Made by a program: the position numbers and the translations under genes
NCBI RefSeq assembly: GCF_014207235.1
Contig: NZ_JACHDA010000001.1
Span: 62,001 to 126,000, forward strand
Reading direction: 5' to 3'
Length of the DNA: 64,000 bases
Source: Sphingopyxis sp. JAI128
GTDB taxonomy: Bacteria > Pseudomonadota > Alphaproteobacteria > Sphingomonadales > Sphingomonadaceae
Shown here: positions 1 through 64,000 of the stretch, piece after piece
How the letters are laid out: every line of letters starts with the position of its first letter
Position numbering within the stretch: position 1 is the first letter of the stretch
Notes under the pieces: generated by a model
Seen by the model: the letters and a program-made list of their open reading frames with translations, nothing else
Databases searched by the model: none
Told to the model about the DNA's origin: nothing

Positions 1-120
1 TTTTCGCGCATCATGCTCGGCGTCCATTGGGCAAGCGATATCGTCGGCGGCACGATGCTCGGCACCGTCTTTGCGCTGTCTGGCGCATGGTGGGTCGTAA
101 AGCGCCGGACACCCGCCTGA
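1..120 (+). CDS. PAP2-family phosphatase, C-terminal end only
   Basis: The window opens inside a reading frame that codes for about 39 residues and stops at 118-120. The fragment contains S-R-x-x-x-G-V-H-W-x-S-D followed by I-V-G-G, which is the third conserved motif of type 2 phosphatidic acid phosphatases (catalytic His and Asp). It is followed by a last hydrophobic helix and a basic tail (KRRTPA). Members of this family are membrane proteins that remove phosphate from lipid or prenyl phosphates. Only the last motif is visible, so substrate and length are unknown. The motif match is good; the rest lies outside the window. Confidence 0.75.
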   Translation, partial: FSRIMLGVHWASDIVGGTMLGTVFALSGAWWVVKRRTPA

Positions 121-194
121 CGCATTTTCCGCTGTCCTATTTTGCGGCGGTTTGCCATCACCATATCCGGGCACCAACAACAGGCGGATCAAAC

Positions 195-1529
195 ATGCAA
201 TCGCGAGTGAAGTTCGGCAGTTTTCTGCGAGGAATCCTTTTCGGCTCGACGGCGTTTCTGGCTGGCTCGATTGCCCCTGCGATGGCGCAGGAAGCGACCG
301 GCCAGACGGTGATCACCGCCGCGCGCTACATCGATGTGCTCACCGGCAAGACGGTCGAATTTCCGGCGATCTTTGTCGGCGCCGACGGCCGCATCGCGAA
401 CATCGCCGATGCGCGCACGGTGCGCTGGGGATCGAACGTCAAGCATATCGATCTGGGCGACAAGACGCTGCTGCCGGGCCTGATCGACATGCACGTCCAT
501 CTCGACGGCCCCGCCGACATCGGCGGCTATCGCGGGTTGGAGTTCACCGACAGCTTCTGGGGCATGACCGCGGTCAAGAATGCCAACGACATGCTCGGCG
601 CGGGTTTCACCACCGTGCGCAACGTCGGGTCGAGCGACCGCAATGACATCGGGCTGAAGCAGGCGATCGACGCGGGCTATGCGACCGGGCCGCGCATCGT
701 GCCCGCAGGCTATGCGCTCGGCGCGACCGGCGGACATTGCGACAGCACTTTCCTGCCGCCCAGCCTCGAAAATAAGGACGGCAAGGAAGAAGGCATCGGC
801 GATACCCCCGACGAGTTGCGTTACCAGGTCCGCCGCCAGCGCAAATATGGCGCCGAGGTGATCAAGGTGTGCGCGACCGGCGGCGTCTTTTCGCGCAACA
901 CCGAACCGGGGCAACTCCAGGTGTCCGAAAAGGAACTCGCCGCGATCGCCGACGAGGCGCATCAATGGGGTCTGCGCGTGGCCGCGCACGCGCATGGCGC
1001 CGAGGGGATCCGCGCAGCGATTGCCGCCGGTATCGACACGATCGAGCATGTCAGCCTGGTCGATGATGAGGGCATCCGGATGGCCGTCGTGCGCAAGCAG
1101 CCGGTGTGGTTTTCGATGGATATCTACAACACCGAATATACGCAGGCCGAGGGCGCGAAGAACGGCGTGCTCGAGGATAATCTGCGCAAGGACCGGGAGA
1201 TCGCACAGATCCAGCGCGACAATTTTCGCAAGGCGGTGAAGGCGGGCGTGCGCATGGTGTTCGGCTCCGACGCCGGCGTCATGCCGCACGACGAGGTCGG
1301 CAAGCAGTTCCGCGTCATGGTCGAATATGGGATGACCCCGATGCAGGCGATCCAGGCGGCGACGAAGAATGCCGCCGAAGCGCTGGGACGCGAAAAGGAT
1401 GTCGGGGCCATTGCGGTCGGCCGCTATGCCGACATCGTAGCGGTCGGCGGCGATCCGCTGGCCGACGTGCGCCAGCTCGAAAGCGTCGATGCGGTGGTGA
1501 AGGGCGGGGTGCTCGTTCGGGGCGAATAG
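195..1529 (+). CDS. Exported metal-dependent amidohydrolase
   Basis: 444-residue protein of the amidohydrolase superfamily (imidazolonepropionase/Xaa-Pro dipeptidase-like subgroup). The start at 195 is preferred to the in-frame start at 27 because it gives a typical signal peptide: basic N-terminus, hydrophobic stretch, then A-M-A-Q cleavage near residue 31. The metal-binding H-V-H motif is at about residues 100-102. It is followed by a K-V-C-A-T-G-G segment with the probable carboxylated lysine near 224, histidines near 264 and 285 (A-H-A-H-G and I-E-H-V-S) and the G-S-D-A-G aspartate near 359, so the catalytic set looks complete. Family members cleave cyclic amides or proline-containing dipeptides; the substrate here is unknown. 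It probably acts in the periplasm. It sits alone between a PAP2 gene and an oppositely oriented phosphatase. Confidence 0.85.
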   Translation: MQSRVKFGSFLRGILFGSTAFLAGSIAPAMAQEATGQTVITAARYIDVLTGKTVEFPAIFVGADGRIANIADARTVRWGSNVKHIDLGDKTLLPGLIDMHVHLDGPADIGGYRGLEFTDSFWGMTAVKNANDMLGAGFTTVRNVGSSDRNDIGLKQAIDAGYATGPRIVPAGYALGATGGHCDSTFLPPSLENKDGKEEGIGDTPDELRYQVRRQRKYGAEVIKVCATGGVFSRNTEPGQLQVSEKELAAIADEAHQWGLRVAAHAHGAEGIRAAIAAGIDTIEHVSLVDDEGIRMAVVRKQPVWFSMDIYNTEYTQAEGAKNGVLEDNLRKDREIAQIQRDNFRKAVKAGVRMVFGSDAGVMPHDEVGKQFRVMVEYGMTPMQAIQAATKNAAEALGREKDVGAIAVGRYADIVAVGGDPLADVRQLESVDAVVKGGVLVRGE

Positions 1530-1533
1530 GCCC

Positions 1534-2319
1534 TTACACCACCAAGCGGTCCACCAGCGCCTCGCGCTTTTCGGGGGTGAAGTTCAGCACCGCTTCGGCA
1601 TAGCCTGGAATGTCACCATGGTCGCGGCGCACGGTGGCGAGCGCGGCGTCAAGATAGGCAGGGTTCACCGACATCAGCGCGCGGATCGCATCGTCGTGGA
1701 TTTCGGCGCCGTAACGCGAGCGGATATGCGCCGCGCCCTGCGCGATCCGCTCCTCGATCTTGCCCGCGGTGTTGGTCAGCAGATAGTCGTGCATCAGGTC
1801 GTCCTCATGCACGCCGAGCAGCCGGTGGACGATCGCGACGGCAAAGCCGGTGCGGTCCTTGCCCGCGACGCAATGGACGAGGCTGGGCGCGTCATATTCG
1901 GCGAGCGCAGCGAGATAGAGCCGCAGCGTTGCGACGAGCGCAGGGCGATAGGGCATGCCCGCATAGGTATCGATCATCCGGTCGCGCGCCGTCGCGACGT
2001 CGATCGTCCCGCCCGCTGCCTGAAGATGCGGCGCGAGGCCGGCGGTTACCCCGCCGGCGAAGAGGACGCGCGCCGAGAAATTCTCGGACCGCCGGCACGG
2101 GTGCAACTCGCGCTCGTCGTCGCCGCGCAGGTCGATCACCGTTTCCAGCCCCAGCGCGTCGAGCGCGGTGAGATCCTCGTCGGTTGCCGCTTCATGATGC
2201 GCCGAGCGCCACAGCGTCCCTTCGCGCAGACGCCCGCCGCCCTCGACGGCATAACCGCCATAGTCGCGGAAATTGTGGATACCGGATAGTGGCAGGACAC
2301 GCTCGGCGAGCATGGTCAT
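1534..2319 (-). CDS. Tyrosine-phosphatase-like protein (IphP/Y_phosphatase3 family)
   Basis: 261-residue cytosolic protein with the cysteine-phosphatase P-loop H-C-V-A-G-K-D-R-T-G, giving nucleophile Cys150 and Arg156. The N-terminus has the N-F-R-D-Y-G-G-Y segment typical of bacterial Y_phosphatase3/IphP proteins, and an I-D-L-R motif follows at about 62-65. These enzymes hydrolyse phosphotyrosine, phosphoinositides or other phospho-esters. The start codon overlaps the stop of the upstream enoyl-CoA hydratase-like gene by 4 bases (ATGA), so the two are translationally coupled and co-transcribed leftward. Such a phosphatase is a recurrent passenger in acyl-CoA catabolic operons, but its role there is not established. 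Confidence 0.85.
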   Translation of the reverse strand: MTMLAERVLPLSGIHNFRDYGGYAVEGGGRLREGTLWRSAHHEAATDEDLTALDALGLETVIDLRGDDERELHPCRRSENFSARVLFAGGVTAGLAPHLQAAGGTIDVATARDRMIDTYAGMPYRPALVATLRLYLAALAEYDAPSLVHCVAGKDRTGFAVAIVHRLLGVHEDDLMHDYLLTNTAGKIEERIAQGAAHIRSRYGAEIHDDAIRALMSVNPAYLDAALATVRRDHGDIPGYAEAVLNFTPEKREALVDRLVV

Positions 2320-3125
2320 TCTCCTGTAAAAATAGGGGCGCGCTTTTCGACGAAGGCATTGATCGCCTCGCGGTTATCCGCGGTTTCGTGGACGATCGCC
2401 TGATAGGCTGCGCTCAGTTCCAAAATATCGCTCATCCGGCTGTGCTGCGCCTCGCGCAGCAAACGCTTCGTCAGGCGCAGCGCCCGGGGCGGGTTGCAGA
2501 CGATCCGCTCGGCAATCGCGATCGCACGGTCGAGCAGCTCCGCATCGGGCACGACGTCCGTAACCAGACCATATTCCTTTGCCTGAGCCGCGTCAAAGCG
2601 GTCGCCCGTGAGGAACAATTCGGCGGCGCGGGGGTAGCCGAGTATCTTCTGCAGCAGCCAGGCGCCGCCGTCGCCGGGGACGATCCCGACCTTGATGAAG
2701 CTGCACGCGAATTTCGCGCTCTCGGCGGCGATGCGGATGTCGCATGTGCAGGCAAGGTCGGCGCCGAGCCCGATCGCATGGCCGTTGACCGCGGCGATCA
2801 TCGGCACTTCGCAGTCCATCAGCGCGCGGATCACCGCCTGCACGCCCTTGCGATAATTGGCGCGGGTGGAATCGGGCTGGTCGAGCACGCCGATGCCGGT
2901 GCGGTCCTGCATGCCTTTGAGGTTGCCGCCGGCGCTGAAGGCCTTGCCGCTGCCGGTCAGGATGATCGCGCTGACGTCGCGGTCGTCGCCAAGGGTACGC
3001 AGCGTGTCGATGATATCCTGACAATCCTCGTGCGTGCCGATCGCATTCATGCTTTCGGGCTTGATCATCGTCAGAATCGCGATCTTGCCCCGCCGCTCAA
3101 CACTCAAAAACTCGCCCATCTTCAA
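2316..3125 (-). CDS. Enoyl-CoA hydratase/isomerase-family protein
   Basis: 269-residue crotonase-fold protein. The CoA/oxyanion segments are visible: A-F-S-A-G-G-N near residues 62-68 and A-I-G-L-G-A-D-L-A near 116-124, followed by V-G-I-V-P-G-D-G-G. Aligned by eye with classical hydratases, the first catalytic glutamate position is Asp (in G-A-D-L) and the second (in the F-G-Q-P-E-I region) is Phe, while an aspartate follows in P-G-D-G-G. That pattern is seen in non-hydratase members such as PaaG-type isomerases, so isomerase or ring-opening activity is as likely as hydration. It is divergent from the acyl-CoA dehydrogenase starting at 3171 and co-directional with the downstream phosphatase. 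Confidence 0.85.
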   Translation of the reverse strand: MKMGEFLSVERRGKIAILTMIKPESMNAIGTHEDCQDIIDTLRTLGDDRDVSAIILTGSGKAFSAGGNLKGMQDRTGIGVLDQPDSTRANYRKGVQAVIRALMDCEVPMIAAVNGHAIGLGADLACTCDIRIAAESAKFACSFIKVGIVPGDGGAWLLQKILGYPRAAELFLTGDRFDAAQAKEYGLVTDVVPDAELLDRAIAIAERIVCNPPRALRLTKRLLREAQHSRMSDILELSAAYQAIVHETADNREAINAFVEKRAPIFTGE

Positions 3126-3170
3126 TTATCCTTTGCTGCCTAACCAAAGCTATTGCATGGCTGGTACGAC

Positions 3171-4310
3171 ATGCAAAGCTTCGCGCTCTATCCCTTTGCT
3201 CCGCCCGGCGATGTCGCGGCACTGCGCGCCGATTTACGGGCGTGGCTGGCTGAGCATCAGCCACACGACGACGTCGTCAAACGCGCCAATTGCTGGGCGA
3301 GTTTCGACCCCGATTTCAGTCGCGCCCTCGGTGCCGCGGGCTATGTCGGCATGACGCTCCCTGCAATTTATGGCGGCGGCGATCGTCACCCGCTCGAACG
3401 CTATGTCGTGATCGAGGAATTACTCGCGGCGGGCGCCCCCGTCGGTGCACACTGGATCGCCGATCGCCAGACCGGGCCGCTGATCCTGCGCTATGGCAGC
3501 GAGGAACAGCGGGAGCGCTATTTGCCCGGGATTGCCAAGGGCGAGCTATATGCCTGCATCGGGCTGTCCGAGCCGGGAGCAGGGTCCGACCTCGCCGCGG
3601 TGCGGACGTCGGCGCGCGAGACCGCCGAAGGATGGCGCATCAACGGCCAGAAGATATGGACCACCGGCGCGCATTTTTCGCACATCATGCTCGCGCTCGT
3701 CAGGACGGAGGGAGGCAGCGAGCGGAATGCGGGGCTCAGCCAGCTGCTGATCGACCTCGACACGCCGGGCATCACGATCCGCCCGATCATCGACATGGCG
3801 GGCAACCATGATTTCAACGAGGTCTTTTTCGACGACGCGCTCGTCCCGCACGGTGCGCTCGTCGGAACACGCGGGCAGGGGTGGAAGCAGGTCACCGCCG
3901 AACTCGGTCTCGAACGCTCTGGCCCCGAACGCTATCTGTCGAGCCACGCGCTGCTCATCGCATTGATCGATGCAGCGGGGGCCGATCCCGAGCCCGCCAT
4001 TGCCGGTCTGATCGGCAAGCTCACCGCGGAAATGTGGACGCTGCGCCAGCTCTCCATGTCGACCGCAGCGAAGCTCGCGGCAGGCGAAGATCCGATGGTC
4101 GAGGCGTCGGTTGTCAAGGAACTGGGCAATGCGTTCGAACAGGATATGCCGCGCCGCGTACGGGCGATCGTCGACTGCGCGTGGGACGACGACGCGGACC
4201 TCGCAAGGCTGCTTCGCGCACTCCTCATCGCCTCGCCGAGTTTCTCGCTACGTGGCGGAACGCGCGAAGTGATCCGCGGGATCATCGCGCGCGGATTGGG
4301 ACTCAGATGA
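3171..4310 (+). CDS. Acyl-CoA dehydrogenase, large subunit of a probable pair
   Basis: 379-residue flavoprotein of the acyl-CoA dehydrogenase family. The N-terminal helical domain is followed by the FAD/substrate signature I-G-L-S-E-P-G-A-G-S-D near residues 126-136 and W-x-I-N-G-Q-K-I-W-T-T-G-A near 154-166. The C-terminus carries G-G-T-R-E-V-I-R-G-I-I-A-R-G-L-G, the variant seen in FadE-type enzymes of cyclic or branched acid catabolism. ATG at 3171 is chosen over an in-frame TTG at 3153. The stop overlaps the start of the next, much shorter dehydrogenase gene (ATGA), suggesting stoichiometric translation of a heteromeric enzyme. The 45-bp gap to the divergent hydratase gene must hold both promoters. 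Confidence 0.88.
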   Translation: MQSFALYPFAPPGDVAALRADLRAWLAEHQPHDDVVKRANCWASFDPDFSRALGAAGYVGMTLPAIYGGGDRHPLERYVVIEELLAAGAPVGAHWIADRQTGPLILRYGSEEQRERYLPGIAKGELYACIGLSEPGAGSDLAAVRTSARETAEGWRINGQKIWTTGAHFSHIMLALVRTEGGSERNAGLSQLLIDLDTPGITIRPIIDMAGNHDFNEVFFDDALVPHGALVGTRGQGWKQVTAELGLERSGPERYLSSHALLIALIDAAGADPEPAIAGLIGKLTAEMWTLRQLSMSTAAKLAAGEDPMVEASVVKELGNAFEQDMPRRVRAIVDCAWDDDADLARLLRALLIASPSFSLRGGTREVIRGIIARGLGLR

Positions 4311-5020
4311 GCGATGCGCGCGACATGCTCTGCGACACGGCGCGGGCGGTTCTCCGCGGTGCAGACGATATCGCGCCGGTCGAAGAGGTGGGTTTCGCGC
4401 TGCTGCTTGTCGCGGAGGGTCAAGGCGGTGTTGGCGGCGACTGGGGCGATGCGAATGCGGTCCTCCATATTGCGGGCATGTTGGCTCCGGACATTCCGGT
4501 CGCCGACGTCATCCTTTCCGGTCTCGGCGATGTTTCCATGCCGCACCGTGCCGCCGCAACGGTCAGCCTGATGGCCGGCGCGATGGGGCAGGCGCTGGCG
4601 CTGTCGATCGACCATGTGAACACGCGCCAGCAATTCGGGCGCCCGCTCGGGAAATTTCAGGCCGTGCAGCAATCGCTCGCGGTGATGGCGTGCGAGGTTG
4701 CGGCGGTCGACGCGGCGGCGGCCGCGATGGCGGCGCGGCTCGATGCGTCGGGGTTCGACGCCGATGCGGCGGTTTTCGAGATCGCCGCCGCGAAACTGCG
4801 CGCCAATCGCGCGGTGGGTGTCGTGACGTCGATTGCGCATCAGGTGCATGGCGCGATTGGCTTTACCGAGGAATATGACCTGCGCCGGGTCACGATCCCG
4901 CTGATGCGCTGGCGCGGCGAGCATGGCAATGACGCCCGTTGGGCACAGGCCCTCGGGCGGCAGGTCGCCAGCTTCGGCGGGCGCGGCCTCTGGGAAAACC
5001 TGACCGCACGCGCCGGTTGA
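4307..5020 (+). CDS. Short acyl-CoA dehydrogenase-like subunit
   Basis: 237-residue protein equivalent mainly to the C-terminal helical domain of acyl-CoA dehydrogenases. It has the R-Q-Q-F-G-R-P-L-G-K-F-Q-A-V-Q-Q signature near residues 105-120 and H-Q-V-H-G-A-I-G-F-T near 180-190. The usual N-terminal domain is reduced and the middle beta-sheet domain with the S-E-P-x-x-G-S-D motif is absent; a normal family member has about 380 residues. It overlaps the preceding full-length dehydrogenase by 4 bases. Known two-gene (alpha2beta2) dehydrogenases of steroid side-chain and ring degradation pair a complete and a degenerate subunit, so a structural partner role is inferred. It converges with the CoA-transferase gene 4 bases away. 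Confidence 0.75.
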   Translation: MSDARDMLCDTARAVLRGADDIAPVEEVGFALLLVAEGQGGVGGDWGDANAVLHIAGMLAPDIPVADVILSGLGDVSMPHRAAATVSLMAGAMGQALALSIDHVNTRQQFGRPLGKFQAVQQSLAVMACEVAAVDAAAAAMAARLDASGFDADAAVFEIAAAKLRANRAVGVVTSIAHQVHGAIGFTEEYDLRRVTIPLMRWRGEHGNDARWAQALGRQVASFGGRGLWENLTARAG

Positions 5021-5024
5021 CCGG

Positions 5025-6155
5025 TCAGCGAAGCGCGCCGCCGTTGCGCAGCGCGGCAATGCCCGCTGCATCATAACCAAGGTCCGTCAGCACGGCATCG
5101 CCGTCGGCGCCCACCGCAGGCGCCGCGCGCGGCGTGTCGTTGACCGTCGCCGAATAGCGCGGCGCCGGGGCCGGCTGGATCGCGCCGCCGACTGTCAGGA
5201 AGGTTTCGCGCTCGACATTGTGTGGGTGCTGCGGCGCTTCGGTCAGCGACAGGATCGGCGCGAAGCAAACATCGGTCATTTCCATGATCGTGCACCATTC
5301 GTCGCGCGTCTTCGTCTTGAACAGGACGGTGAGCTTGTCCTTGAGCGCGCCCCATTTCGACGGGTCCATCTGCGCATCGAAATCGGGGTCGTCGGTCAAC
5401 CCGGTCTTTTGGCGCAGCAGCGCATAGAATTGCGGTTCGATCGACCCGATCGAGATGAACTTGCCGTCGGCACATTCATAACTGTCATAGAAATGCGCCG
5501 CGCCATCCAGCATGTTGACGCCGGCCTCGTCCTTGATCCTGCCTGCGGCAAGGAAGCCCCAGGTCATGCCCGCCAGCAAAGCCGAGCCGTCGGTCATCGC
5601 GCAGTCGATCACCTGCCCCTCCCCGGTACGCGCGGCGTGAACGAGCGCGCTCGACATGCCGAAGGCGAGCATCATCCCGCCGCCGCCGAAGTCGCCGACA
5701 TAATTGACCGGCGGAACGGGCTTTTCGCCCGCGCGGCCGATGCCGTGGAGAACGCCCGACAGCGAGATATAGTTGATGTCGTGGCCGGCGGCCTGCGCAT
5801 AGGGGCCGAACTGTCCCCAGCCGGTCATGCGCCCGTAAACAAGCTTCGGGTTGTCAGCGAGCAGCACATCGGGGCCGAGGCCTAGCCGCTCCATTACGCC
5901 CGGACGATAGCCCTCGATGATCCCGTCGGCACTCTTGCAAAGCTCGCGCGCGATGCGGACGGCGTCGGGGTTCTTCATATCGAGCGCTATCGAGGTGCGG
6001 TTGCGGCTCAGCGGATCGCGTGGGTCCATGAAGCCGCCGGGGCGATCGATGCGGATCACCTCGGCACCATGGTCGGCGAGCATCATGCCGCAGAAGGGGC
6101 CGGGACCGATGCCGGCGAACTCGATGATCCTGATGCCCTTCAGCGGCCCGGCCAT
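5025..6155 (-). CDS. CaiB/BaiF-family CoA-transferase (or AMACR-type racemase)
   Basis: 376-residue class III CoA-transferase-fold protein. The N-terminus (G-P-L-K-G-I-R-I-I-E-F-A-G-I-G-P-G-P-F) and the Y-V-G-D-F-G-G-G-G segment are diagnostic. Asp155 corresponds to the catalytic aspartate that forms the aspartyl-CoA anhydride. The early G-P-F-C-G-M-x-L-A-D-H-G-A-E-V-I-R-I-D segment closely follows alpha-methylacyl-CoA racemase. Racemases and transferases share this fold; racemisation of a 2-methyl-branched acyl-CoA is plausible given five nearby acyl-CoA dehydrogenase genes. The start at 6155 is chosen over 6245 because it fits the family N-terminus and lies 16 bases from the upstream thiolase stop. 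It is the last gene of the leftward catabolic operon. Confidence 0.85.
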   Translation of the reverse strand: MAGPLKGIRIIEFAGIGPGPFCGMMLADHGAEVIRIDRPGGFMDPRDPLSRNRTSIALDMKNPDAVRIARELCKSADGIIEGYRPGVMERLGLGPDVLLADNPKLVYGRMTGWGQFGPYAQAAGHDINYISLSGVLHGIGRAGEKPVPPVNYVGDFGGGGMMLAFGMSSALVHAARTGEGQVIDCAMTDGSALLAGMTWGFLAAGRIKDEAGVNMLDGAAHFYDSYECADGKFISIGSIEPQFYALLRQKTGLTDDPDFDAQMDPSKWGALKDKLTVLFKTKTRDEWCTIMEMTDVCFAPILSLTEAPQHPHNVERETFLTVGGAIQPAPAPRYSATVNDTPRAAPAVGADGDAVLTDLGYDAAGIAALRNGGALR

Positions 6156-6171
6156 GATGCTCTCCTGTTCC

Positions 6172-7422
6172 TCAGATACGTTCGATGATGATCGCGGGCG
6201 CCATGCCGCCCGCAGCGCACATGGTGACGAGGCCGTAGCGGCCACCCGAGCGTTCGAGTTCGTCGAGCGCGGTGCCGATCAGGATCGATCCGGTGGCGCC
6301 GATCGGATGGCCGAGCGCCATCGCGCCGCCGTTGATGTTCACTTTCTCGCGGGGCAAGTCGAGGTCGCGGATGAACTTTTCGGCAACGACCGCGAAAGCC
6401 TCGTTGATTTCCCAGACGTCGATGTCTTCCTTCTTGAGTCCCGCCTTTTCGAGCACCTTCTTGGCCGCCGGAACCGGCGCGTTCAGCATCAGCGTCGGAT
6501 CGTCGCCGATGTTCGCATATGCGACCACGCGCGCGCGGGGCTTGAGGCCATGCTTGTCGGCATAGTCCTTCGAAGTCAGCAGCAGCGCCGCGGCGCCGTC
6601 GACGACGCCCGACGAATTGCCGGCATGGTGGAAATGCTGAATTTCGAGATCGGGGTAGCGACGGTTGATCTGCTTGCGGAAGGTGAAGCCGCCGCCCATG
6701 TCGAAATCGGCGAGGCCCGCGAAGCTCGGCTTCAGCGCCGCGAGCCCTTCGGCGGTGGTTTCGGGGCGCGGAAATTCCTCACGGTCGAGCGCGACGCCGC
6801 CGTCGGGGTTGTGCACGGGCACGACCGATTTGTCGAAGCGGCCTTCTTTGATCGCGCGGTCGGCGCGCTGCTGGCTGACCAGCGCGAGCGCGTCGAGATC
6901 TTCGCGGCTGATGCCCTCGATCGTCGCGATTGCGTCGCCGCAAATGCCCTGATGCGATTGCGGGTGGAGTTCGTCGAGCGCTTCGTGACCCGAGCCCATC
7001 AGGCGCGGCGGCAGGCCGGCATTCGCCTGTTCGGCGGCATGCGCGCTGGTGTAGCTCATCATTTCGGTGCCGCCCGCGATGACGCAATCTTCCATGCCGC
7101 TCATCACGCTGGCCGCGGCGAAGTTTACCGAGCTGATGCCGCCGCCGCAGAAGCGGTCGAGCGTCGTGCCGCTGGCCTTGGTGTCATAACCCGCCGACAG
7201 CGCCGCCATGCGGCCGAGGTCGCCGCCCTGCTTGCCATTCTGGCTCGATGTCGACCAGACGATGTCGTCGACGGTCGCGGTGTCAAGATTGTTGCGGTCT
7301 CGGATCGCGGCAAGGACCGTCGCGGCGAGGTGCTGGGGGTGGAGGTGCGACAACGCGCCCTTGCCTGGCTTGCCGATCCCGCGGGGAGTGCGAACGGCGT
7401 CGATGATATAGGCCTCGGCCAT
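6172..7422 (-). CDS. Thiolase-family acetyl-CoA acyltransferase
   Basis: 416-residue thiolase. Catalytic Cys92 lies in D-R-F-C-G-G-G-I-S-S, His372 in A-L-G-H-P-I-G-A-T-G and Cys402 in T-M-C-A-A-G-G, so the full thiolytic triad is present. It cleaves 3-ketoacyl-CoA with free CoA to release acetyl- or propionyl-CoA. The C-G-G-G variant after the nucleophile, in place of the common C-x-S-G, and the clustered dehydrogenases, hydratase and SDR point to a specialised beta-oxidation thiolase (FadA5/FadA6-like) rather than the housekeeping acetyl-CoA acetyltransferase; this is inference. It lies between the SDR (66 bp upstream) and the CoA-transferase (16 bp downstream) in one leftward operon. Confidence 0.88.
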   Translation of the reverse strand: MAEAYIIDAVRTPRGIGKPGKGALSHLHPQHLAATVLAAIRDRNNLDTATVDDIVWSTSSQNGKQGGDLGRMAALSAGYDTKASGTTLDRFCGGGISSVNFAAASVMSGMEDCVIAGGTEMMSYTSAHAAEQANAGLPPRLMGSGHEALDELHPQSHQGICGDAIATIEGISREDLDALALVSQQRADRAIKEGRFDKSVVPVHNPDGGVALDREEFPRPETTAEGLAALKPSFAGLADFDMGGGFTFRKQINRRYPDLEIQHFHHAGNSSGVVDGAAALLLTSKDYADKHGLKPRARVVAYANIGDDPTLMLNAPVPAAKKVLEKAGLKKEDIDVWEINEAFAVVAEKFIRDLDLPREKVNINGGAMALGHPIGATGSILIGTALDELERSGGRYGLVTMCAAGGMAPAIIIERI

Positions 7423-7488
7423 GATGATATCCTTTCGTGGAGAGCTTCTAAGATAGCGGATCGATTGAAAAGCGGATTGGCGGGTTGG

Positions 7489-8271
7489 TCAGCGGGGGGC
7501 CATGCGGATCGCGCCGTCGAGGCGGACGGCCTGGCCGTTGAAATAGGTGTTGCGGATCATCTCCATCGCGAGGCTCGCATATTCCTCGGCCTTGCCGAGC
7601 CGCTTGGGGAAGGGCACCGATGCCTCGAGGCTCTCCTTCACCTTCGGGTTCATATTGTTGAGCAGCGGTGTGCCGAATACGCCGGGCATGATCGAATTGA
7701 CGCGGATGCCAAGGTCCATCAGGTCGCGTGCCATCGGCAGGACAAGGCCGTTCACCCCGGCCTTGGCCGAACCATAAATGACTTGCCCAATCTGCCCGTC
7801 CTGCGCCGCGACGGACGCGGTCAGCACGATTGCGCCGCGCTCGCCGTCTTCCATCTCGGGAAGCGTCGCCATGCCTTCGGCGGCGATCGACGCGACGCGG
7901 TAGCTCGCGGTCAAAATGCCTTCGACGCCGAAGGCATAGTCGGCGGTGGGTGTACGGCGATAACTGCCGCTTTCCTTGTCATAGGCGAGCGTCTTGCCGC
8001 GGCGCGAGGTCATCGCGCAATGGACGCACACGCGCTCCTGCCCATGCACGGCGCGCGCTTTCGCATAACCGTCGAGGACCGATTGTTCGTCGGTAATGTC
8101 GACATGCACGAATAGCCCGCCGATCGACGCCGCGACCTCTTCGCCAAGTGCGTCGTTGATATCGAAAATGGCGACCTTCACGCCCGATGCCGCGAGGGCC
8201 TCCGCTGTCGCGCGACCCAGGCCCGAGGCGCCTCCGGTGACAACGGCGGCGATGGTGGAATCGAAATTCAT
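7489..8271 (-). CDS. SDR-family 3-hydroxyacyl-CoA dehydrogenase-like oxidoreductase
   Basis: 260-residue classical short-chain dehydrogenase. The nucleotide-binding motif T-G-G-A-S-G-L-G-R is at residues 12-20. An acidic residue ends strand 2 (F-D-I-N-D near 36-40), indicating NAD preference. The catalytic set is Ser153, Tyr166 and Lys170 (Y-G-S-A-K). The usual N-A-G motif after strand 4 is replaced by V-H-C-A-M-T near 83-88, which is unusual. The overall sequence resembles HSD10/type 2 3-hydroxyacyl-CoA dehydrogenases, fitting the third step of a beta-oxidation cycle between the dehydrogenases upstream and the thiolase downstream. It is separated by 11 bases from the upstream dehydrogenase gene. 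Confidence 0.85.
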   Translation of the reverse strand: MNFDSTIAAVVTGGASGLGRATAEALAASGVKVAIFDINDALGEEVAASIGGLFVHVDITDEQSVLDGYAKARAVHGQERVCVHCAMTSRRGKTLAYDKESGSYRRTPTADYAFGVEGILTASYRVASIAAEGMATLPEMEDGERGAIVLTASVAAQDGQIGQVIYGSAKAGVNGLVLPMARDLMDLGIRVNSIMPGVFGTPLLNNMNPKVKESLEASVPFPKRLGKAEEYASLAMEMIRNTYFNGQAVRLDGAIRMAPR

Positions 8272-8282
8272 GGGGGGGCTCC

Positions 8283-9488
8283 TCAGGCGGGAATCTGGTT
8301 GAAGGGGACGCCCTTGTCAGGGCGGTGGTCCTGCGGCAGGCCGAGAATGCGTTCGGCGATCGTGTTGAGCAACGTCTCGTCCGACCCGCCCGCGATGCGA
8401 CCCGTCGGCGCGTTGATCCAGCTCGACGCCCAGTCGTCCTTGGGCGAGGTACGTTCGTCGAACGCGAAGCCATCGGTGCCCTGCAGATCGAGGGCAAGTT
8501 CCGACAGCTTCTGCCGCGAGCGCACCGCGACAAGCTTGTTGAGCGAGCCTTCGGGGCCGGGGGTCATGCCCGCCTGCATCATCAACCGCGCGCGCATGTT
8601 GATCGAATCGAGCCCGGCGCGCATCGCGTGGTTGCGCGCGATCTGCTGCCGGATACGGCCATCCTCGATCGCCGGGCGACCGTTCAGTTGGACCTCTTTG
8701 GCAAGCTCGACGAACAGGTCGAGGTGCGGCCCGAAGCCCGCGCTGTCGGTCGCGACATAACGCTCGATCATCAGCGTCGCGAGCGCGACCGCGAAGCCGC
8801 CGCCAACCGGCGACATGCGATGATCGTCGCTGATTTTCACATCGTCGAAGAAGACCTCGTTGACGTGGCTGTCGCCGCCCGCGAGCTTGATCGGGCGCAC
8901 CGTGACGCCGGGCGCCTTCATATCGACCCAGAAGTAGGTGAGGCCCTTGTGCTTCGCGACAGTGGGGTCGGTGCGCACGACGATGACGCCATAGTCGCTA
9001 TATTGCGCCCAGCTCGTCCAGACCTTCTGTCCGTTGATCTTCCAACCGTTGCCGTCGGTTTCGGCACGGGTACGCAGGCCGGCAAGGTCGGTACCGGCCG
9101 AGGGTTCCGAAAAGAGCTGGCACCAGATTTCCTCGCCCTGCAGCGCCTTCAGCACGCGTTCCTTCACGAACTCGCGGTCGCCGCCGAACTGCATCAGCAC
9201 GGGAACGGGCATGCCGAGCGAGATGCCGAAATAGACGTTGGGGAAGCCGTGCTTCATCTCCTCGCCTTCGAACGTGATCTTTTCGATATGGCCGAGCCCT
9301 TGGCCGGCAAGATCGGTCGGCCAGTTGATTCCGGCATATCCGGCGTCGAACTTCGCCTTCTGATAGCGCCGGCCGAGCGCGAGATCCTCCTCGACGCTGA
9401 GCCCCTTTCGCGCCGCCTTTCCGAAGAACGGCACCATCGATTCGCACCAGGCCGCGGCCTTTGCGCGATAGCTTTCGAGGTCGGTCAT
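8283..9488 (-). CDS. Acyl-CoA dehydrogenase, catalytic subunit of second pair
   Basis: 401-residue acyl-CoA dehydrogenase. Motifs in order: W-P-T-D-L-A-G-Q-G near residues 56-64, Q-L-F-S-E-P-S-A-G-T-D-L-A near 123-135, W-K-I-N-G-Q-K-V-W-T-S-W-A near 150-162 and the C-terminal A-G-G-S-D-E-T-L-L-N-T-I-A-E-R-I-L-G-L-P. The start at 9488 (M-T-D-L-E-S-Y) rather than 9602 gives the family length and a 4-base overlap (ATGA) with the upstream dehydrogenase gene, so the two are translationally coupled. The layout of two adjacent, dissimilar dehydrogenases matches heterotetrameric FadE pairs known from steroid catabolism. The true substrate is unknown. Confidence 0.88.
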   Translation of the reverse strand: MTDLESYRAKAAAWCESMVPFFGKAARKGLSVEEDLALGRRYQKAKFDAGYAGINWPTDLAGQGLGHIEKITFEGEEMKHGFPNVYFGISLGMPVPVLMQFGGDREFVKERVLKALQGEEIWCQLFSEPSAGTDLAGLRTRAETDGNGWKINGQKVWTSWAQYSDYGVIVVRTDPTVAKHKGLTYFWVDMKAPGVTVRPIKLAGGDSHVNEVFFDDVKISDDHRMSPVGGGFAVALATLMIERYVATDSAGFGPHLDLFVELAKEVQLNGRPAIEDGRIRQQIARNHAMRAGLDSINMRARLMMQAGMTPGPEGSLNKLVAVRSRQKLSELALDLQGTDGFAFDERTSPKDDWASSWINAPTGRIAGGSDETLLNTIAERILGLPQDHRPDKGVPFNQIPA

Positions 9489-10579
9489 GTGGTCTCTCCT
9501 GCGAGGCGATCGACGAGCATGTCTTCCCAGAAGAAGCTGCTCCCCTGTTCGAGCGCGAGGGTGCGCGATCGGCGCATGTGGAGGTGGAGGCCGATTTCCC
9601 ACGTCACGCCGATGCCGCCGTGGATCTGGATGCAGTCGCGCGCAGCTGTATCATACGCCTCGGTCGCCGACAGGCGCGCAGCAGCCGCGGCCGTGACGAA
9701 ATCATCCTCTCCTTCGCGCGCCGCGGCATGGATCGCATTGGCGCGCGCGAGTTCGACGAGTCCGTAAAGCTCAGCGATGCGATGCTTGATCGACTGGAAG
9801 GCGCCGATCGGCTGACCGAAGGCTTTGCGCGTCAGCGCATAGTCGCGCGCGATCTCCATCAAGGCTTCGGCGCCGCCGGTCTGTTCGTGCGCAGTGACAA
9901 CGGCTTGCAGCGCAAGGATATGGAGCGCCGCCGCGCGCGCCGCTTCGCCTGTGACGAGCGGTTCCGCCGAAGCGCCGGCAAAGAGGAGGTCGGCGATACA
10001 GCGGCTGTTGTCGAAGCTGTCGATGGCCTTCCGTTCAATGCCGTCGAGATCGACGATCACTAGCGCGCGCGCTCCGCCGTCTTGCGCGAAAAGAATTGCC
10101 ACATCGGCGAACAATCCGCCGGATACACTCGGAGCCGTTCCTTCGACCTGACCGGCCTTCCATGTCGCCGCCGGTGCAGCGGGCAGGGCATCCGGTCCCG
10201 ATGCAAAGGCAATGGCGCCGATCGTCTCGCCGCTCGCGAGACCGGGAAGCCAGCGCGCCTTCTGCTCGTCGCTGCCGTAAAGTTCGATCGCCTTGGCAGC
10301 GCCAAAGCTGGACGTCAGAAACGGCGCGCCGCTGAGCGTGCGCCCGGCCTGATGAGCGATCAGCCCGAGCTCGACGATGCCGAGGTCGAGGCCGCCATAG
10401 GTTTCGGGAAGCGCGAGCGCGGTCCAGCCTTGCTCCTTTGCCGTCATCCAGAACCCGTCATGATATTGGCCGCTCGTCTGGAGCAGCGGAAGCAGGTCGT
10501 CCTTGCTGACCCGCGCTTCGAGCGCGCGCCGCGATTCGGTCGCGATCGCCAGTTGCCCTTCGTCGTACAAGATCGACAT
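9485..10579 (-). CDS. Acyl-CoA dehydrogenase-family partner subunit
   Basis: 364-residue acyl-CoA dehydrogenase-like protein. The N-terminal domain is normal (L-P-E-T-Y-G-G-L-D-L-G near 57-67), but the FAD/substrate loop that should read S-E-P-x-x-G-S-D is degenerate (A-I-A-F-A-S-G-P-D-A near 143-152). The middle domain is shortened. The C-terminal signature R-K-A-F-G-Q-P-I-G-A-F-Q-S-I-K-H and I-Q-I-H-G-G-I-G-V-T are intact. A degenerate subunit next to an intact one is typical of alpha2beta2 FadE-type complexes. This is the first gene of the leftward operon 10579 to 5025. A 21-bp palindromic operator candidate lies at 10620-10640, 41 bases upstream of the start. Confidence 0.87.
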   Translation of the reverse strand: MSILYDEGQLAIATESRRALEARVSKDDLLPLLQTSGQYHDGFWMTAKEQGWTALALPETYGGLDLGIVELGLIAHQAGRTLSGAPFLTSSFGAAKAIELYGSDEQKARWLPGLASGETIGAIAFASGPDALPAAPAATWKAGQVEGTAPSVSGGLFADVAILFAQDGGARALVIVDLDGIERKAIDSFDNSRCIADLLFAGASAEPLVTGEAARAAALHILALQAVVTAHEQTGGAEALMEIARDYALTRKAFGQPIGAFQSIKHRIAELYGLVELARANAIHAAAREGEDDFVTAAAAARLSATEAYDTAARDCIQIHGGIGVTWEIGLHLHMRRSRTLALEQGSSFFWEDMLVDRLAGETT

Positions 10580-10619
10580 CGGCCCGATTCCTCTACCCTG
10601 TGTTTACGATCATCATCCG

Positions 10620-10640
10620 GACGTTAACGTAAACGTCAAG
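10620..10640. promoter_or_regulatory. Palindromic operator candidate, copy 1
   Basis: Imperfect palindrome fitting GACGTTRACGTAARCGTCAA plus G. It matches the second copy at 11907-11927 at 19 of 21 positions and its 18-bp core is self-complementary at 16 of 18. It lies just upstream of the first gene of the leftward dehydrogenase operon (start 10579) and beyond the stop of the 10684-11880 gene. The ACGT-rich form recalls sites reported for MerR-type (LiuR) regulators of acyl-CoA and branched-chain amino acid catabolism; that assignment is from memory and inferred. No regulator gene is visible next to it. Confidence 0.65.
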
Positions 10641-10683
10641 TGTTTTGACGCTAGGGCCGCTCGCCAATCAACTGACGGCCGTG

Positions 10684-11880
10684 TCAGGCGTGCCCGGCTT
10701 TCCACTCGCGCTTGATCTTTTTCGCGAGGCTCCATTTGTGAACCTCGGTCGGGCCGTCGTAGATGCGGAAGGCGCGAACCTCGCGGAACACCTGTTCGAC
10801 GATCGTCCGGTCGGTGACGCCGGTGCCGCCCATGACCTGGACGCAGCGGTCGGCGATGCGCATCAGCGCCTCGGATACCGCGACCTTCGCCATCGAGCTT
10901 TCGACGGTGCCGAGCGATCCGGTGTCGAGCACGCCCGCGCACCAGTCGACCATCAACTCGGCCTGTTTGAGGTCGATCATATTTTCGGCGAGCATAAAGC
11001 CGACGCCCTCATGGTCGATCAGCGGCTTGCCGAATGCCTCGCGGCGGTTGGCATAGTCGGTTGCGATCTCTTGCGCGCGGATACACGCGCCCAGCCAGCG
11101 CATGCAGTGCGACAGACGGGCAGGGGAGAGGCGCACCTGCGCGTAGCGGAACCCTTCGCCCGCTTCGCCGAGCATCTGGTCGGCAGGCACGCGCAGATTG
11201 TCGATCGTCAGCGTCGCGTGGCCGCCGGGCATCGAGCTGTCGATCGTGTTCGGAACATGATCGATCCGAATCGCTGGGTCGGGCAGGTCGATCAGGAACA
11301 TGCAAGCGCCTTCGTTCGCCTTTGCTATCACGATCCCGACGCGCGCACCCTGCGCGCCGGTGATGAAGGTCTTGCGGCCGTTGATCACCCAGTGGTTGCC
11401 GTCGGGATGGCAGACAGTCTTCATCATCGACGGGTCGGACCCTGCGCCGCCTTCGTCGGCGGGTTCGGTCATGAAGAAGGCCGAGCGAACGCGCCCCTCG
11501 ACCATCGGTTTCAGGAACCGCTCCTTGAGTTCGGGGCTGCCTTCCTTGCCGAGCAGGTACATATTGCCCTCGTCGGGCGCCATCGTGTTGCATGCGAGCG
11601 GACCGAGCGGCGAGAGACCGCTCTTGATGAGCACCATAGCAGTCTCGCGCTGGTTGAGGTGGCTGCCGTCGCTTAGGATATGCGGTGTGAGTACGTCCGC
11701 GGCGCGCGCACGTTCGCGCATTTCCATGACAAGCTCGTCGGTCGGCGCGCCATGGTGGTCGCGGCGCCGATCCGCTTCATATGGGATGACGGTTTCGCGG
11801 ACGAAGGTTTCGACCTTTTCCGCGATGGCGCGCGCCCGATCCGATATGCCTTCGTGCGCCACCATTTCGATTCCCTTCAC
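10684..11880 (-). CDS. Acyl-CoA dehydrogenase (ACAD10/11-like)
   Basis: 398-residue full-length acyl-CoA dehydrogenase. It contains F-F-M-T-E-P-A-D-E-G-G-A-G-S-D near residues 144-158, W-V-I-N-G-R-K-T-F-I-T-G-A near 176-188, R-R-E-A-F-G-K-P-L near 286-294 and the C-terminal R-I-Y-D-G-P-T-E-V-H-K-W-S-L-A-K-K-I. The insertion in the S-E-P loop and the D-G-P-T-E-V-H ending match the ACAD10/11 and FadE-like group that handles longer or branched acyl-CoA. A downstream start (Met6) is possible. It is transcribed leftward from a 106-bp region shared with the divergent NMO-type gene, in which the second operator candidate lies. It ends 104 bp before the next dehydrogenase start. Confidence 0.88.
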   Translation of the reverse strand: MKGIEMVAHEGISDRARAIAEKVETFVRETVIPYEADRRRDHHGAPTDELVMEMRERARAADVLTPHILSDGSHLNQRETAMVLIKSGLSPLGPLACNTMAPDEGNMYLLGKEGSPELKERFLKPMVEGRVRSAFFMTEPADEGGAGSDPSMMKTVCHPDGNHWVINGRKTFITGAQGARVGIVIAKANEGACMFLIDLPDPAIRIDHVPNTIDSSMPGGHATLTIDNLRVPADQMLGEAGEGFRYAQVRLSPARLSHCMRWLGACIRAQEIATDYANRREAFGKPLIDHEGVGFMLAENMIDLKQAELMVDWCAGVLDTGSLGTVESSMAKVAVSEALMRIADRCVQVMGGTGVTDRTIVEQVFREVRAFRIYDGPTEVHKWSLAKKIKREWKAGHA

Positions 11881-11906
11881 TATCTAAGTTTCTTTCCAGT
11901 CAACCC

Positions 11907-11927
11907 GACGTTGACGTAAGCGTCAAG
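11907..11927. promoter_or_regulatory. Palindromic operator candidate, copy 2
   Basis: Second copy of the 21-bp element (19 of 21 identities with 10620-10640), containing the symmetric core TTGACG-TAAG-CGTCAA. It sits in the 106-bp divergent region between the leftward dehydrogenase (start 11880) and the rightward NMO-type gene (start 11987), where one bound regulator could control both directions. Position and near-identity with copy 1 are seen directly; the regulon is inferred. Confidence 0.65.
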
Positions 11928-11986
11928 TTATTTCATGGACCGGAGCGAAGATGCCGTAAGGGCAGGAACGCAAAGGAGGGATCGAG

Positions 11987-12967
11987 ATGGCTTTCAGGAC
12001 ACGCATCACCGAAATGCTGGGTATCGAGCACCCGATCGTCCAGGGCGGGATGCAGAGCGTCGGCTATGCCGAACTCGCGAGCGCCGTATCGAACGCCGGC
12101 GGCCTTGGTATCCTCACCGCGCTGACCCAGCCGACGCCCGAAGCGCTCCGCGACGAGATCGAGCGTTGCCGCGCGATGACCGACAAGCCGTTCGGGGTGA
12201 ATATGACCGTCTTTCCGACGATCAACGCGCCCGATTACAAGGCCTATGCGCAGGCGATCATCGACGGCGGCGTCAAGATTGTCGAAACCGCGGGGACGCA
12301 GGCGGTGCGCGAGATTTGGGAGATGCTGAAACCCCACGGCGTTACCATCCTCCACAAATGCACTGCGGTCCGCCATGCGCTGTCGGCCGAGCGCGCGGGC
12401 TGCGACATCATTTCCATCGACGGCTTCGAATGTGCTGGCCATCCGGGCGAGGACGATATCCCCGGCCTGATCCTGATCCCTGCCGCCGCGGACAAGGTGA
12501 AGATTCCGATGCTGGCATCGGGCGGCTTCGGCGACGGGCGCGGCCTCGTCGCGGCCCTGTCGCTCGGCGCCGAGGGGATCAACATGGGCACGCGCTTTTG
12601 CGCCACCAAGGAAGCGCCCATCCACGACAATGTGAAGCAGGCCTATATCGACAATGACGAGCGGGGCAGCTTCTTGATCTTCCGCAGCCTCAAGAACACC
12701 GCGCGCGTCGGCAAGAGCGCGGTGAGCGAAGAGGTCGTGCGCCGCCTGGCGCAGCCCGACGCGACCTTCGCCGACGTCGCCGAACTGGTAAACGGCAAGG
12801 CGGGGCGCGAACTGCTCGAGACCGGCGACCTCAGCAAGGGCGTGTTCTGGGCGGGCATGGTGCAGGGGCTGATCCACGATATCCCGACCTGCAAGGAACT
12901 GGTCGACCGGATCATCGCCGACGCCGATGCGATCGTCGGTGAGCGGCTGGTATCGATGCGCGCCTGA
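11987..12967 (+). CDS. NMO/2-nitropropane dioxygenase-family flavoprotein
   Basis: 326-residue FMN-dependent TIM-barrel protein of the nitronate monooxygenase family. It shows I-V-Q-G-G-M near residues 17-22, the F-E-C-A-G-H-P-G-E-D motif with His152, and phosphate-binding glycines in L-A-S-G-G-F-G-D-G-R and G-I-N-M-G-T-R-F. The family includes true nitronate monooxygenases, FabK-like enoyl reductases and the IpdC-type enoyl-CoA oxidoreductase of steroid ring degradation. The neighbouring acyl-CoA dehydrogenases make a CoA-thioester role more likely than nitronate detoxification, but this is inference. The start at 11987 has a GGAGGGATCGAG-type ribosome binding site just upstream. It is divergent from the 11880 dehydrogenase. 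Confidence 0.85.
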   Translation: MAFRTRITEMLGIEHPIVQGGMQSVGYAELASAVSNAGGLGILTALTQPTPEALRDEIERCRAMTDKPFGVNMTVFPTINAPDYKAYAQAIIDGGVKIVETAGTQAVREIWEMLKPHGVTILHKCTAVRHALSAERAGCDIISIDGFECAGHPGEDDIPGLILIPAAADKVKIPMLASGGFGDGRGLVAALSLGAEGINMGTRFCATKEAPIHDNVKQAYIDNDERGSFLIFRSLKNTARVGKSAVSEEVVRRLAQPDATFADVAELVNGKAGRELLETGDLSKGVFWAGMVQGLIHDIPTCKELVDRIIADADAIVGERLVSMRA

Positions 12968-12989
12968 CGCCCTCAGCGCTGGCGTGCCG

Positions 12990-13045
12990 CGGCGGCATTC
13001 GATATGATCCGATTCATCGCAATCTGGTCATATCGAATGCCGCCG
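12990..13045. other. Long perfect inverted repeat (18-bp arms)
   Basis: Arms at 12990-13007 and 13028-13045 are perfectly complementary (CGGCGGCATTCGATATGA and its reverse complement), separated by 20 bases. Inside the spacer CCGATT and AATCTGG can pair further, leaving a loop of about 6 bases. The element starts 23 bases after the NMO-type stop and ends 35 bases before the next start. There is no T-run on either side, so it is not a textbook intrinsic terminator. It could be an operator, a transcript-stabilising or attenuating hairpin, or a small mobile repeat. Confidence 0.8.
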
Positions 13046-13079
13046 GCCTCTACGCCCGCCGGCGCGGCAAGGGGGATGT

Positions 13080-14162
13080 TTGAGCCTCATCGAATATAAG
13101 GGTTTCGGCGGCGTCGTGCTGGCCGCGGACATGCTGGGCGACGAAAATGATCCCGCCGTGCTGCTGGTCCCCGAAATCGGGCAGGACCGCGCCGCCTGGC
13201 GCGATGTTGCCGAAGCCCTGGTCCTGTCGGGCCGCCGCGTCGTGAATCTCGACCTTCGGGATGAGGGCGAACTTGCGCCGCATGTCGAGGATCTGCGCGC
13301 CGTGCTCGCCCAGATGGGATCGCGCCCGGTCGTCGTTGCGGCGGGGCGGGGAAGCTGGATCGCAACGCGCGCATTGGGGCTCGAAGGCGGTGACCTTGCC
13401 GCGGGCCTTGTGCTTGTCGATATGCCGATCGATGAGAATGCGATCGAAAGCGGCGTCGCGGCGCGCTTGGCGCTGCCGACCCTCGTCGTGCGCGGCGGCT
13501 TCGAGCCGGCGCAATGCAGCGCGGTGAGCGATGCGTTCAATACTGCGCTGCCCTTCGGCGAAAGCGCCGACATTAACGAATGCGATCTCGAACTCGCCGC
13601 CGACCGCAAGGAAGCGCTGCTCGGGCAACTCCTCGAATTCCTCGAACGCCGCCAGCCGCGCGAGGCGATGGAATTCAAGGCTGGGTCCGACCCGCGCACC
13701 CTGCGCGATGCGATGGGATGTTTCGCCACGGGCATCACGATCGTCACGGCGCTCGACGCGGCTGGAATGCCCGTCGGGCTGACCGCCAACAGCTTTACCT
13801 CCGTGTCGCTCGATCCGCCGCTCTTGCTTGTGTGTATCGCCAACACGGCCGGAACGGCGCCTGCGTTGCGCGATGCCGCGCATTTCGGCGTCAATGTGCT
13901 CCAGATCGGCCAGCAGCCGGTATCGAACCGCTTTGCCGCCAAAGGCGAGGACCGTTTTGCCAACCAGCCATGGGCGCCCGGCGAGACCGGTGTGCCCTTG
14001 CTGGGAGGCTCGCTCGTTTCGTTCGAATGCCAGCACGAATCGCTTCACGAAGCGGGCGACCATTTCATCCTCGTCGGCCGCGTCGTTCGCGCGCAGTTCG
14101 AACCGCACCGTGATCCCCTGCTCTATTTTCGGGGAAAATACCGCCGATTGCACTTCGCGTAG
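13080..14162 (+). CDS. Fusion: degenerate alpha/beta-hydrolase plus flavin reductase
   Basis: 360-residue two-domain protein. Residues 1 to about 190 look like an alpha/beta-hydrolase (A-V-L-L-V-P-E-I-G-Q-D-R-A-A-W start), but the nucleophile elbow reads A-G-R-G-S-W (88-93). By alignment Gly91 replaces the serine, and no convincing catalytic histidine follows. Residues about 203-360 are a flavin-reductase-like FMN-binding domain: L-R-D-A-M-G-C-F-A-T-G-I-T-I-V-T, then G-L-T-A-N-S-F-T-S-V-S-L-D-P-P-L. Such reductases supply reduced flavin to two-component monooxygenases. The start is a TTG at 13080 preceded by AAGGGGG; an ATG at 13076 is out of frame. It follows the NMO-type gene and the inverted repeat at 12990-13045. 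Confidence 0.82.
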   Translation: MSLIEYKGFGGVVLAADMLGDENDPAVLLVPEIGQDRAAWRDVAEALVLSGRRVVNLDLRDEGELAPHVEDLRAVLAQMGSRPVVVAAGRGSWIATRALGLEGGDLAAGLVLVDMPIDENAIESGVAARLALPTLVVRGGFEPAQCSAVSDAFNTALPFGESADINECDLELAADRKEALLGQLLEFLERRQPREAMEFKAGSDPRTLRDAMGCFATGITIVTALDAAGMPVGLTANSFTSVSLDPPLLLVCIANTAGTAPALRDAAHFGVNVLQIGQQPVSNRFAAKGEDRFANQPWAPGETGVPLLGGSLVSFECQHESLHEAGDHFILVGRVVRAQFEPHRDPLLYFRGKYRRLHFA

Positions 14163-14354
14163 TGCAAGCCTGTAAGGCGGGCGCGACGTAGATGGCGGGC
14201 AGCAACGGACGAGGACGAGCGCTAAGGGAACTATAACCATTTGATGATTATATGATTTTCTCCATTATTCGGTAATCGGCGGGTTTTGGCGGCGATTGGG
14301 TAGCTAACAGCGGCCATATCGGCTGTTCGGCGGTCATCTATTCGTCTTGTCGGG
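14163..14354. other. Intergenic, no gene seen
   Basis: Convergent gap between the hydrolase-reductase fusion and tag. It includes a locally AT-rich stretch (about 14230-14275) in an otherwise GC-rich window. I see no tRNA, no credible short ORF and no clear terminator hairpin. Confidence 0.5.
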
Positions 14355-14963
14355 CTATACTGGCCGCGCGAAGGCCGTCCTCGCGTCGATGGCTCGTTTC
14401 CGGACGACGCATTCCTCCATATGGTCGTTGATGAGGCCCATGGCCTGCATAAAGGCATAAACCGTCGTAGGGCCGACGAAGGACCAGCCCCGCTTCTTCA
14501 AGTCTCTCGACAGCGCAATGGATGCGGTCGAAAACGATGCTGTTTGCGGCGCGGCCAGTTCATCCGCCTTCGGCTCGAAGCGCCAGATATAGGCGGCGAG
14601 CGAGCCCTCTCGCTTCAGCAGTTCCTGCGCTCGCTTCGCATTGTTCACGACGGCAGTGATTTTGCCGCGATGTCGGACGATGCCTGTATCGTTCAGTAGG
14701 CGCTCCACGTCCGCAACGGTGAAGCCTGCGATCCGGTGGAAATCGAACCCATGAAACGCGGCGCGGAAGTTCTCGCGTTTTGCCAAGATGGTCCGCCAAC
14801 TCAGGCCCGACTGAAATCCTTCGAGGCACAGCTTTTCGAACAGGCGGCGATCGTCATCGACGGGGAAGCCCCATTCGGTATCGTGATAGGCGAGAAATTC
14901 CGGCGCTGCCGCACACCAGCGGCAACGTGGGCGTCCGTCCGGGCCGAGAACCGTTGCGCTCAT
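14355..14963 (-). CDS. tag: DNA-3-methyladenine glycosylase I
   Basis: 202-residue base-excision repair enzyme that removes 3-methyladenine from alkylated DNA. The N-terminus R-C-R-W-C and the Y-H-D-T-E-W-G motif (residues 26-32) are diagnostic. Cys14 and His27 with the C-terminal N-D-H-M-E-E-C supply the zinc-binding set. F-Q-S-G-L-S-W-R-T-I-L near 51-61 is the helix-hairpin-helix region signature. It is the last gene of a leftward trio with a YciI-like protein (3-base gap) and a TetR regulator, so it is probably co-transcribed and may be under the same repressor. Length and motifs match the family. Confidence 0.95.
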   Translation of the reverse strand: MSATVLGPDGRPRCRWCAAAPEFLAYHDTEWGFPVDDDRRLFEKLCLEGFQSGLSWRTILAKRENFRAAFHGFDFHRIAGFTVADVERLLNDTGIVRHRGKITAVVNNAKRAQELLKREGSLAAYIWRFEPKADELAAPQTASFSTASIALSRDLKKRGWSFVGPTTVYAFMQAMGLINDHMEECVVRKRAIDARTAFARPV

Positions 14964-14966
14964 AGC

Positions 14967-15251
14967 TCAGCTTTTCAGGAAAGCGAGCCGTTCATCGGTG
15001 CGGCCCGGTGCAATAGCAAGAATCTCGGCGCTGACCACGCCCTCGGTGACGAAAGGATCGTCCTGCACTCGAGCCTTGATCTGCTCGGGCAACGCATTAT
15101 GCGCGAGGATCACGCCGCCTGCGTTCGGCTGGAGACTTCCCACCAGCAGGAACACTCCGTCGTCAAAACCCTGTTTGATCCAGGCATTGTGCCCCTCCAT
15201 GAACTGCGGGGCTTTTGTCTTGTCGGCGAAATGAAGGGTAATGACGAACAT
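14967..15251 (-). CDS. YciI-family protein
   Basis: 94-residue protein with the ferredoxin-like YciI/YCII fold: M-F-V-I-T-L-H-F at the start, G-H-N-A-W-I near residues 19-24, G-G-V-I-L-A near 45-50 and D-P-F near 67-69, the usual place for the conserved His/Asp pair. Family members are small dimeric proteins with poorly known function. The start at 15251 is chosen because the longer frame (to 15389) would run into the neighbouring tetR gene; a GAGGGAACACCC ribosome-binding sequence precedes it. It lies 10 bases downstream of the TetR gene. Confidence 0.82.
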   Translation of the reverse strand: MFVITLHFADKTKAPQFMEGHNAWIKQGFDDGVFLLVGSLQPNAGGVILAHNALPEQIKARVQDDPFVTEGVVSAEILAIAPGRTDERLAFLKS

Positions 15252-15261
15252 GGGTGTTCCC

Positions 15262-15861
15262 TCAAGCAGGTTGGCTGGAATTGGGTAACGATGCGGTCGG
15301 ACATTGGGCTTGCAGCCATGCCTCCATGTCGGCAACCTCGCGGCAAATAAAATCGTCATCGTGGAAAGCGGTGGCGAGCGCTGCGACACCTTGACTGCGC
15401 ATCAGGATGTGAAGGGCCAGCGCATCGGCATCGGTTTCGCGCTCCAGTGCGGCGAACTGCCGCGCGAGCCATTCGTGGAATAACGAGAACAAGCGAGCGG
15501 CATCCCCCTTGGCGGCGTGATCGAGCTTCGCCAACTCGTTGCAGAGCGTGCCGATCGGGCAGCCGTGCGCCATGATCTTCGTTCGATTCGTGATGAGAAT
15601 GTGAACGAAGCTGCGGATGCGTTCGGCTGGCGATTCCGCATCCTGTTCCCAAGCATCGAGCATGGCGCGGATGTTCGTCATGCGCCGCGCAATCACAGCA
15701 TCGAGAATCTCGTCCTTGGTTTTGAAGTGGTAATAGAAATTGCCGCGCGACAGCCCCACATCCTTGGCGATGTTGGCAAAGGAAGTCGCGTTGAAGCCAT
15801 GCTCGTAAAACAGGCGGTCAGCGACATCTACGATCTGCTGGCGAGTTTCGCTCGCGCCCAT
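15262..15861 (-). CDS. TetR-family transcriptional regulator
   Basis: 199-residue repressor. The N-terminal TetR helix-turn-helix spans about residues 8-55 (R-Q-Q-I-V-D-V-A-D-R-L-F-Y, then G-L-S-R-G-N-F-Y-Y-H-F-K-T-K-D-E-I-L). The rest is a ligand-binding helical domain close to the TetR_C_6/YxaF type. It is the first gene of the leftward unit tetR-yciI-tag. Two 16-bp palindromes of the form TAGG-N8-CCTA lie 52-92 bases upstream of the start, giving a plausible autoregulatory operator. The ligand is unknown. Confidence 0.9.
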   Translation of the reverse strand: MGASETRQQIVDVADRLFYEHGFNATSFANIAKDVGLSRGNFYYHFKTKDEILDAVIARRMTNIRAMLDAWEQDAESPAERIRSFVHILITNRTKIMAHGCPIGTLCNELAKLDHAAKGDAARLFSLFHEWLARQFAALERETDADALALHILMRSQGVAALATAFHDDDFICREVADMEAWLQAQCPTASLPNSSQPA

Positions 15862-15913
15862 ATCCGGCCTCCTCGATCACAATGCGGATGCGCAGAAAGC
15901 CATCACTGCACTG

Positions 15914-15953
15914 TAGGACATTTGACCTAGCGATGTTTAGGGCAATCGTCCTA
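15914..15953. promoter_or_regulatory. Twin TAGG-N8-CCTA operator palindromes
   Basis: Two palindromes, TAGGACATTTGACCTA (15914-15929) and TAGGGCAATCGTCCTA (15938-15953), with identical outer arms and similar interiors (TAGGRCA...CCTA). They are offset by 24 bp, roughly two helical turns apart, upstream of the tetR start at 15861. Size and symmetry fit binding of two TetR dimers. The pairing with this regulator is inferred from position. Confidence 0.7.
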
Positions 15954-16083
15954 CGATAGCAATGACAAAGGAGACAGCACATCGCGTCTTATGTGATTTG
16001 CGCGGCAGGAGGGGGGAGGCACGGAGAGGAACCGGCGGCAATCGGCTGTACACCGTTCGCCGATTTGACCATTTATACAAAAA

Positions 16084-16174
16084 TGGCGGAGCGGGAGGGA
16101 TTCGAACCCTCGATACGCTTTTGACGTATACTCACTTTCCAGGCGAGCGCCTTCGACCACTCGGCCACCGCTCC
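16084..16174 (-). tRNA. tRNA-Ser (GGA)
   Basis: 91-nt class II tRNA on the minus strand with CCA encoded. The acceptor arms GGAGCGG (5' end at 16174) and CCGCTCC (16088-16094 as complement) pair fully. The D-loop GCCGAGTGGTCGAAGGC, anticodon loop CCTGGAAAG with anticodon GGA, a long variable arm (TATACG...CGTATC) and T-arm GGGTTCGAATCCC are all present. It lies between the tetR promoter region and the cyclophilin gene. Confidence 0.97.
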
Positions 16175-16248
16175 GCATGCACTGGAACGCGCGCCCTAAT
16201 CGCTTGGCGGGGCTTTCGCAAGCCGATTGGGCGTGGCAGACATCGCGC

Positions 16249-17184
16249 ATGCAATATCTTCTTCTGGCCACTGTTGCCGCTTTGCTTGTCCCTCCAACCT
16301 ATGCGCAGGAGCCCGCGCCCGGTCCGTCGCCGGGCGAGATTGCGGCCGCGGCGCCGGCGAGTGACTGGGTCGCGATCGCGGCGTCGGACCTGATGGTCTT
16401 GGACCTGGCCCCCGACGCGCAGGGGCAGGCGCGCCGCGTCGTCATCCAGCTGATGCCCGCGCCGCTCAGCCAGGGGTGGATCAACAATATTCGCAAGCTT
16501 GCCGCCGCGCACTGGTGGGACGGCACGAGCGTCAACCGCGTACAGGACAATTATGTCGTACAATGGGGCGATGCGACGGAGAAGAAGGCGTTGCCGGCGG
16601 GATTGGTGGTGGTGCCGGAGAGCGACTATGTTACGCCGGGCGGTGTTGGGGGATGGCAGCGTTTCGCCAAACTGCTGATTCCGAATGGGGGTGTCGAGCG
16701 CTATGCGAGTTTCGAAAAGGGTTGGCCCGTCGCCGCCGAGCGCACGCCCGATTCCGTTCGCCGTTGGCCAGTGCATTGCTACGGCATGGTCGGCGTTGGA
16801 CGCAATATGTCGCCCGACACTGGCAGCGGTGCCGAACTCTACACCGTGATCGGCCATGCGCCGCGCCACCTCGACCGCAATATTGCGCTCGTCGGACGCG
16901 TAATCAGCGGTATCGAATATCTGTCGAGCCTGCCGCGCGGGACCGAAGAACTCGGATTCTACAAGACCGACGCCGAACGGACGCCGATCATCTCGATCCG
17001 CATTGCCAGCGAGTTGCCCGCCGCGAAGCAGCCGCGCTTCGAATATCTCTCGACCGAAAGCGACAGTTTCGCGCGCTACGCCGACGCCCGCGCAAATCGC
17101 CGCGACCCCTTTTTCATCAAGCCCGCGGGCGGCACCGACATCTGCAATATCCCGGTTCCCGTGCGCCCGGTCGCAGCGAAATAG
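16249..17184 (+). CDS. Exported cyclophilin-type peptidyl-prolyl isomerase
   Basis: 311-residue protein with a short signal peptide (M-Q-Y-L-L-L-A-T-V-A-A-L-L, cleavage after T-Y-A-Q near residue 20). The start at 16249 is preferred over 16177 because the longer form puts extra sequence before the signal peptide. The cyclophilin-like domain is visible in S-V-N-R-V-Q-D-N-Y-V-V-Q-W-G-D near 94-108 (equivalent of F-x-R-V-x-x-x-F-x-x-Q-G-G-D), H-C-Y-G-M-V-G-V-G-R near 177-186 and L-V-G-R-V-I-S-G-I-E near 215-224. An insertion of about 50 residues separates the motifs, as in divergent alphaproteobacterial periplasmic members. Probable role: folding of exported proteins. Confidence 0.85.
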   Translation: MQYLLLATVAALLVPPTYAQEPAPGPSPGEIAAAAPASDWVAIAASDLMVLDLAPDAQGQARRVVIQLMPAPLSQGWINNIRKLAAAHWWDGTSVNRVQDNYVVQWGDATEKKALPAGLVVVPESDYVTPGGVGGWQRFAKLLIPNGGVERYASFEKGWPVAAERTPDSVRRWPVHCYGMVGVGRNMSPDTGSGAELYTVIGHAPRHLDRNIALVGRVISGIEYLSSLPRGTEELGFYKTDAERTPIISIRIASELPAAKQPRFEYLSTESDSFARYADARANRRDPFFIKPAGGTDICNIPVPVRPVAAK

Positions 17185-17189
17185 CGTCG

Positions 17190-17504
17190 TTGGAGGATTT
17201 TTCCGTCACGACGCCACTGTGGCGCTGGCAGTCGACGACGGCGCCGGCGGCCTGGTTCTTCGTAACCATCTCGGGCGAGGCCGCTGACGGGATTCGTCTC
17301 GCCGCCATCGGTGGTCAGTGGCTTGACGGGCGAAGGGGATTCGGATCGGCAAAGGTGCTCGCGACCATAGGCGATACCAGCTGGAGCACGTCGGTTTTTC
17401 CGTACAAGGAAAGGGGCGGCTGGCTGCTTCCGGTCAAGGCCGCCGTGCGCAAGGCGGAAGGGATCGCCGAGGGCGACGAGGTTACAGTAACCGTCAGTCT
17501 TTAG
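17190..17504 (+). CDS. DUF1905-family small protein
   Basis: Approximately 104-residue protein matching the DUF1905 fold (small beta-barrel) by its pattern W-F-F-V-T-I-S-G near residues 23-30, R-R-G-F-G-S-A-K-V near 50-58, and a final G-D-E-V-T-V-T-V-S-L strand. The start is uncertain: TTG at 17190, five bases after the cyclophilin stop, is the only reasonable in-frame initiator that keeps the domain, and it lacks a strong ribosome binding site. It overlaps the end of the convergent 42-residue gene by 11 bases. Function unknown; members often accompany YdeI-like proteins. Confidence 0.7.
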   Translation: MEDFSVTTPLWRWQSTTAPAAWFFVTISGEAADGIRLAAIGGQWLDGRRGFGSAKVLATIGDTSWSTSVFPYKERGGWLLPVKAAVRKAEGIAEGDEVTVTVSL

Positions 17505-17622
17505 CCGGATTCTCATCCTTCGCTTCGCGTGCCTGCGCCTTTCGCTTGCGCAGATTTTCGCGCAGCGCCTCGGCAAGGCGGCGTTCGCGGTCGAGATCGG
17601 CGGGGGAGGGCGTCTTGCTCAC
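17494..17622 (-). CDS. Conserved-looking small basic protein, 42 residues
   Basis: Short gene with GTG start at 17622. The product begins S-K-T-P-S-P-A-D-L-D and continues as a charged helix (R-E-R-R-L-A-E-A-L-R-E-N-L-R-K-R-K-A-Q-A-R). Hydrophobic residues recur every 3-4 positions, as in an amphipathic helix. Similar tiny basic proteins are, in my recollection, common in sphingomonads, but I cannot name a family or function. It is convergent with the DUF1905 gene and overlaps it by 11 bases. Confidence 0.55.
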   Translation of the reverse strand: MSKTPSPADLDRERRLAEALRENLRKRKAQAREAKDENPAKD

Positions 17623-17669
17623 GCGCAAACTCTTGCCCGCGAAATTGCTCGATCGTCAAGCCTCGCACC

Positions 17670-17698
17670 TTGACAGGCGAGGGACGCCCCGCCATAGG
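17670..17698 (+). promoter_or_regulatory. Candidate promoter of tRNA-Thr
   Basis: Perfect -35 box TTGACA (17670-17675), 17-base spacer and a weak -10 CATAGG (17693-17698), placing a start near 17705, about 35 bases before the tRNA. Found by eye; only half of the -10 consensus is matched. Confidence 0.4.
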
Positions 17699-17739
17699 CC
17701 GCGCCTGCCCGGCAACATCCGCTCGCCGGCGCATCGGTT

Positions 17740-17814
17740 GCTGCTGTAGCTCAGTGGTAGAGCGCGTCATTGGTAATGACGAGGTCGACAGTTCAATCCT
17801 GTCCAGCAGCACCA
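17740..17814 (+). tRNA. tRNA-Thr (GGT)
   Basis: 75-nt tRNA with encoded CCA. The acceptor arms GCTGCTG (17740-17746) and CAGCAGC (17804-17810) pair. D-arm TAGCTCAGTGGTAGAGC, anticodon stem-loop CGTCATTGGTAATGACG with anticodon GGT, and T-arm ACAGTTCAATCCTGT are complete. It lies between the 42-residue gene and the lysR gene. Confidence 0.97.
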
Positions 17815-17853
17815 TTTTCCCCGGCATCGCCTTTTAGACGCGAGCGGCTTCGA

Positions 17854-18753
17854 TCAGATTCTGGCCGCTAACAGCCAGTCGTGGAACAGCTTCACCGCGG
17901 GTTGGCGTAGCGCGCGCGGGCGGCACACGAACCAATAGCTGTACGGGCTGTCGACGTCGAAATCGAAAAGGCGGATCAGCCGCGGATCGTTGGCATCGTC
18001 GAGGTGATGGCCATGCATGAACGCGACGCCGATGCCCTGCGCCGCCGCTTCGAGCATCAACGGTCCCGAATCGAAATAATCGATCCCGGCCGGTTCCAGA
18101 TAGGGCATGCCAATTGCCTTTTTCCATTCGGTGAAGGTTTCAGGCATCTCGCGGTGGAGCAGGATCGTCATCCGCTGCATCTGTTCGGGTACGGTGATTG
18201 GACGGTTGCCGTCGACGAGCGTTCGCGACGCGATCGGGAAGACCTTGTCCTGATCGAGCCGCGCGGCATAGAGCGCGGGGTCGATCGATCGGGCAAGCGC
18301 GATGGCGACGTCGATCCCGTCGCCCAGCCGCGCTTCGGCGTGCGACATGGTATCGATGTCGATATGCAACTCGGGATGTTCGCGTCGCAATTCGGGGAGG
18401 CGCGGAAACAAGCGTTGCTGCGCGAACAGCGGCAGGACGTTGAGATGCAGGCGTAACGACGCATCGGGCCTTCCCGCCTGCCCGATGACGGTACGCAATT
18501 CGTCGAGAATCGGCGACAATTGTTCGTGCAACGCCCGACCCGTCTCGGTCAGGCTGAGACCATGATGATGGCGATTGAACAAGGGGCGGCCGACGGCATG
18601 TTCAAGTGTCTGGATTCGGCGCGACAGGGCAGGCATCGACAAGCCAAGCTCGATCGCGGCAGCCTTTACCGTGCCGTGGCGCGCAACCTCGAGAAAGGCT
18701 TCCATGCTGCTGATGGGCGGGAGGCGTGGCATATCGGTCTTTGATGATGGCAT
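17854..18753 (-). CDS. LysR-family transcriptional regulator
   Basis: 299-residue regulator. The N-terminal winged helix-turn-helix spans about residues 13-72 (S-M-E-A-F-L-E-V-A-R-H-G-T-V-K-A-A-A-I-E, then A-L-S-R-R-I-Q-T-L-E and P-L-F-N-R). The substrate-binding domain follows from about 100. The organisation resembles the GcvA-like branch (R-L-H-L-N-V-L-P-L-F-A near 121). Met8 (M-P-R-L-P-P-I-S-S) is an alternative start. It is divergent from the CDC48-like ATPase gene with 125 bp between starts, so that gene is its most likely target besides itself; no T-N11-A site was clearly picked out. Confidence 0.9.
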   Translation of the reverse strand: MPSSKTDMPRLPPISSMEAFLEVARHGTVKAAAIELGLSMPALSRRIQTLEHAVGRPLFNRHHHGLSLTETGRALHEQLSPILDELRTVIGQAGRPDASLRLHLNVLPLFAQQRLFPRLPELRREHPELHIDIDTMSHAEARLGDGIDVAIALARSIDPALYAARLDQDKVFPIASRTLVDGNRPITVPEQMQRMTILLHREMPETFTEWKKAIGMPYLEPAGIDYFDSGPLMLEAAAQGIGVAFMHGHHLDDANDPRLIRLFDFDVDSPYSYWFVCRPRALRQPAVKLFHDWLLAARI

Positions 18754-18878
18754 GGGTGTGAAAGACTTGCCAGAATTTTGTGCAGTGCGACATAAAATGA
18801 CCCGTCCGCAGGGGGTCGAAAATCGGGAACAACCACCCTATCTTCGGCGTCCTGACCTTTTTTTGAGGGAGACGCGCT

Positions 18879-21203
18879 TTGGCCGACGCCGCAGTAAAAG
18901 AAAAAGAAGTGAAACTGCAGGTCGCGAATTCGCGTGCAGAGGAAAGCGGCGGCGGGATTGCCCGCATTCCGCGGTCCGCCATGATCGAACTGGGCGTCAC
19001 CGAAGGCGACATCATTCAGATCAGCGGCAAGCGCCAGACCGCGTCGCGAGTCCTTGCGCCCTATGCGGAGGACGAGGGACTGGAGGTAATCCGGCTCGAT
19101 GGGCTTCAGCGCGCGAATGCCGGCGCCGGGGCGGGCGACATGGTCGCGCTGAGCCGGGTCGAGACGCGTCCCGCGACGCGGGTGGTCTTTGCGCCCGCGC
19201 AGGAAAACCTGCGGTTGCAGGGGAATGCCAACGCATTGAAGCGCAGCTTCTTCGGTCGTCCGGTCGTCGCGGGCGATACGGTTGCGACAGCCGGGCAGCA
19301 GCGGCTCGAATCGGGCAATATGCCGCCACAGCTTCGCCAGATGCTCAATGCCCCGGCTTATGCCCTCGCCGAAGTCCGCCTGCTCGTCGTGTCGGCGACC
19401 CCAAAAGGCGTGGTCTTCATTGACGAAAATACGGAAATCGAACTGCTCCCCGAATATCAGGAGCCGCAGGACGCTCGCCGCACCGACGTCACCTATGACG
19501 ATCTCGGCGGGCTTGGTGAGACGATCGACCAACTGCGCGAAATGGTCGAACTGCCGCTTCGTTACCCCGAACTGTTCCGCCGGCTGGGCGTCGATCCGCC
19601 GCGCGGCGTGCTGCTCCACGGCCCGCCGGGAACGGGGAAGACGCGGCTTGCCCGGGCGGTCGCGAACGAAAGCGAGGCACAATTTTTCCTGATCAACGGT
19701 CCTGAAATCATGGGGAGCGCCTATGGCGAGTCCGAAAAGCGCCTGCGCGAGGTGTTCGAACAGGCGACCAAGGCCGCGCCCTCGATCCTGTTCATCGACG
19801 AGATCGATTCGATCGCGCCCAAGCGCGGGCAGGTGACCGGCGAGGCCGAGAAGCGCCTCGTCGCGCAGCTTTTGACGTTGATGGACGGCCTTGAACCCCG
19901 CACCAATCTGGTCGTCATCGCGGCGACCAACCGTCCCGATGCGGTCGACGAGGCGCTGCGCCGTCCTGGCCGGTTCGATCGCGAGATCGTGATCGGCGTT
20001 CCCGACGAAAAGGGACGGCGCGAGATACTGGGTATCCACACGCGCGGCATGCCGCTCGGCGAGAATGTCGATCTCGACGAACTCGCCCGCACGACTTTTG
20101 GTTTTGTCGGGGCCGACATGGCGGCGCTGACACGCGAGGCCGCGATCGAAGCGGTACGGCGAATCATGCCCAAGCTGAACCTCGAGGAAGGGACGATCCC
20201 GCCCGAAGTGCTCGAAGAGCTTCGCGTGACGCGCGAGGATTTCAACAATGCGCTGAAACGCGTCCAGCCTTCGGCCATGCGCGAGGTGATGGTCCAGGCG
20301 CCCAAGACGCGCTGGAGCGACATCGGCGGGCTCGACGCGGCACGCGACAAGCTGGTCGAGGGAATCGAACTGCCGCTGAAAAATCCCGAAGCCTTCCGCC
20401 GCCTGGGCATCAGGGCTGCCAAGGGCTTCCTGCTCTATGGGCCACCCGGAACGGGCAAGACCTTGCTCGCCAAGGCCGCGGCACGCGAATCCGACGCCAA
20501 TTTCATTTCGATCAAATCGTCGGACCTGCTGTCCAAATGGTATGGCGAGAGCGAACAGCAGATCGCGCGCCTGTTCGCGCGCGCACGCGCCGTCGCGCCG
20601 ACGATCATCTTTATCGACGAGCTCGACAGCCTGGTTCCCGCGCGCGGCAGCGGCACGTCCGGCGAGCCACAGGTGACCGAGCGCGTCGTGAACACGATTC
20701 TCGCCGAGATGGACGGGATCGAGGAGATGCAGTCGGTGGTCGTAATCGGGGCGACAAACCGCCCGAACCTGATCGATCCGGCGCTACTCCGTCCGGGTCG
20801 GCTCGACGAGCTGATCTATGTGTCGGTACCGAATGCCGAGGGGCGCAAACGCATCCTCGAAATCCAGACAGCGAAGATGCCATTGGCGGAGGATGTCGAT
20901 CTGTCGCTACTTGCCGAAAAGTCCGATCGCTTCACCGGGGCCGATCTGGAAGATCTGACCCGCCGTGCGGGGCTCGCCGCACTCAAGCGGTCGATGGACA
21001 GCGACACGGTGACAATGGGCGATTTCGAAACCGCGCTGAAGGACACCCGCGCCTCGGTGACCGAGGCGATGGAAAAGGATTATGAAAAAATCCAGGGCGA
21101 GATCAAACAGGCCGCGATGAGTGTCGATCCGATCGGCTTCTTCGCGCCCGGGATGCTGAAGCCCGTCCGCGAACGCAAGCACGGTGAAGACGAGAGCGGC
21201 TAG
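18879..21203 (+). CDS. CDC48/p97-type double AAA+ ATPase
   Basis: 774-residue homologue of archaeal/eukaryotic CDC48 (VCP/p97). Layout: N-domain (about 1-110) with a double-psi barrel-like start, then D1 with Walker A G-P-P-G-T-G-K-T (about 248-255) and Walker [11 protein letters not shown] (about 304-313), then D2 with a second G-P-P-G-T-G-K-T (about 521-528) and Walker [11 protein letters not shown]. Both have N-R-P-D/N sensor regions and R-R-P-G-R-F-D / L-R-P-G-R-L-D arginine fingers, so both rings look active. p97 proteins unfold protein substrates. The start is TTG at 18879 after a GAGGGAG ribosome binding site. The stop overlaps the convergent MFS gene by 4 bases. Confidence 0.93.
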
Positions 21204-22507
21204 GAAACCGCGGGCTGGTCCGTGCGCAACGCGGACCAGCCCCATAGGATGAGCCCGCCGCAGAAGCTGGCCATTAAGCCATATGCGACCATCGAATGCC
21301 AATTATAGAGCAGCACGCCGATAGCGGGCGATACGATATAGGCCGACCCGTTGATTGACGCGGTCATTCCGGCGACCGCTCCTTGGTCGCGCCGCGGAAC
21401 CGAGAGCGAGGCGCCGGCGGTAAAGCCCGGCCGGAATAGGCCAAAGCCGAGGGAGGCAAGGGCGAAGCCGATGATGATGCCGTGAAGGTTCTGCGCAAGA
21501 CCGGTCATCAGTATCCCGCAAATGGCGAGAGCGGCGCCCCAAAGGACCGTCGGGCGCGGGGTCATTTTGAAAAGCGGAATGAGCCCCCATTGCGCCAGCA
21601 GTGTCGCAAATGCGCTGGCCATCAAGACTGTGCCTGTTAGCTCGGCAGCGGTTTTTGGATCTCCGCGCAAATGAAGCCGATCAAGGACCAGGAAGCCGAT
21701 GACGCCGATCATCATCGCTTGTGCCTGCCCCCCGAAGAAGCCGGCGAGCAACCATGGTCGAACCCGTGTGTCGCGCCAACTGAGCGATTCTTGTTCGGGG
21801 GCGCTCGGGTCATTCTCTTCCTCAGCCGAGGGCTCGTTCGGGCCGGCTGAAAGAGGATAGGGAGCGATCGCGCCACGCGCCGCGAAGCGGGGGGTGTCAT
21901 TGGGTAGTCGCCAGCGCAGCAGGATTAGCACGATCATCCCGATTAGCGCGAATATCAGCATCGGACCTGCCATTCCAACGACCGGCAGAATGAAATAGGG
22001 GGCGACAGCAGGCCCGATGACCGTCCCGATCCCAAAGGAGGAAGATACGAGCGAAAGGGCCTGTGTGCGTTGTTCGGGGTCGGTGCGTGAGGCGACATAA
22101 GCTTGCACAGCGGGAGGTGCGGCCGAGCCCAATCCGCCGTAAAGGCTACGGAACAGCGCGAAAACGATGAAGGTGATCCCGGCGCCAATGAGTCCCTTCA
22201 GGCCCGCCCACAGCACCAGACCGCACAATGCCATAGACGACAGGAAGCCCACGACGCCAAGAGCCATCAGGGCTTTGCGGCCGCGCTTGTCCGACTGGCG
22301 CGCCCAATATGGCGCGGTCAAGACCCAGAGTAGCGCCGACCAGCTGAACGCAAGGCTGACCCAGACATCGGGTATCTTCAGTTCAGTGCCGATCGCAGGC
22401 AGGATCGACTGCATGGCCGTGTTTCCCGCGGCCGCCACCAGCATCACGGCGAACAGCACCGCCATCCGGTCCGAGGGAATGGAGTGCGCAGTCGTCGCCA
22501 TGTCCAC
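21200..22507 (-). CDS. MFS transporter
   Basis: 435-residue inner-membrane carrier with twelve hydrophobic segments in two six-helix halves. The halves are separated by a charged central loop (about residues 205-245, rich in E, P and S). The loop 2-3 signature appears as A-R-Q-S-D-K-R-G-R-K-A-L-M near 69-81, which supports the major facilitator superfamily. It resembles drug or small-molecule exporters (TetA-like arrangement), but the substrate is not identifiable. A start at Met3 (22501) is equally possible. Converges on the CDC48-like gene with a 4-base overlap. Confidence 0.88.
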   Translation of the reverse strand: MDMATTAHSIPSDRMAVLFAVMLVAAAGNTAMQSILPAIGTELKIPDVWVSLAFSWSALLWVLTAPYWARQSDKRGRKALMALGVVGFLSSMALCGLVLWAGLKGLIGAGITFIVFALFRSLYGGLGSAAPPAVQAYVASRTDPEQRTQALSLVSSSFGIGTVIGPAVAPYFILPVVGMAGPMLIFALIGMIVLILLRWRLPNDTPRFAARGAIAPYPLSAGPNEPSAEEENDPSAPEQESLSWRDTRVRPWLLAGFFGGQAQAMMIGVIGFLVLDRLHLRGDPKTAAELTGTVLMASAFATLLAQWGLIPLFKMTPRPTVLWGAALAICGILMTGLAQNLHGIIIGFALASLGFGLFRPGFTAGASLSVPRRDQGAVAGMTASINGSAYIVSPAIGVLLYNWHSMVAYGLMASFCGGLILWGWSALRTDQPAVS

Positions 22508-22642
22508 CCCTCCTTCATCGTGAAACGCCGCCTCTCCCTACACGCGAGCGCGAGCCTGTCCAGAGTCAAGACCACATCTTTCCTTGCGCCATCGCGCCGA
22601 TTTTGCCACGCCTGATGTGACTGCAACAATGCGAAAGCCGAC

Positions 22643-23281
22643 ATGACCAATCCGCGGGCGCAGGCCCAAGAAACGAAAACCCCGCTGGCCCGTCGGCTGC
22701 GCGTGGGTCTCCAGCGCTTTTTCGGACCGTGGGGCATGTTTGTCCGCGGCTTTATAAAGCATCCGGTCATGGTGGGATCGATCGTGCCGTCGTCGCCGAC
22801 GCTGATCCGCCACATGCTGCGCCCGGTGGATTGGAAAAACACCAAATTATTTGTCGAATACGGCCCGGGCGTGGGCACTTTTTGCCGCCCCGTGCTCGAA
22901 CGGATGGCGGGCGATGCGACGCTTATCGCAATCGATACCAATGAGGATTTCATCGACTATCTGCGCAAGGACATTCGCGACAGTCGCTTTATCGCGGTCC
23001 ATGGTTCGGCGGCGGATGTCGAAGAAATCGTGCGCGCACATGGTTTCGAAGAGGCCGACTATGTCCTGTCGGGCCTGCCTTTTTCGACCCTGCCCGCCGG
23101 CGTCGGCCCGGCGATCGCGGCGGCAACGCATCGCGTGCTGCGCCCCGGCGGCGCCTTCCTCGTGTATCAGTTCCGCGCCCGCGCGCGCGACTTCCTCACC
23201 GCGCATTTCAGCCGTATCGACAATGCGTTCGAATGGGTGAATGTCCCCCCCTGTTTTCTGTTCTGGGGCTGGAAGGACTAA
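22643..23281 (+). CDS. PmtA-like phospholipid N-methyltransferase
   Basis: 212-residue class I SAM-dependent methyltransferase. The N-terminal F-I-K-H-P-V-M-V-G-S-I-V-P-S-S region near residues 35-49 is typical of the PmtA/rRNA dimethyladenosine-like phospholipid methyltransferases. The SAM motif is V-E-Y-G-P-G-V-G-T-F near 72-81, followed by I-A-I-D-T-N near 98-103 and the post-motif S-G-L-P-F-S-T-L near 139-146. PmtA converts phosphatidylethanolamine to its methylated forms. It converges with a phospholipase D-type gene (4-base overlap), supporting a lipid role. Alternative: another small methyltransferase of the same fold. Confidence 0.75.
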   Translation: MTNPRAQAQETKTPLARRLRVGLQRFFGPWGMFVRGFIKHPVMVGSIVPSSPTLIRHMLRPVDWKNTKLFVEYGPGVGTFCRPVLERMAGDATLIAIDTNEDFIDYLRKDIRDSRFIAVHGSAADVEEIVRAHGFEEADYVLSGLPFSTLPAGVGPAIAAATHRVLRPGGAFLVYQFRARARDFLTAHFSRIDNAFEWVNVPPCFLFWGWKD

Positions 23282-24525
23282 ACTTCGGGATCGGGATCGC
23301 CGAGGCCGAAGTTCAATTTTCGCGAAACGGTATAATCGACCACGCCGACGACGAACCAGGCAAGCGTCCAGCGGATGCGCGTCAACCAGTTGCCGCGCGC
23401 CTTGTGCGATGTCGGCGTAATGATTTCGCAATCGGGCTTCTGGCTCGCCAGGAAATAGCGCATTTTGGCGGCGAAATCGGCGTCGGCGATACGCACCATG
23501 ACTTCGATATTCACGAACAGGCTGCGGACGTCGAAATTGGCGGATCCAATATAAACAATATCGTCGATGACGATCAATTTCATATGCAGTCGGCACGGAC
23601 GATATTCCCACACTTCTGCGGTCTTGCGTAAAAGATAGCCATAAAGAAGGCGCGACGCGCCGATGGTGGCCGGGTTGTCGGACTTCCCTGCCATGACGAA
23701 GCGCGCGCGCCCGCGCCGGGCCACCCGGCCAAGCCGGCGGAGCATGCCTTGGCCTGGTGAAAAATAGGCCATCGCCATATCGAGTTGTCGCGCATTCTCG
23801 AGATCGGTACGGACCGCTCGCGCCCATGGGGAAAGCCGCTGTGTCGGACCCCCGACGAGCCACGACACCGGCCCCCCATCGACCGGCCATTCGCGGATCA
23901 GCCGTCGCAAAATCAGCAGTTTTCCGTCGTCATTCACCGTGTAAAAGTGGATTTCGGCAAACCACTCCGCTGCGCGAGCGACGGTCGGCCCTTTCACGAC
24001 CAGCCCGATATCGAACCAGCAATCGCTGCGCGGCGCGCTCAGATAGTCTTCGGCGATGTTGAACCCGCCGGTGACGGCAATCTCTTCATCGATCAGGATC
24101 AGCTTCTGGTGGTTCCGGATCAGATATGTCGAGCGCCAGCGGCGCGAGAAGAAGGTCACGCTGCCGCCCGCTGCCCGCAGCGGTGCGAACAACGCGTCGG
24201 GCGTATCGCCCGACCCGAAGCTGTCTAGGACGGCGCGAACGCGAACGCCCCGTCTTGCAGCGACAAGCAGGGCGTCAAGAATCCGCACGCCCGCCGCGTC
24301 GCCCTCGAAAATATACATGATGATGTCGATGCTGCGCGCGGCGCCATTGATCAGGTCGAGCAGCCGCGTTAGCCGTTCGCTGCCGTCGAAGATCAGTTCC
24401 AGCCGATGATCGGCAACATCGGCCGCCAGACTTTGCGACAGGTCGACGGGCGTGCAGTTTTCGGTCATCGCCGCGTCATAGGCTGGCGGCGCCGCACGCC
24501 GCAAGGGCAGGGCTTTGATTGACAT
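23278..24525 (-). CDS. Phospholipase D-family protein (cardiolipin synthase-like)
   Basis: 415-residue protein with two HKD motifs: H-Q-K-L-I-L-I-D with His139 and Lys141, followed by G-G-F-N-I-A-E-D, and H-M-K-L-I-V-I-D with His314 and Lys316, followed by G-S-A-N-F-D-V-R-S. Such pairs define cardiolipin synthases and related phosphatidyltransferases. There is no strong N-terminal membrane segment, as in ClsB-like rather than ClsA-like enzymes; a hydrophobic stretch near the C-terminus (W-T-L-A-W-F-V-V-G-V-V) may anchor it. Convergent with the PmtA-like gene. Confidence 0.85.
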   Translation of the reverse strand: MSIKALPLRRAAPPAYDAAMTENCTPVDLSQSLAADVADHRLELIFDGSERLTRLLDLINGAARSIDIIMYIFEGDAAGVRILDALLVAARRGVRVRAVLDSFGSGDTPDALFAPLRAAGGSVTFFSRRWRSTYLIRNHQKLILIDEEIAVTGGFNIAEDYLSAPRSDCWFDIGLVVKGPTVARAAEWFAEIHFYTVNDDGKLLILRRLIREWPVDGGPVSWLVGGPTQRLSPWARAVRTDLENARQLDMAMAYFSPGQGMLRRLGRVARRGRARFVMAGKSDNPATIGASRLLYGYLLRKTAEVWEYRPCRLHMKLIVIDDIVYIGSANFDVRSLFVNIEVMVRIADADFAAKMRYFLASQKPDCEIITPTSHKARGNWLTRIRWTLAWFVVGVVDYTVSRKLNFGLGDPDPEV

Positions 24526-24605
24526 TGCGGGCCGCGGCTGCTAGCGCGCAGCGCTTGCCGCCAAGCCCCAAAAGGCTGGCCTCTCCTAATCTTTAAGGAA
24601 ACAAC

Positions 24606-24950
24606 ATGGCCCGCGTTACCGTCGAGGATTGCGTCGACAAAGTACCCAACCGTTTCGACCTGGTTTTGCTATCGGCGCACCGCGCCCGCGAAATCTCGGG
24701 CGGTTCGGAATTGACGATCGACCGCGACCGCGACAAGAACCCTGTCGTCGCGCTGCGCGAAATCGCCGAACAGACCGTTCGGCCCAAGGATCTTCAGGAA
24801 ACGCTCGTCGGTTCGATGCAGAAGGTTGTCGTCGACGACGACGATACGCCCGATGAAATCAGCTCGATCAGCCGGTCGGCCGAAGCGCTGCGCCTGACTG
24901 CCGCTGCGCCGCCGCGTAGCCCAGCAGGCGGCGGCAGCGACTTCGAATAG
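24606..24950 (+). CDS. rpoZ: RNA polymerase omega subunit
   Basis: 114-residue omega subunit that helps assemble the beta-prime subunit. The N-terminus M-A-R-V-T-V-E-D-C and the segments [16 protein letters not shown] and [12 protein letters not shown] are the family signature. An AAGGA ribosome binding site lies upstream. It is monocistronic: the gene is followed directly by a strong intrinsic terminator, and both flanking genes are on the other strand. The C-terminal half after residue 65 is acidic and lineage-specific. Confidence 0.97.
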
Positions 24951-24977
24951 GAACGGATCGCAATCGATCATCAGGAG

Positions 24978-25001
24978 GGCCGCGGGAAACCGCGGCCTTT
25001 T
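24978..25001 (+). terminator. Intrinsic terminator of rpoZ
   Basis: Perfect 8-bp stem GGCCGCGG / CCGCGGCC with a GAAA tetraloop (24978-24997), followed by TTTTC. It begins 28 bases after the rpoZ stop. The minus-strand DUF3800 gene ends just beyond, at 25006. Confidence 0.9.
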
Positions 25002-25005
25002 CGAT

Positions 25006-25611
25006 TCAATCGACCTGCGTCAGTTCGACGACGCGGATCGCTTTGGACGCGAGCATCGGGTCGAGAATGCGCTGAATCCGGTTTGCGCGCTGTGACCGCA
25101 CGGCGATGTTGAACAGGCTGTTGGCTATGACATCGGCGATTTGCACACCATCGCTCCGCCGGCTGTCGGCGAGCGATGCCCGCCCCCACTGGCCAAGCCC
25201 CGCCTGGATATCCTCGCGGATGTGCGCGAGGATCTTGGGATCGTAGCGACCGTCGTCGATGACAACGTCGGTACAGACCCCGCCAGTTTCGGGAAGCCAG
25301 CGTCCGATCGCGGTATTGAGCAATGCTGCGTAGAGCGCGAGATCGCTTGGCAGCGTTCCGCCCGGGTTTTGTGAGAGCTTGTCGCGTTCGGCGACGGCGA
25401 CCCATGCGCGGCCGCCCGCACGATCGAAGAGTTCGAGCAGATAAGCGCGCTCGACGATGCTGATCCGGCTGCCTTTGAGTTCGCCGCGCAAACCCGTGAC
25501 TCCGCGGAAGCGTTCATGGATTTCACCTGCGGCGTCCGGCGTCAGCATGACGGCCGAAAAGGTCATCGCGCCCGCATTCAGGCCGCCCGATTCATCGCAA
25601 TAGATCGTCAT
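25006..25611 (-). CDS. DUF3800-family protein
   Basis: 201-residue protein that begins with an acidic strand motif I-Y-C-D-E-S-G, the hallmark of DUF3800 proteins (related to an RNase H-like fold with conserved Asp/Glu). Further acidic positions occur in V-V-I-D-D-G-R-Y-D near residues 129-137 and D-G-V-Q-I-A-D near 168-174, matching the typical D-x-x-D and Q-x-A-D ends. The biochemical role is not established; the fold suggests nuclease-like chemistry. The domain is often found in defence or mobile regions, but here it sits next to rpoZ and exported-protein genes, with no other defence gene seen. Confidence 0.8.
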   Translation of the reverse strand: MTIYCDESGGLNAGAMTFSAVMLTPDAAGEIHERFRGVTGLRGELKGSRISIVERAYLLELFDRAGGRAWVAVAERDKLSQNPGGTLPSDLALYAALLNTAIGRWLPETGGVCTDVVIDDGRYDPKILAHIREDIQAGLGQWGRASLADSRRSDGVQIADVIANSLFNIAVRSQRANRIQRILDPMLASKAIRVVELTQVD

Positions 25612-25620
25612 TTCGCCTCG

Positions 25621-26100
25621 TTAGCGGACGCGGGCGAAGAAGGCGACCGAACGGGTCTGGCCGGGACCGATCGCCTCGGCCCACTTCCAGCGAACATGCG
25701 TGAGGTCGGCAGCGGTCGCGGGGCGCGGCACCGAACCATCTACCGGCACCGTCAAATCGGCGAGAGGGGCAAATGTCTCGCCACCGTCAATTGATACGCC
25801 AAAGCCAGCCTGGTCGTCCGTGCTGTCGAACATCAGCCCGGGCGGTATGGGGTTGGCGACGACGACGCCCGACGCCGCATCCGTTCCATCATTGGTGAAG
25901 GTGAGCGAAATGCGCACCCGATCGCCGGGAACGACAACGTCAGGCGTGACGTAGGACTTGCTCGCGGGCTGCCCATCCTGACCGGGAACGGACTTTTCGA
26001 CTTCGACCTTGGTCGTGAGATTACCGTTACCCTGCGCGATTGCGGGCGCGCTTGTCGCAAGCGCCGCGAGGGCCAAACCTTTCCAAATCCTGCCGATCAT
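25621..26100 (-). CDS. Exported protein with DUF11-like repeat domain
   Basis: 159-residue protein with a signal peptide (I-G-R-I-W-K-G-L-A-L-A-A-L-A-T-S-A-P-A-I-A-Q, cleavage near residue 23). One beta-sandwich domain follows with the DUF11-type pattern: V-V-P-G-D-R-V-R-I-S-L-T-F-T-N-D-G near 56-72, then A-N-P-I-P-P-G near 81-87. DUF11 domains occur in surface or secreted bacterial proteins. The start at 26100 is chosen for the signal peptide; the frame stays open to 26277. Nine bases upstream of the DUF3800 gene, possibly co-transcribed. No enzymatic motif seen. Confidence 0.75.
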   Translation of the reverse strand: MIGRIWKGLALAALATSAPAIAQGNGNLTTKVEVEKSVPGQDGQPASKSYVTPDVVVPGDRVRISLTFTNDGTDAASGVVVANPIPPGLMFDSTDDQAGFGVSIDGGETFAPLADLTVPVDGSVPRPATAADLTHVRWKWAEAIGPGQTRSVAFFARVR

Positions 26101-26135
26101 TGCCGTCTCCTTTGGCCCGCGCCTTTCATGGCCGA

Positions 26136-26519
26136 TCAGGCGGGGCAGGGGTAGCGTTTCTTCATCAGTGCGTCGAAGGCCGTGTTGATGCTGACCGACC
26201 TGCGCGCGGCGGCGGGATAGCTTCGAAGATGCGCGAGCCATTGATCGGGCGTCAGCGTGCCCGTTTCGGGCGGGCAACTCGTCGTCTTGCGCCCAGCCTT
26301 GCGCTGCGCATCGATCCGCGCCTTGTATCGCTTGCCCGCCGCGATGACTTCGCTTTTCAGCCGGTGGCCTTGCGGCGTCGCGAGCGCGAGCGGTCCCAGC
26401 CGTTCAACCGAAGCGGCGCGCGCCAGAAAAGCGGCGACGCTCATATCGCCGGGCGCCATTGCACATAGAAAGGGGGCGGCAAGGAATGCAGGCACAAGGC
26501 GCAGGTATCGGCCGATCAT
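26136..26519 (-). CDS. Small exported protein of unknown function
   Basis: 127-residue protein from the start at 26519 (M-I-G-R-Y-L-R-L-V-P-A-F-L-A-A-P-F-L-C-A-M-A), which gives a signal peptide; a nine-codon longer start at 26546 exists. The mature part is charged and helical, with two cysteines (T-S-C-P-P-E near 94 and R-Y-P-C-P-A at the end) that could form a disulphide in the periplasm. The sequence around L-T-P-D-Q-W-L-A-H-L-R-S-Y resembles no family I can name. Co-directional with the DUF11-like gene, 35 bases away. Confidence 0.65.
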   Translation of the reverse strand: MIGRYLRLVPAFLAAPFLCAMAPGDMSVAAFLARAASVERLGPLALATPQGHRLKSEVIAAGKRYKARIDAQRKAGRKTTSCPPETGTLTPDQWLAHLRSYPAAARRSVSINTAFDALMKKRYPCPA

Positions 26520-26584
26520 CCTGCGCCGAAGCTTGCCCTCTGCCAATGGAATAGTCCCTGAATCGAAGGGGCAAGAAGCGACGC

Positions 26585-28528
<1,944 letters not shown>

Positions 28529-28612
28529 CCGGAATCTTTCCTGTCGCCCGCGCACATCGCGAAGCTTGTCCCCGACAAGATAGGACAATCGGGTTAAATG
28601 ACAATGAGGCAA

Positions 28613-29605
28613 TCAGGGCTTTTTGAGCGCTTTCCGGCGCGGTGCCGCAGAAATGCGCCAGATCGTCCTTTCAAGCCCGCGCACCGCGTCGATCAGCAGC
28701 GCCCCGACCATCGCGCGGCGGCCTTCGCGCATGGCCGCGATCACCCCGTCGAGCGAAGCGCCGCGCAATACGAGTTGCGGCGCGTTGGCGCGCAGACGCT
28801 GTGCGACGATGCGGCGGAAAATTTCGGCCGGATAGCCTTCGTCGCGGATGACTGCGACGTCGGAGGCATCGGGCCAGGACGCGATCAGTCGCTCGACCGC
28901 CCAGTCGAGCGCCTCGTCGGCTTCGGCAAGCCATCCCGCCGAGGTCGCCGCCGCGACCGGATCGATCGCGGTTTGCGATTGCAGCGCATGGCGGAGCCGC
29001 GCGCGATCGAAGCGATTGTCGCTGTTCGAGGGGTCTTCGACGAATGGCAGGTCGTTTTCGAGCGCGAGATGGACAAGCTCGCGGCGCCGCCAATTGAGGA
29101 GCGGGCGCAGGATCACGCCATTTTGCGCGCGGATTGCGGCGAGCCCACCGACCCCGCTGCTGCGGTTCAGCCGCATTACGATCGTTTCGAGCTGGTCGTC
29201 CGCATGATGCGCGGTGACGACATGGCTCAGCGCATTGGCTTCGCGCCATTGTTCGAGAAGGCGGTAGCGTTCGGTCCGCGCCGCCGCCTGCTGCGACCCC
29301 CGGATCGGTGCCGGCGGTCGCAGCGTCGAATGCGGGATATGCTCGCGTTCGCAAAAGCCCGCGACCATCCGTGCTTCGTCGTCGGACCCCTTGCGCAGCC
29401 CGTGATCGACCGTCGCCGCCCAGATCTGGCCCGGCAGCAAGGTCGCCATCAACCAGAGCAGCGCCATGCTGTCGGGACCGCCCGACACGGCGACGCCATA
29501 ATGGAGGCGATGCCATTCGGGCCCGAGAAGCGCGAGGAGGTCGCCGGCCAGCCTGCCGGCGCTGTCGCGATCAGCAGCCGGCTTTTGCTTTTGCGGCGGC
29601 TGCAT
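28613..29605 (-). CDS. tilS: tRNA(Ile)-lysidine synthase
   Basis: About 330-residue N-type ATP pyrophosphatase that converts C34 of the AUA-reading tRNA-Ile to lysidine. The P-loop V-S-G-G-P-D-S-M-A-L is at residues 38-47 (from the 29605 start). It is followed by T-V-D-H-G-L-R near 66-72, H-H-A-D-D-Q-L-E-T near 128-136 and R-P-L-L near 161-164. The C-terminal domain is short, as in other alphaproteobacteria. Starts at 29638, 29617 or 29605 are possible; all overlap the end of cpoB, and 29605 gives the smallest overlap (35 bases). Essential in most bacteria. Confidence 0.92.
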   Translation of the reverse strand: MQPPQKQKPAADRDSAGRLAGDLLALLGPEWHRLHYGVAVSGGPDSMALLWLMATLLPGQIWAATVDHGLRKGSDDEARMVAGFCEREHIPHSTLRPPAPIRGSQQAAARTERYRLLEQWREANALSHVVTAHHADDQLETIVMRLNRSSGVGGLAAIRAQNGVILRPLLNWRRRELVHLALENDLPFVEDPSNSDNRFDRARLRHALQSQTAIDPVAAATSAGWLAEADEALDWAVERLIASWPDASDVAVIRDEGYPAEIFRRIVAQRLRANAPQLVLRGASLDGVIAAMREGRRAMVGALLIDAVRGLERTIWRISAAPRRKALKKP

Positions 29606-30515
29606 CGGTCCGGACATCCTGTGGCGCCTTGTCTCCATAGACTTCGTCGAGTTCGCGGAACGCCTTGCATGCGTCGGCCTTGCGGCCGAGCTTGTCGAGC
29701 GCCACGCCCATATACATCAGGCTGTGCGGCGCACGCGCGCCGCTGGGTCGATCCTTGTAATTGTTATAGAAAGCGACTGCGGCAAGGCTGGGTTTGCCTT
29801 CGTCGAGATAGGCACGGCCAAGCAAATTCTGCGCGTAGCTCGCCTGGCTGCTCTTCGGCCATTTCGCGACGACGGTTTTCAACTGCGCCTGCGCTTCGGG
29901 GTAAAGCTTGGCATCCCACAAGCGAAAGCCATAGTCATAGGCATCCTTGACTTCGTTCCCGCTCGACGGGACCTCGACCTTCTTGACCAGCGCCAGCCGC
30001 GCCGCGTCTGACTTCGCCGGCTTTGCCGCTGTCGCCACGGGTTTTTTTGCCGGCGTCGCGGCGGCTGTGGTCGACGTCGCTGCCGGCGGCCTTACCGTTG
30101 GCGCGAGGCTTGCCGGCGTCGCTTCGACCGCCGCGGCGGCAGGGTCGGCAAAGCGCTTGTCCATTTCGGCCTTATAGGCGGCAAAGGCTTTTTCGAGTTC
30201 GCGGAGCTGGAAGGCATTTTGTTCGGTCTGGCCGGTCAGCGTCTGCAACTGGCTTTCCAGGGCGTCGACGCGCGCGGTCAAGTCGATGACCGGGGCATTG
30301 CTGCGCGCGCGTTCGCCGGGCGTGTTGTCAGGGGCGATCTCGCCCTCGAAGAAGGTCGGGCTTCCGCCTGGGAAAACCGTTCGCTGCACCGCGCGCATTT
30401 CTTTTTCGAGCCGCTCGACCCGTTTGTCGATGGCGCCGTCCTGCGCCGCCGCCGGCATCGCAGCGGCGAGGGCAATCGTCGCGGCTCCGAAAAAAATGGT
30501 GTAACGCATGCTCAT
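29571..30515 (-). CDS. cpoB: Tol-Pal system-associated protein CpoB/YbgF
   Basis: 314-residue periplasmic protein. A signal peptide (R-Y-T-I-F-F-G-A-A-T-I-A-L-A-A-A-M-P-A-A-A-Q) is followed by a coiled coil (about residues 30-60 and 75-120, with leucine heptads), an Ala/Pro/Thr-rich linker (about 125-185) and TPR repeats from about 205 (D-A-Y-D-Y-G-F-R-L-W-D-A-K-L-Y-P-E-A, then S-Y-A-Q-N-L-L-G-R-A-Y-L-D-E-G-K). It coordinates outer membrane constriction with peptidoglycan synthesis during division. The tolQRAB-pal genes are not in the window. Start 30515 or 30509. Confidence 0.88.
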   Translation of the reverse strand: MSMRYTIFFGAATIALAAAMPAAAQDGAIDKRVERLEKEMRAVQRTVFPGGSPTFFEGEIAPDNTPGERARSNAPVIDLTARVDALESQLQTLTGQTEQNAFQLRELEKAFAAYKAEMDKRFADPAAAAVEATPASLAPTVRPPAATSTTAAATPAKKPVATAAKPAKSDAARLALVKKVEVPSSGNEVKDAYDYGFRLWDAKLYPEAQAQLKTVVAKWPKSSQASYAQNLLGRAYLDEGKPSLAAVAFYNNYKDRPSGARAPHSLMYMGVALDKLGRKADACKAFRELDEVYGDKAPQDVRTDAAAAKAKAGC

Positions 30516-30641
30516 CTGCCGATAGATCCCCGCCAGTTAACTATTTTTCCGCTCATAACGCGGCAACGTATGACAGCGCAAACCCATTTCGGCGCGCCGC
30601 GCTTTCGATCTGCCTGAATGCCCGCCCGTGAGGCGGCAAAG

Positions 30642-31508
30642 TCAGCCTTTGGGTTGCGGCCTTGCCGCCGGCGCAGCCCCGCCGGTCGCACCATTGCCTT
30701 CGGCACGCGCGACAAGATCGGAGGGCTTCAGCGAGACACCCTTTACCAGCGTGTCGGCAGGGCCGATCGGGCCGATGTCGCGTCCGCCGACGGTGACCTT
30801 GAGCGCCTGCGGGATGCTCGTGCGCAAGGTGAATTGCTCGACGTAGGCCGGGGGAACCTGATAGGTTTCGCCCGCGTCGAGCGTGCGCCAATTCTCGGTC
30901 TTCCCTTGCGCATCGTCGAACCCGATCCAGACCTCCGACAGGCCGGTCAGCACGACCGGCGCGCTTGCCGCGACCGCCGCCGGCGATGTTCCCGCCTTGG
31001 TTGCCGGCGCCGTTGCCGCATCGCCGTCGGGCGCCTCCGATTCATCGGCGGCGCGATTCTGGGCGGCGATCAGCGCTTCGTCGGGCTCGACCGACAGAAA
31101 GCGCCACACGCCATAGGCCGACGCCAGCAAGAGCGTGATGATAACCAACGTCCAGGTCAGCCGTGCCGTCGGCAGGCGCGCCGGATCGGTCGGTTCATAG
31201 GCTTCATAGAGCGGGCGCGCGCCATAAGCCTCTTCTTCCAGTTCGCGCCGAACCGCCGCGGCGATCTCCGCCTCGGGCAGGTCGATCGCGCGGGCATAGG
31301 CGCGTGCAAAGCCGGTGACATAGGTGCGCCCGGGAAGCTCGGAAAAATCGGACTTTTCGATGGCGGCCAGATGGCGCTGGGTGATACGCGTCCGCGTCGC
31401 AACATCGGCGAGCGACAATCCCGCCGCCTCGCGTGCCAGCCGAAGCCGATCGCCGGTGCGCGTAATCGCCAACTCGCCCTGTTCCGGGGCGGCTTCCTCG
31501 TCTGCCAT
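30642..31508 (-). CDS. RodZ-like HTH/DUF4115 membrane protein
   Basis: 288-residue bitopic protein. A cytoplasmic HTH_25 domain (about 20-80: L-R-L-A-R-E-A-A-G-L-S-L-A-D-V-A-T-R-T, then H-L-A-A-I-E near 46) is followed by one transmembrane helix (L-V-I-I-T-L-L-L-A-S-A-Y-G-V near 124-137), an Ala/Thr-rich linker and a periplasmic beta-domain of the DUF4115 type (V-W-I-G-F-D-D near 195). This is the RodZ layout, implying a link to MreB and cell shape. The start at 31508 (M-A-D-E-E) is preferred to 31535. Upstream of cpoB in the same direction, 126 bp apart. Confidence 0.85.
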   Translation of the reverse strand: MADEEAAPEQGELAITRTGDRLRLAREAAGLSLADVATRTRITQRHLAAIEKSDFSELPGRTYVTGFARAYARAIDLPEAEIAAAVRRELEEEAYGARPLYEAYEPTDPARLPTARLTWTLVIITLLLASAYGVWRFLSVEPDEALIAAQNRAADESEAPDGDAATAPATKAGTSPAAVAASAPVVLTGLSEVWIGFDDAQGKTENWRTLDAGETYQVPPAYVEQFTLRTSIPQALKVTVGGRDIGPIGPADTLVKGVSLKPSDLVARAEGNGATGGAAPAARPQPKG

Positions 31509-31895
31509 TACTGTCTCCGTGCCGGTCGGTTGCAACCCAGCTTGACCGTGTCGCGATGTTCATCGCATTGACGGCGCGCCAAAGTCAAATGAAGTTCGGC
31601 GAACGAACGGCTGAAAAGATGCAGATTTGAGACCGTCGGCGGCGTGAGGGGGTTGTAGGGCGAGCGGGGCGATGAACGACGGTTTTTGGTAGCGAGAGCT
31701 ACCGCTTCTTCCTTCCCTGCGCCATCCCGGACTTGATCGGGGGTTCACCGCGGCGCCTAAGTCATGCCCCCCGGATCAAGTTCCGGCGTGACGATAATGT
31801 ATAGGCCCACCTTCGGTCGCTGAAGGACGGCGCCGTGCCGGCGGATTCCCTATGCAAAGCCGTTTCGCTGTTGCTTCGCGATGGCGGGCGCCGGG
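31509..31895. other. Intergenic region with hairpin repeats, no gene
   Basis: 387 bases between the RodZ-like gene and hslU, both on the minus strand. No credible ORF was found. It contains the small hairpin GGTAGC-GAGA-GCTACC (31688-31703) and the longer imperfect inverted repeat listed separately at 31721-31792. The promoter of the RodZ-like gene must lie in the left part. Confidence 0.6.
31721..31792. repeat. REP-like imperfect inverted repeat
   Basis: Left arm 31721-31743 (GCCATCCCGGACTTGATCGG plus GGG) and right arm 31767-31792 (CCCCCCGGATCAAGTTCCGG plus CGTGAC) are reverse complements with two small mismatches/indels, enclosing about 23 bases. This is the form of the dispersed CCCGGACTTGATCCGGG intergenic palindromes that I recall from sphingomonads and related genomes. 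It lies 3' of hslU and may act as a bidirectional transcript end. Confidence 0.6.
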
Positions 31896-33197
31896 TCAGA
31901 GGACATATTTGCTGAGATCAGTATCGCCGACGACATCGGCAAGCTGTTTATCGACGTAGGCGGCATCGATATCGAGCGTCGTGCCCCCGGCATCTTCGGC
32001 TGTGAAGCTGATCTCCTCGACCAGCCGTTCCATGATCGTCTGGAGGCGGCGGGCGCCGATATTTTCGACCTTTTCGTTCACATCGGCGGCGAGTTTCGCG
32101 ACGCGGGCGATCGCGTCGGGAGCGAAGTTCAGCGTAACGCCCTCGGTGCCGAGCAGCGCTGCATATTGTTCGGGCAGACCGGCCTTTGTCTCGCTTAGAA
32201 TGCGGACGAAATCAGCCTCGCTAAGCGCGCCGAGCTCGACGCGGATGGGGAGGCGGCCCTGAAGTTCGGGGAGGAGGTCGCTTGGCTTGGCGACGTGGAA
32301 GGCGCCTGACGCGATGAAGAGGATATGGTCGGTCTTCATCGGGCCATATTTCGTCGCGACCGTCGTGCCCTCGATCAGCGGAAGCAGGTCGCGCTGGACG
32401 CCCTCGCGGCTCACCGAGCCGCCGCGCACGTCGCTGACCGCGATCTTGTCGATTTCGTCGAGGAAAACGATACCGTTCGCTTCGGCATCGGCGAGCGCGA
32501 CGCGCGCGACATCGTCCTGGTCGAGCCTTTTGTCCTGCTCTTCCTCGATCAGCCGCGTCGCGGCGTCGATGACCTTCAGCTTGCGGCGTTTCTTGGGCAG
32601 GCCGCCCATCGCCTTGCCGAGCATGTCTGAAAGGTTGATCATGCTCATCTGGCCCGGTTGGCCGGGGAGGTCGAACGGCATCGACGGCGCGTCGGCAATC
32701 TCGATCTCGACCTCATTGTCGTCGAGATGGCCTTCGCGGATACGCTGGCGAAAGCTCTGGCGCGTGGCCTCGCTCGCGCCCTTGCCGGTCAGCGCGTCGA
32801 GCAACCGCTCCATCGCAGCTTCTTCGGCGGCAGCGCGCACGGCTTCGCGTCGGCGGTCCTTTTCGAGCCGAACGGCTTCCTCGACAAGGTCGCGCGCAAT
32901 CTGTTCGACGTCGCGGCCGACATAGCCGACCTCGGTGAACTTGGTCGCCTCGACCTTGATGAAGGGCGCATCGGCAAGCTTGGCTAGCCGCCGAGAAATC
33001 TCGGTCTTTCCGCAGCCGGTGGGGCCGATCATCAGGATATTCTTGGGGCTCACCTCGTCGCGTAGGTCAGGCGACAGCTGCTGGCGGCGCCAGCGATTGC
33101 GCAGTGCCACCGCGACGGCGCGCTTGGCGGCATCCTGGCCGATAATATGCGTATCGAGCGCAGCGACGATCGCTTTGGGAGTCAGGTCTTTGTTCAT
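31896..33197 (-). CDS. hslU: ATP-dependent protease ATPase subunit HslU
   Basis: 433-residue AAA+ unfoldase that feeds substrates to the HslV peptidase. Walker A G-P-T-G-C-G-K-T is at residues 58-65; Walker B ([11 protein letters not shown] near 242) and the C-terminal insertion motif L-S-K-Y-V-L, whose tail docks into HslV, are present. The I-domain lies between about 110 and 235. Four bases downstream of hslV, so co-transcribed. Full length and clear identity. Confidence 0.97.
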
Positions 33198-33201
33198 AGG
33201 A

Positions 33202-33768
33202 TCAGGCCTGGATTTCGATGGTTTCTTGGGTGAACTGGTCGTTCGTATAGACGCAGATGTCTGCGGCGACTTCCATCGCCTTCCTTACCAGTGCCTCTGG
33301 ATCTTTTTCATAATCGGCGAGCGCGCGGGCGGCGGAAAGCGCGAAATTGCCGCCCGAACCGATCGCCGCGATGCCGCCCGTGGGCTCGAGCACGTCGCCG
33401 TTGCCGGTGATGACGAGCGTCACCTCCTTGTCGGCGACGATCATCATCGCCTCGAGGTTGCGGAGATATTTGTCGGTGCGCCAATCCTTCGCAAGCTCGA
33501 CCGCAGCGCGCAGCAGCTGCCCGTTATGGCGTTCGAGCTTGGCTTCGAGCCGTTCGAAGAGGGTGAAGGCGTCGGCGGTCGCGCCCGCAAAGCCGCCGAT
33601 GACGCTGCCGTCGTGCAGACGGCGGACCTTGCGGGCGTTGGGCTTCATCACCGTCTGTCCCATCGAGACCTGGCCGTCACCGATGACGACAACCTTGTCT
33701 TCGCTGCGGGCCGAAAGGATGGTGGTTCCGTGCCAGGGCGCGGCACTTTGCGCATGGGGATTGGTCAT
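33202..33768 (-). CDS. hslV: ATP-dependent protease peptidase subunit HslV
   Basis: 188-residue proteasome-like threonine peptidase. The catalytic Thr is in [10 protein letters not shown] near residues 11-20, so a short propeptide of about 11 residues is removed. Lys and Gly positions in [18 protein letters not shown] and the [10 protein letters not shown] motif are conserved. The start at 33768 (M-T-N-P-H-A) is preferred to 33804. Forms a two-gene operon with hslU; 45 bases downstream of the mannose-6-phosphate isomerase-like gene, which runs the same way. Confidence 0.97.
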
Positions 33769-33813
33769 GGCGCGCGATATGGGCAATTGCCCGCCGCGCC
33801 GCAAGGGGAGGGG

Positions 33814-34617
33814 TCAGGCCCAAGCGAGGAGGGCGCGACCTCCTTCGTCGATTTCGATCGCCGATGGATCGGTGAGCAGCACCGCTTCACCGAGTATGAT
33901 GTTTTCGCCCGTCACGCGGCAGCCCGTCGAAAGCGGCACGAAAGTCAGTTCGCCGACGGCGCGTTCGATCAAAGTCGGGTCGACGGGCCCTGCGAGATGC
34001 GCGAGGCGGAAGTGCGGACCATCGACGAGCATGAGATTGGTGTGGGGATCGACGACGGTGTCGCGCGGATCGTGGACCGGCACCGGGTTCGATACCTTCA
34101 GCCCCTCGTCTAGATGGAGTTCGCGCGGGCGGCCATAATCGTAGAGGCGGTAAGTGCAATCGACATTCTGCTGCACCTCGACGACCGTCAGGCCGGGCCC
34201 GATCGCATGGATCGTACCCGCGCGATTGTAGACGAAATCATTTTCATGCGACGGTCGCCAGTCGATCATATCGACGATGCTGCCGTCGAGCGCGGCGGCG
34301 CGCAATTGCTCGCGGCCGATTTCGCGATTGAGCCCGACGCCGAGTTCGGCGTCCGGCCGCGCATCGAGGATCAGCCAGCATTCTTCCTTGCCGCGCGCAA
34401 AACCCGCGGCGCGGGCCGCCTCGTCGCCGGGGTGAACCTGGATTGACAGGCGCTGCGAGGTGAAGAGGAATTTGACCATGATCGGCGCGTCGTCGCCGGC
34501 AGGATGCGCGAACCAGATCTCGCCGATGCGGCGGCCGCCGAAATCGCCAAACTCTGCGGGGATGTCGGTGCGGCCCCAAGGCTTTTCGACAACAATGGTT
34601 TCGAGGCGGGTCAGCAT
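33814..34617 (-). CDS. Class I mannose-6-phosphate isomerase-like protein
   Basis: 267-residue cupin-type phosphomannose isomerase that interconverts fructose-6-P and mannose-6-P. Zinc ligands are suggested by S-I-Q-V-H-P-G-D near residues 63-70 and H-A-I-G-P-G near 138-143. V-E-V-Q-Q-N-V-D-C-T-Y-R-L-Y-D-Y-G-R near 147-164 is a family signature. The short form resembles Gram-positive-type ManA. The start at 34617 avoids a long, arginine/serine-rich N-terminal extension in the 34779 frame. Position next to wecC/wecB suggests supply of mannose-type sugar nucleotides for the polysaccharide locus. Confidence 0.85.
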   Translation of the reverse strand: MLTRLETIVVEKPWGRTDIPAEFGDFGGRRIGEIWFAHPAGDDAPIMVKFLFTSQRLSIQVHPGDEAARAAGFARGKEECWLILDARPDAELGVGLNREIGREQLRAAALDGSIVDMIDWRPSHENDFVYNRAGTIHAIGPGLTVVEVQQNVDCTYRLYDYGRPRELHLDEGLKVSNPVPVHDPRDTVVDPHTNLMLVDGPHFRLAHLAGPVDPTLIERAVGELTFVPLSTGCRVTGENIILGEAVLLTDPSAIEIDEGGRALLAWA

Positions 34618-34648
34618 CGCCACAGAATGGGAGCGCCAGGCGAGAGCG

Positions 34649-35950
34649 TCAAGCGGCCCGATGCAACCGATTACCCGCCGCACCGTTCGGCTGGTCGAGC
34701 CAAAGGCCGCGTGTGTCGTAAACGATCTTGTCACCGCGCTCCTCGATCGGGATCGACTTGAAGAGGTCGTGATCGACAAGGACGATGAGGAGGTCGCAGC
34801 CGGCGAGCGCGCTGTCGAGGTCGATCAGTTGGGCGCCGGTGCCCGCAAATTCCATCGGCAGGCCGCGGGCATAGGGCTCCACGATCTCGATCTGCTTCCC
34901 GAAGCGGCGCGCGAGCGCGGCGGCAACCTCGACCGCGGGGCTTTCGCGGAAATCGTCGATATTGGGTTTGAAGGCGAGGCCGAGACACGCAACGCGCGCT
35001 TTCGGGTGCTGCGAGACGAGCATTTCGGCGGCGCCGATGACGTGCGCGGTCTTGGCCAGATTGACCTCGCGCGCGGTACGGATCAGACGGCTGTGGTTGG
35101 GGGCGCCATGGACGAGGAACCAGGGATCGACCGCGATGCAATGGCCCCCGACGCCAGGCCCCGGTTGCAGGATGTTGACGCGCGGATGGCGGTTGGCAAG
35201 GCGGATTACCTCCCACACATCGACGCCCAGATGCTCGGCCATCATCGACAGTTCGTTGGCGAAGGCGATGTTGACGTCGCGATAGCTGTTTTCGACCAGC
35301 TTCACCATTTCGGCGGCGCGCGCGGAGGTGGTGACGCAGGCGCCGCGAACGAACTGGCGGTAAAAGGTCATCGCGCGCCGCGCGCAGCGCGGGGTGATCC
35401 CACCGATGCAGCGGTCGTTATCGACGAGTTCGACGAGAATACGGCCCGGAAGCACGCGCTCTGGGCAATAGGCGACAAAGATATCCGCGGCGCCGTTGCA
35501 CGCGCCGGGGACCTTGAGGTCGGGGCGGAGTTCGGCCAGCAACGCCGCGACCTTTTCGGTCGTGCCGACGGGCGACGTCGATTCGAGGATGACGAGATTG
35601 CCGGCTTCTAGCTGCGGCGCGATAGCACGTGCGGCCGACAGGACATGGCTGATGTCGGGGCGATGATTTTCGTCATGCGGGGTCGGAACGGCGATGACAA
35701 AGGTGTCGGCGGGAACGACCGCGATCGACGCGGTCAGCGCGCCGCGGGCAACGACGCCCTGGACGAGACCGTCGAGATCGACCTCCTCGATATGCACCTT
35801 GCCGTTGTTGACCGTATCGACGACCGACTGGCTGACATCGACCCCGGTGACCTTGCAGCCCGATCGCGCGATCAGTGCCGCCGTCGGCAAGCCGATATAA
35901 CCCAGTCCGAGGACGGTGACCTTCTGTTCGGTATCAATGGGCACGCGCAA
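34649..35950 (-). CDS. wecC: UDP-N-acetyl-D-mannosamine dehydrogenase
   Basis: 433-residue UDP-sugar dehydrogenase that oxidises UDP-ManNAc to UDP-ManNAcA in two NAD-dependent steps. Rossmann motif G-L-G-Y-I-G-L-P is at residues 15-22; E-S-T-S-P-V-G-T-T near 123-131; catalytic Cys in P-G-V-G-G-H-C-I-A-V-D-P near residue 271. The start is TTG at 35950 (GGAG ribosome site upstream) or GTG at 35944; either overlaps the end of wecB. The adjacency to the 2-epimerase fixes the substrate assignment with good confidence. Confidence 0.92.
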   Translation of the reverse strand: MRVPIDTEQKVTVLGLGYIGLPTAALIARSGCKVTGVDVSQSVVDTVNNGKVHIEEVDLDGLVQGVVARGALTASIAVVPADTFVIAVPTPHDENHRPDISHVLSAARAIAPQLEAGNLVILESTSPVGTTEKVAALLAELRPDLKVPGACNGAADIFVAYCPERVLPGRILVELVDNDRCIGGITPRCARRAMTFYRQFVRGACVTTSARAAEMVKLVENSYRDVNIAFANELSMMAEHLGVDVWEVIRLANRHPRVNILQPGPGVGGHCIAVDPWFLVHGAPNHSRLIRTAREVNLAKTAHVIGAAEMLVSQHPKARVACLGLAFKPNIDDFRESPAVEVAAALARRFGKQIEIVEPYARGLPMEFAGTGAQLIDLDSALAGCDLLIVLVDHDLFKSIPIEERGDKIVYDTRGLWLDQPNGAAGNRLHRAA

Positions 35951-37049
35951 CTATCTCCGCAATCTGTTTCGCCGCCGTGCCGTCGCCGAACGGATTGTGG
36001 GCGCGGGCCATGGCTGAATAAGCGTCCTTGTCGTCCAAAAGCTTGAAAATTTCGGAAACAATACGCGCTTTATCGGTTCCGACAAGCCGCGCAGTCCCGG
36101 CTTCGACGCCTTCGGGGCGTTCGGTCGTTTCGCGCATCACGAGCACCGGCTTGCCGAGCGACGGCGCTTCCTCCTGCACCCCGCCGCTGTCGGTGAGTAC
36201 CAGTTCGGACGTTGCGAGCAGGCGAACAAAATGCGGATAATCGAGTGGGTCGATCAAGGCGACATTGTCCAGCCCGGCGAGGATCGGTTCCATCGCACCG
36301 CGGACGTTCGGGTTGGGGTGGGCGGGGAAGATGATCGCAACATCGTCTCGCGCCGCGATCGCGGCGATGGCGTCGGCAATGGCCTTCATGCCCTCGCCGA
36401 AATTTTCGCGGCGGTGCGAGGTGATGGCGATGATCCTTTTGCCGGCGAAGCGCTCAATGAGCGGATCGAGGCCAGCAGCGAGCGCGGGCTCTTCCTCGAT
36501 CCGTGCTGTCGTTGCCAGCAGCGCGTCGATAACGGTGTTGCCGGTAATATGAATGCGGTCGGCGGACACATTCTCGGCGCGCAGCGCGGCGGCGGCGGTT
36601 TCGGTCGGGGCGAAATGGAGATCGGCGACCGCGCCGGCGACCTTGCGGTTCACTTCCTCCGGCCAGGGATGATAAATATTGCCGCTGCGCAGCCCGGCCT
36701 CGACGTGGCCGACGGGTATCTTGCGGAAATAGGCTGCAAGCGTCGCCGCCATTGTCGTCAGCGTGTCGCCATGGACGAGGATGCGGTCGGGCTTTTCGAT
36801 GTCGAACGCGGCGCCAAGTCCCATCACCACGCGAGCGAGGAGGCTGTCGAGGGACTGATCGGCTTGCATGACGTCAAGGTCGATGTCGGGCTTGATCCGT
36901 GCGATGTCGAGTACCTGGTCGAGCATTTCGCGATGTTGGGCCGTCACGCACACCCGCACGTCCATGCCCGACTGCTCGTATAGCGCATGCACGACCGGGA
37001 ACATCTTGATCGCCTCCGGGCGCGTCCCGAAAACCGTCATTATTTTCAT
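35934..37049 (-). CDS. wecB: Non-hydrolysing UDP-GlcNAc 2-epimerase
   Basis: 371-residue epimerase that makes UDP-ManNAc from UDP-GlcNAc. Signatures: F-G-T-R-P-E-A-I-K-M at residues 6-15, D-T-L-T-T-M near 95-100, G-H-V-E-A-G-L-R-S near 114-122, T-S-H-R-R-E-N-F near 209-216, and L-T-D-S-G-G-V-Q-E-E-A near 285-295. Overlaps wecC (17 bases), giving a coupled pair for aminouronate (ManNAcA) synthesis. About 260 bases separate its start from the divergent phosphatase gene. Confidence 0.95.
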   Translation of the reverse strand: MKIMTVFGTRPEAIKMFPVVHALYEQSGMDVRVCVTAQHREMLDQVLDIARIKPDIDLDVMQADQSLDSLLARVVMGLGAAFDIEKPDRILVHGDTLTTMAATLAAYFRKIPVGHVEAGLRSGNIYHPWPEEVNRKVAGAVADLHFAPTETAAAALRAENVSADRIHITGNTVIDALLATTARIEEEPALAAGLDPLIERFAGKRIIAITSHRRENFGEGMKAIADAIAAIAARDDVAIIFPAHPNPNVRGAMEPILAGLDNVALIDPLDYPHFVRLLATSELVLTDSGGVQEEAPSLGKPVLVMRETTERPEGVEAGTARLVGTDKARIVSEIFKLLDDKDAYSAMARAHNPFGDGTAAKQIAEIVARAH

Positions 37050-37309
37050 ATTCTTGGACTCCGGTCCGGGTGAATGCCATTGGTCGCGCCGCCCGTCGAT
37101 GGTTGACGGCCTGATTAGCGGGAAAATGTTTATGACAGTCTTAAGGATATCCTGCGCTTTTCGCCGATATTGCGCCGCGGATGCAACTTTTCTGGACCGT
37201 CAGCGTATGTTGCCATCGGCGGAGGGCATGGTAGAGGGACGCGCGTTGCGTTTCCTGGAGCCGACGGACTCCGCCACTCGCAGTTTGATGTTGGAGCCAG
37301 TTTTTACCG

Positions 37310-38098
37310 ATGTTCTGGAAGCGCAAGACCAAATCGGCTCCACCGGTGCGCAGTGGACACGCGATACCCGAGGGACAAAGAGTTTATGCGATCGGCGACA
37401 TTCACGGGCGCGACGACCTGTTCGCACGGATAATCGATACGATCCGTGCCGATAACGCCTCGCGCGCGCCCGCAACGATCACGCTGATACTGCTGGGCGA
37501 CCTGGTCGATCGGGGCCCGGATTCGGATCGGGTCGTCGAACGCGCGATGCGGCTCAAGGACGAATTTCCGGATACCCGGCTCTTGATCGGAAATCATGAG
37601 GAATGCTTTTTGGCGGCGCTGACCGGCGATGTGCGGCGGCTGCGCTATTTCATGCGGATCGGCGGCGACGCCACGGTTCGCAGCTATTGGCGCGGCGACG
37701 ACTGTTTCGACAGCGCCACCTTCGAAGAAGTCGCCGAACGTTTACCGCATATGGTGCCCGCCGAGCATGTCGATTTTCTAGGTCGTGGCGAGGACGTTAT
37801 CGAGATCGGCGACTATGCCTTCGTCCACGCCGGCATCCGCCCGGGCGTGCCGCTCGACCGGCAAAAACCCACGGATCTGCGCTGGATACGCGACGAGTTT
37901 CTCGACGACCTGGGCGACCACGGCAAGATGATCGTTCACGGGCATAGCATCACGCGAGAACCCGACGAACAGGCTAATCGCATCGGGGTCGACATCGGCG
38001 CTTTCCGGAGCGGTGCGCTGGCGGCGATCGGGCTCGAGGGCCATCGGCGCTGGTTTATCTTCGCCCGTGAGGAAGAGGCCTGCGCCGACGCGGCCTGA
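37310..38098 (+). CDS. Metallophosphoesterase, PPP-type serine/threonine phosphatase-like
   Basis: 262-residue calcineurin-like phosphoesterase. Metal-binding motifs in order: G-D-I-H-G (Asp30, His32), G-D-L-V-D-R-G (about 63-69) and G-N-H-E-E (Asn95, His96), followed by V-H-A-G (about 166) and V-H-G-H-S-I (about 206-211). This matches bacterial PPP phosphatases such as PrpA-type enzymes, which dephosphorylate proteins or small molecules. It lies between wecB and the O-antigen ligase-like gene at the left edge of the exopolysaccharide locus, where it might reverse kinase action of the Wzc homologue; that is speculative. Confidence 0.87.
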   Translation: MFWKRKTKSAPPVRSGHAIPEGQRVYAIGDIHGRDDLFARIIDTIRADNASRAPATITLILLGDLVDRGPDSDRVVERAMRLKDEFPDTRLLIGNHEECFLAALTGDVRRLRYFMRIGGDATVRSYWRGDDCFDSATFEEVAERLPHMVPAEHVDFLGRGEDVIEIGDYAFVHAGIRPGVPLDRQKPTDLRWIRDEFLDDLGDHGKMIVHGHSITREPDEQANRIGVDIGAFRSGALAAIGLEGHRRWFIFAREEEACADAA

Positions 38099-38221
38099 CC
38101 GCCGGGACCAAGCCGATGCCATCCGAGCAAGCTTGCCATCGGGGGTATCGCCCTTTAGTTGCCCGCAAACGGGGCGTTGAGGCGACGCTTTCTCCCCCAA
38201 CAATGCCAGAATAGCGAAATC

Positions 38222-39652
38222 ATGAACAGCAAAACGAAAATGGCGACGCGTTTCGGGGCGCATGGTGAGGGAGAGTGGTCGCGCTGGATGCCACTGCTTT
38301 TTCTTGCCTTTGTTCTTTTGACCGGCGGTGCATCGCGGAGCGATGTTGCATCGTTGCCGCTCCTTCGCGGGGGCGCGGTTTTGTTCGGCTGCTGGGCGAT
38401 AATGGGTATGAAGCGGGGGGATTGGCTGCGCATTCGTACGCCGCTCATCTTTCTGTCTGCGTTGACGCTGTTGATCGCCTTCCAACTCGTCCCGCTGGCG
38501 CCGTCGATCTGGCATGGCCTCCCCGGGCGCGAATTGATCGCCGCCGCCGACAGGCTGCAAGGCCAGCCCGATCTGTGGCGTCCGATCACGCTCACCCCTT
38601 CGGAAACCTGGAACAGCCTCCTCGCAATGACGGTCCCGCTGGCGGCACTGCTGGTTGCGGCCCGCGTTGCGGCCGATGACGTTGCGCGGATATTGCAGGC
38701 GCTGGTCGTCATCGCGGTTGCCAGCGCGTTGCTCGGCGTGCTCCAGATTGTGTCGGGAGCCGGCAGCCCCGCATTCCTTTACCGGATTACCAATAGCGGT
38801 TCGATGGTGGGCCTGTTTGCCAACCGTAACCACCACGCTATTTTCCAGGCATGCGCGATTATTTTCGCCGCCGCGCTACTTCGCGATGAATTGATGCGCC
38901 GGCAACAGCGCTCGATCGTTCAGCTCGGACTGGCTGGAGCGGCGCTGCTCTTTACGATCATGACGATGCTTATCGGATCGCGCGCCGGCCTCGCGGCGGG
39001 GGGCGCGGCTTTCGCCCTAAGCTATGCCATGCTCGTTCCGGCATGGCTTAACCGGCCGAGCCAAACAGCGCGCCGAACGCGATCTGTGCAAGGTCCGGGG
39101 CGGTGGAGGAATTTGATCCTCATCATTCCGCCGATCCTGTTGGGCGTGCTTTTCGTCACGATCCTGCTGCTTGCCGACCGCAATACCTCGATCAGCCGCA
39201 TCGCCGATAACCGCGTTGCGGAGGATTTGCGGGTTCTTGCGTGGCCCACGATCCAACAGATGGTTGAAACCCATTGGCTGGTGGGCGCCGGCTTCGGATC
39301 CTTTCCCGCCGTCTATCGCATTTTTGAACCCGACGCGCTGCTCCAGCCGGCCTATTTCAATCATGCGCACAACGATTGGGCTGAAATGTTGATTACCGGC
39401 GGCCTGCCGATGGTGCTTATTGCCGCGGCCGCGATCATTTGGCTTGCGAGGGCGGCGACGGCGGGTGGTTTGCGGACTTTGATCAAGGGCCATCGCGGCG
39501 ATTACCGGCTTGCGATCCTTGCGGCCGTCGGGTTGATCGCGGCCGCCAGCCTGGTCGATTATCCGCTGCGACTGCCATCGATTCAGGCGATGCTCGTCAT
39601 ACTTCTGGTGTCGTTCGCTTGCCCCAAGGCAGCCACGGCGCAACGGGAATAG
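38222..39652 (+). CDS. O-antigen ligase/polymerase family membrane protein
   Basis: 476-residue inner-membrane protein with about 10-12 hydrophobic helices and the Wzy_C/WaaL signature F-N-H-A-H-N-D-W-A-E-M-L-I-T-G-G-L-P near residues 379-396. The large periplasmic loop before that motif (about 300-375) is also typical. Such proteins join or polymerise lipid-linked repeat units. The start at 38222 (M-N-S-K-T-K) is chosen; the frame is open from 38159. It is followed by wza- and wzc-like genes on the same strand. A second, unrelated-looking polymerase lies at 46701, so this one may act as ligase or for a separate glycan. Confidence 0.85.
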   Translation: MNSKTKMATRFGAHGEGEWSRWMPLLFLAFVLLTGGASRSDVASLPLLRGGAVLFGCWAIMGMKRGDWLRIRTPLIFLSALTLLIAFQLVPLAPSIWHGLPGRELIAAADRLQGQPDLWRPITLTPSETWNSLLAMTVPLAALLVAARVAADDVARILQALVVIAVASALLGVLQIVSGAGSPAFLYRITNSGSMVGLFANRNHHAIFQACAIIFAAALLRDELMRRQQRSIVQLGLAGAALLFTIMTMLIGSRAGLAAGGAAFALSYAMLVPAWLNRPSQTARRTRSVQGPGRWRNLILIIPPILLGVLFVTILLLADRNTSISRIADNRVAEDLRVLAWPTIQQMVETHWLVGAGFGSFPAVYRIFEPDALLQPAYFNHAHNDWAEMLITGGLPMVLIAAAAIIWLARAATAGGLRTLIKGHRGDYRLAILAAVGLIAAASLVDYPLRLPSIQAMLVILLVSFACPKAATAQRE

Positions 39653-39719
39653 GGTTGCGGCACCTAGGATAGCCGGTATAGCCATCGTCGCCATTACAGC
39701 CTGGATTTGACTGTCCCTT

Positions 39720-40457
39720 ATGAACAGATTTTTCTTATGTTCCGCCGCCATGGTTCTGCTCGCGGGATGTGCAAAAGATGCGCCTCCGGTTGCGAGCGCG
39801 CCCGGGACTCCGGTCACCGCGATGTCGACGCTACCCCAGCCCGAGGCATCGGACGTTATCCGGTCGACGCGGCTGGCTTTTGTCGGGCCCTTTACCGAGC
39901 TTCGCGTCGAAGTGTTCGGCGTAGAGGAAATGCAGCGCGACATCATGACCGACGGGGAAGGGAATTTCGCTTTCCCGCTCATCGGCAATGTCGTTGCGGC
40001 GGGAAAAACGCCGGTGGTCATCGCCGAAGAAATCCGCACCAAGCTTGCCGGGAAATATATTCGTGACCCGCGCGTAACGGTGAATTTCAAGGCGCCGACA
40101 AGTGCGGCGCTCGCCTTCCAGTCGATGGCCGTGTCGGTCGACGGCGAGGTCAAGAAATCGGGTTCCTATCCGGTGGTAGGCCGGATGACCTTGATGCGCG
40201 CCGTGGCGTTGGCTGGCGGCATCACCGAATACGCGAAGCTCGACGATGTCGTGGTGTTCCGGAACGTCGGAAAGCAGCAATATGTCGGCATCTATAATTT
40301 GGGAGCGATCCGTCGGGGCAATTATGAGGATCCCGAAATCTTTCCCAATGACGTCGTGGTGGTCGGGGATTCCCCGCAGCGCCGTCAATTCAAGGATATT
40401 CTCGCGACTACACCGGCGTTCCTCTCGCCGTTGATCCTCCTCGCCAGAGAATTTTGA
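39720..40457 (+). CDS. Wza/GumB-type polysaccharide export lipoprotein
   Basis: 245-residue outer membrane auxiliary protein. A lipoprotein signal ends in L-A-G-C (Cys17). The Poly_export domain (about 50-125: L-R-V-E-V-F-G-V-E-E-M, then D-G-E-G-N-F-A-F-P-L-I-G-N-V) is followed by SLBB segments (S-V-D-G-E-V-K-K-S-G-S-Y-P-V near 141-154, then L-A-G-G-I-T-E-Y-A near 163-171). It forms the outer-membrane channel for the polymer. It lies six bases upstream of the Wzc-type gene. Confidence 0.92.
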   Translation: MNRFFLCSAAMVLLAGCAKDAPPVASAPGTPVTAMSTLPQPEASDVIRSTRLAFVGPFTELRVEVFGVEEMQRDIMTDGEGNFAFPLIGNVVAAGKTPVVIAEEIRTKLAGKYIRDPRVTVNFKAPTSAALAFQSMAVSVDGEVKKSGSYPVVGRMTLMRAVALAGGITEYAKLDDVVVFRNVGKQQYVGIYNLGAIRRGNYEDPEIFPNDVVVVGDSPQRRQFKDILATTPAFLSPLILLAREF

Positions 40458-40462
40458 CAGAG

Positions 40463-42667
40463 ATGAATCGCAAAATGACTGAAGTTTCCAGCGACCAGAG
40501 TGTTGCGAGGTCCGCCGAAGCGGGTACGTCCCCTTATGACGAGGGCGGTGACGCGGGCCATTCGACGAACCTTCCGGACATCGAAAAGATACTGACCGCG
40601 ATTTATTCGCACAGGATATGGGTCATCGCGTCGATCGTTGGCGCGTTGATCCTCGGCGTGGTCGCAACCTTTCTGGCGACGCCGGAATATACGTCGACGG
40701 CGCGGGTCGAGATTTTGCCGGACTCGCCGATCGACACCTCGGTTGACAGCAATCGGGATCGTGCGGCGGTCAACGAACTGGCCTTCTACAATACGCAATA
40801 TTCGCTTTTGAAGTCGGAATCTCTCGCCGAACGCGTCGTGCGTGCGGGCAACCTTACCGCCGACAAGGCCTTTATCGAAGCCTTCGGTCTAGAGGCGTCG
40901 GAGGCCGGCATGACCAGCGCGCAGCGTCGCGATGCTGCTGATAATGCGGCTGACAAGCTGCTCGATCACCTCACCGTTTCGCCGGTTCGGACTTCGAGCC
41001 TCGTCGATATCAGTTTTTCGACGCCGTCGCCCACCGTCTCGGCCAAATTGGCCGACATGTGGGTTGCGCAATTCGTTCAGGCGACGATCGATCGCCGGTT
41101 CGCAGCGACCTCCGACGCGCGAAAATATCTTGAAACACGCCTCGAAACGCTGCGGAAAAATCTCGAAACGTCTGAAAGCGCCCTGATCAACTATAGCGTG
41201 AACAAGGGTATCGTGACGCTCTCATCGGGCCCCGACGGTTCCGGGCGGACGCGCACGCAGACGCTTGTCGCTGCCAATATTGCCCAAATCAGCGACTCCT
41301 TGGCAAAAGCTCGTGAAGCGCGCATCGCGGCAGAATCCGACCTTGCGAACACTATGACGGGTGTCGCCCAGGTCAGCGCTCCGGCGATCGGTGCGATGCG
41401 CCAACGGCGAGCCGAGGCGCAGGCCGAGCTGGCCCAGTTGCTCACCACCTTCGCCGACGATTATCCAACCGTTGTGGCGCTTCGGGCGCAGGTTGCGACG
41501 CTCGACAAGAGTATCGCGGCCGAAACCAGCCGCGCGTCGGGCGGCAACCGCGAAGCTTACAACGCAGCTCTAAAGCAGGAACGCGAGTTGCAGGCCGAAC
41601 TCGACGGTTTGACCGATCGATATAATCGCCAGCAGCGTGAATCTATCGAAATGGCGATCCTTCAACGCGAGGTGGATTCGAACCGCCAGCTTTATGAGGG
41701 ATTGTTGCAGCGCTACAAGGAAATCGGCGTTGCGGGCGTCGGGACCAACAATGTCTCGCTCGTCGATCGGGCAAAACCCGCGGACTCGCCCTCGAGTCCC
41801 AGCCTTTTGTTCAATATGGCAATTGCGCTGCTGGCCGGTCTCGGGTTGGCCGCAGGTATCGTACTGCTGCTGGAAAAAATGGATAGCTCGATCCGCGATC
41901 CGCAGGACGTGCAACCGCGCTTCGGCCTACCGCTCCTCGGCGTCATTCCAGAGGTATTCGGGCAATCGGTGGTCGAGGAGATATCCGACAAGAAATCCGC
42001 TGTTTACGAAGCCTATCTGTCGTTGATGACCAACCTGACGTTCCTGACCGAACATGGCGCGCCGCGGTCGATCATGCTGACGTCCTCGCGCCCGCAGGAA
42101 GGGAAGAGCAACTCGTCGCTCTGCCTCGCGACGGTGCTCGCAGCGACCGGAAAATCGGTCATCCTTGTCGATGCCGACGTCCGCAATCCGTCGCTCAATC
42201 GCTACTTGGAAATTCCCAATCAGCGCGGCCTTAGCCATTATCTGTCGGGCGATGATGATCTGAACGGCATGATCGCCGAACTTCCGAAATATGGCTTTTC
42301 GATCATTACTGCGGGCAAAATGCCGCCAAATGCAGCGGAATTGCTAGGCAGCGACCGGTTGGGAGGCCTGATTTCCACGCTTCTGAACCGGTACGACCAT
42401 GTGCTGGTCGACTCTCCGCCTTTGCTCGGACTTGCCGACGCGCCGCTGATCGCCCGCCGTGTCGAGGGTGTCTTGTTCACGATCGAGGCGAATTCGACCA
42501 AAAACCGCGTGATCGCGACAGCGCTGAACCGTCTGCGGATGTCGGGCGCCAAGTTGTTTGGCGCGATCGTTACCAAGGTCGGCTTGCGGAACCAGGTCTA
42601 TGGCTATGGTTATGGCTATGGTTATGGTTATAGCTACGGAGCCGGCAAGGGCGGCGGCGACGAATAG
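40463..42667 (+). CDS. Wzc/GumC-type polysaccharide copolymerase with BY-kinase domain
   Basis: 734-residue inner-membrane tyrosine autokinase that controls chain length and export. Two membrane helices (about 50-75 and 450-475) flank a long periplasmic region with the Wzz domain and coiled coils. The cytoplasmic kinase shows Walker A S-S-R-P-Q-E-G-K-S-N-S-S (about 540-551), Walker A-prime V-I-L-V-D-A-D-V-R (about 568-576) and Walker B H-V-L-V-D-S-P-P (about 644-651). The C-terminus is a tyrosine cluster of alternating Y-G encoded by a short tandem repeat, the likely autophosphorylation tail. An in-frame TTG at 40454 inside the wza end is an alternative start. Confidence 0.93.
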   Translation: MNRKMTEVSSDQSVARSAEAGTSPYDEGGDAGHSTNLPDIEKILTAIYSHRIWVIASIVGALILGVVATFLATPEYTSTARVEILPDSPIDTSVDSNRDRAAVNELAFYNTQYSLLKSESLAERVVRAGNLTADKAFIEAFGLEASEAGMTSAQRRDAADNAADKLLDHLTVSPVRTSSLVDISFSTPSPTVSAKLADMWVAQFVQATIDRRFAATSDARKYLETRLETLRKNLETSESALINYSVNKGIVTLSSGPDGSGRTRTQTLVAANIAQISDSLAKAREARIAAESDLANTMTGVAQVSAPAIGAMRQRRAEAQAELAQLLTTFADDYPTVVALRAQVATLDKSIAAETSRASGGNREAYNAALKQERELQAELDGLTDRYNRQQRESIEMAILQREVDSNRQLYEGLLQRYKEIGVAGVGTNNVSLVDRAKPADSPSSPSLLFNMAIALLAGLGLAAGIVLLLEKMDSSIRDPQDVQPRFGLPLLGVIPEVFGQSVVEEISDKKSAVYEAYLSLMTNLTFLTEHGAPRSIMLTSSRPQEGKSNSSLCLATVLAATGKSVILVDADVRNPSLNRYLEIPNQRGLSHYLSGDDDLNGMIAELPKYGFSIITAGKMPPNAAELLGSDRLGGLISTLLNRYDHVLVDSPPLLGLADAPLIARRVEGVLFTIEANSTKNRVIATALNRLRMSGAKLFGAIVTKVGLRNQVYGYGYGYGYGYSYGAGKGGGDE
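42600..42639 (+). repeat. Short tandem repeat encoding the Tyr-Gly tail
   Basis: Direct tandem copies of the hexamer TATGGY (variants TATGGC, TATGGT, TATAGC) near the 3' end of the wzc-type gene, giving alternating Tyr and Gly codons. Hexamer gain or loss by slippage would change the number of tyrosines without a frameshift. Confidence 0.75.
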
Positions 42668-42701
42668 CGGTGCCCGTTGACAGCGAAACCTTGGTGAAGC
42701 C

Positions 42702-43928
42702 GTGAATATGACCCGAGCAATCTTGTGGCTGACTGGCGTCGCCGTGGCGGGCTTTGTCGGAGTGGCGAGTAGCGCGATCGTACATCAGGCAAAGCGGCCC
42801 GCGACGTCCTATATGCTCGGTGTCGGTCCGCTTGGAACTGCGCAAGGAAACCTGGCCTTTGCTTCTTACGCTGCACGGGTCCAGTCGAATCCCCGCGCGC
42901 AGGTGACCGCACGGGAACGCGAGCTTGCAGCAGCGGCTTATCGCAGCGAGCCTCTGTCGTCGTCGGCGCTTGGTCTGCTGATCCTCTCGAGGGACGGGAA
43001 TGATCCAGCGCGGCGTTCCTTGCTCGATATCGGCGGGAAGCTGACACGGCGAAGCTCGCTAATCACCGCCGCATCGATCGATGCAGCGGCGCGAAGCGGT
43101 GACGAGGGCGCGTTTTTTCGCTGGCTGTCCCGCGCGATCCTGACGAACGAAAGCATGCGTGCCACCTATATCCGCGCCATGGCCCAGGCGACGGCGCGTC
43201 CGGGCGCGGTCGCAACGCTCGCGCCTGTTCTGGGGCCCAAACCCAGCTGGTCCGATCGCTATTGGGGCTATGTCGCGGCGATGCCTGAAAGCCTTGAGAA
43301 TGCGGTCAAATTGCGCCTGCTTCTTGCAGGGGCACCCTGGCGGCAAACCGAAGTCACCGCTACTGATCGCAATCTCGCGCTGGCGCTGACAAAACGGCGT
43401 CAGTTCGACACCGTGCAACAGCTGGCATCGGGATTGCAGCGCGTTTCTTCCCGCCGCACGGCGCAGCACAATCTCCTGACCAACGGCAATTTCGATCAAC
43501 CGTCGCAAATGCCGCCGATCGATTGGGAACTGGCGAGCGAGGGAAATTTGGGCGCCTCGATCAACGTGCGTGCCAAGAAACTGATTATCTCGCCCATCGC
43601 GGGCGCACATGGTTACGCCGCCCGTCAGCTGGTTCGGCTCGAGCCGGGACGCTATGATTTGAGCTGGACGCTGGCGAGCAATTCCCGGATCGGACCGGAT
43701 GAACTGGTCGCGCACCTGTCCTGTGCCGAGAGGCAGGAGAAGGGCGGGATGCCGCCCGTCGAATTGGCCGTCGGGTCGCACAGCAAGGTGGTAGAGGTTC
43801 CGCAAACCCCGTGCCGTTGGTATCAGCTTTCGATCGACGCAGACCTTCCGGACATGGGAAGCGGCTTTGACGCTGAGCTTCGCACCATCCGCTTGACGCC
43901 GGCCTCGGCAAATCGGCTTTCTGGCTAA
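42702..43928 (+). CDS. Unknown membrane-anchored/exported protein of the polysaccharide locus
   Basis: 408-residue protein with an N-terminal hydrophobic segment (A-I-L-W-L-T-G-V-A-V-A-G-F-V-G-V-A, residues 6-22) that is a signal anchor or signal peptide. Residues about 60-255 are helical with alanine- and arginine-rich repeats resembling TPR-like packing. From about 265 the sequence turns into a beta-sandwich-like domain starting N-L-L-T-N-G-N-F-D-Q-P and containing P-P-I-D-W-E-L, a pattern common in carbohydrate-binding modules. No catalytic motif seen. It lies 34 bases after the Wzc-type gene, so it is probably a polymer-handling accessory. I know of no named family. Confidence 0.7.
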   Translation: MNMTRAILWLTGVAVAGFVGVASSAIVHQAKRPATSYMLGVGPLGTAQGNLAFASYAARVQSNPRAQVTARERELAAAAYRSEPLSSSALGLLILSRDGNDPARRSLLDIGGKLTRRSSLITAASIDAAARSGDEGAFFRWLSRAILTNESMRATYIRAMAQATARPGAVATLAPVLGPKPSWSDRYWGYVAAMPESLENAVKLRLLLAGAPWRQTEVTATDRNLALALTKRRQFDTVQQLASGLQRVSSRRTAQHNLLTNGNFDQPSQMPPIDWELASEGNLGASINVRAKKLIISPIAGAHGYAARQLVRLEPGRYDLSWTLASNSRIGPDELVAHLSCAERQEKGGMPPVELAVGSHSKVVEVPQTPCRWYQLSIDADLPDMGSGFDAELRTIRLTPASANRLSG

Positions 43929-43971
43929 GCACCACATCTCCGCTTCGATCCGATTTTATCCGTTTCGCTGA

Positions 43972-45087
43972 CTATCGCGGCTTGCTGGCGATAAAGGATT
44001 CGAACTTTTTCAAAATTGTTTCCGAAGATCCGATGTCTTCGAGGTGAGCCCGGCATTGGGCGCGGGCGTGCGCCAGTTGCTCCGGCCCGCTCAGTATCGC
44101 ACGGATTGCCCTGGCCATATCGTCGGATGATTCCGGGTCGAAATGATATTCATCTCCCGGGGGCAGATAGCCGCGTGTCCCGCTATCCCGGGAGATGAGG
44201 ACGGCGCACCCGGCCCAAGCGGCTTCGACGGGCGATACCGCGGCGGGTTCGTTCCGGGACGGGAGGATAAACAGGTCATGGCCCGAATAGACATCTGCCA
44301 TCTGGCTGTGCGGGATATTCTTCAGGAAGGAAACGCGCTCCGAAATGCCAAGGTCCGCGGCTTGGTTTTCGAGGGCGTTTCGGAAACGGGTGTCGGCATC
44401 GGACGCTTCTTCCCCGCAAAAGCTGATCGTGAAGGGAGTCTTGGCCGCAGTCTTGCCCAGCGCGGCCAGGAGGAGGGCGTGCCCCTTGCGGTCACGATAT
44501 TTGGCGACCATCAACAGACGAGGCGGCCATGCCAGTGGCCGCGTGGCGAAAGCGCGTGTCTCCTCTTCGCCTAGCGGGGAACCGAAAGGCAAGCTTACAG
44601 CCCGTCCGGCATTCGCTTCGCCTTCGCGGGTAAGGTCGACCCGCGACGTGAAATGCGGAATGCCCAGCCGCTTGAGCAGGGCGCGTCTGAGCCAGGTCCC
44701 GCTCCATTTGGCGGGTGCGACATCTTCCTGATCGTAGATGACCAGCCGGCGTCCCTGCAGGACGGCAAACAGGGCGGCCAGGCGGCAGAACCATCGGGTG
44801 ATGCCGCGCACGATCACGACATCGGGGTCGATCGTCTGCATGTGCCGCCAATAGGCGCGAACGCCGGGGAAGCTTTGGAGTTCCCGCTTTTTCCCAATGC
44901 CTATCGCGCCCATGAATCGCGACAACCGTCCGCTATCATGTCGGACGGGCTGTATGAGTTCGTAGTTTTCCGTTGGGCCGAGCGCCATGACATCGACGGA
45001 AGGCTTATGCCCGGCAGCGGTCAATATTCGCATCCATGGCACGGCATTCGTGTGGTAGCGAGGCAGGCAAAAGAGATAGCTAGCCAT
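43972..45087 (-). CDS. Glycosyltransferase family 4-like protein
   Basis: 371-residue GT-B glycosyltransferase. The C-terminal donor domain shows R-L-L-M-V-A-K-Y-R-D-R-K-G near residues 193-205, I-S-F-C-G-E-E near 221-227 and the nucleotide-sugar site F-I-L-P-S-R-N-E-P-A-A-V-S-P-V-E-A near 280-296 (E-x7-E). The start at 45087 (M-A-S-Y-L-F-C-L-P-R-Y-H) fits a GT-B first strand; it overlaps the wzx gene end by 8 bases, so it is translated after wzx. Sugar specificity is unknown. Converges with the unknown gene at 43928. Confidence 0.85.
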   Translation of the reverse strand: MASYLFCLPRYHTNAVPWMRILTAAGHKPSVDVMALGPTENYELIQPVRHDSGRLSRFMGAIGIGKKRELQSFPGVRAYWRHMQTIDPDVVIVRGITRWFCRLAALFAVLQGRRLVIYDQEDVAPAKWSGTWLRRALLKRLGIPHFTSRVDLTREGEANAGRAVSLPFGSPLGEEETRAFATRPLAWPPRLLMVAKYRDRKGHALLLAALGKTAAKTPFTISFCGEEASDADTRFRNALENQAADLGISERVSFLKNIPHSQMADVYSGHDLFILPSRNEPAAVSPVEAAWAGCAVLISRDSGTRGYLPPGDEYHFDPESSDDMARAIRAILSGPEQLAHARAQCRAHLEDIGSSETILKKFESFIASKPR

Positions 45088-46405
45088 CCGAACCGGCCTT
45101 GTTCTCATGCGCAATTCGGCTCGCGCCGCGCAGTTCAAACCGTGCCGTTATCAACATCGCCACGTACATCAACATGGCCCCGATAACGCTGGCAACCGCG
45201 ACGCCGTTCACGCCGACAGGCCCCGCCAGCACAACCGACAAGGAGAAAAACAGCAGAAGCGCTCCGGTCGATATCAAAAGCAAAGGCCCGGTGCCGCGGA
45301 GTCCCTGGATGACCGCGTTCAGGTGAAGCCCGGCCAGGCCGATGCACTCGGCGAGAAACAGGAGGCCGAAAATGGTTCCGGCGCCCTGGTAGCCGGGGCC
45401 TGCAGCGAGCAGGACGATCGGCTCGCGAACGAGGTAGGCGAATGCGGCGAGCACTACGGCGATCGCCGCCGCGATGGCCGAAAGCCGCCACGTCAGTCGA
45501 GCGGCGTCAGAACCGCTACTGCTATGCGTGATCTTTACGATCTCCGGAAACAGGACCTGGTTCAAGGGGCCGGATATACGATTGACCATATTCGCGAGCT
45601 TCGACCCGACGGCGAATACACCCGTCGCGGCCGGTCCGATCAAGGCGCCGACGAGGAACAACGACAGGTTGCGTCGCATATTCCAAAGCGTCGACAACAG
45701 GCTGGTGCCCAGCGCCATGCGAAGAACCTGACGCAGATATCGACGCGTCAGCGCCGATCGAAGCGGATTCACCAAGGCGACGCCGTCACGTCGCATATGA
45801 ACCAGCATGCGAATGAAAAGGGAAAAATTATAGGTCGCGGCAATGCTCGCAAAGCATATGACATAGATTTCAAGCCCGGCTTCGAAGAACCACAAGGCTG
45901 CCGATGCGCACAGCAGGGCCAGGCCCTGCGTAATCTGATTGCCGACGAGAACTGAGTAGCGGCCTCTCAGCCGGAAAAAGCCCTTGGGCGTACCCGCCAC
46001 GCCCGCGAGCAGTGAGAGGCTATAGATAACGGCGAGTTCGCGATACCCGTCGGCTATGCCAACCGCCGGGGAGAACAGCAATATTCCGCCGATGGCAACC
46101 GTGGTGGCGGCCACCGCGGCGCAGATATCGAGCAGGATTCCGCTGCTGAGCGTCAGCCCCAGTCGCAGTCGCGACGTCACCCCAAGGCGGATTACGGGTT
46201 GCCAGCTTTCGAACGTGGCGAGCGATGAGATCATCGCAGCATAGGCCTGAACCAGCGCCAGAATGCCGAAATCCCGGACGCCCAGCGCCCGGGCATTCAT
46301 GGCGAGGGCAAGCACGGCGCAGACGGCCTGAAATCCGCTCGAAGAGACGGTCAGGAACATCTGGCCTGCGATATGGCGGGCTCTTTTGCTTCCAAGGAGA
46401 ATCAT
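45080..46405 (-). CDS. Wzx-type oligosaccharide flippase
   Basis: 441-residue integral membrane protein with about 12-14 hydrophobic helices and the polysaccharide-biosynthesis (MATE/MOP superfamily) pattern: A-L-G-V-R-D-F-G-I-L-A-L-V-Q-A-Y near residues 40-55 and M-R-R-N-L-S-L-F-L-V-G-A-L-I-G-P-A-A-T-G near 244-263. It flips undecaprenyl-linked repeat units to the periplasm. Eight-base overlap with the glycosyltransferase downstream. It is separated from wzy by a 295-bp structured gap. Confidence 0.88.
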   Translation of the reverse strand: MILLGSKRARHIAGQMFLTVSSSGFQAVCAVLALAMNARALGVRDFGILALVQAYAAMISSLATFESWQPVIRLGVTSRLRLGLTLSSGILLDICAAVAATTVAIGGILLFSPAVGIADGYRELAVIYSLSLLAGVAGTPKGFFRLRGRYSVLVGNQITQGLALLCASAALWFFEAGLEIYVICFASIAATYNFSLFIRMLVHMRRDGVALVNPLRSALTRRYLRQVLRMALGTSLLSTLWNMRRNLSLFLVGALIGPAATGVFAVGSKLANMVNRISGPLNQVLFPEIVKITHSSSGSDAARLTWRLSAIAAAIAVVLAAFAYLVREPIVLLAAGPGYQGAGTIFGLLFLAECIGLAGLHLNAVIQGLRGTGPLLLISTGALLLFFSLSVVLAGPVGVNGVAVASVIGAMLMYVAMLITARFELRGASRIAHENKAGSDG

Positions 46406-46700
46406 GACATCGACGGTCGCATCATGAGAAGGGTCTAGGGTCAGGGCCCATTATTTCCACGTTCGAGGCGTCGAAATGGCGAAGATTTCGGGCTTGGTCG
46501 GATGCAGCGGGTAGCATCGCTACCCGCAAGGCCGCGCGAGCCTGAGATCGAAGCCATTTCGGCGTCCCTTCGGGATTTGACCGATTTTGCCCATGGCTTC
46601 GTCGAAAAGTCTTGAAATATCGACATATTCCTGCACCTTTCCTCCTCGTCCCGAGCAAAATCGCTTCGCACCTCGAGCGCGGAATTAACGGGTCCTTACC
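46406..46700. other. Structured intergenic region between wzy and wzx
   Basis: No convincing gene. It holds a perfect hairpin GCGGGTAGC-ATC-GCTACCCGC (46507-46527). Around that, a longer imperfect pairing joins GTCGAAATGGCGAAGAT (about 46468-46484) with ATCGAAGCCATTTCGGCGT (about 46546-46564). Short minus-strand frames (to 46658/46671) have no recognisable product. The nested arms and uniform high GC next to the AT-rich wzy gene suggest a dispersed intergenic repeat rather than a degraded gene. Confidence 0.5.
46507..46527. repeat. Perfect 9-bp hairpin in wzy-wzx gap
   Basis: GCGGGTAGC and GCTACCCGC separated by ATC. The GGTAGC...GCTACC core is shared with a smaller hairpin at 31688-31703 (GGTAGC-GAGA-GCTACC). 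No T-run follows on either strand. Confidence 0.7.
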
Positions 46701-47903
46701 CTAAGCCGGGCGAAGCTTTCGGGGGGTAAGCATACGAACGGCATAAGCCAACCCATATACGAGTAGGACGACGAGTATAACACGCTTGGCAGAAACGATG
46801 CCCCCGATCAGTTCTTTTCGCTGAATATATACAGTCAAATTGATAATCGACAGGATGAGCCCTGTCTTTAACAAAGGGCTCCTAATTCTATTCATGAAAT
46901 ATTCGAGGGCTTTGCACAGTCCTACAATGGCTAATACGACAAGCGGAATTCCCGCATATCCGAAAATGGCATAGAACTCCGCCCATATGTTCGCCGCCAC
47001 GCCGCCACGGTATGCCGAAAAGAAAACTTGCTGGACTTGCGTGTTGTAGCCGCAGGTCGATACGTCCACAAATTCGTCCATGAAGGGAATCAAGGATATC
47101 GGAATATTCCAGAGATTGGAGCATGGCAGCGAATAGTCGTACGTGACTACGAAATCCAAGTGGGCAAAGGTCAGGAACTGCTCCAACCCGATAACGGCAT
47201 TATCCATCAGGGGGTTCTCGGTCAGTCGGGTCTTGACCGCCGAGAAATCTCCCATCTTTACTGCGAGGTAGATGGATTTGTAGACGGCCAGAAAGAGAAT
47301 CATGCCCAATGCACCAATGATATGCAGTGGCTTGAGCTTCAGCAGCGATTTGTTGCGGAATTGCAGGTAGACGCATCCGGCGATCGCAATCGCGAGGGCT
47401 GATCGGTGCCCGATATACATGACCAGCGCGAGCCCGGACAAGCTGAGCAGGACAAGCATCATATGCTTTTTCCATCCGACCATCAGCGAATAAACCAGAC
47501 CAATTGCGCAAATGTTGTAGAATATATAATGGCCTCTGTTCGTGCTTTCGAGGACGAGGGACTTTGCCGATTCAAAAAGTTCCGGTGTATAAAGGGTATA
47601 GATGCCGAATACAGCGATAAATATCGCTATTGCTATTGCCTCATGCGAATAGTTTCCTTCAATGGACAGGTCCATTTTTTTGTCTCTGATAAAGAGTATT
47701 GCGGCAATTATGCTTATCAAAGCCAGCGCTACGGCGTAGATGGTGCCACTGTTGTAATCGATCCGATATCGGCCGCCATATTCCGATATATATTCGTAAG
47801 ATCCGACCCAAAACGGAAGGAAATATAGTATCGTGGATACTAGTAGCCACACTTGGGGACGGAGAGCAAAAATCGGCGCATATGATGTAGGTTTGCGCTG
47901 CAT
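46701..47903 (-). CDS. Wzy-type O-antigen/exopolysaccharide polymerase
   Basis: 400-residue membrane protein with about 11-12 hydrophobic helices and one large loop (about residues 215-300), the usual architecture of Wzy polymerases, which are too divergent for firm motifs. The gene uses many AT-rich codons (AAA, ATA, ATT, TAT) and stands out from the GC-rich neighbours, a common sign of acquisition with polysaccharide specificity genes. Its start overlaps the stop of the upstream glycosyltransferase by one base (TAATG). Function is inferred from topology and from the position beside wzx and glycosyltransferases. Confidence 0.78.
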   Translation of the reverse strand: MQRKPTSYAPIFALRPQVWLLVSTILYFLPFWVGSYEYISEYGGRYRIDYNSGTIYAVALALISIIAAILFIRDKKMDLSIEGNYSHEAIAIAIFIAVFGIYTLYTPELFESAKSLVLESTNRGHYIFYNICAIGLVYSLMVGWKKHMMLVLLSLSGLALVMYIGHRSALAIAIAGCVYLQFRNKSLLKLKPLHIIGALGMILFLAVYKSIYLAVKMGDFSAVKTRLTENPLMDNAVIGLEQFLTFAHLDFVVTYDYSLPCSNLWNIPISLIPFMDEFVDVSTCGYNTQVQQVFFSAYRGGVAANIWAEFYAIFGYAGIPLVVLAIVGLCKALEYFMNRIRSPLLKTGLILSIINLTVYIQRKELIGGIVSAKRVILVVLLVYGLAYAVRMLTPRKLRPA

Positions 47904-49006
47904 TATCGATTGCCCATAATGGCTGCAAAGAAACGGGCGGAGTCCCGTGCATCGAGAAATTCGGTTATTTGCATGTTCCGTGAACCGGTATCTATCCGTT
48001 CCAAAGTGTCAGCCAGAGCCTCCGCTGTGTTTGCCTGCGCGACATGGACCGACGGGATGCTGTCCAGTCCGCCGGCACAATCGGTGGTTGCTATGCCGTA
48101 TATGCCGCTGGCAAGCATTTCCAGAAAGACATTCGGAAAACCTTCGATGTCCGAAGTCAGCAAACCCACCTTGCATAACATGAACGCCGGGATCGGGTTG
48201 GCAAGATAGTCGGTGAAGGTGACATATTCGCTCAAACCCGATTGCCGGGCGTAATTTTCCGTTGCCTCGCGAAGCGGTCCGTCGCCGATGAATACCAGAT
48301 GCATATGCGTCGCGCCGCGGCCATGGAGGACCTTCAAGACGTCCACTGCGCGCTGCGGATTCTTTACATCGAGAAGACGGCCGCACCATGCGATGAGGGT
48401 TTTGTCGGCCGGCAATGCGGACAATATCTCTGGTGAGGGCGATTGCAGGCCCTGCGCGATCCGGTCGGTATCGATCGGGTTGGGGATGACGGTCAATAAA
48501 TGACGGAGGCGGTGATGCGTATTCGCATCCAGCGATTCCTTCATTCGGTCGGTTTGACAGATGATGAGGTCCTGCTTGCCGTACAGCCGATAGAGGATGG
48601 GATAAAAGCGCCCGAGACCCTTGAAGGTCCGTTCGAACATCATGGTGGATTCGCGTGCAACCAGCCGTTTCGTCCGCAGCAGACCGATCCATCGCGCGGC
48701 GCTGGATACCGCATTCAGGTGGATGAGCGAACTGAAGACAAGGTCGTAGCGGCGCCGCGCGAGGATACGGAGGAGACCGAATATCCCGCCACCTTCATTC
48801 CTGGCGAGTGTGTAGTGGAGCTTGACGTTGTCAAACTGCTCCAGGCCGTCGAGCGTGCCGCTTCGCGCCCGGCACAGGATAAAGCAATCGATCGTGTCGA
48901 ACGCGCCGGAACGAGCCGCCTCGACGGCCATGGTTCGGGTGATGCGCTCGGCTCCCCCCATCCGGTCGCTCGGGAAAAGGAACAGCGCGCGGCGTGCTTT
49001 CGTCAT
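47903..49006 (-). CDS. Glycosyltransferase family 4 protein
   Basis: 367-residue GT-B enzyme. N-terminal strand and glycine loop L-F-P-S-D-R-M-G-G-A-E-R near residues 10-21; donor-domain segments A-W-C-G-R-L-L-D-V-K-N-P near 208-219, L-V-F-I-G-D-G-P-L-R near 237-246, and L-L-T-S-D-I-E-G-F-P-N-V-F-L-E-M near 286-301 with the E-x7-E site. Translationally coupled on both sides: TGATG overlap with the methyltransferase upstream and TAATG with wzy downstream. Probably adds one sugar of the repeat unit. Confidence 0.88.
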   Translation of the reverse strand: MTKARRALFLFPSDRMGGAERITRTMAVEAARSGAFDTIDCFILCRARSGTLDGLEQFDNVKLHYTLARNEGGGIFGLLRILARRRYDLVFSSLIHLNAVSSAARWIGLLRTKRLVARESTMMFERTFKGLGRFYPILYRLYGKQDLIICQTDRMKESLDANTHHRLRHLLTVIPNPIDTDRIAQGLQSPSPEILSALPADKTLIAWCGRLLDVKNPQRAVDVLKVLHGRGATHMHLVFIGDGPLREATENYARQSGLSEYVTFTDYLANPIPAFMLCKVGLLTSDIEGFPNVFLEMLASGIYGIATTDCAGGLDSIPSVHVAQANTAEALADTLERIDTGSRNMQITEFLDARDSARFFAAIMGNR

Positions 49007-49779
49007 CAGTCCGGCTTGCCCTGAACGGGCTTACGCAAGACGTAGATAAATGTTTCGGCGGCGTTTTTGCCCCTGAACAGAAAGGAAATCCCCTGAAACG
49101 CCCGCCACATCAGATAGGCTGGAACGAACGCCATGAAATAAGAACTGATCCAGAAAAGCTGCCGCTTTTCGACGACCAAGCCGTTAATCTTGGCCGAATG
49201 CTCGATCTCCCTCGGCGTGCAGCCGTTGTAGAACGCCGGAAAACCGTCGTGACCGAGCGCTTTTGCGGGAAAGAGCGCGAACAAGATTTTCTTCTTCACG
49301 CCCTCTGGAAGCAGAAGGTTCAGACGGGCAAACAGCGCATTGCGCGACGGCGCAAAGAGATATGCGCGTCCCCCTGGTTTGAGGATCGTCGCAATTGCCC
49401 GCATCGCGCCAGGGCCATCGGGAACATGCTCGAGCGTCGCTTGGCATATAACGACGTCGGCGTCGGCGTCGCCCACAAAGCTGCACAGATCAGCCGCGAT
49501 GGTCCGATCGTAAATGCCAGTCGGCGCGAGCGCCAATTCCTCGGCGCTGATGTCGAGCCCGACAACCTTGAGCCCGTAACGCTTCTTGTCCTTCAACGAG
49601 GCATAGGGCTGGGACCCTCCGCCCAGATCGTACATCATGGGCCCTTGTTCGAGCGCTTCTGGCGCATAGGTTTCGCGGAAGGTACGCCCGCCGTCGCGCC
49701 GAACCGAGGCCGGTAGAAGCCGGTCGATCGCTTGCGAGGTTGCGATGTTGATTTTGGCGAACGCGCTAATGAAACCCAA
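49006..49779 (-). CDS. Class I SAM-dependent methyltransferase
   Basis: 257-residue methyltransferase. The SAM-binding motif is Y-D-L-G-G-G-S-Q-P-Y near residues 50-59, the acidic strand-2 end G-L-D-I-S near 74-78, and motif IV-like C-Q-A-T-L-E-H-V-P near 112-120, followed by L-K-P-G-G-R-A-Y near 133-140. A hydrophobic stretch near 210-225 (F-W-I-S-S-Y-F-M-A-F-V-P-A-Y-L) suggests membrane association. In this setting it probably methylates a sugar or the lipid-linked glycan; a different acceptor cannot be excluded. Confidence 0.82.
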   Translation of the reverse strand: MGFISAFAKINIATSQAIDRLLPASVRRDGGRTFRETYAPEALEQGPMMYDLGGGSQPYASLKDKKRYGLKVVGLDISAEELALAPTGIYDRTIAADLCSFVGDADADVVICQATLEHVPDGPGAMRAIATILKPGGRAYLFAPSRNALFARLNLLLPEGVKKKILFALFPAKALGHDGFPAFYNGCTPREIEHSAKINGLVVEKRQLFWISSYFMAFVPAYLMWRAFQGISFLFRGKNAAETFIYVLRKPVQGKPD

Positions 49780-49818
49780 GATATTTTGTCCTGCTAATAT
49801 CGTGCACTCGGATGCCGG

Positions 49819-51108
49819 TCAGAGGCGCGCGTCGACGATGTTCCGGTCGAGCGCATATTTGAGGTCATAAACGACGCAGTTTTCCTTGCCGAAATCCCGG
49901 ATGCGTTCCGGCTGAACAACGCCGTAATCGCTATGCGCCACCGCGAGCAGAATAGCGTCATACCGGCCCGGCTCCGGCGCTGCGATCGGCTCGATACCGA
50001 ATTCCCGCTTTGCCTCGGCTGGATCGATCATGGGATCATACACGTCCACCGCAACGCCAAAGTCGCCGAGTTCATGGATCAGATCGACGACCTTGCTATT
50101 GCGGAGGTCGGGGCAGTTTTCCTTGAAGGAAAGCCCGAGCACCAGCGTGCGTGCGCCTTCCACCTGAATGCGACGTTTCAGCATCGTTTTCACCAGCTGA
50201 CCGGCAACATAGCCCGCCATGCTGTCGTTCAATCGCCGGCCGGCCAGAATGATCTCGGGACGATAGCCGATCGCCTCGGCTTTGTGCGTGAGGTAATAGG
50301 GGTCGACGCCGATGCAGTGGCCTCCAACGAGACCCGGGCGGAACGGCAGGAAATTCCATTTGCTTCCGGCCGCTTTCAGAACGCCTTCGGTATCGATTCC
50401 CATGCGGTTGAAAATGATCGCAAGTTCGTTGATCAGCGCGATATTGAGGTCACGCTGGGTGTTCTCGATGACCTTGGCTGCTTCGGCCACTTTGATGCTT
50501 TCCGCCCGAAAGGTGCCCGCCGTGATAATCTGGCCGTAGAGCCGATCCACCCGCTCGGCCGTTTCCTCGTTTGACCCGGACGTTACCTTCATGATGCTGG
50601 GAAGTCGGTGTTCCTTGTCACCGGGGTTGATGCGCTCGGGCGAGTAGCCGACCGTGAAATCGACATTGAAGGTCAGGCCTGATCGTCTTTCGAGCACGGG
50701 CACGCAATCTTCCTCGGTACAGCCGGGATAGACCGTCGATTCAAAAACGACGAGGTCGCCGCGTTTCAAGACTGCGCCGACCGTTTCCGACGCCGAGATG
50801 AGCGGCGTGAGGTCAGGTCGCTTGTGACGGTCGATCGGCGTGGGGACCGTGACGATATAGACGTTGCAACTCCGCAGCGCTTCGGGGTCGGAAGATAATT
50901 CGAGCCGCGATGCCGCCTCGAGTTCCTCCGCCGTGGTCTCGCGGGTCTCATCATACCCCTCGCGCAGCGCAGCGATCCGGTCGGTTTTGATATCGAAGCC
51001 AACGACCGGAAACAGACGGCCGAATTCCACCGCCAGCGGGAGGCCGACATAACCGAGCCCGACTACGCCAATCCTGACGTCTTTCAACCATTCATCCACT
51101 GAATTCAT
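49819..51108 (-). CDS. tviB: TviB/WbpA-type nucleotide-sugar dehydrogenase
   Basis: 429-residue UDP-sugar 6-dehydrogenase. N-terminal Rossmann motif [12 protein letters not shown] near residues 13-24; [12 protein letters not shown] near 121-132 (the TviB/WbpA variant of the S-T-V-P-x-G motif); catalytic Cys in [14 protein letters not shown] near 255-268. The Vi-antigen TviB oxidises UDP-GlcNAc to UDP-GlcNAcA; the Y-P-G-C-T-E-E-D signature points to this subgroup. The start at 51108 (M-N-S-V-D-E-W) is preferred to 51174. Confidence 0.87.
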
Positions 51109-51242
51109 CCTATTGTCTCTCGATCGCTTCGCACAGGAACCGGCCACACATCGAGCGCCAGGTCTCGAAGGCATCGCGGCCCCTGTTTACGGAATTTTTG
51201 GGGGAGTCAGGAATAGACTATCCGGCAATTTTTCGATCTTCT

Positions 51243-52358
51243 CTACGCGAAGCCATGTCCGTCCAACAAGCTCATATAGGCGTCGATAACAATCCTTTCA
51301 TCGTAATCGCGCTCCATTCTTTCCCGCGCGGCGCGGCCCATCTCGACCTGTGCGGTATGGGACATCCCAAGAAACTCGACACATGCTCGCGCCAGATCCT
51401 CGCTGTCGCGAGGGCGAACGAGTATCCCGGAAACGCCTGCAGCAATGGGATCGCGGCACCCCGGCATGTCGGACGTAATCGCGGGACGTCCCGTGGCGCC
51501 CGCCTCCAGCAATGTGCGAGGCGTCCCTTCGCGGTAATAGGAGGGTAGAACGATACAATGGGCCTGCTCGATGGCCGGTCGCACATCGGCTGCCGAACCG
51601 AGATAGACGAGCCTGCCTTCCTCGACCCATTGATCGATCTGGTGTTGGCCTATCCCGGTTTTGCTGTCGGGATCGAGCGGGCCCAGCAATTGGAAAAGTG
51701 CCTCGGGGTGTGTGCGTCTCACTTGTTCCGCGGCGTCGGCGAAAATGCCGACCCCTTTGTCCCAAAGCATGCGCGCGACCAACAGGAACCGTATGCTGCC
51801 GTTGTGAGGGGGCACGGGCTGAAATGCGAAACGGGTCAGGTTCACACCGGATCCGGGCAACAGACGGACACGATCGGACGGTACGAGATGCCCGGCTAGG
51901 AAGATGTCGCGGTCGCTTTCGTTCTGGAAAAATACCGCTTCGGCGCGGCGGAAAGCTGCGCGGTAGAGGATGCGGACTACGCCATTCAACAGTCCGCCAT
52001 CGTTGAAAGCAGGACCGAGCCCGGTCACGTTCGCCGCGAAGGGAATGCCAAGCAGCCGGCACGCGAGGCCCGCATAAATATTGTTCTTGATCGTATAGCC
52101 GAAAACGAACGTGGGACGGAGGCGGCGAAGGGTACGGAAGATGCTTATCAGCAGAGCAAGTTCGGCTATCGGCGAGGTGCCGTTGCGGTCCATGCTCAAC
52201 GGAACAAAATCGCAGCCCATGTCCCGTACAGCGCCGACATAGTCGTCGGGCGGCGCAAGCACGGTCACCCTGTATCCGGCGGCAATCAGACGCTGAACCA
52301 ATCCGGCGCGAAAATTGGCCAGCTTGAATGTCGTGTTGCCGGTCAGGACGATATGCAT
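51243..52358 (-). CDS. Glycosyltransferase family 4 protein
   Basis: 371-residue GT-B enzyme, similar in layout to PglA/WbpJ-type N-acetylhexosaminyl transferases. The N-terminus H-I-V-L-T-G-N-T-T-F-K-L-A-N-F-R is the first strand and loop. The donor domain includes F-L-L-V-A-R-M-L-W-D-K-G-V near 195-207, F-Q-L-L-G-P-L-D near 227-234, and V-L-P-S-Y-Y-R-E-G-T-P-R-T-L-L-E-A near 269-285. The start at 52358 is chosen by the family N-terminus. It lies between the epimerase (52383) and the TviB-type gene in the same direction. Confidence 0.87.
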   Translation of the reverse strand: MHIVLTGNTTFKLANFRAGLVQRLIAAGYRVTVLAPPDDYVGAVRDMGCDFVPLSMDRNGTSPIAELALLISIFRTLRRLRPTFVFGYTIKNNIYAGLACRLLGIPFAANVTGLGPAFNDGGLLNGVVRILYRAAFRRAEAVFFQNESDRDIFLAGHLVPSDRVRLLPGSGVNLTRFAFQPVPPHNGSIRFLLVARMLWDKGVGIFADAAEQVRRTHPEALFQLLGPLDPDSKTGIGQHQIDQWVEEGRLVYLGSAADVRPAIEQAHCIVLPSYYREGTPRTLLEAGATGRPAITSDMPGCRDPIAAGVSGILVRPRDSEDLARACVEFLGMSHTAQVEMGRAARERMERDYDERIVIDAYMSLLDGHGFA

Positions 52359-52382
52359 GCGATCGCCTTTCATCGCGATGCG

Positions 52383-53429
52383 CTATTTCCGGTAATATTC
52401 ACGGAACCATGTCACAAATTGCGCGATCCCGTCGCGAAAGTCGGTTTGGGGACGATATCCCGTCAGGCGCTGCAGCAGTTCGGCGTTGGCCCAGGTAGCT
52501 GGGACATCGCCCATCTGCATCGGCATGTAGTTCCGGACGGCCTTGATTCCCAGTTCGGCTTCGATCGCCTCAACAAAATCGAGCAGACGTACCTTGTCCG
52601 AATTGCCGATATTCACGACGCGAAACGGCGCGACGGGCGACAGGCTGTCGCCTTCCTCGATTTCGTCCTTCGACGCGGGGCGAACGGGAGGGGTGTCGAT
52701 GAGCAGGCGGATGGCTCGGACCAGATCGGTGACGTAGGTGAAGTCGCGATACATGTCGCCATGATTGTAGATATCGATCGGGCGGCCATCGAGGATCGCG
52801 TCGACAAATTTGTACAGCGCGAGATCGGGCCGTCCCCAAGGGCCATAGACGGTAAAGAAACGAAACATCGTCGTCGGCAGATTCCAGAGATGGGCATAGG
52901 AATGCGCCATGCTCTCGTTCGCCTTTTTCGTGGCGGCATAAATGGTCAGTTGCGTGTCCGCCTTCTCCAGTTCCGAAAAGGGCATTTCGTCGTTTGCGCC
53001 ATAGACCGACGACGTCGATGCCATCAGGAGATGCTCGACCTCGAGCTTGCGAGCAGCTTCCATGACGTTGAACGTGCCGACGACATTGCTTTCGATATAG
53101 GCGCGGGGGTTCTCAAGGCTGTACCGGACTCCCGCCTGGGCAGCGAGATGGACGATGATATCCGGCGCAAAAGCTTCGGCCGTTTGCCACAATTTCTCGT
53201 CATCTTCGAGCAGGGCCTCGGTCGCGTGAAAATTTGCGTGCTGTAACAGGGTCTGATGCCGCCGATGCTTCAAGTTGACGTCATAATAGTCGGACATGCC
53301 GTCATAGCCATGAACCTCGAAGCCCTCGTCAAGCAGCAGGATGGCGAGATGAAATCCGATAAAGCCTGCCGTACCCGTAATCAAAACCCGGCGTGCGGTC
53401 GTGCGCGGCTCATTTCGATCCGTTGTCAT
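52383..53429 (-). CDS. UDP-glucuronate 4-epimerase-like NAD-dependent epimerase
   Basis: 348-residue extended SDR. NAD motif G-T-A-G-F-I-G-F-H-L is at residues 19-28. The Y-D-G-M-S-D-Y-Y-D-V-N-L-K segment near 39-51 is characteristic of LpsL/UDP-GlcA epimerases. The catalytic region S-T-S-S-V-Y-G near 138-144 and Y-A-A-T-K-K near 164-169 is intact. With UDP-glucose dehydrogenase at 57865 it would give UDP-galacturonate for the polymer. It heads the leftward gene series that ends at 43972, with a 489-bp upstream region facing the sugar transferase gene. Confidence 0.9.
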   Translation of the reverse strand: MTTDRNEPRTTARRVLITGTAGFIGFHLAILLLDEGFEVHGYDGMSDYYDVNLKHRRHQTLLQHANFHATEALLEDDEKLWQTAEAFAPDIIVHLAAQAGVRYSLENPRAYIESNVVGTFNVMEAARKLEVEHLLMASTSSVYGANDEMPFSELEKADTQLTIYAATKKANESMAHSYAHLWNLPTTMFRFFTVYGPWGRPDLALYKFVDAILDGRPIDIYNHGDMYRDFTYVTDLVRAIRLLIDTPPVRPASKDEIEEGDSLSPVAPFRVVNIGNSDKVRLLDFVEAIEAELGIKAVRNYMPMQMGDVPATWANAELLQRLTGYRPQTDFRDGIAQFVTWFREYYRK

Positions 53430-53918
53430 TGTTTATCGTCCAATATTGAAAGGGGGGAGGCGACCCGCTTGTTACGGATCGATGATCGGGGGTCAGGTTA
53501 AGCTCGGTCGATAGAGCCTCTTCGATAATCTGCTCAAGCTTGCGGCCACGCCATTAGCCGAAGTCCATTCATAAGCAAATGCCGATCGCCGCGGACGCCT
53601 TGCCCGCTGGAAGGGATATTCTTCTGTTTTCAGCTACATTTCGCCGGTTCAAAGGCATGGACTGGAAGCGAGATGGGACAGGCTGTGCCCAAATTACCAC
53701 GTAATGATCGAATATGGTCGCGACGCGTTCCACCTATATATGTAACGGAGCCGTGGTCTTCGCGATATGGTCCAACCCAAAGATTTGGGTGGCCAAAAAG
53801 GGAGGGCTGATATCGATCACTCCGAACGTGGAATTTATCATTGAGTCCGTTTGTGCTTGTGCGCAAATCGTTGTTGTTTTTCTTTGAATTTCCAAACTAT
53901 CCGGATACGAAAATTAGC
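53430..53918. other. Long divergent intergenic region with possible gene remnant
   Basis: 489 bases between the epimerase (minus) and the sugar transferase (plus), rather AT-rich in its right half. It must contain promoters for both polysaccharide transcription units. No intact gene is seen. A minus-strand frame open from 53633 down to a TGA at 53493 (about 46 codons, no start) has a protein-like composition and is listed as a possible remnant. Confidence 0.55.
53493..53633 (-). pseudogene. Possible C-terminal remnant of an unidentified gene
   Basis: Minus-strand open frame bounded by TAG upstream and TGA at 53493-53495, without a start codon. The translation includes E-E-Y-P-F-Q-R-A-R-R-P and S-A-F-A-Y-E-W-T-S-A-N, ending in a basic tail. 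It reads like the end of a glycosyltransferase or similar protein but has no diagnostic motif. It could equally be chance coding in promoter DNA. Confidence 0.25.
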
Positions 53919-55226
53919 ATGAAAGCCCTACCTGTGAATCAGACCGAACAGGTGTTCACGAGATCACGCTCGCTGCCCCATTTTTTCGGCTTGCTCCGGA
54001 CGCAATTGCTGCTCTGTCTGCTGTTCGGCGTGGCCTTGCCGATATTCCTATATATTCGCGGCGACTTGTCGTTTCTCGCGCGCAATCCGGCAGCCATCAA
54101 TTCGTCAATCGCCGCAGCCATCTGTACGATGATTGCCGTCGTCACAGTGCGCAAGTTCGGCGCCTTTCCGGGTACCATCGGCGTCAGTTATGTTTTTCCT
54201 TCTCTTGCGGGTGCTTACGGCATTGCGATGGCCGGGATCTTGCTGGTGCGCGCGCCGTATAGCGGTGCGTTGCTGATGCTCACATTCGCCACCAGCATGG
54301 CTGTCCGTTTTGCAATCGGCGCGCTCGAGCGCCGCCGCGAAGGCAAGCAATATTATCTGGTTCCCGGTGGCAGCATCGATCGTATAAGTCGCGATCTCGA
54401 CGCGGCATGGATCATGCTTGAAGCGCCCGTGTTGCCGAGCGACGGCGATGTGGTCATCGTCGCGGACCTCCATCACGATCATTCTGCCGAATGGGAGCGC
54501 GCCTTCGCAATGGCCGCGTTGAACGGGATCGGCGTTTATCATTACAAACAGGTGTGGGAAGCCTCGACCGGCAAGGTCCGCATCGAACATCTGTCGGAAA
54601 ATAGTCTCGGCTCGCTGATTCCGAGCAATTCCTACGCGAAGGGCAAGCGGCTCATCGACATCCTGCTGTCGCTGGCCGTCCTCCCATTGCTGCTTCCGAT
54701 CCTGCTGATAACAGCGCTTGTCATCCGCTTCGATTCCCCGGGTTCGGTCTTTTTCCGCCAGGAACGAATCGGCTATCGCGCGCGACCGTTTCGCGTCCTG
54801 AAATTCCGCACGATGCATTCGCGCGAGGTCGCCAAAGCCGACCGCGTCGATGACGCGATTACAAAGGACGATGATGCGCGGGTCACCAGGCCAGGACGGT
54901 TTCTTCGCCGGACGCGCATCGACGAACTCCCCCAGATCCTCAACATCCTTCTCGGCGATATGAGCTGGATCGGCCCGCGCCCCGAGGCGAGGCCGCTTTC
55001 CGAATGGTATGAAAAGGAAATCCCTTTCTACTCCTATCGCCATATCGTGCGGCCGGGGATCACGGGTTGGGCGCAGGTGAACCAGGGGCATGTCGCGGGC
55101 ATCAGCGAGGTGCATGACAAGCTCCGCTATGACTTCTACTACATCAAGAATTTCTCGATGTGGATCGACCTCGTCATTCTGTTCAAAACCGTGCTCGTTG
55201 TGGTTCGAGGTTTTGGTGCCAAATAG
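53919..55226 (+). CDS. Polyprenyl-phosphate hexose-1-phosphate transferase (priming glycosyltransferase)
   Basis: 435-residue membrane enzyme of the WcaJ/PssY family that starts repeat-unit synthesis on undecaprenyl phosphate. Four N-terminal hydrophobic helices (about 30-135) are followed by the Bac_transf domain: membrane re-entrant helix I-L-L-S-L-A-V-L-P-L-L-L near 246-257, then R-Q-E-R-I-G-Y near 279-285, F-R-V-L-K-F-R-T-M-H near 290-299, L-R-R-T-R-I-D-E-L-P-Q near 329-339 and G-D-M-S-W-I-G-P-R-P-E near 345-355. The start at 53919 is preferred to 53841. Confidence 0.92.
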   Translation: MKALPVNQTEQVFTRSRSLPHFFGLLRTQLLLCLLFGVALPIFLYIRGDLSFLARNPAAINSSIAAAICTMIAVVTVRKFGAFPGTIGVSYVFPSLAGAYGIAMAGILLVRAPYSGALLMLTFATSMAVRFAIGALERRREGKQYYLVPGGSIDRISRDLDAAWIMLEAPVLPSDGDVVIVADLHHDHSAEWERAFAMAALNGIGVYHYKQVWEASTGKVRIEHLSENSLGSLIPSNSYAKGKRLIDILLSLAVLPLLLPILLITALVIRFDSPGSVFFRQERIGYRARPFRVLKFRTMHSREVAKADRVDDAITKDDDARVTRPGRFLRRTRIDELPQILNILLGDMSWIGPRPEARPLSEWYEKEIPFYSYRHIVRPGITGWAQVNQGHVAGISEVHDKLRYDFYYIKNFSMWIDLVILFKTVLVVVRGFGAK

Positions 55227-55267
55227 GTCGTGGCGTCTTTTGCCGGACCATATGGAAAGTTTGATGC

Positions 55268-56236
55268 GTGTCCGATATTGATTTCCCGAACTTGCTGGCA
55301 TGCCCGGCTGCCCATCGTGCGCCTGTCGTGGGCAGCGGCAAGAGGTGGGGGTGCAGCGATGCCAATTGCGAATATGCAATGGAAGCAGGCGGCTTTCCGG
55401 TCTTTCGCGGGATACCGGTGTTGATCGACTTTGCGGGCAACACGCTCTGCCGGCGCGAAGCCTATATCGACGCAGAAGGCGGCAGCGACGTTTATATGAA
55501 GCGCCGTCCCGAAAGTGTGAAGAAGCGGCTTCAACGCCTTACCGGCGGGACGAGTTCGGTCACGCTCGCCAATTGCCGGCGATTTCTCGACGAGATCGGA
55601 AAGATTGCGCCGGTTCCGCGGATCCTCGTCATCGGCTCGGGCGAGCGCGGCCAGGGCACCGACATGTTGTGGGAAAACGACGGGGTGCAGCGTGTCGGCA
55701 TCGATATCTATCCAAGCCACACTACCCACGTCGTTGCCGATGCGCACGACCTGCCATTTCGCGAACAAAGTTTCGACGGGGTCTGGATTCAGGCGGTGTT
55801 GGAACATGTGGCGGAGCCGCAGCGCGTCGTTGCCGAGATCGAGCGTGTCCTGAAACCCGACGGGATCGTCTATGCTGAAACGCCCTTCATGCAGCAGGTG
55901 CATGAGGGCGCCTACGACTTTCAGCGCTTCAGCGTGACCGGACACCGCTTTCTCTTCCGCCGGTTCGATGCGTTGGCCATGGGGGGCAACAAGGGGCCAG
56001 GTGTCGTTCTGGCTTGGGCGATACGTTATTTCTTATGGGGCCTGCTGCGCAGCCGCAAGGCTGCCACGGCGATTTCCTATCCGCTGCTTGTCGTCTTGCG
56101 GATGCTGGACCGGTTCATGGACCCCCGCGCGCTGTGGGATGGTCCGTCGGGCACATATTTTCTCGGCCGCAAGAAGGACGGGCCGCCGATTCCGCAACGC
56201 GACCTGCCGGCGCTCTATCAGGGGTTCCAGCGCTGA
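55268..56236 (+). CDS. SAM methyltransferase with N-terminal Trm112-like domain
   Basis: 322-residue protein with GTG start at 55268. Residues about 8-55 resemble a Trm112-like zinc-ribbon segment (L-L-A-C-P-A, W-G-C-S-D-A-N-C-E-Y and G-I-P-V-L-I-D-F). The methyltransferase domain begins near 113 (I-L-V-I-G-S-G-E-R-G-Q-G), continues with I-D-I-Y-P-S near 140 and A-D-A-H-D-L-P-F near 159-166, and reaches V-L-E-H-V-A-E-P near 178. A hydrophobic stretch near 245-262 may bind the membrane. It follows the priming transferase by 41 bases, so a role in glycan modification is inferred. Confidence 0.82.
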   Translation: MSDIDFPNLLACPAAHRAPVVGSGKRWGCSDANCEYAMEAGGFPVFRGIPVLIDFAGNTLCRREAYIDAEGGSDVYMKRRPESVKKRLQRLTGGTSSVTLANCRRFLDEIGKIAPVPRILVIGSGERGQGTDMLWENDGVQRVGIDIYPSHTTHVVADAHDLPFREQSFDGVWIQAVLEHVAEPQRVVAEIERVLKPDGIVYAETPFMQQVHEGAYDFQRFSVTGHRFLFRRFDALAMGGNKGPGVVLAWAIRYFLWGLLRSRKAATAISYPLLVVLRMLDRFMDPRALWDGPSGTYFLGRKKDGPPIPQRDLPALYQGFQR

Positions 56237-56289
56237 TGTCCCTCGCTGCGAGCTTGCATTCATGGCGTTCACGCTCGACATAGGGCGTT

Positions 56290-57753
56290 ATGGATTTCGC
56301 CTTCGACAACAGCTTCCATGACCGGATGGAAGGCTTTTATGCTCCCGCTGCGGCAGCGAAGCCCCCGGCGCCAGAACTTCTCGCTTTCAATGAACCGCTT
56401 GCCGCGCGGCTTGGGCTAAATACCGAACACACCGATCGTGAAGAACTGGCCCGATTGTTTTCGGGGCAGGCGTTGCCCGCGGGGGCAGCGCCGCTGGCCC
56501 TCGCTTATGCAGGCCACCAGTTCGGTCATTTTTCGCCGCAACTCGGTGACGGCCGCGCGCTGCTGCTGGGCGAATTGATCGCGCCCGACGGCGTGAGGTT
56601 CGACGTTCAGTTGAAGGGATCCGGGCCAACAGCCTTTTCGCGCAACGGCGATGGCAAAGCCGCGATCGGCCCGGTTCTGCGAGAATTTCTCGTGTCCGAA
56701 GCCATGGCCGCGATGGGTGTGCCGACGACACGGTCGCTGGCTGCCGTTGCAACCGGCGACCGTGTACAACGCGAGCGGAGCCATCCCGGCGCCGTTCTCA
56801 CGCGGATCGCGAGCAGCCATATCCGCGTCGGAACCTTCCAGTTCTTCGCCGCCCATTTCGGCGCCGACCATGTGGCCCAGCTATCCGATTACAGCATCGG
56901 GCGTCATTTCCCCGATCTGGCCGATGCACCCAATCCGCATCTGGCATTGCTCGACCGCGTCATCGCGCTGCAGTGCGATCTGGTGGCCCATTGGCTCGGC
57001 GCCGGGTTCATCCACGGCGTGATGAATACCGACAATGTTGCGATCAGCGGAGAGACCATCGATTATGGTCCCTGCGCCTTCATGGACCGGTTCGCTGTCG
57101 AAACGGTGTTCAGCTCGATCGATGCGAACGGGCGTTATGCCTATGGTCGCCAGCCGCAGATCATGCACTGGAACATGGCGCGCTTTGCCGAAGCCTTGTT
57201 GCCCGCCATCCACGCGGTCGACCCTGCAGACGTCGATCGCGCCAAGGCGCTGGTCGATGCGATCCCGGAGCGTTTTCGGGAGGCCTGGTTCATCAGGATG
57301 CGTGCGAAGCTGGGCCTTGGCCAAGCCCACGATGACGATATCGCGCTGATCGATGCACTGTTCGGCGAACTTGAACTGCATGCGGTCGATTTCACTTCCT
57401 TCTTTCGAGCTCTCGCGCAATTGTTGCGCGGCGACGGGGCGATGCTGAACGCGTTGCTGCCCACCGCCGACGCGATGGCGCCTTGGATCTCGGACTGGTG
57501 GGCGCATCTCGAACGCGAAACGATCGCACCGCTCGAACGCGCCGACGCGATGGACCGGGAGAATCCGCTTTATATTCCTCGCAATCATCGCGTCGAACTG
57601 GCACTCGCCGCCGCCGAAACGGGCGACCTTGCTCCCTGGCGCGAACTGTTGCACGTGGTTCGCAACCCTTACACATCACGCGCGGAATGGGCCGATTATG
57701 CGCAACCCGGACCCGAGGATGCCGCTCCCTATAAGACCTTTTGCGGAACCTGA
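56290..57753 (+). CDS. selO: Protein adenylyltransferase SelO (YdiU family)
   Basis: 487-residue pseudokinase-fold enzyme that transfers AMP to Ser/Thr/Tyr of target proteins (AMPylation) in oxidative stress responses. Conserved segments: Y-A-G-H-Q-F-G-H-F near residues 69-77, L-G-D-G-R-A near 81-86, K-G-S-G-P-T-A-F-S-R-N-G-D-G near 104-117, V-S-E-A-M near 135-139, and the metal-binding H-G-V-M-N-T-D-N near 239-246 with D-Y-G-P near 258-261. The C-terminal S-e-l-x-x C-motif is represented by K-T-F-C-G-T. Housekeeping gene lying inside the glycan locus; length is typical. Confidence 0.95.
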   Translation: MDFAFDNSFHDRMEGFYAPAAAAKPPAPELLAFNEPLAARLGLNTEHTDREELARLFSGQALPAGAAPLALAYAGHQFGHFSPQLGDGRALLLGELIAPDGVRFDVQLKGSGPTAFSRNGDGKAAIGPVLREFLVSEAMAAMGVPTTRSLAAVATGDRVQRERSHPGAVLTRIASSHIRVGTFQFFAAHFGADHVAQLSDYSIGRHFPDLADAPNPHLALLDRVIALQCDLVAHWLGAGFIHGVMNTDNVAISGETIDYGPCAFMDRFAVETVFSSIDANGRYAYGRQPQIMHWNMARFAEALLPAIHAVDPADVDRAKALVDAIPERFREAWFIRMRAKLGLGQAHDDDIALIDALFGELELHAVDFTSFFRALAQLLRGDGAMLNALLPTADAMAPWISDWWAHLERETIAPLERADAMDRENPLYIPRNHRVELALAAAETGDLAPWRELLHVVRNPYTSRAEWADYAQPGPEDAAPYKTFCGT

Positions 57754-57864
57754 ACGGGGCGCCCGGCCGCCAGTCACGCCCTGTCGCGCAAGGGTTGAGC
57801 GATAGGGCCCCCGCTGTTACGGGGCGACGCCCGCATGATCCTGCGCGACAGAGGAAATATCATA

Positions 57865-59049
57865 GTGCCGAACACCCCGGTAAAAATCGCAATCGTCGGA
57901 ACCGGCTATGTCGGTATTTCCAACGCTGTTCTGCTTGCGCAAAACAACCGGGTCGTCGCGCTCGATATAGACAGTCGCAAGGTCGAACAGCTCAACGCGC
58001 GGATGTCGCCCATCGCCGACCCCGAGATCGAGGAATATCTGACAAATCGCGAACTGGATCTGGTCGCAACGACCGACAAGGCGCTCGCTTATGATGGCGC
58101 CGATTTCGTCGTCGTCGCGACGCCGACGGACTATGATCCCGATTCCAATTATTTCGACACGGGATCGGTGGAATCGGTGATCGCCGACGCGCTGAAGATG
58201 GCACCGGGCGCGATGATCGTCGTCAAGTCGACCGTTCCCGTCGGCTTTACCGACCGGATGCGCAGCGAGCATGGCAGCGAGGCGATCGTCTTTTCGCCCG
58301 AATTCCTGCGCGAAGGACGCGCGTTGTACGATAATCTGTACCCGTCGCGTATCATCATCGGCAATACCCATCCCCGCGCCGCCGAGTTCGCGAACCTGTT
58401 GCTCGCCGCGTCGCTGAAACCCGATGCGACGGTGCTGCAGACCGGCAACACCGAGGCCGAGGCGATCAAGCTTTTCGCCAATACCTATCTTGCGATGCGC
58501 GTCGCCTTCTTCAACGAACTCGACACCTATGCCGCGATGCACGGCGCGGATTCGCGCCAGATCATCGACGGGGTGGGGCTCGATCCGCGGATCGGGCAAT
58601 TTTATAACAATCCCTCCTTCGGCTATGGCGGCTATTGCCTGCCCAAGGACACCAAGCAAATGCTCGCCAACTACAAGGAGGTTCCGCAGAACCTGATCCA
58701 GGCGATCGTTTCGTCGAATACGACGCGCAAGGATTTCGTCGCGTCCGAGGTGTTGAAGCGCAAGCCGCGCGTCGTCGGGATTCACCGGCTGGCGATGAAG
58801 GCGGGCTCGGACAATTTTCGCGCGAGCAGTATTCTGGGTGTGATGAAGCGGATCAAGGCCAAGGGGGTGGAGGTCATCATCTATGAACCGCTGCTCGAAG
58901 AGCCGGCACTGTTCAATTCGCGCGTCGTACACGACCTCGCGGCGTTCAAAGCCGAAGCCGATGTGATCATCGCCAACCGGATCGGCGACGAACTCGCCGA
59001 TGTGATCGACAAGGTCTATAGCCGCGACCTGTTCGGGGTCGATTCCTGA
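57865..59049 (+). CDS. ugd: UDP-glucose 6-dehydrogenase
   Basis: 394-residue enzyme that oxidises UDP-glucose to UDP-glucuronate. Rossmann motif [10 protein letters not shown] at residues 9-18; [10 protein letters not shown] near 117-126; S-P-E-F-L-R-E-G near 142-149; catalytic Cys in [11 protein letters not shown] near 250-260. The GTG at 57865, with GAGGAAA seven bases upstream, is preferred to the ATG at 57835. The compact F-G-G-Y-C-L-P-K-D type and length of about 390 match the group-1 Ugd of Gram-negative capsules. Supplies the 4-epimerase at 52383. Confidence 0.92.
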
Positions 59050-59209
59050 GCGGGGGAACTTGATCGGCGCGGGCTCGTTGATCGGGGGCACCCACCGAAC
59101 GGGCAGGGGAAATGCGACGAAATGATGGGGCATGCGGACGTTTCGGCCATAGAATCCGGTTGCGCCGCCGCCGCGGGCACGCCAGACAGGCGTCATCGGC
59201 GGATCACAG

Positions 59210-61540
59210 ATGCATTTACCTGAAATAACATGTGCAAGCCACTCGCGGCGACCGTCGCGGGTGCGGCATCTGTCGGTCCTTTCGGTGTCCATCCTTGCTT
59301 TGGGCTGGACAGCGTCAGCCGGGGCGCAGCAGGTCGCGCCGTCCGCCGTCGTGCCGACGCTCCCACCGGCGGTGGACGAACCGATAGCGTCGCCGACACC
59401 GCCGCCGCCGGAGGCGCAACTCCCCGAGGTCGCGCCGATCATCCAGGACGACGAGTTCGACAAGGCGATTCCGCCGATCGCCGCCGAGGACGACGCCGAA
59501 CTCGACCGCCCGCTCGAATCCATCGCCGATTTCGAGAAGCGGCAGGCCGCCGAAGCGGCGAAGGATTCTACTGACTCCGGAGAAACCGCTGTGGAGGCGC
59601 AAGCGCCGACGATCGACGGCGCGCCCGTCCCGGCGCTGGCCGATGGCGATACGGTCGAGGCGATCGGCGATGCACCGATCAGCGACCAGGAACTCGCGGC
59701 CCCGCTTCCCTCGCTTGAAAATTTCAACGTCGAACCCGTGGTTTTTGCCGAGGCAGAGGAAAACAGGGGCGACGTCAGCATCGCTTATTCGGTGAAGGTC
59801 AACGGGCTCGATGCGGCCGACGACAGCACCGACGTCGATCTGGCCGACCTGTTCGGCGATTTGTCGGCGCTCTATGATGGCGACGGCAAGGCCGACAATG
59901 CCGCGATGATCCGCGCGCGGCTGTCTGCCGACGGCGAACTGATGCAGCGCATCCTCGCGTCCGAGGGCTATTATGACGCGGTCGTCGATACGCGGATCGA
60001 TCGCGGGGAGCGTTCGGAAGGACAGGAACGCCAGCGCCGGCCCATCACCGCGGTGATCGACGTCAAGCCGGGCAAGCGCTACACGTTGGCGGACATCATC
60101 ATCGACGCGGCGCCGACGATACCGCCGAGCCTGATCGCCGACAATTTTCCACTGAGTGTCGGCGAGCCGATCGTCGCGCAGCGCATCCAGGGCGCGGAGG
60201 CAGCGGTCGCGCTCAAGCTGCCGGAGGAAGGGTACCCCTTTGCCAAGGTCGGCCAGCGCGACATCCTGCTCGACGACGCCACGGGCGACGGGGTTTACAC
60301 GTTGCCGATCGACATCGGTAAGCGCTCGCGCTTCGGCGGGATCGAGACAACTGGCGACCTCGCCTTCGATGCCGAGCATGTCGAAGTGTTGGCGCGCTTC
60401 AAGCGCGGCGATCTGTATGACAGCCGCAAGGTCGACGACCTTCGGCAGGCGCTGGTGGCGACGGGCCTATTCGCGACAGTCGCCGCCGAGCCGCAGCCGA
60501 CCGGTGAAAGCGCCGACGACGGGACCGAATATGTCACGATGCTCGTCACGCAGCAGGCCGGACCGCCGCGGACGATTGCGGCGAGCGCGGGCTATGGCAC
60601 GGGCGAGGGCCTGAGGCTCGAGGGCAGCTGGACGCACCGCAACTTCCTGCCGCCCGAAGGCGCGTTGATTTTCCGTGGCGTCGCCGGGACGCAGGAGCAG
60701 GGGGTGGGCGCAACCCTGCGTCGGTCCAACGCCGGGCGCCGCGACCGCACATTCGAACTCGTGACCGAAGTCACACGCAGCACCTATGATGCGTTCAACG
60801 CGATCACGGGGCGTGTCGGCGCGCGGGTCAGCTATGATTCGACCCCGATCTGGCAGAAAAAATTCACCTATGCCTATGGCGCCGAGCTGATCGCGACGCG
60901 CGAGGATGATTATGACTTCGTCGCGGGCGACCGCAGCTATGATTTCTATACGATCCTTGGCCTGACGGGGCAGGTCGGGATGGATCGCACCGACAGCCTG
61001 CTCGATCCGACCAAGGGATTCCGCGTCACCGCGCTGATCCAGCCCGAAGGTTCGCTCGCCGGGCGCTTCTCACCCTATGCGCGGGCGCGGCTCGACGTCA
61101 GCGGCTATTATCCGGTTACCGATAGCATCGTATTGGCAGGCCGCGTCCGCGTCGGTTCGATTCTGGGCGCGGCGCGCGAGCGGCTGGCCCCGTCGCGGCG
61201 CTTCTATGCCGGCGGTGGTGGGTCGGTGCGCGGTTTCGGCTATCAGGAACTGGGGCCCAAGGATCCGAATAACGATCCGATCGGCGGCCGCAGCGTCAAC
61301 GAAGCCGCATTCGAGGGGCGATATCGGTTCGGCAATTTCGGGGTCGTCGGCTTCGTCGACGCGGGACAGGTGTATCGCGGTTCGACACCCGATTTTTCGA
61401 ACCTGCGTTTCGGCGCGGGGGTCGGCGCGCGCTATTATACCAATTTCGGCCCGATGCGGTTCGACATCGCGACGCCGATCGGGCGCAAGCCGGGTGAGGC
61501 GCGGGTCAGCGTCTATGTCTCGATCGGGCAGGCCTTTTGA
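59210..61540 (+). CDS. tamA: TamA-like outer membrane assembly protein
   Basis: 776-residue Omp85-superfamily protein. A signal peptide (hydrophobic core S-V-L-S-V-S-I-L-A-L-G-W near residues 22-33, cleavage near A-G-A-Q) precedes an unusual acidic, proline-rich stretch (about 40-185). POTRA-like repeats follow (about 190-455) and then a 16-strand barrel (about 460-776) ending in Phe, with the conserved V-R-G-F-G-Y near 673-678. A start at GTG 59261 would shorten the region before the signal peptide. Acts with TamB to insert some outer membrane proteins or move lipids. One-base overlap with tamB. Confidence 0.9.
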   Translation: MHLPEITCASHSRRPSRVRHLSVLSVSILALGWTASAGAQQVAPSAVVPTLPPAVDEPIASPTPPPPEAQLPEVAPIIQDDEFDKAIPPIAAEDDAELDRPLESIADFEKRQAAEAAKDSTDSGETAVEAQAPTIDGAPVPALADGDTVEAIGDAPISDQELAAPLPSLENFNVEPVVFAEAEENRGDVSIAYSVKVNGLDAADDSTDVDLADLFGDLSALYDGDGKADNAAMIRARLSADGELMQRILASEGYYDAVVDTRIDRGERSEGQERQRRPITAVIDVKPGKRYTLADIIIDAAPTIPPSLIADNFPLSVGEPIVAQRIQGAEAAVALKLPEEGYPFAKVGQRDILLDDATGDGVYTLPIDIGKRSRFGGIETTGDLAFDAEHVEVLARFKRGDLYDSRKVDDLRQALVATGLFATVAAEPQPTGESADDGTEYVTMLVTQQAGPPRTIAASAGYGTGEGLRLEGSWTHRNFLPPEGALIFRGVAGTQEQGVGATLRRSNAGRRDRTFELVTEVTRSTYDAFNAITGRVGARVSYDSTPIWQKKFTYAYGAELIATREDDYDFVAGDRSYDFYTILGLTGQVGMDRTDSLLDPTKGFRVTALIQPEGSLAGRFSPYARARLDVSGYYPVTDSIVLAGRVRVGSILGAARERLAPSRRFYAGGGGSVRGFGYQELGPKDPNNDPIGGRSVNEAAFEGRYRFGNFGVVGFVDAGQVYRGSTPDFSNLRFGAGVGARYYTNFGPMRFDIATPIGRKPGEARVSVYVSIGQAF

Positions 61541-64000
61541 TGACCGACGACGCTGCCTTCGATGCCGAACAGGCCGCGCCGGCGCCAAGCCGATCGTGGC
61601 CGCGCACGACCTTGCGCTGGATCGGGTTGGCGCTGCTCGGGTTGATATTGCTTTTCGCCCTGTTTCTCATCGGGCTCAATAGCGACGCCGGACGCCGTTT
61701 CGTCGTCACCCAGATCGAGAAATATGAATTCGAAAACGGGATGAAGATCGGGATCGGCCGGCTCGATGGATCGCTCTATGGCGAGATGGTCATCCGGAAT
61801 TTTACGCTGTCCGACCCAAAGGGCGTCTTACTCGCCTCGCCCGAAGTGCGGGTCGACTGGCGGCCGATTCGCTATCTTGCGAACCATGTGGATATCCGAT
61901 CGGCCACCGCCGCGACGATGACGATGCGTAAATTGCCCGAATTCAAGCCGGTTCCCGACACCGGCGAGCCCTTGCTTCCCGATCTCGATATCGACGTCGG
62001 GCTGCTGCGGATCGACCGCTTTGTCTTCGAACCCGCCGTTGCGGGCGAACGCCAGGTGGCGACGCTCAACGGCAAGGTCGCGATCGCCGACCGCCGGGCG
62101 CAAGTGACCGCAAACGCCGCGACGCTCAGCGGCGGCGGCGGACAGGGCGACAGGCTGAAATTGCTGCTCGACGCGGTGCCCGATCAGAACCGGCTGGCCG
62201 TGACGCTCGATGTTTCGGCACCCAAGGACGGTGTGCTCGCCGCGATGGGCGGCTTCGAAGAAACGCTGACCGCGAAGCTCGACGGGCGCGGCGACTGGAA
62301 GACCTGGAACGGCAATCTGACCGCGAACCTCGGCGCCGCGCCGCTCGCGCGCGTTGCGTTGACGGCGCGCCACGGCACCTTCGCGGCAAAGGGAAGCGCC
62401 CAGGCGTCGCGACTGTTCGCCGAAGGACCGGCAGCGGAGATATTGGGCGGCGAAACGGCGATCGACCTGACCGCGCGGCTCGACAAGCGCAAGGCGGCGG
62501 TCGACGGACGCCTGTCGTCGGACACCGCCGAGCTTGGTATAAGCGGCGGCATCGACCTTGGCACCAATCGCTACGAGAGCCTGCAACTAGCGGTCAATAT
62601 ATTGCGGTCGGGCGCGATTGCGCCGGCGGTGAGGGCGAACGGCCTTCGCGCGACCGCTACGCTCGACGGAGAGTTCGCGTTGCCGACGGTCGATTATCGG
62701 GCGAATGCGAACAGCCTCGCGGTCAACGATATCGTCGTCGAGGGACTGAGCCTTGCCGGCAAGGCGCGCGTTGATGCCGACCAGATCGCCATTCCGGTCG
62801 CGGGCCGCGCCGCGCGAATTCGCGGCCTTGACGCCGTTGCTGGCGGCACGCTCGTTCAGGTCCGGCTCGACGGTGACCTGGCCTATAGCGACGGGCGCAT
62901 CCTCAGCGATAATCTGCGCCTTCGTTCGCCGCGTATCGACGCCAAGGCGATTCTTGTCGCCGACCTCAACAAGGGTTTCTACACCGGGGCGATCGACGGA
63001 CGGATCAACGATTATCGCATCGAAAGCGTCGGCATTTTCGATATCGACACCGATGCCGATCTCAAGACCGCGCCGCGCGGCGGGTTCGAAATCGCCGGCC
63101 GAGTCCGGGCACGATCGACACGGTTGTTCAATTCGGGAGTGCGCGACTTCCTCGGCGGCAACGCCACGGCATCGAGTGACGTGCGCTATGGCACCGACGG
63201 TCTCGTCCGTTTCGCCAACCTCCGCCTCTCCGCCCCGCGCCTGCGGATTACCGGCGGGCAGGGGAGCTATACGCCGAACGGGCAGATCCGGCTGACGGCG
63301 CGCGCCCACTCGACCGACTATGGTCCGGTCGGTGTCCAGGTGGCCGGCACAATCAGCGATCCCAACGCGGTCGTGACCGCCGAACGCCCGGGGCTCGGCA
63401 TCGGCCTTGCCAAGCTTGTGGCGCGCATCAACGGCGCGCCGGACGGCTATCGCCTCGCCGCGACGGGCGAGACGGACTATGGTCCCCTGTCGGCCGATGT
63501 CCTTTTGCTCACGGCGAAAGGTCCGCTGACGATCGATGTCGAACGCGGCGACCTGTCGGGCATCGGCTTCAAGGGGCGATTGGTGCAAAGCGATGTGGGG
63601 CCGTTCGTCGGGCGGCTCGACGCATCGGGGCAGGGACTGGGCGGTCTCGTCCGCCTGAGCGCGGCGGGTCAATATCAGGCCGCCGCGATCAACGTCCGCG
63701 CAAACAATGTCGTGCTGCCCGGCGCGGCGCAGCTTTCGGTCGGTTCGGCGATCGTCGATGCCGACGTCACGCTGTACGACAATCCGCACGTCGTTGCCGA
63801 CATTCAGATTGCGCAGACGCGCATCCGCGAATTCGATATCGCCGTCGGCAGGGTCAAGATCGACTATCGCGACGGCAGCGGCCGCGCGCAGGCGCTGGTC
63901 GAAGGGACCAGTGGTGTGCCGTTCCGCGTTGCCGCCAATGCCGACCTGAAACCCGACTTGTGGCGCGCATCGGTGCAGGGCCGGGCAACGGGCATTAATT
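61540..64000 (+). CDS. tamB: TamB-like translocation/assembly protein, N-terminal part
   Basis: 820 codons are in the window and the frame is open at the right edge; family members are usually 1200-1500 residues. One N-terminal transmembrane helix (I-G-L-A-L-L-G-L-I-L-L-F-A-L-F-L-I-G near residues 29-46) anchors it in the inner membrane. The rest is a long repetitive beta-helical (AsmA-like) periplasmic region with short strands and many D/G turns, which forms a lipid-conducting groove between membranes. Start overlaps the tamA stop by one base (TGATG), so the two are coupled. Confidence 0.92.
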   Translation, partial: MTDDAAFDAEQAAPAPSRSWPRTTLRWIGLALLGLILLFALFLIGLNSDAGRRFVVTQIEKYEFENGMKIGIGRLDGSLYGEMVIRNFTLSDPKGVLLASPEVRVDWRPIRYLANHVDIRSATAATMTMRKLPEFKPVPDTGEPLLPDLDIDVGLLRIDRFVFEPAVAGERQVATLNGKVAIADRRAQVTANAATLSGGGGQGDRLKLLLDAVPDQNRLAVTLDVSAPKDGVLAAMGGFEETLTAKLDGRGDWKTWNGNLTANLGAAPLARVALTARHGTFAAKGSAQASRLFAEGPAAEILGGETAIDLTARLDKRKAAVDGRLSSDTAELGISGGIDLGTNRYESLQLAVNILRSGAIAPAVRANGLRATATLDGEFALPTVDYRANANSLAVNDIVVEGLSLAGKARVDADQIAIPVAGRAARIRGLDAVAGGTLVQVRLDGDLAYSDGRILSDNLRLRSPRIDAKAILVADLNKGFYTGAIDGRINDYRIESVGIFDIDTDADLKTAPRGGFEIAGRVRARSTRLFNSGVRDFLGGNATASSDVRYGTDGLVRFANLRLSAPRLRITGGQGSYTPNGQIRLTARAHSTDYGPVGVQVAGTISDPNAVVTAERPGLGIGLAKLVARINGAPDGYRLAATGETDYGPLSADVLLLTAKGPLTIDVERGDLSGIGFKGRLVQSDVGPFVGRLDASGQGLGGLVRLSAAGQYQAAAINVRANNVVLPGAAQLSVGSAIVDADVTLYDNPHVVADIQIAQTRIREFDIAVGRVKIDYRDGSGRAQALVEGTSGVPFRVAANADLKPDLWRASVQGRATGIN

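Follow-up and report, generated by a model that had tools for sequence, protein, structure and literature searches.

Proteins that have the alpha/beta-hydrolase fold and lack its catalytic triad include BotH, NDRG and GID1. BotH has an activity despite the missing triad and GID1, a dead hydrolase, serves as a ligand sensor in plants; we know of no flavin reductase fusion in any of the three. Flavin reductases of the PF01613 type that carry an extra domain have also been described. In AbHpaC, the reductase C1 of p-hydroxyphenylacetate 3-hydroxylase from Acinetobacter baumannii, the extra domain is C-terminal and of the MarR type, and it is reported to be autoinhibitory, with the inhibition relieved by substrate (PMC10816480). 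In the StyA2B type, e.g. VpStyA2B of Variovorax, a flavin reductase is likewise joined to a second domain, which is reported to be an epoxidase and has no hydrolase fold (PMC6017014). HsaB, the reductase of the steroid A-ring monooxygenase, is a further relative.

The gene considered here lies in a 64,000-nucleotide stretch of the genome of Sphingopyxis sp. JAI128 (NZ_JACHDA010000001.1, positions 62,001 to 126,000), referred to below as the window, and joins a hydrolase fold that has lost Ser and His of its triad, comparable to BotH, NDRG and GID1, to a flavin reductase. Its extra domain is N-terminal, in contrast to that of AbHpaC. Neither a hydrolase-flavin reductase fusion nor hydrolase-derived control of a flavin reductase was found described in the titles and abstract starts of the open-licence PMC literature, and the fusion is not described in the portions available of PMC12911418 and PMC9836352.

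The two halves of the fusion protein

The fusion gene (13080..14162, + strand) is a single open reading frame with a TTG start and encodes 360 residues, of which 1-194 (13080..13661, + strand) have the alpha/beta-hydrolase fold and are followed by an intact flavin reductase domain. The best of five AlphaFold2 models had a mean pLDDT of 77.8 (60.4 to 71.8 in the other four); with a pTM of 0.63 and pLDDT below 50 at residues 279-287 and 343-360, the placement of the two domains relative to one another is uncertain. The hydrolase fold that a preliminary description had proposed for the first ~190 residues is borne out. Eight strands inside residues 2-164 and an elbow are predicted, as expected of the superfamily, and residues 1-194 superpose on the solved hydrolase 7d78 with a Z of 21.9 and an rmsd of 2.3 over 183 residues. 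The five best hydrolase superpositions ranged over Z 21.7-21.9 and rmsd 2.2-2.6, and the VIA matches listed were hydrolases. The Pfam profile Abhydrolase_6 (PF12697, residues 28-142) scored 15.7 bits, below its cut-off of 26.3, and BotH (6t6h) was a weak profile match (E 5.6e-7).

When aligned with free-standing relatives that have a GxSxGG elbow, the protein has Gly89 (codon 13344..13346, + strand) in the Ser column, Leu170 (codon 13587..13589, + strand) in the His column and Pro31-Glu32 in place of the oxyanion HG. The elbow, A87-A88-G89-R90-G91-S92-W93, is a strand-turn-helix in the model (strand 84-88, helix 90-100) with residue 89 at its tip. With no Ser, Asp or Cys at the elbow, Leu170 after strand 8, PE for HG and a lid segment of 18 residues against 94-97 in the free-standing relatives, the protein falls outside the catalytic serine hydrolases. 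Ser92 was considered as the nucleophile and rejected, as it lies three residues past the nucleophile column and is replaced by Gly in 16 of 20 relatives of the window type. The acid position on strand 7 is Pro in the window protein and varies among the free-standing relatives, so that Asp114 (codon 13419..13421, + strand), at the end of strand 6 and kept in 92/97 fusions and 13/13 free-standing relatives, may be the true acid of this hydrolase family, and loss is therefore claimed for Ser and His only. The preliminary description was right about the glycine at the nucleophile position and the missing histidine, and the correctly placed Ser92 that it named as grounds for abandoning a dead hydrolase was not found; its empty triad holds for Ser and His, but an acid candidate is retained.

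The second half had been described as an intact flavin reductase domain, which agrees with a PF01613 (Flavin_Reduct) score of 151.1 bits against a gathering cut-off of 27 for residues 212-357 (13713..14150, + strand; GDH at 326-328, YFRGKYR at 349-355). By sequence this half is intact and strongly conserved, and the fusion protein is probably an NADH-dependent flavin reducer. Its top NCBIfam match was the HsaB equivalog NF045630 (E 5.2e-46), at 156.8 bits against a cut-off of 230. NF045919, for the reductase C1 of p-hydroxyphenylacetate hydroxylase, reached 147.8 bits against a cut-off of 340, and the C-terminal MarR domain is absent, the fusion protein ending three residues past its reductase domain. 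Profile and Foldseek matches gave 3rh7 and the reductase C1 as the closest solved relatives, AbHpaC (5zc2 by profile, 5zyr by structure) being second best. The Foldseek matches listed for the model of the fusion were reductases, including the halogenase reductases BorF and ThdF. Production of a separate reductase from an internal start at Met197 was rejected, as the position is unconserved and is Thr or Pro in many relatives. Two members of the genus (L173, L174) have another reductase of ~340 residues, whose C-terminal extension looks similar, on visual inspection, to the MarR-type extension of AbHpaC.

Distribution, stepwise change and selection

An uninterrupted fusion was found in 34 of the 36 genus genomes searched, the exceptions being G003 and G034, and was also absent from a further genus genome (G316) in a separate search. 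Among the best 80 of 327 related stretches the fusion came mostly from Sphingopyxis, and also from Novosphingobium, Tsuneonella, Sphingorhabdus and Hyphomonas. When the whole class was searched, in a loose first pass that scored no more than four candidates in the listed genomes, there was a match at E <=1e-60 in 4/385 genomes, that of JAI128 included, and the fusion therefore seems rare beyond this group. A single PF01613 match was found in 46 of 80 genus genomes, some of them incomplete, and the lengths of the open frames suggest that this match is the fusion in most, not all, of the 46.

Two forms of the fusion occur. The short form, to which the window protein belongs, has 360-367 residues, and the long form has ~408; the latter carries HG, in most cases a GHGGSEWP motif, and usually Thr in the nucleophile column. 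The TTG start is common to the short forms, being present in 20/20 and 33/33 relatives of two overlapping sets (loci L001-L020, L061-L092 and L131), and ten other fusions (nine long forms and L021) start with ATG. The start codon of one fusion (L120) overlaps the stop of a GntR gene.

Thirteen free-standing relatives (L048-L060), found with a profile of the N-terminal domain of the fusion at E 4e-32 to 2.3e-25, retain Ser in 13/13, His in 12/13 and HG in 13/13, and one of them (L058, at L169:6014-6895) matches Abhydrolase_1 with 79.1 bits. In 97 fusion rows, some of which share a genome, the nucleophile column holds T 42 times, G 27, R 16, S 7, M 3 and A 2; the His position holds His in five rows, and Ser and His occur together in only two (L136 and L041). 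In 34 short forms the nucleophile residue is G in 17, R in 16 and A in one, so the position is free to vary inside the short form. The segment from Asp114 to Pro133, which holds the lid, has 94-97 residues in the free-standing relatives. Two fusions come close with 91-92, most long fusions have 45-57, and nine further fusions from several lineages have 28-43; the short forms are down to 16-18 (18 in the window protein), and L124 and L126 to 15-16.

A tree of 75 rows was built with the trait columns excluded, after removal of L059 (His loop out of register), L132 (a false N-terminal extension) and rows at least 90% identical to a row that was kept. It splits the free-standing relatives from the fusions with a support of 100/100. 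The minimum number of changes on this tree is 15 for the nucleophile state, four for Ser/non-Ser and four for His/non-His, counts by which loss and regain are indistinguishable. Several end branches are long (L172, L124, L171 and others), which makes single placements unsure, and because the outgroup has no reductase half the tree does not prove one fusion event. These comparisons relate the front half to serine hydrolases that occur free-standing in the same bacterial family; it has lost Ser, His and the oxyanion motif, and the lid segment has been reduced in steps to a small remainder.

The decayed half is still under selection. Median pairwise dN/dS (Nei-Gojobori) was 0.170 for the N-terminal domain and 0.053 for the reductase in 53 short forms; the corresponding values were 0.171 and 0.070 for 23 long Sphingopyxis forms and 0.229 and 0.118 for nine Novosphingobium-type forms. 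Pairs with dS outside 0.2-1.6 were dropped, the source genome sets overlap, and the short-form set counts some genomes twice. By these medians selection on the N-terminal domain is relaxed two- to threefold relative to the reductase, yet the domain is far from neutral. Eleven residues, F9, R52, R82, V84, W93, A95, L99, L106, G109, L184 and R194, are specific to the fusions (at least 90% in short forms, at least 85% in other fusions, and different from the commonest residue of the free-standing relatives), and some of them would fit a new domain interface.

Genomic setting and the search for a partner

The fusion gene is the last of a catabolic island and is preceded by a gene of the Pfam NMO family (11987..12967, + strand). 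The island further comprises acyl-CoA dehydrogenases at 10684..11880 (- strand), at 9485..10579 (- strand; top NCBIfam match IpdE2, below its cut-off), at 8283..9602 (- strand; the true start is probably downstream of the GTG of this frame) and at 3153..4310 (+ strand), with a short-chain dehydrogenase (7489..8271, - strand), a thiolase (6172..7422, - strand), a family III CoA-transferase (5025..6245, - strand) and an enoyl-CoA hydratase (2316..3125, - strand). The function implied by the name NMO has to be corrected, since the closest solved relative of this neighbour, with an end-to-end alignment at E 8e-123, is PA1024, so that it is likely to be an enzyme of that kind; PA1024 is reported as an NADH:quinone oxidoreductase (PMC10033279). 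A further, distant model is IpdC, described as a FabK-like flavoenzyme that acts on CoA thioesters of steroid rings (PMC5380842). In a locus of another genus (L169:5040-6895) a PA1024-like gene, 68% identical, is followed directly by the free-standing hydrolase L058, which keeps Ser and His, and this arrangement may represent the state before fusion.

Neighbours were counted by tblastn because the gene caller was crude and at times picked antisense frames. For the short form and its sister L124, an NMO gene lies upstream of the fusion in 31 of the 32 loci whose left flank was long enough, the exception being L088; L070 and L072, where the contig ends in the flank, were left out. Among the other 46 loci, mostly long forms, three have NMO, 23 have the fusion flanked by a GntR regulator on one side and a thiolase on the other, and 20 have neither, some of them lacking flank. 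A CoA-transferase was also present in the fetched stretch of 21 of the 23 GntR/FCD-thiolase loci, and Pfam confirmed an intervening DUF35 gene in one of them (L136). The preliminary description had asked whether the fusion always stands beside NMO or FadE genes, a link that holds for the short form and L124, L088 excepted, and is seen in three of the remaining loci. The slot beside NMO, which in the window contains the short form, is taken by long forms of a different tree branch in L119, L121 and L129, the last with an extra gene between, and in L133 as judged from the right flank. This points to gene replacement or differential loss. Around seven deep-branching fusions (L156-L162) tblastn found relatives of acyl-CoA dehydrogenases near L158, L161 and L162 and of a CoA-transferase near L160.

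Upstream of the fusion gene a putative promoter element, CTGGCG-N18-TATGAT (12979..13008, + strand), recurs in 31/38 distinct short-form upstream regions at ~70 nt upstream. It overlaps an inverted repeat of 25 nt (12990..13045; arms 92% complementary and 6 nt apart), the two together covering 12979-13045. This region may be the gene's own promoter, the terminator of the gene upstream or an operator.

No oxygenase partner was found among 14 window proteins and 10 slot-B proteins scanned, the NMO-family neighbour being PA1024-like. In the whole genome of JAI128 (99.99% complete) the only PF01613 match is the fusion, and there are two PF00296 (luciferase-type) matches, 22 PF08028 (group-D oxygenase) matches and seven PF04820 (tryptophan-halogenase-like) matches, three of the last in a row on one contig (C2). 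Two of the PF08028 matches are by position the window's own acyl-CoA dehydrogenases, and an HsaA-like partner was not seen in the three best of the 22, which by eye are acyl-CoA dehydrogenases; in this the locus differs from that of HsaB.

Across the bacterial family, 174/199 genomes have PF01613 and 138/199 have PF04820 (E <=0.001). Nine of the 20 listed genomes, from 25 without PF01613, have a strong PF04820 match (G084, G113, G131, G147, G149, G162, G163, G168 and G210) and another (G116) has a weaker one; G215 and G259, with strong PF04820 and absent from the PF01613 matches listed, are probably two of the five unlisted genomes. G015 carries the fusion but lacks a PF04820 match, and in G028 the sole PF04820 match that accompanies the fusion has an E of 8.4e-4. 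Halogenases are accordingly not supported as a general partner, because PF04820 occurs without PF01613 in the nine listed genomes and the fusion without PF04820 in G015. In favour of such a partnership, one genome (G136:C1:1897922-1899919) has a PF01613 match adjoining a PF04820 match, both in the same orientation, and these two form a natural candidate pair.

What the hydrolase half may do

The reading that we favour, at a probability of about 0.55, is that of an NADH:flavin reductase of the HpaC/HsaB type whose N-terminal pseudo-hydrolase module has a non-catalytic scaffold or docking function. As a member of its family, the reductase half would reduce free flavin with NADH. The front half would provide a non-catalytic scaffold or docking surface that either stabilises the reductase or brings it next to a partner. 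The reduced flavin would pass to an oxygenase coded elsewhere, or NADH would be oxidised for the surrounding acyl-CoA degradation island. A median dN/dS of 0.17 in the hydrolase half indicates that it is still under selection and makes some non-catalytic role likely, for which scaffolding and regulation are examples. The absence of an oxygenase partner from the scanned neighbours counts against the scaffold. The suggestion of the preliminary description, a dead hydrolase with a binding or docking function, survives as far as the non-catalytic role is concerned; with its nucleophile, His and oxyanion motif gone and little of the lid segment left, the window form is unlikely to bind a CoA intermediate in the old pocket.

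The main rival is that the reductase is gated by a ligand, the pocket of the pseudo-hydrolase sensing a pathway intermediate and switching flavin reduction on, and we regard it as a tentative alternative. Dead hydrolases do act as ligand sensors in plants, as in GID1, and most long fusions keep HG and 50-57 residues of the lid segment. AbHpaC, which ranks second among the solved relatives of the reductase half (5zc2, 5zyr), offers the best precedent for an extra domain that controls such a reductase, its MarR domain being reported as autoinhibitory and relieved by substrate (PMC10816480), and it is for this reason that gating ranks first among the rivals. The window form, however, has no oxyanion motif and only a short remnant of the lid segment, so that little of a pocket is left. 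A broader wording, in which the former hydrolase has become a regulatory or docking half that senses an acyl-CoA pathway intermediate or a partner and so gates NADH:flavin reduction, is tentative to the same degree.

Somewhat less probable is that the hydrolase half is a vestige, tolerated since its removal would expose or misfold the reductase. The loss of the active site and of the lid segment in steps in several lineages would be expected of such a domain, as would a dN/dS that exceeds the value for the reductase by a factor of two to three, and the purifying selection on it may reflect a mere need to fold without harming the reductase. The medians of 0.17 to 0.23 and the fusion-specific conserved residues argue the other way.

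It is improbable that the fusion is a supplier of FADH2 to flavin-dependent tryptophan-halogenase-like enzymes. The seven PF04820 matches beside a single PF01613 match in JAI128, and BorF and ThdF among the structural relatives, point in that direction, but the genomes with strong PF04820 and no PF01613, and the missing or marginal PF04820 of G015 and G028, do not. No more can be said for an unorthodox activity of the hydrolase half that needs neither Ser nor His, comparable to that of the triad-less BotH: BotH is among the profile matches, and with Asp114 retained some chemistry at the old site is conceivable, yet the oxyanion motif is missing, little of the lid segment is left, and close relatives differ in their elbow residue. 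The idea that a sequencing or assembly error joined two genes, which the preliminary description had raised against its own proposal, has nothing in its favour and is contradicted by the uninterrupted fusions of the genus and of other genera, so that the fusion is taken as genuine.

For the genus, the fusion gene may be the sole HpaC-type flavin reductase in many genomes. Should gating prove true, it would be a case of hydrolase-derived control of a flavin reductase, with intermediates from intact to nearly lid-less in living bacteria. Many stages between an enzyme and a pseudoenzyme are found inside one family, from intact free-standing hydrolases, through two fusions that keep Ser and His and many with Thr and half a lid, to the short forms with Gly or Arg, and since these natural intermediates are available, what service a dead domain renders to its living partner is directly testable.
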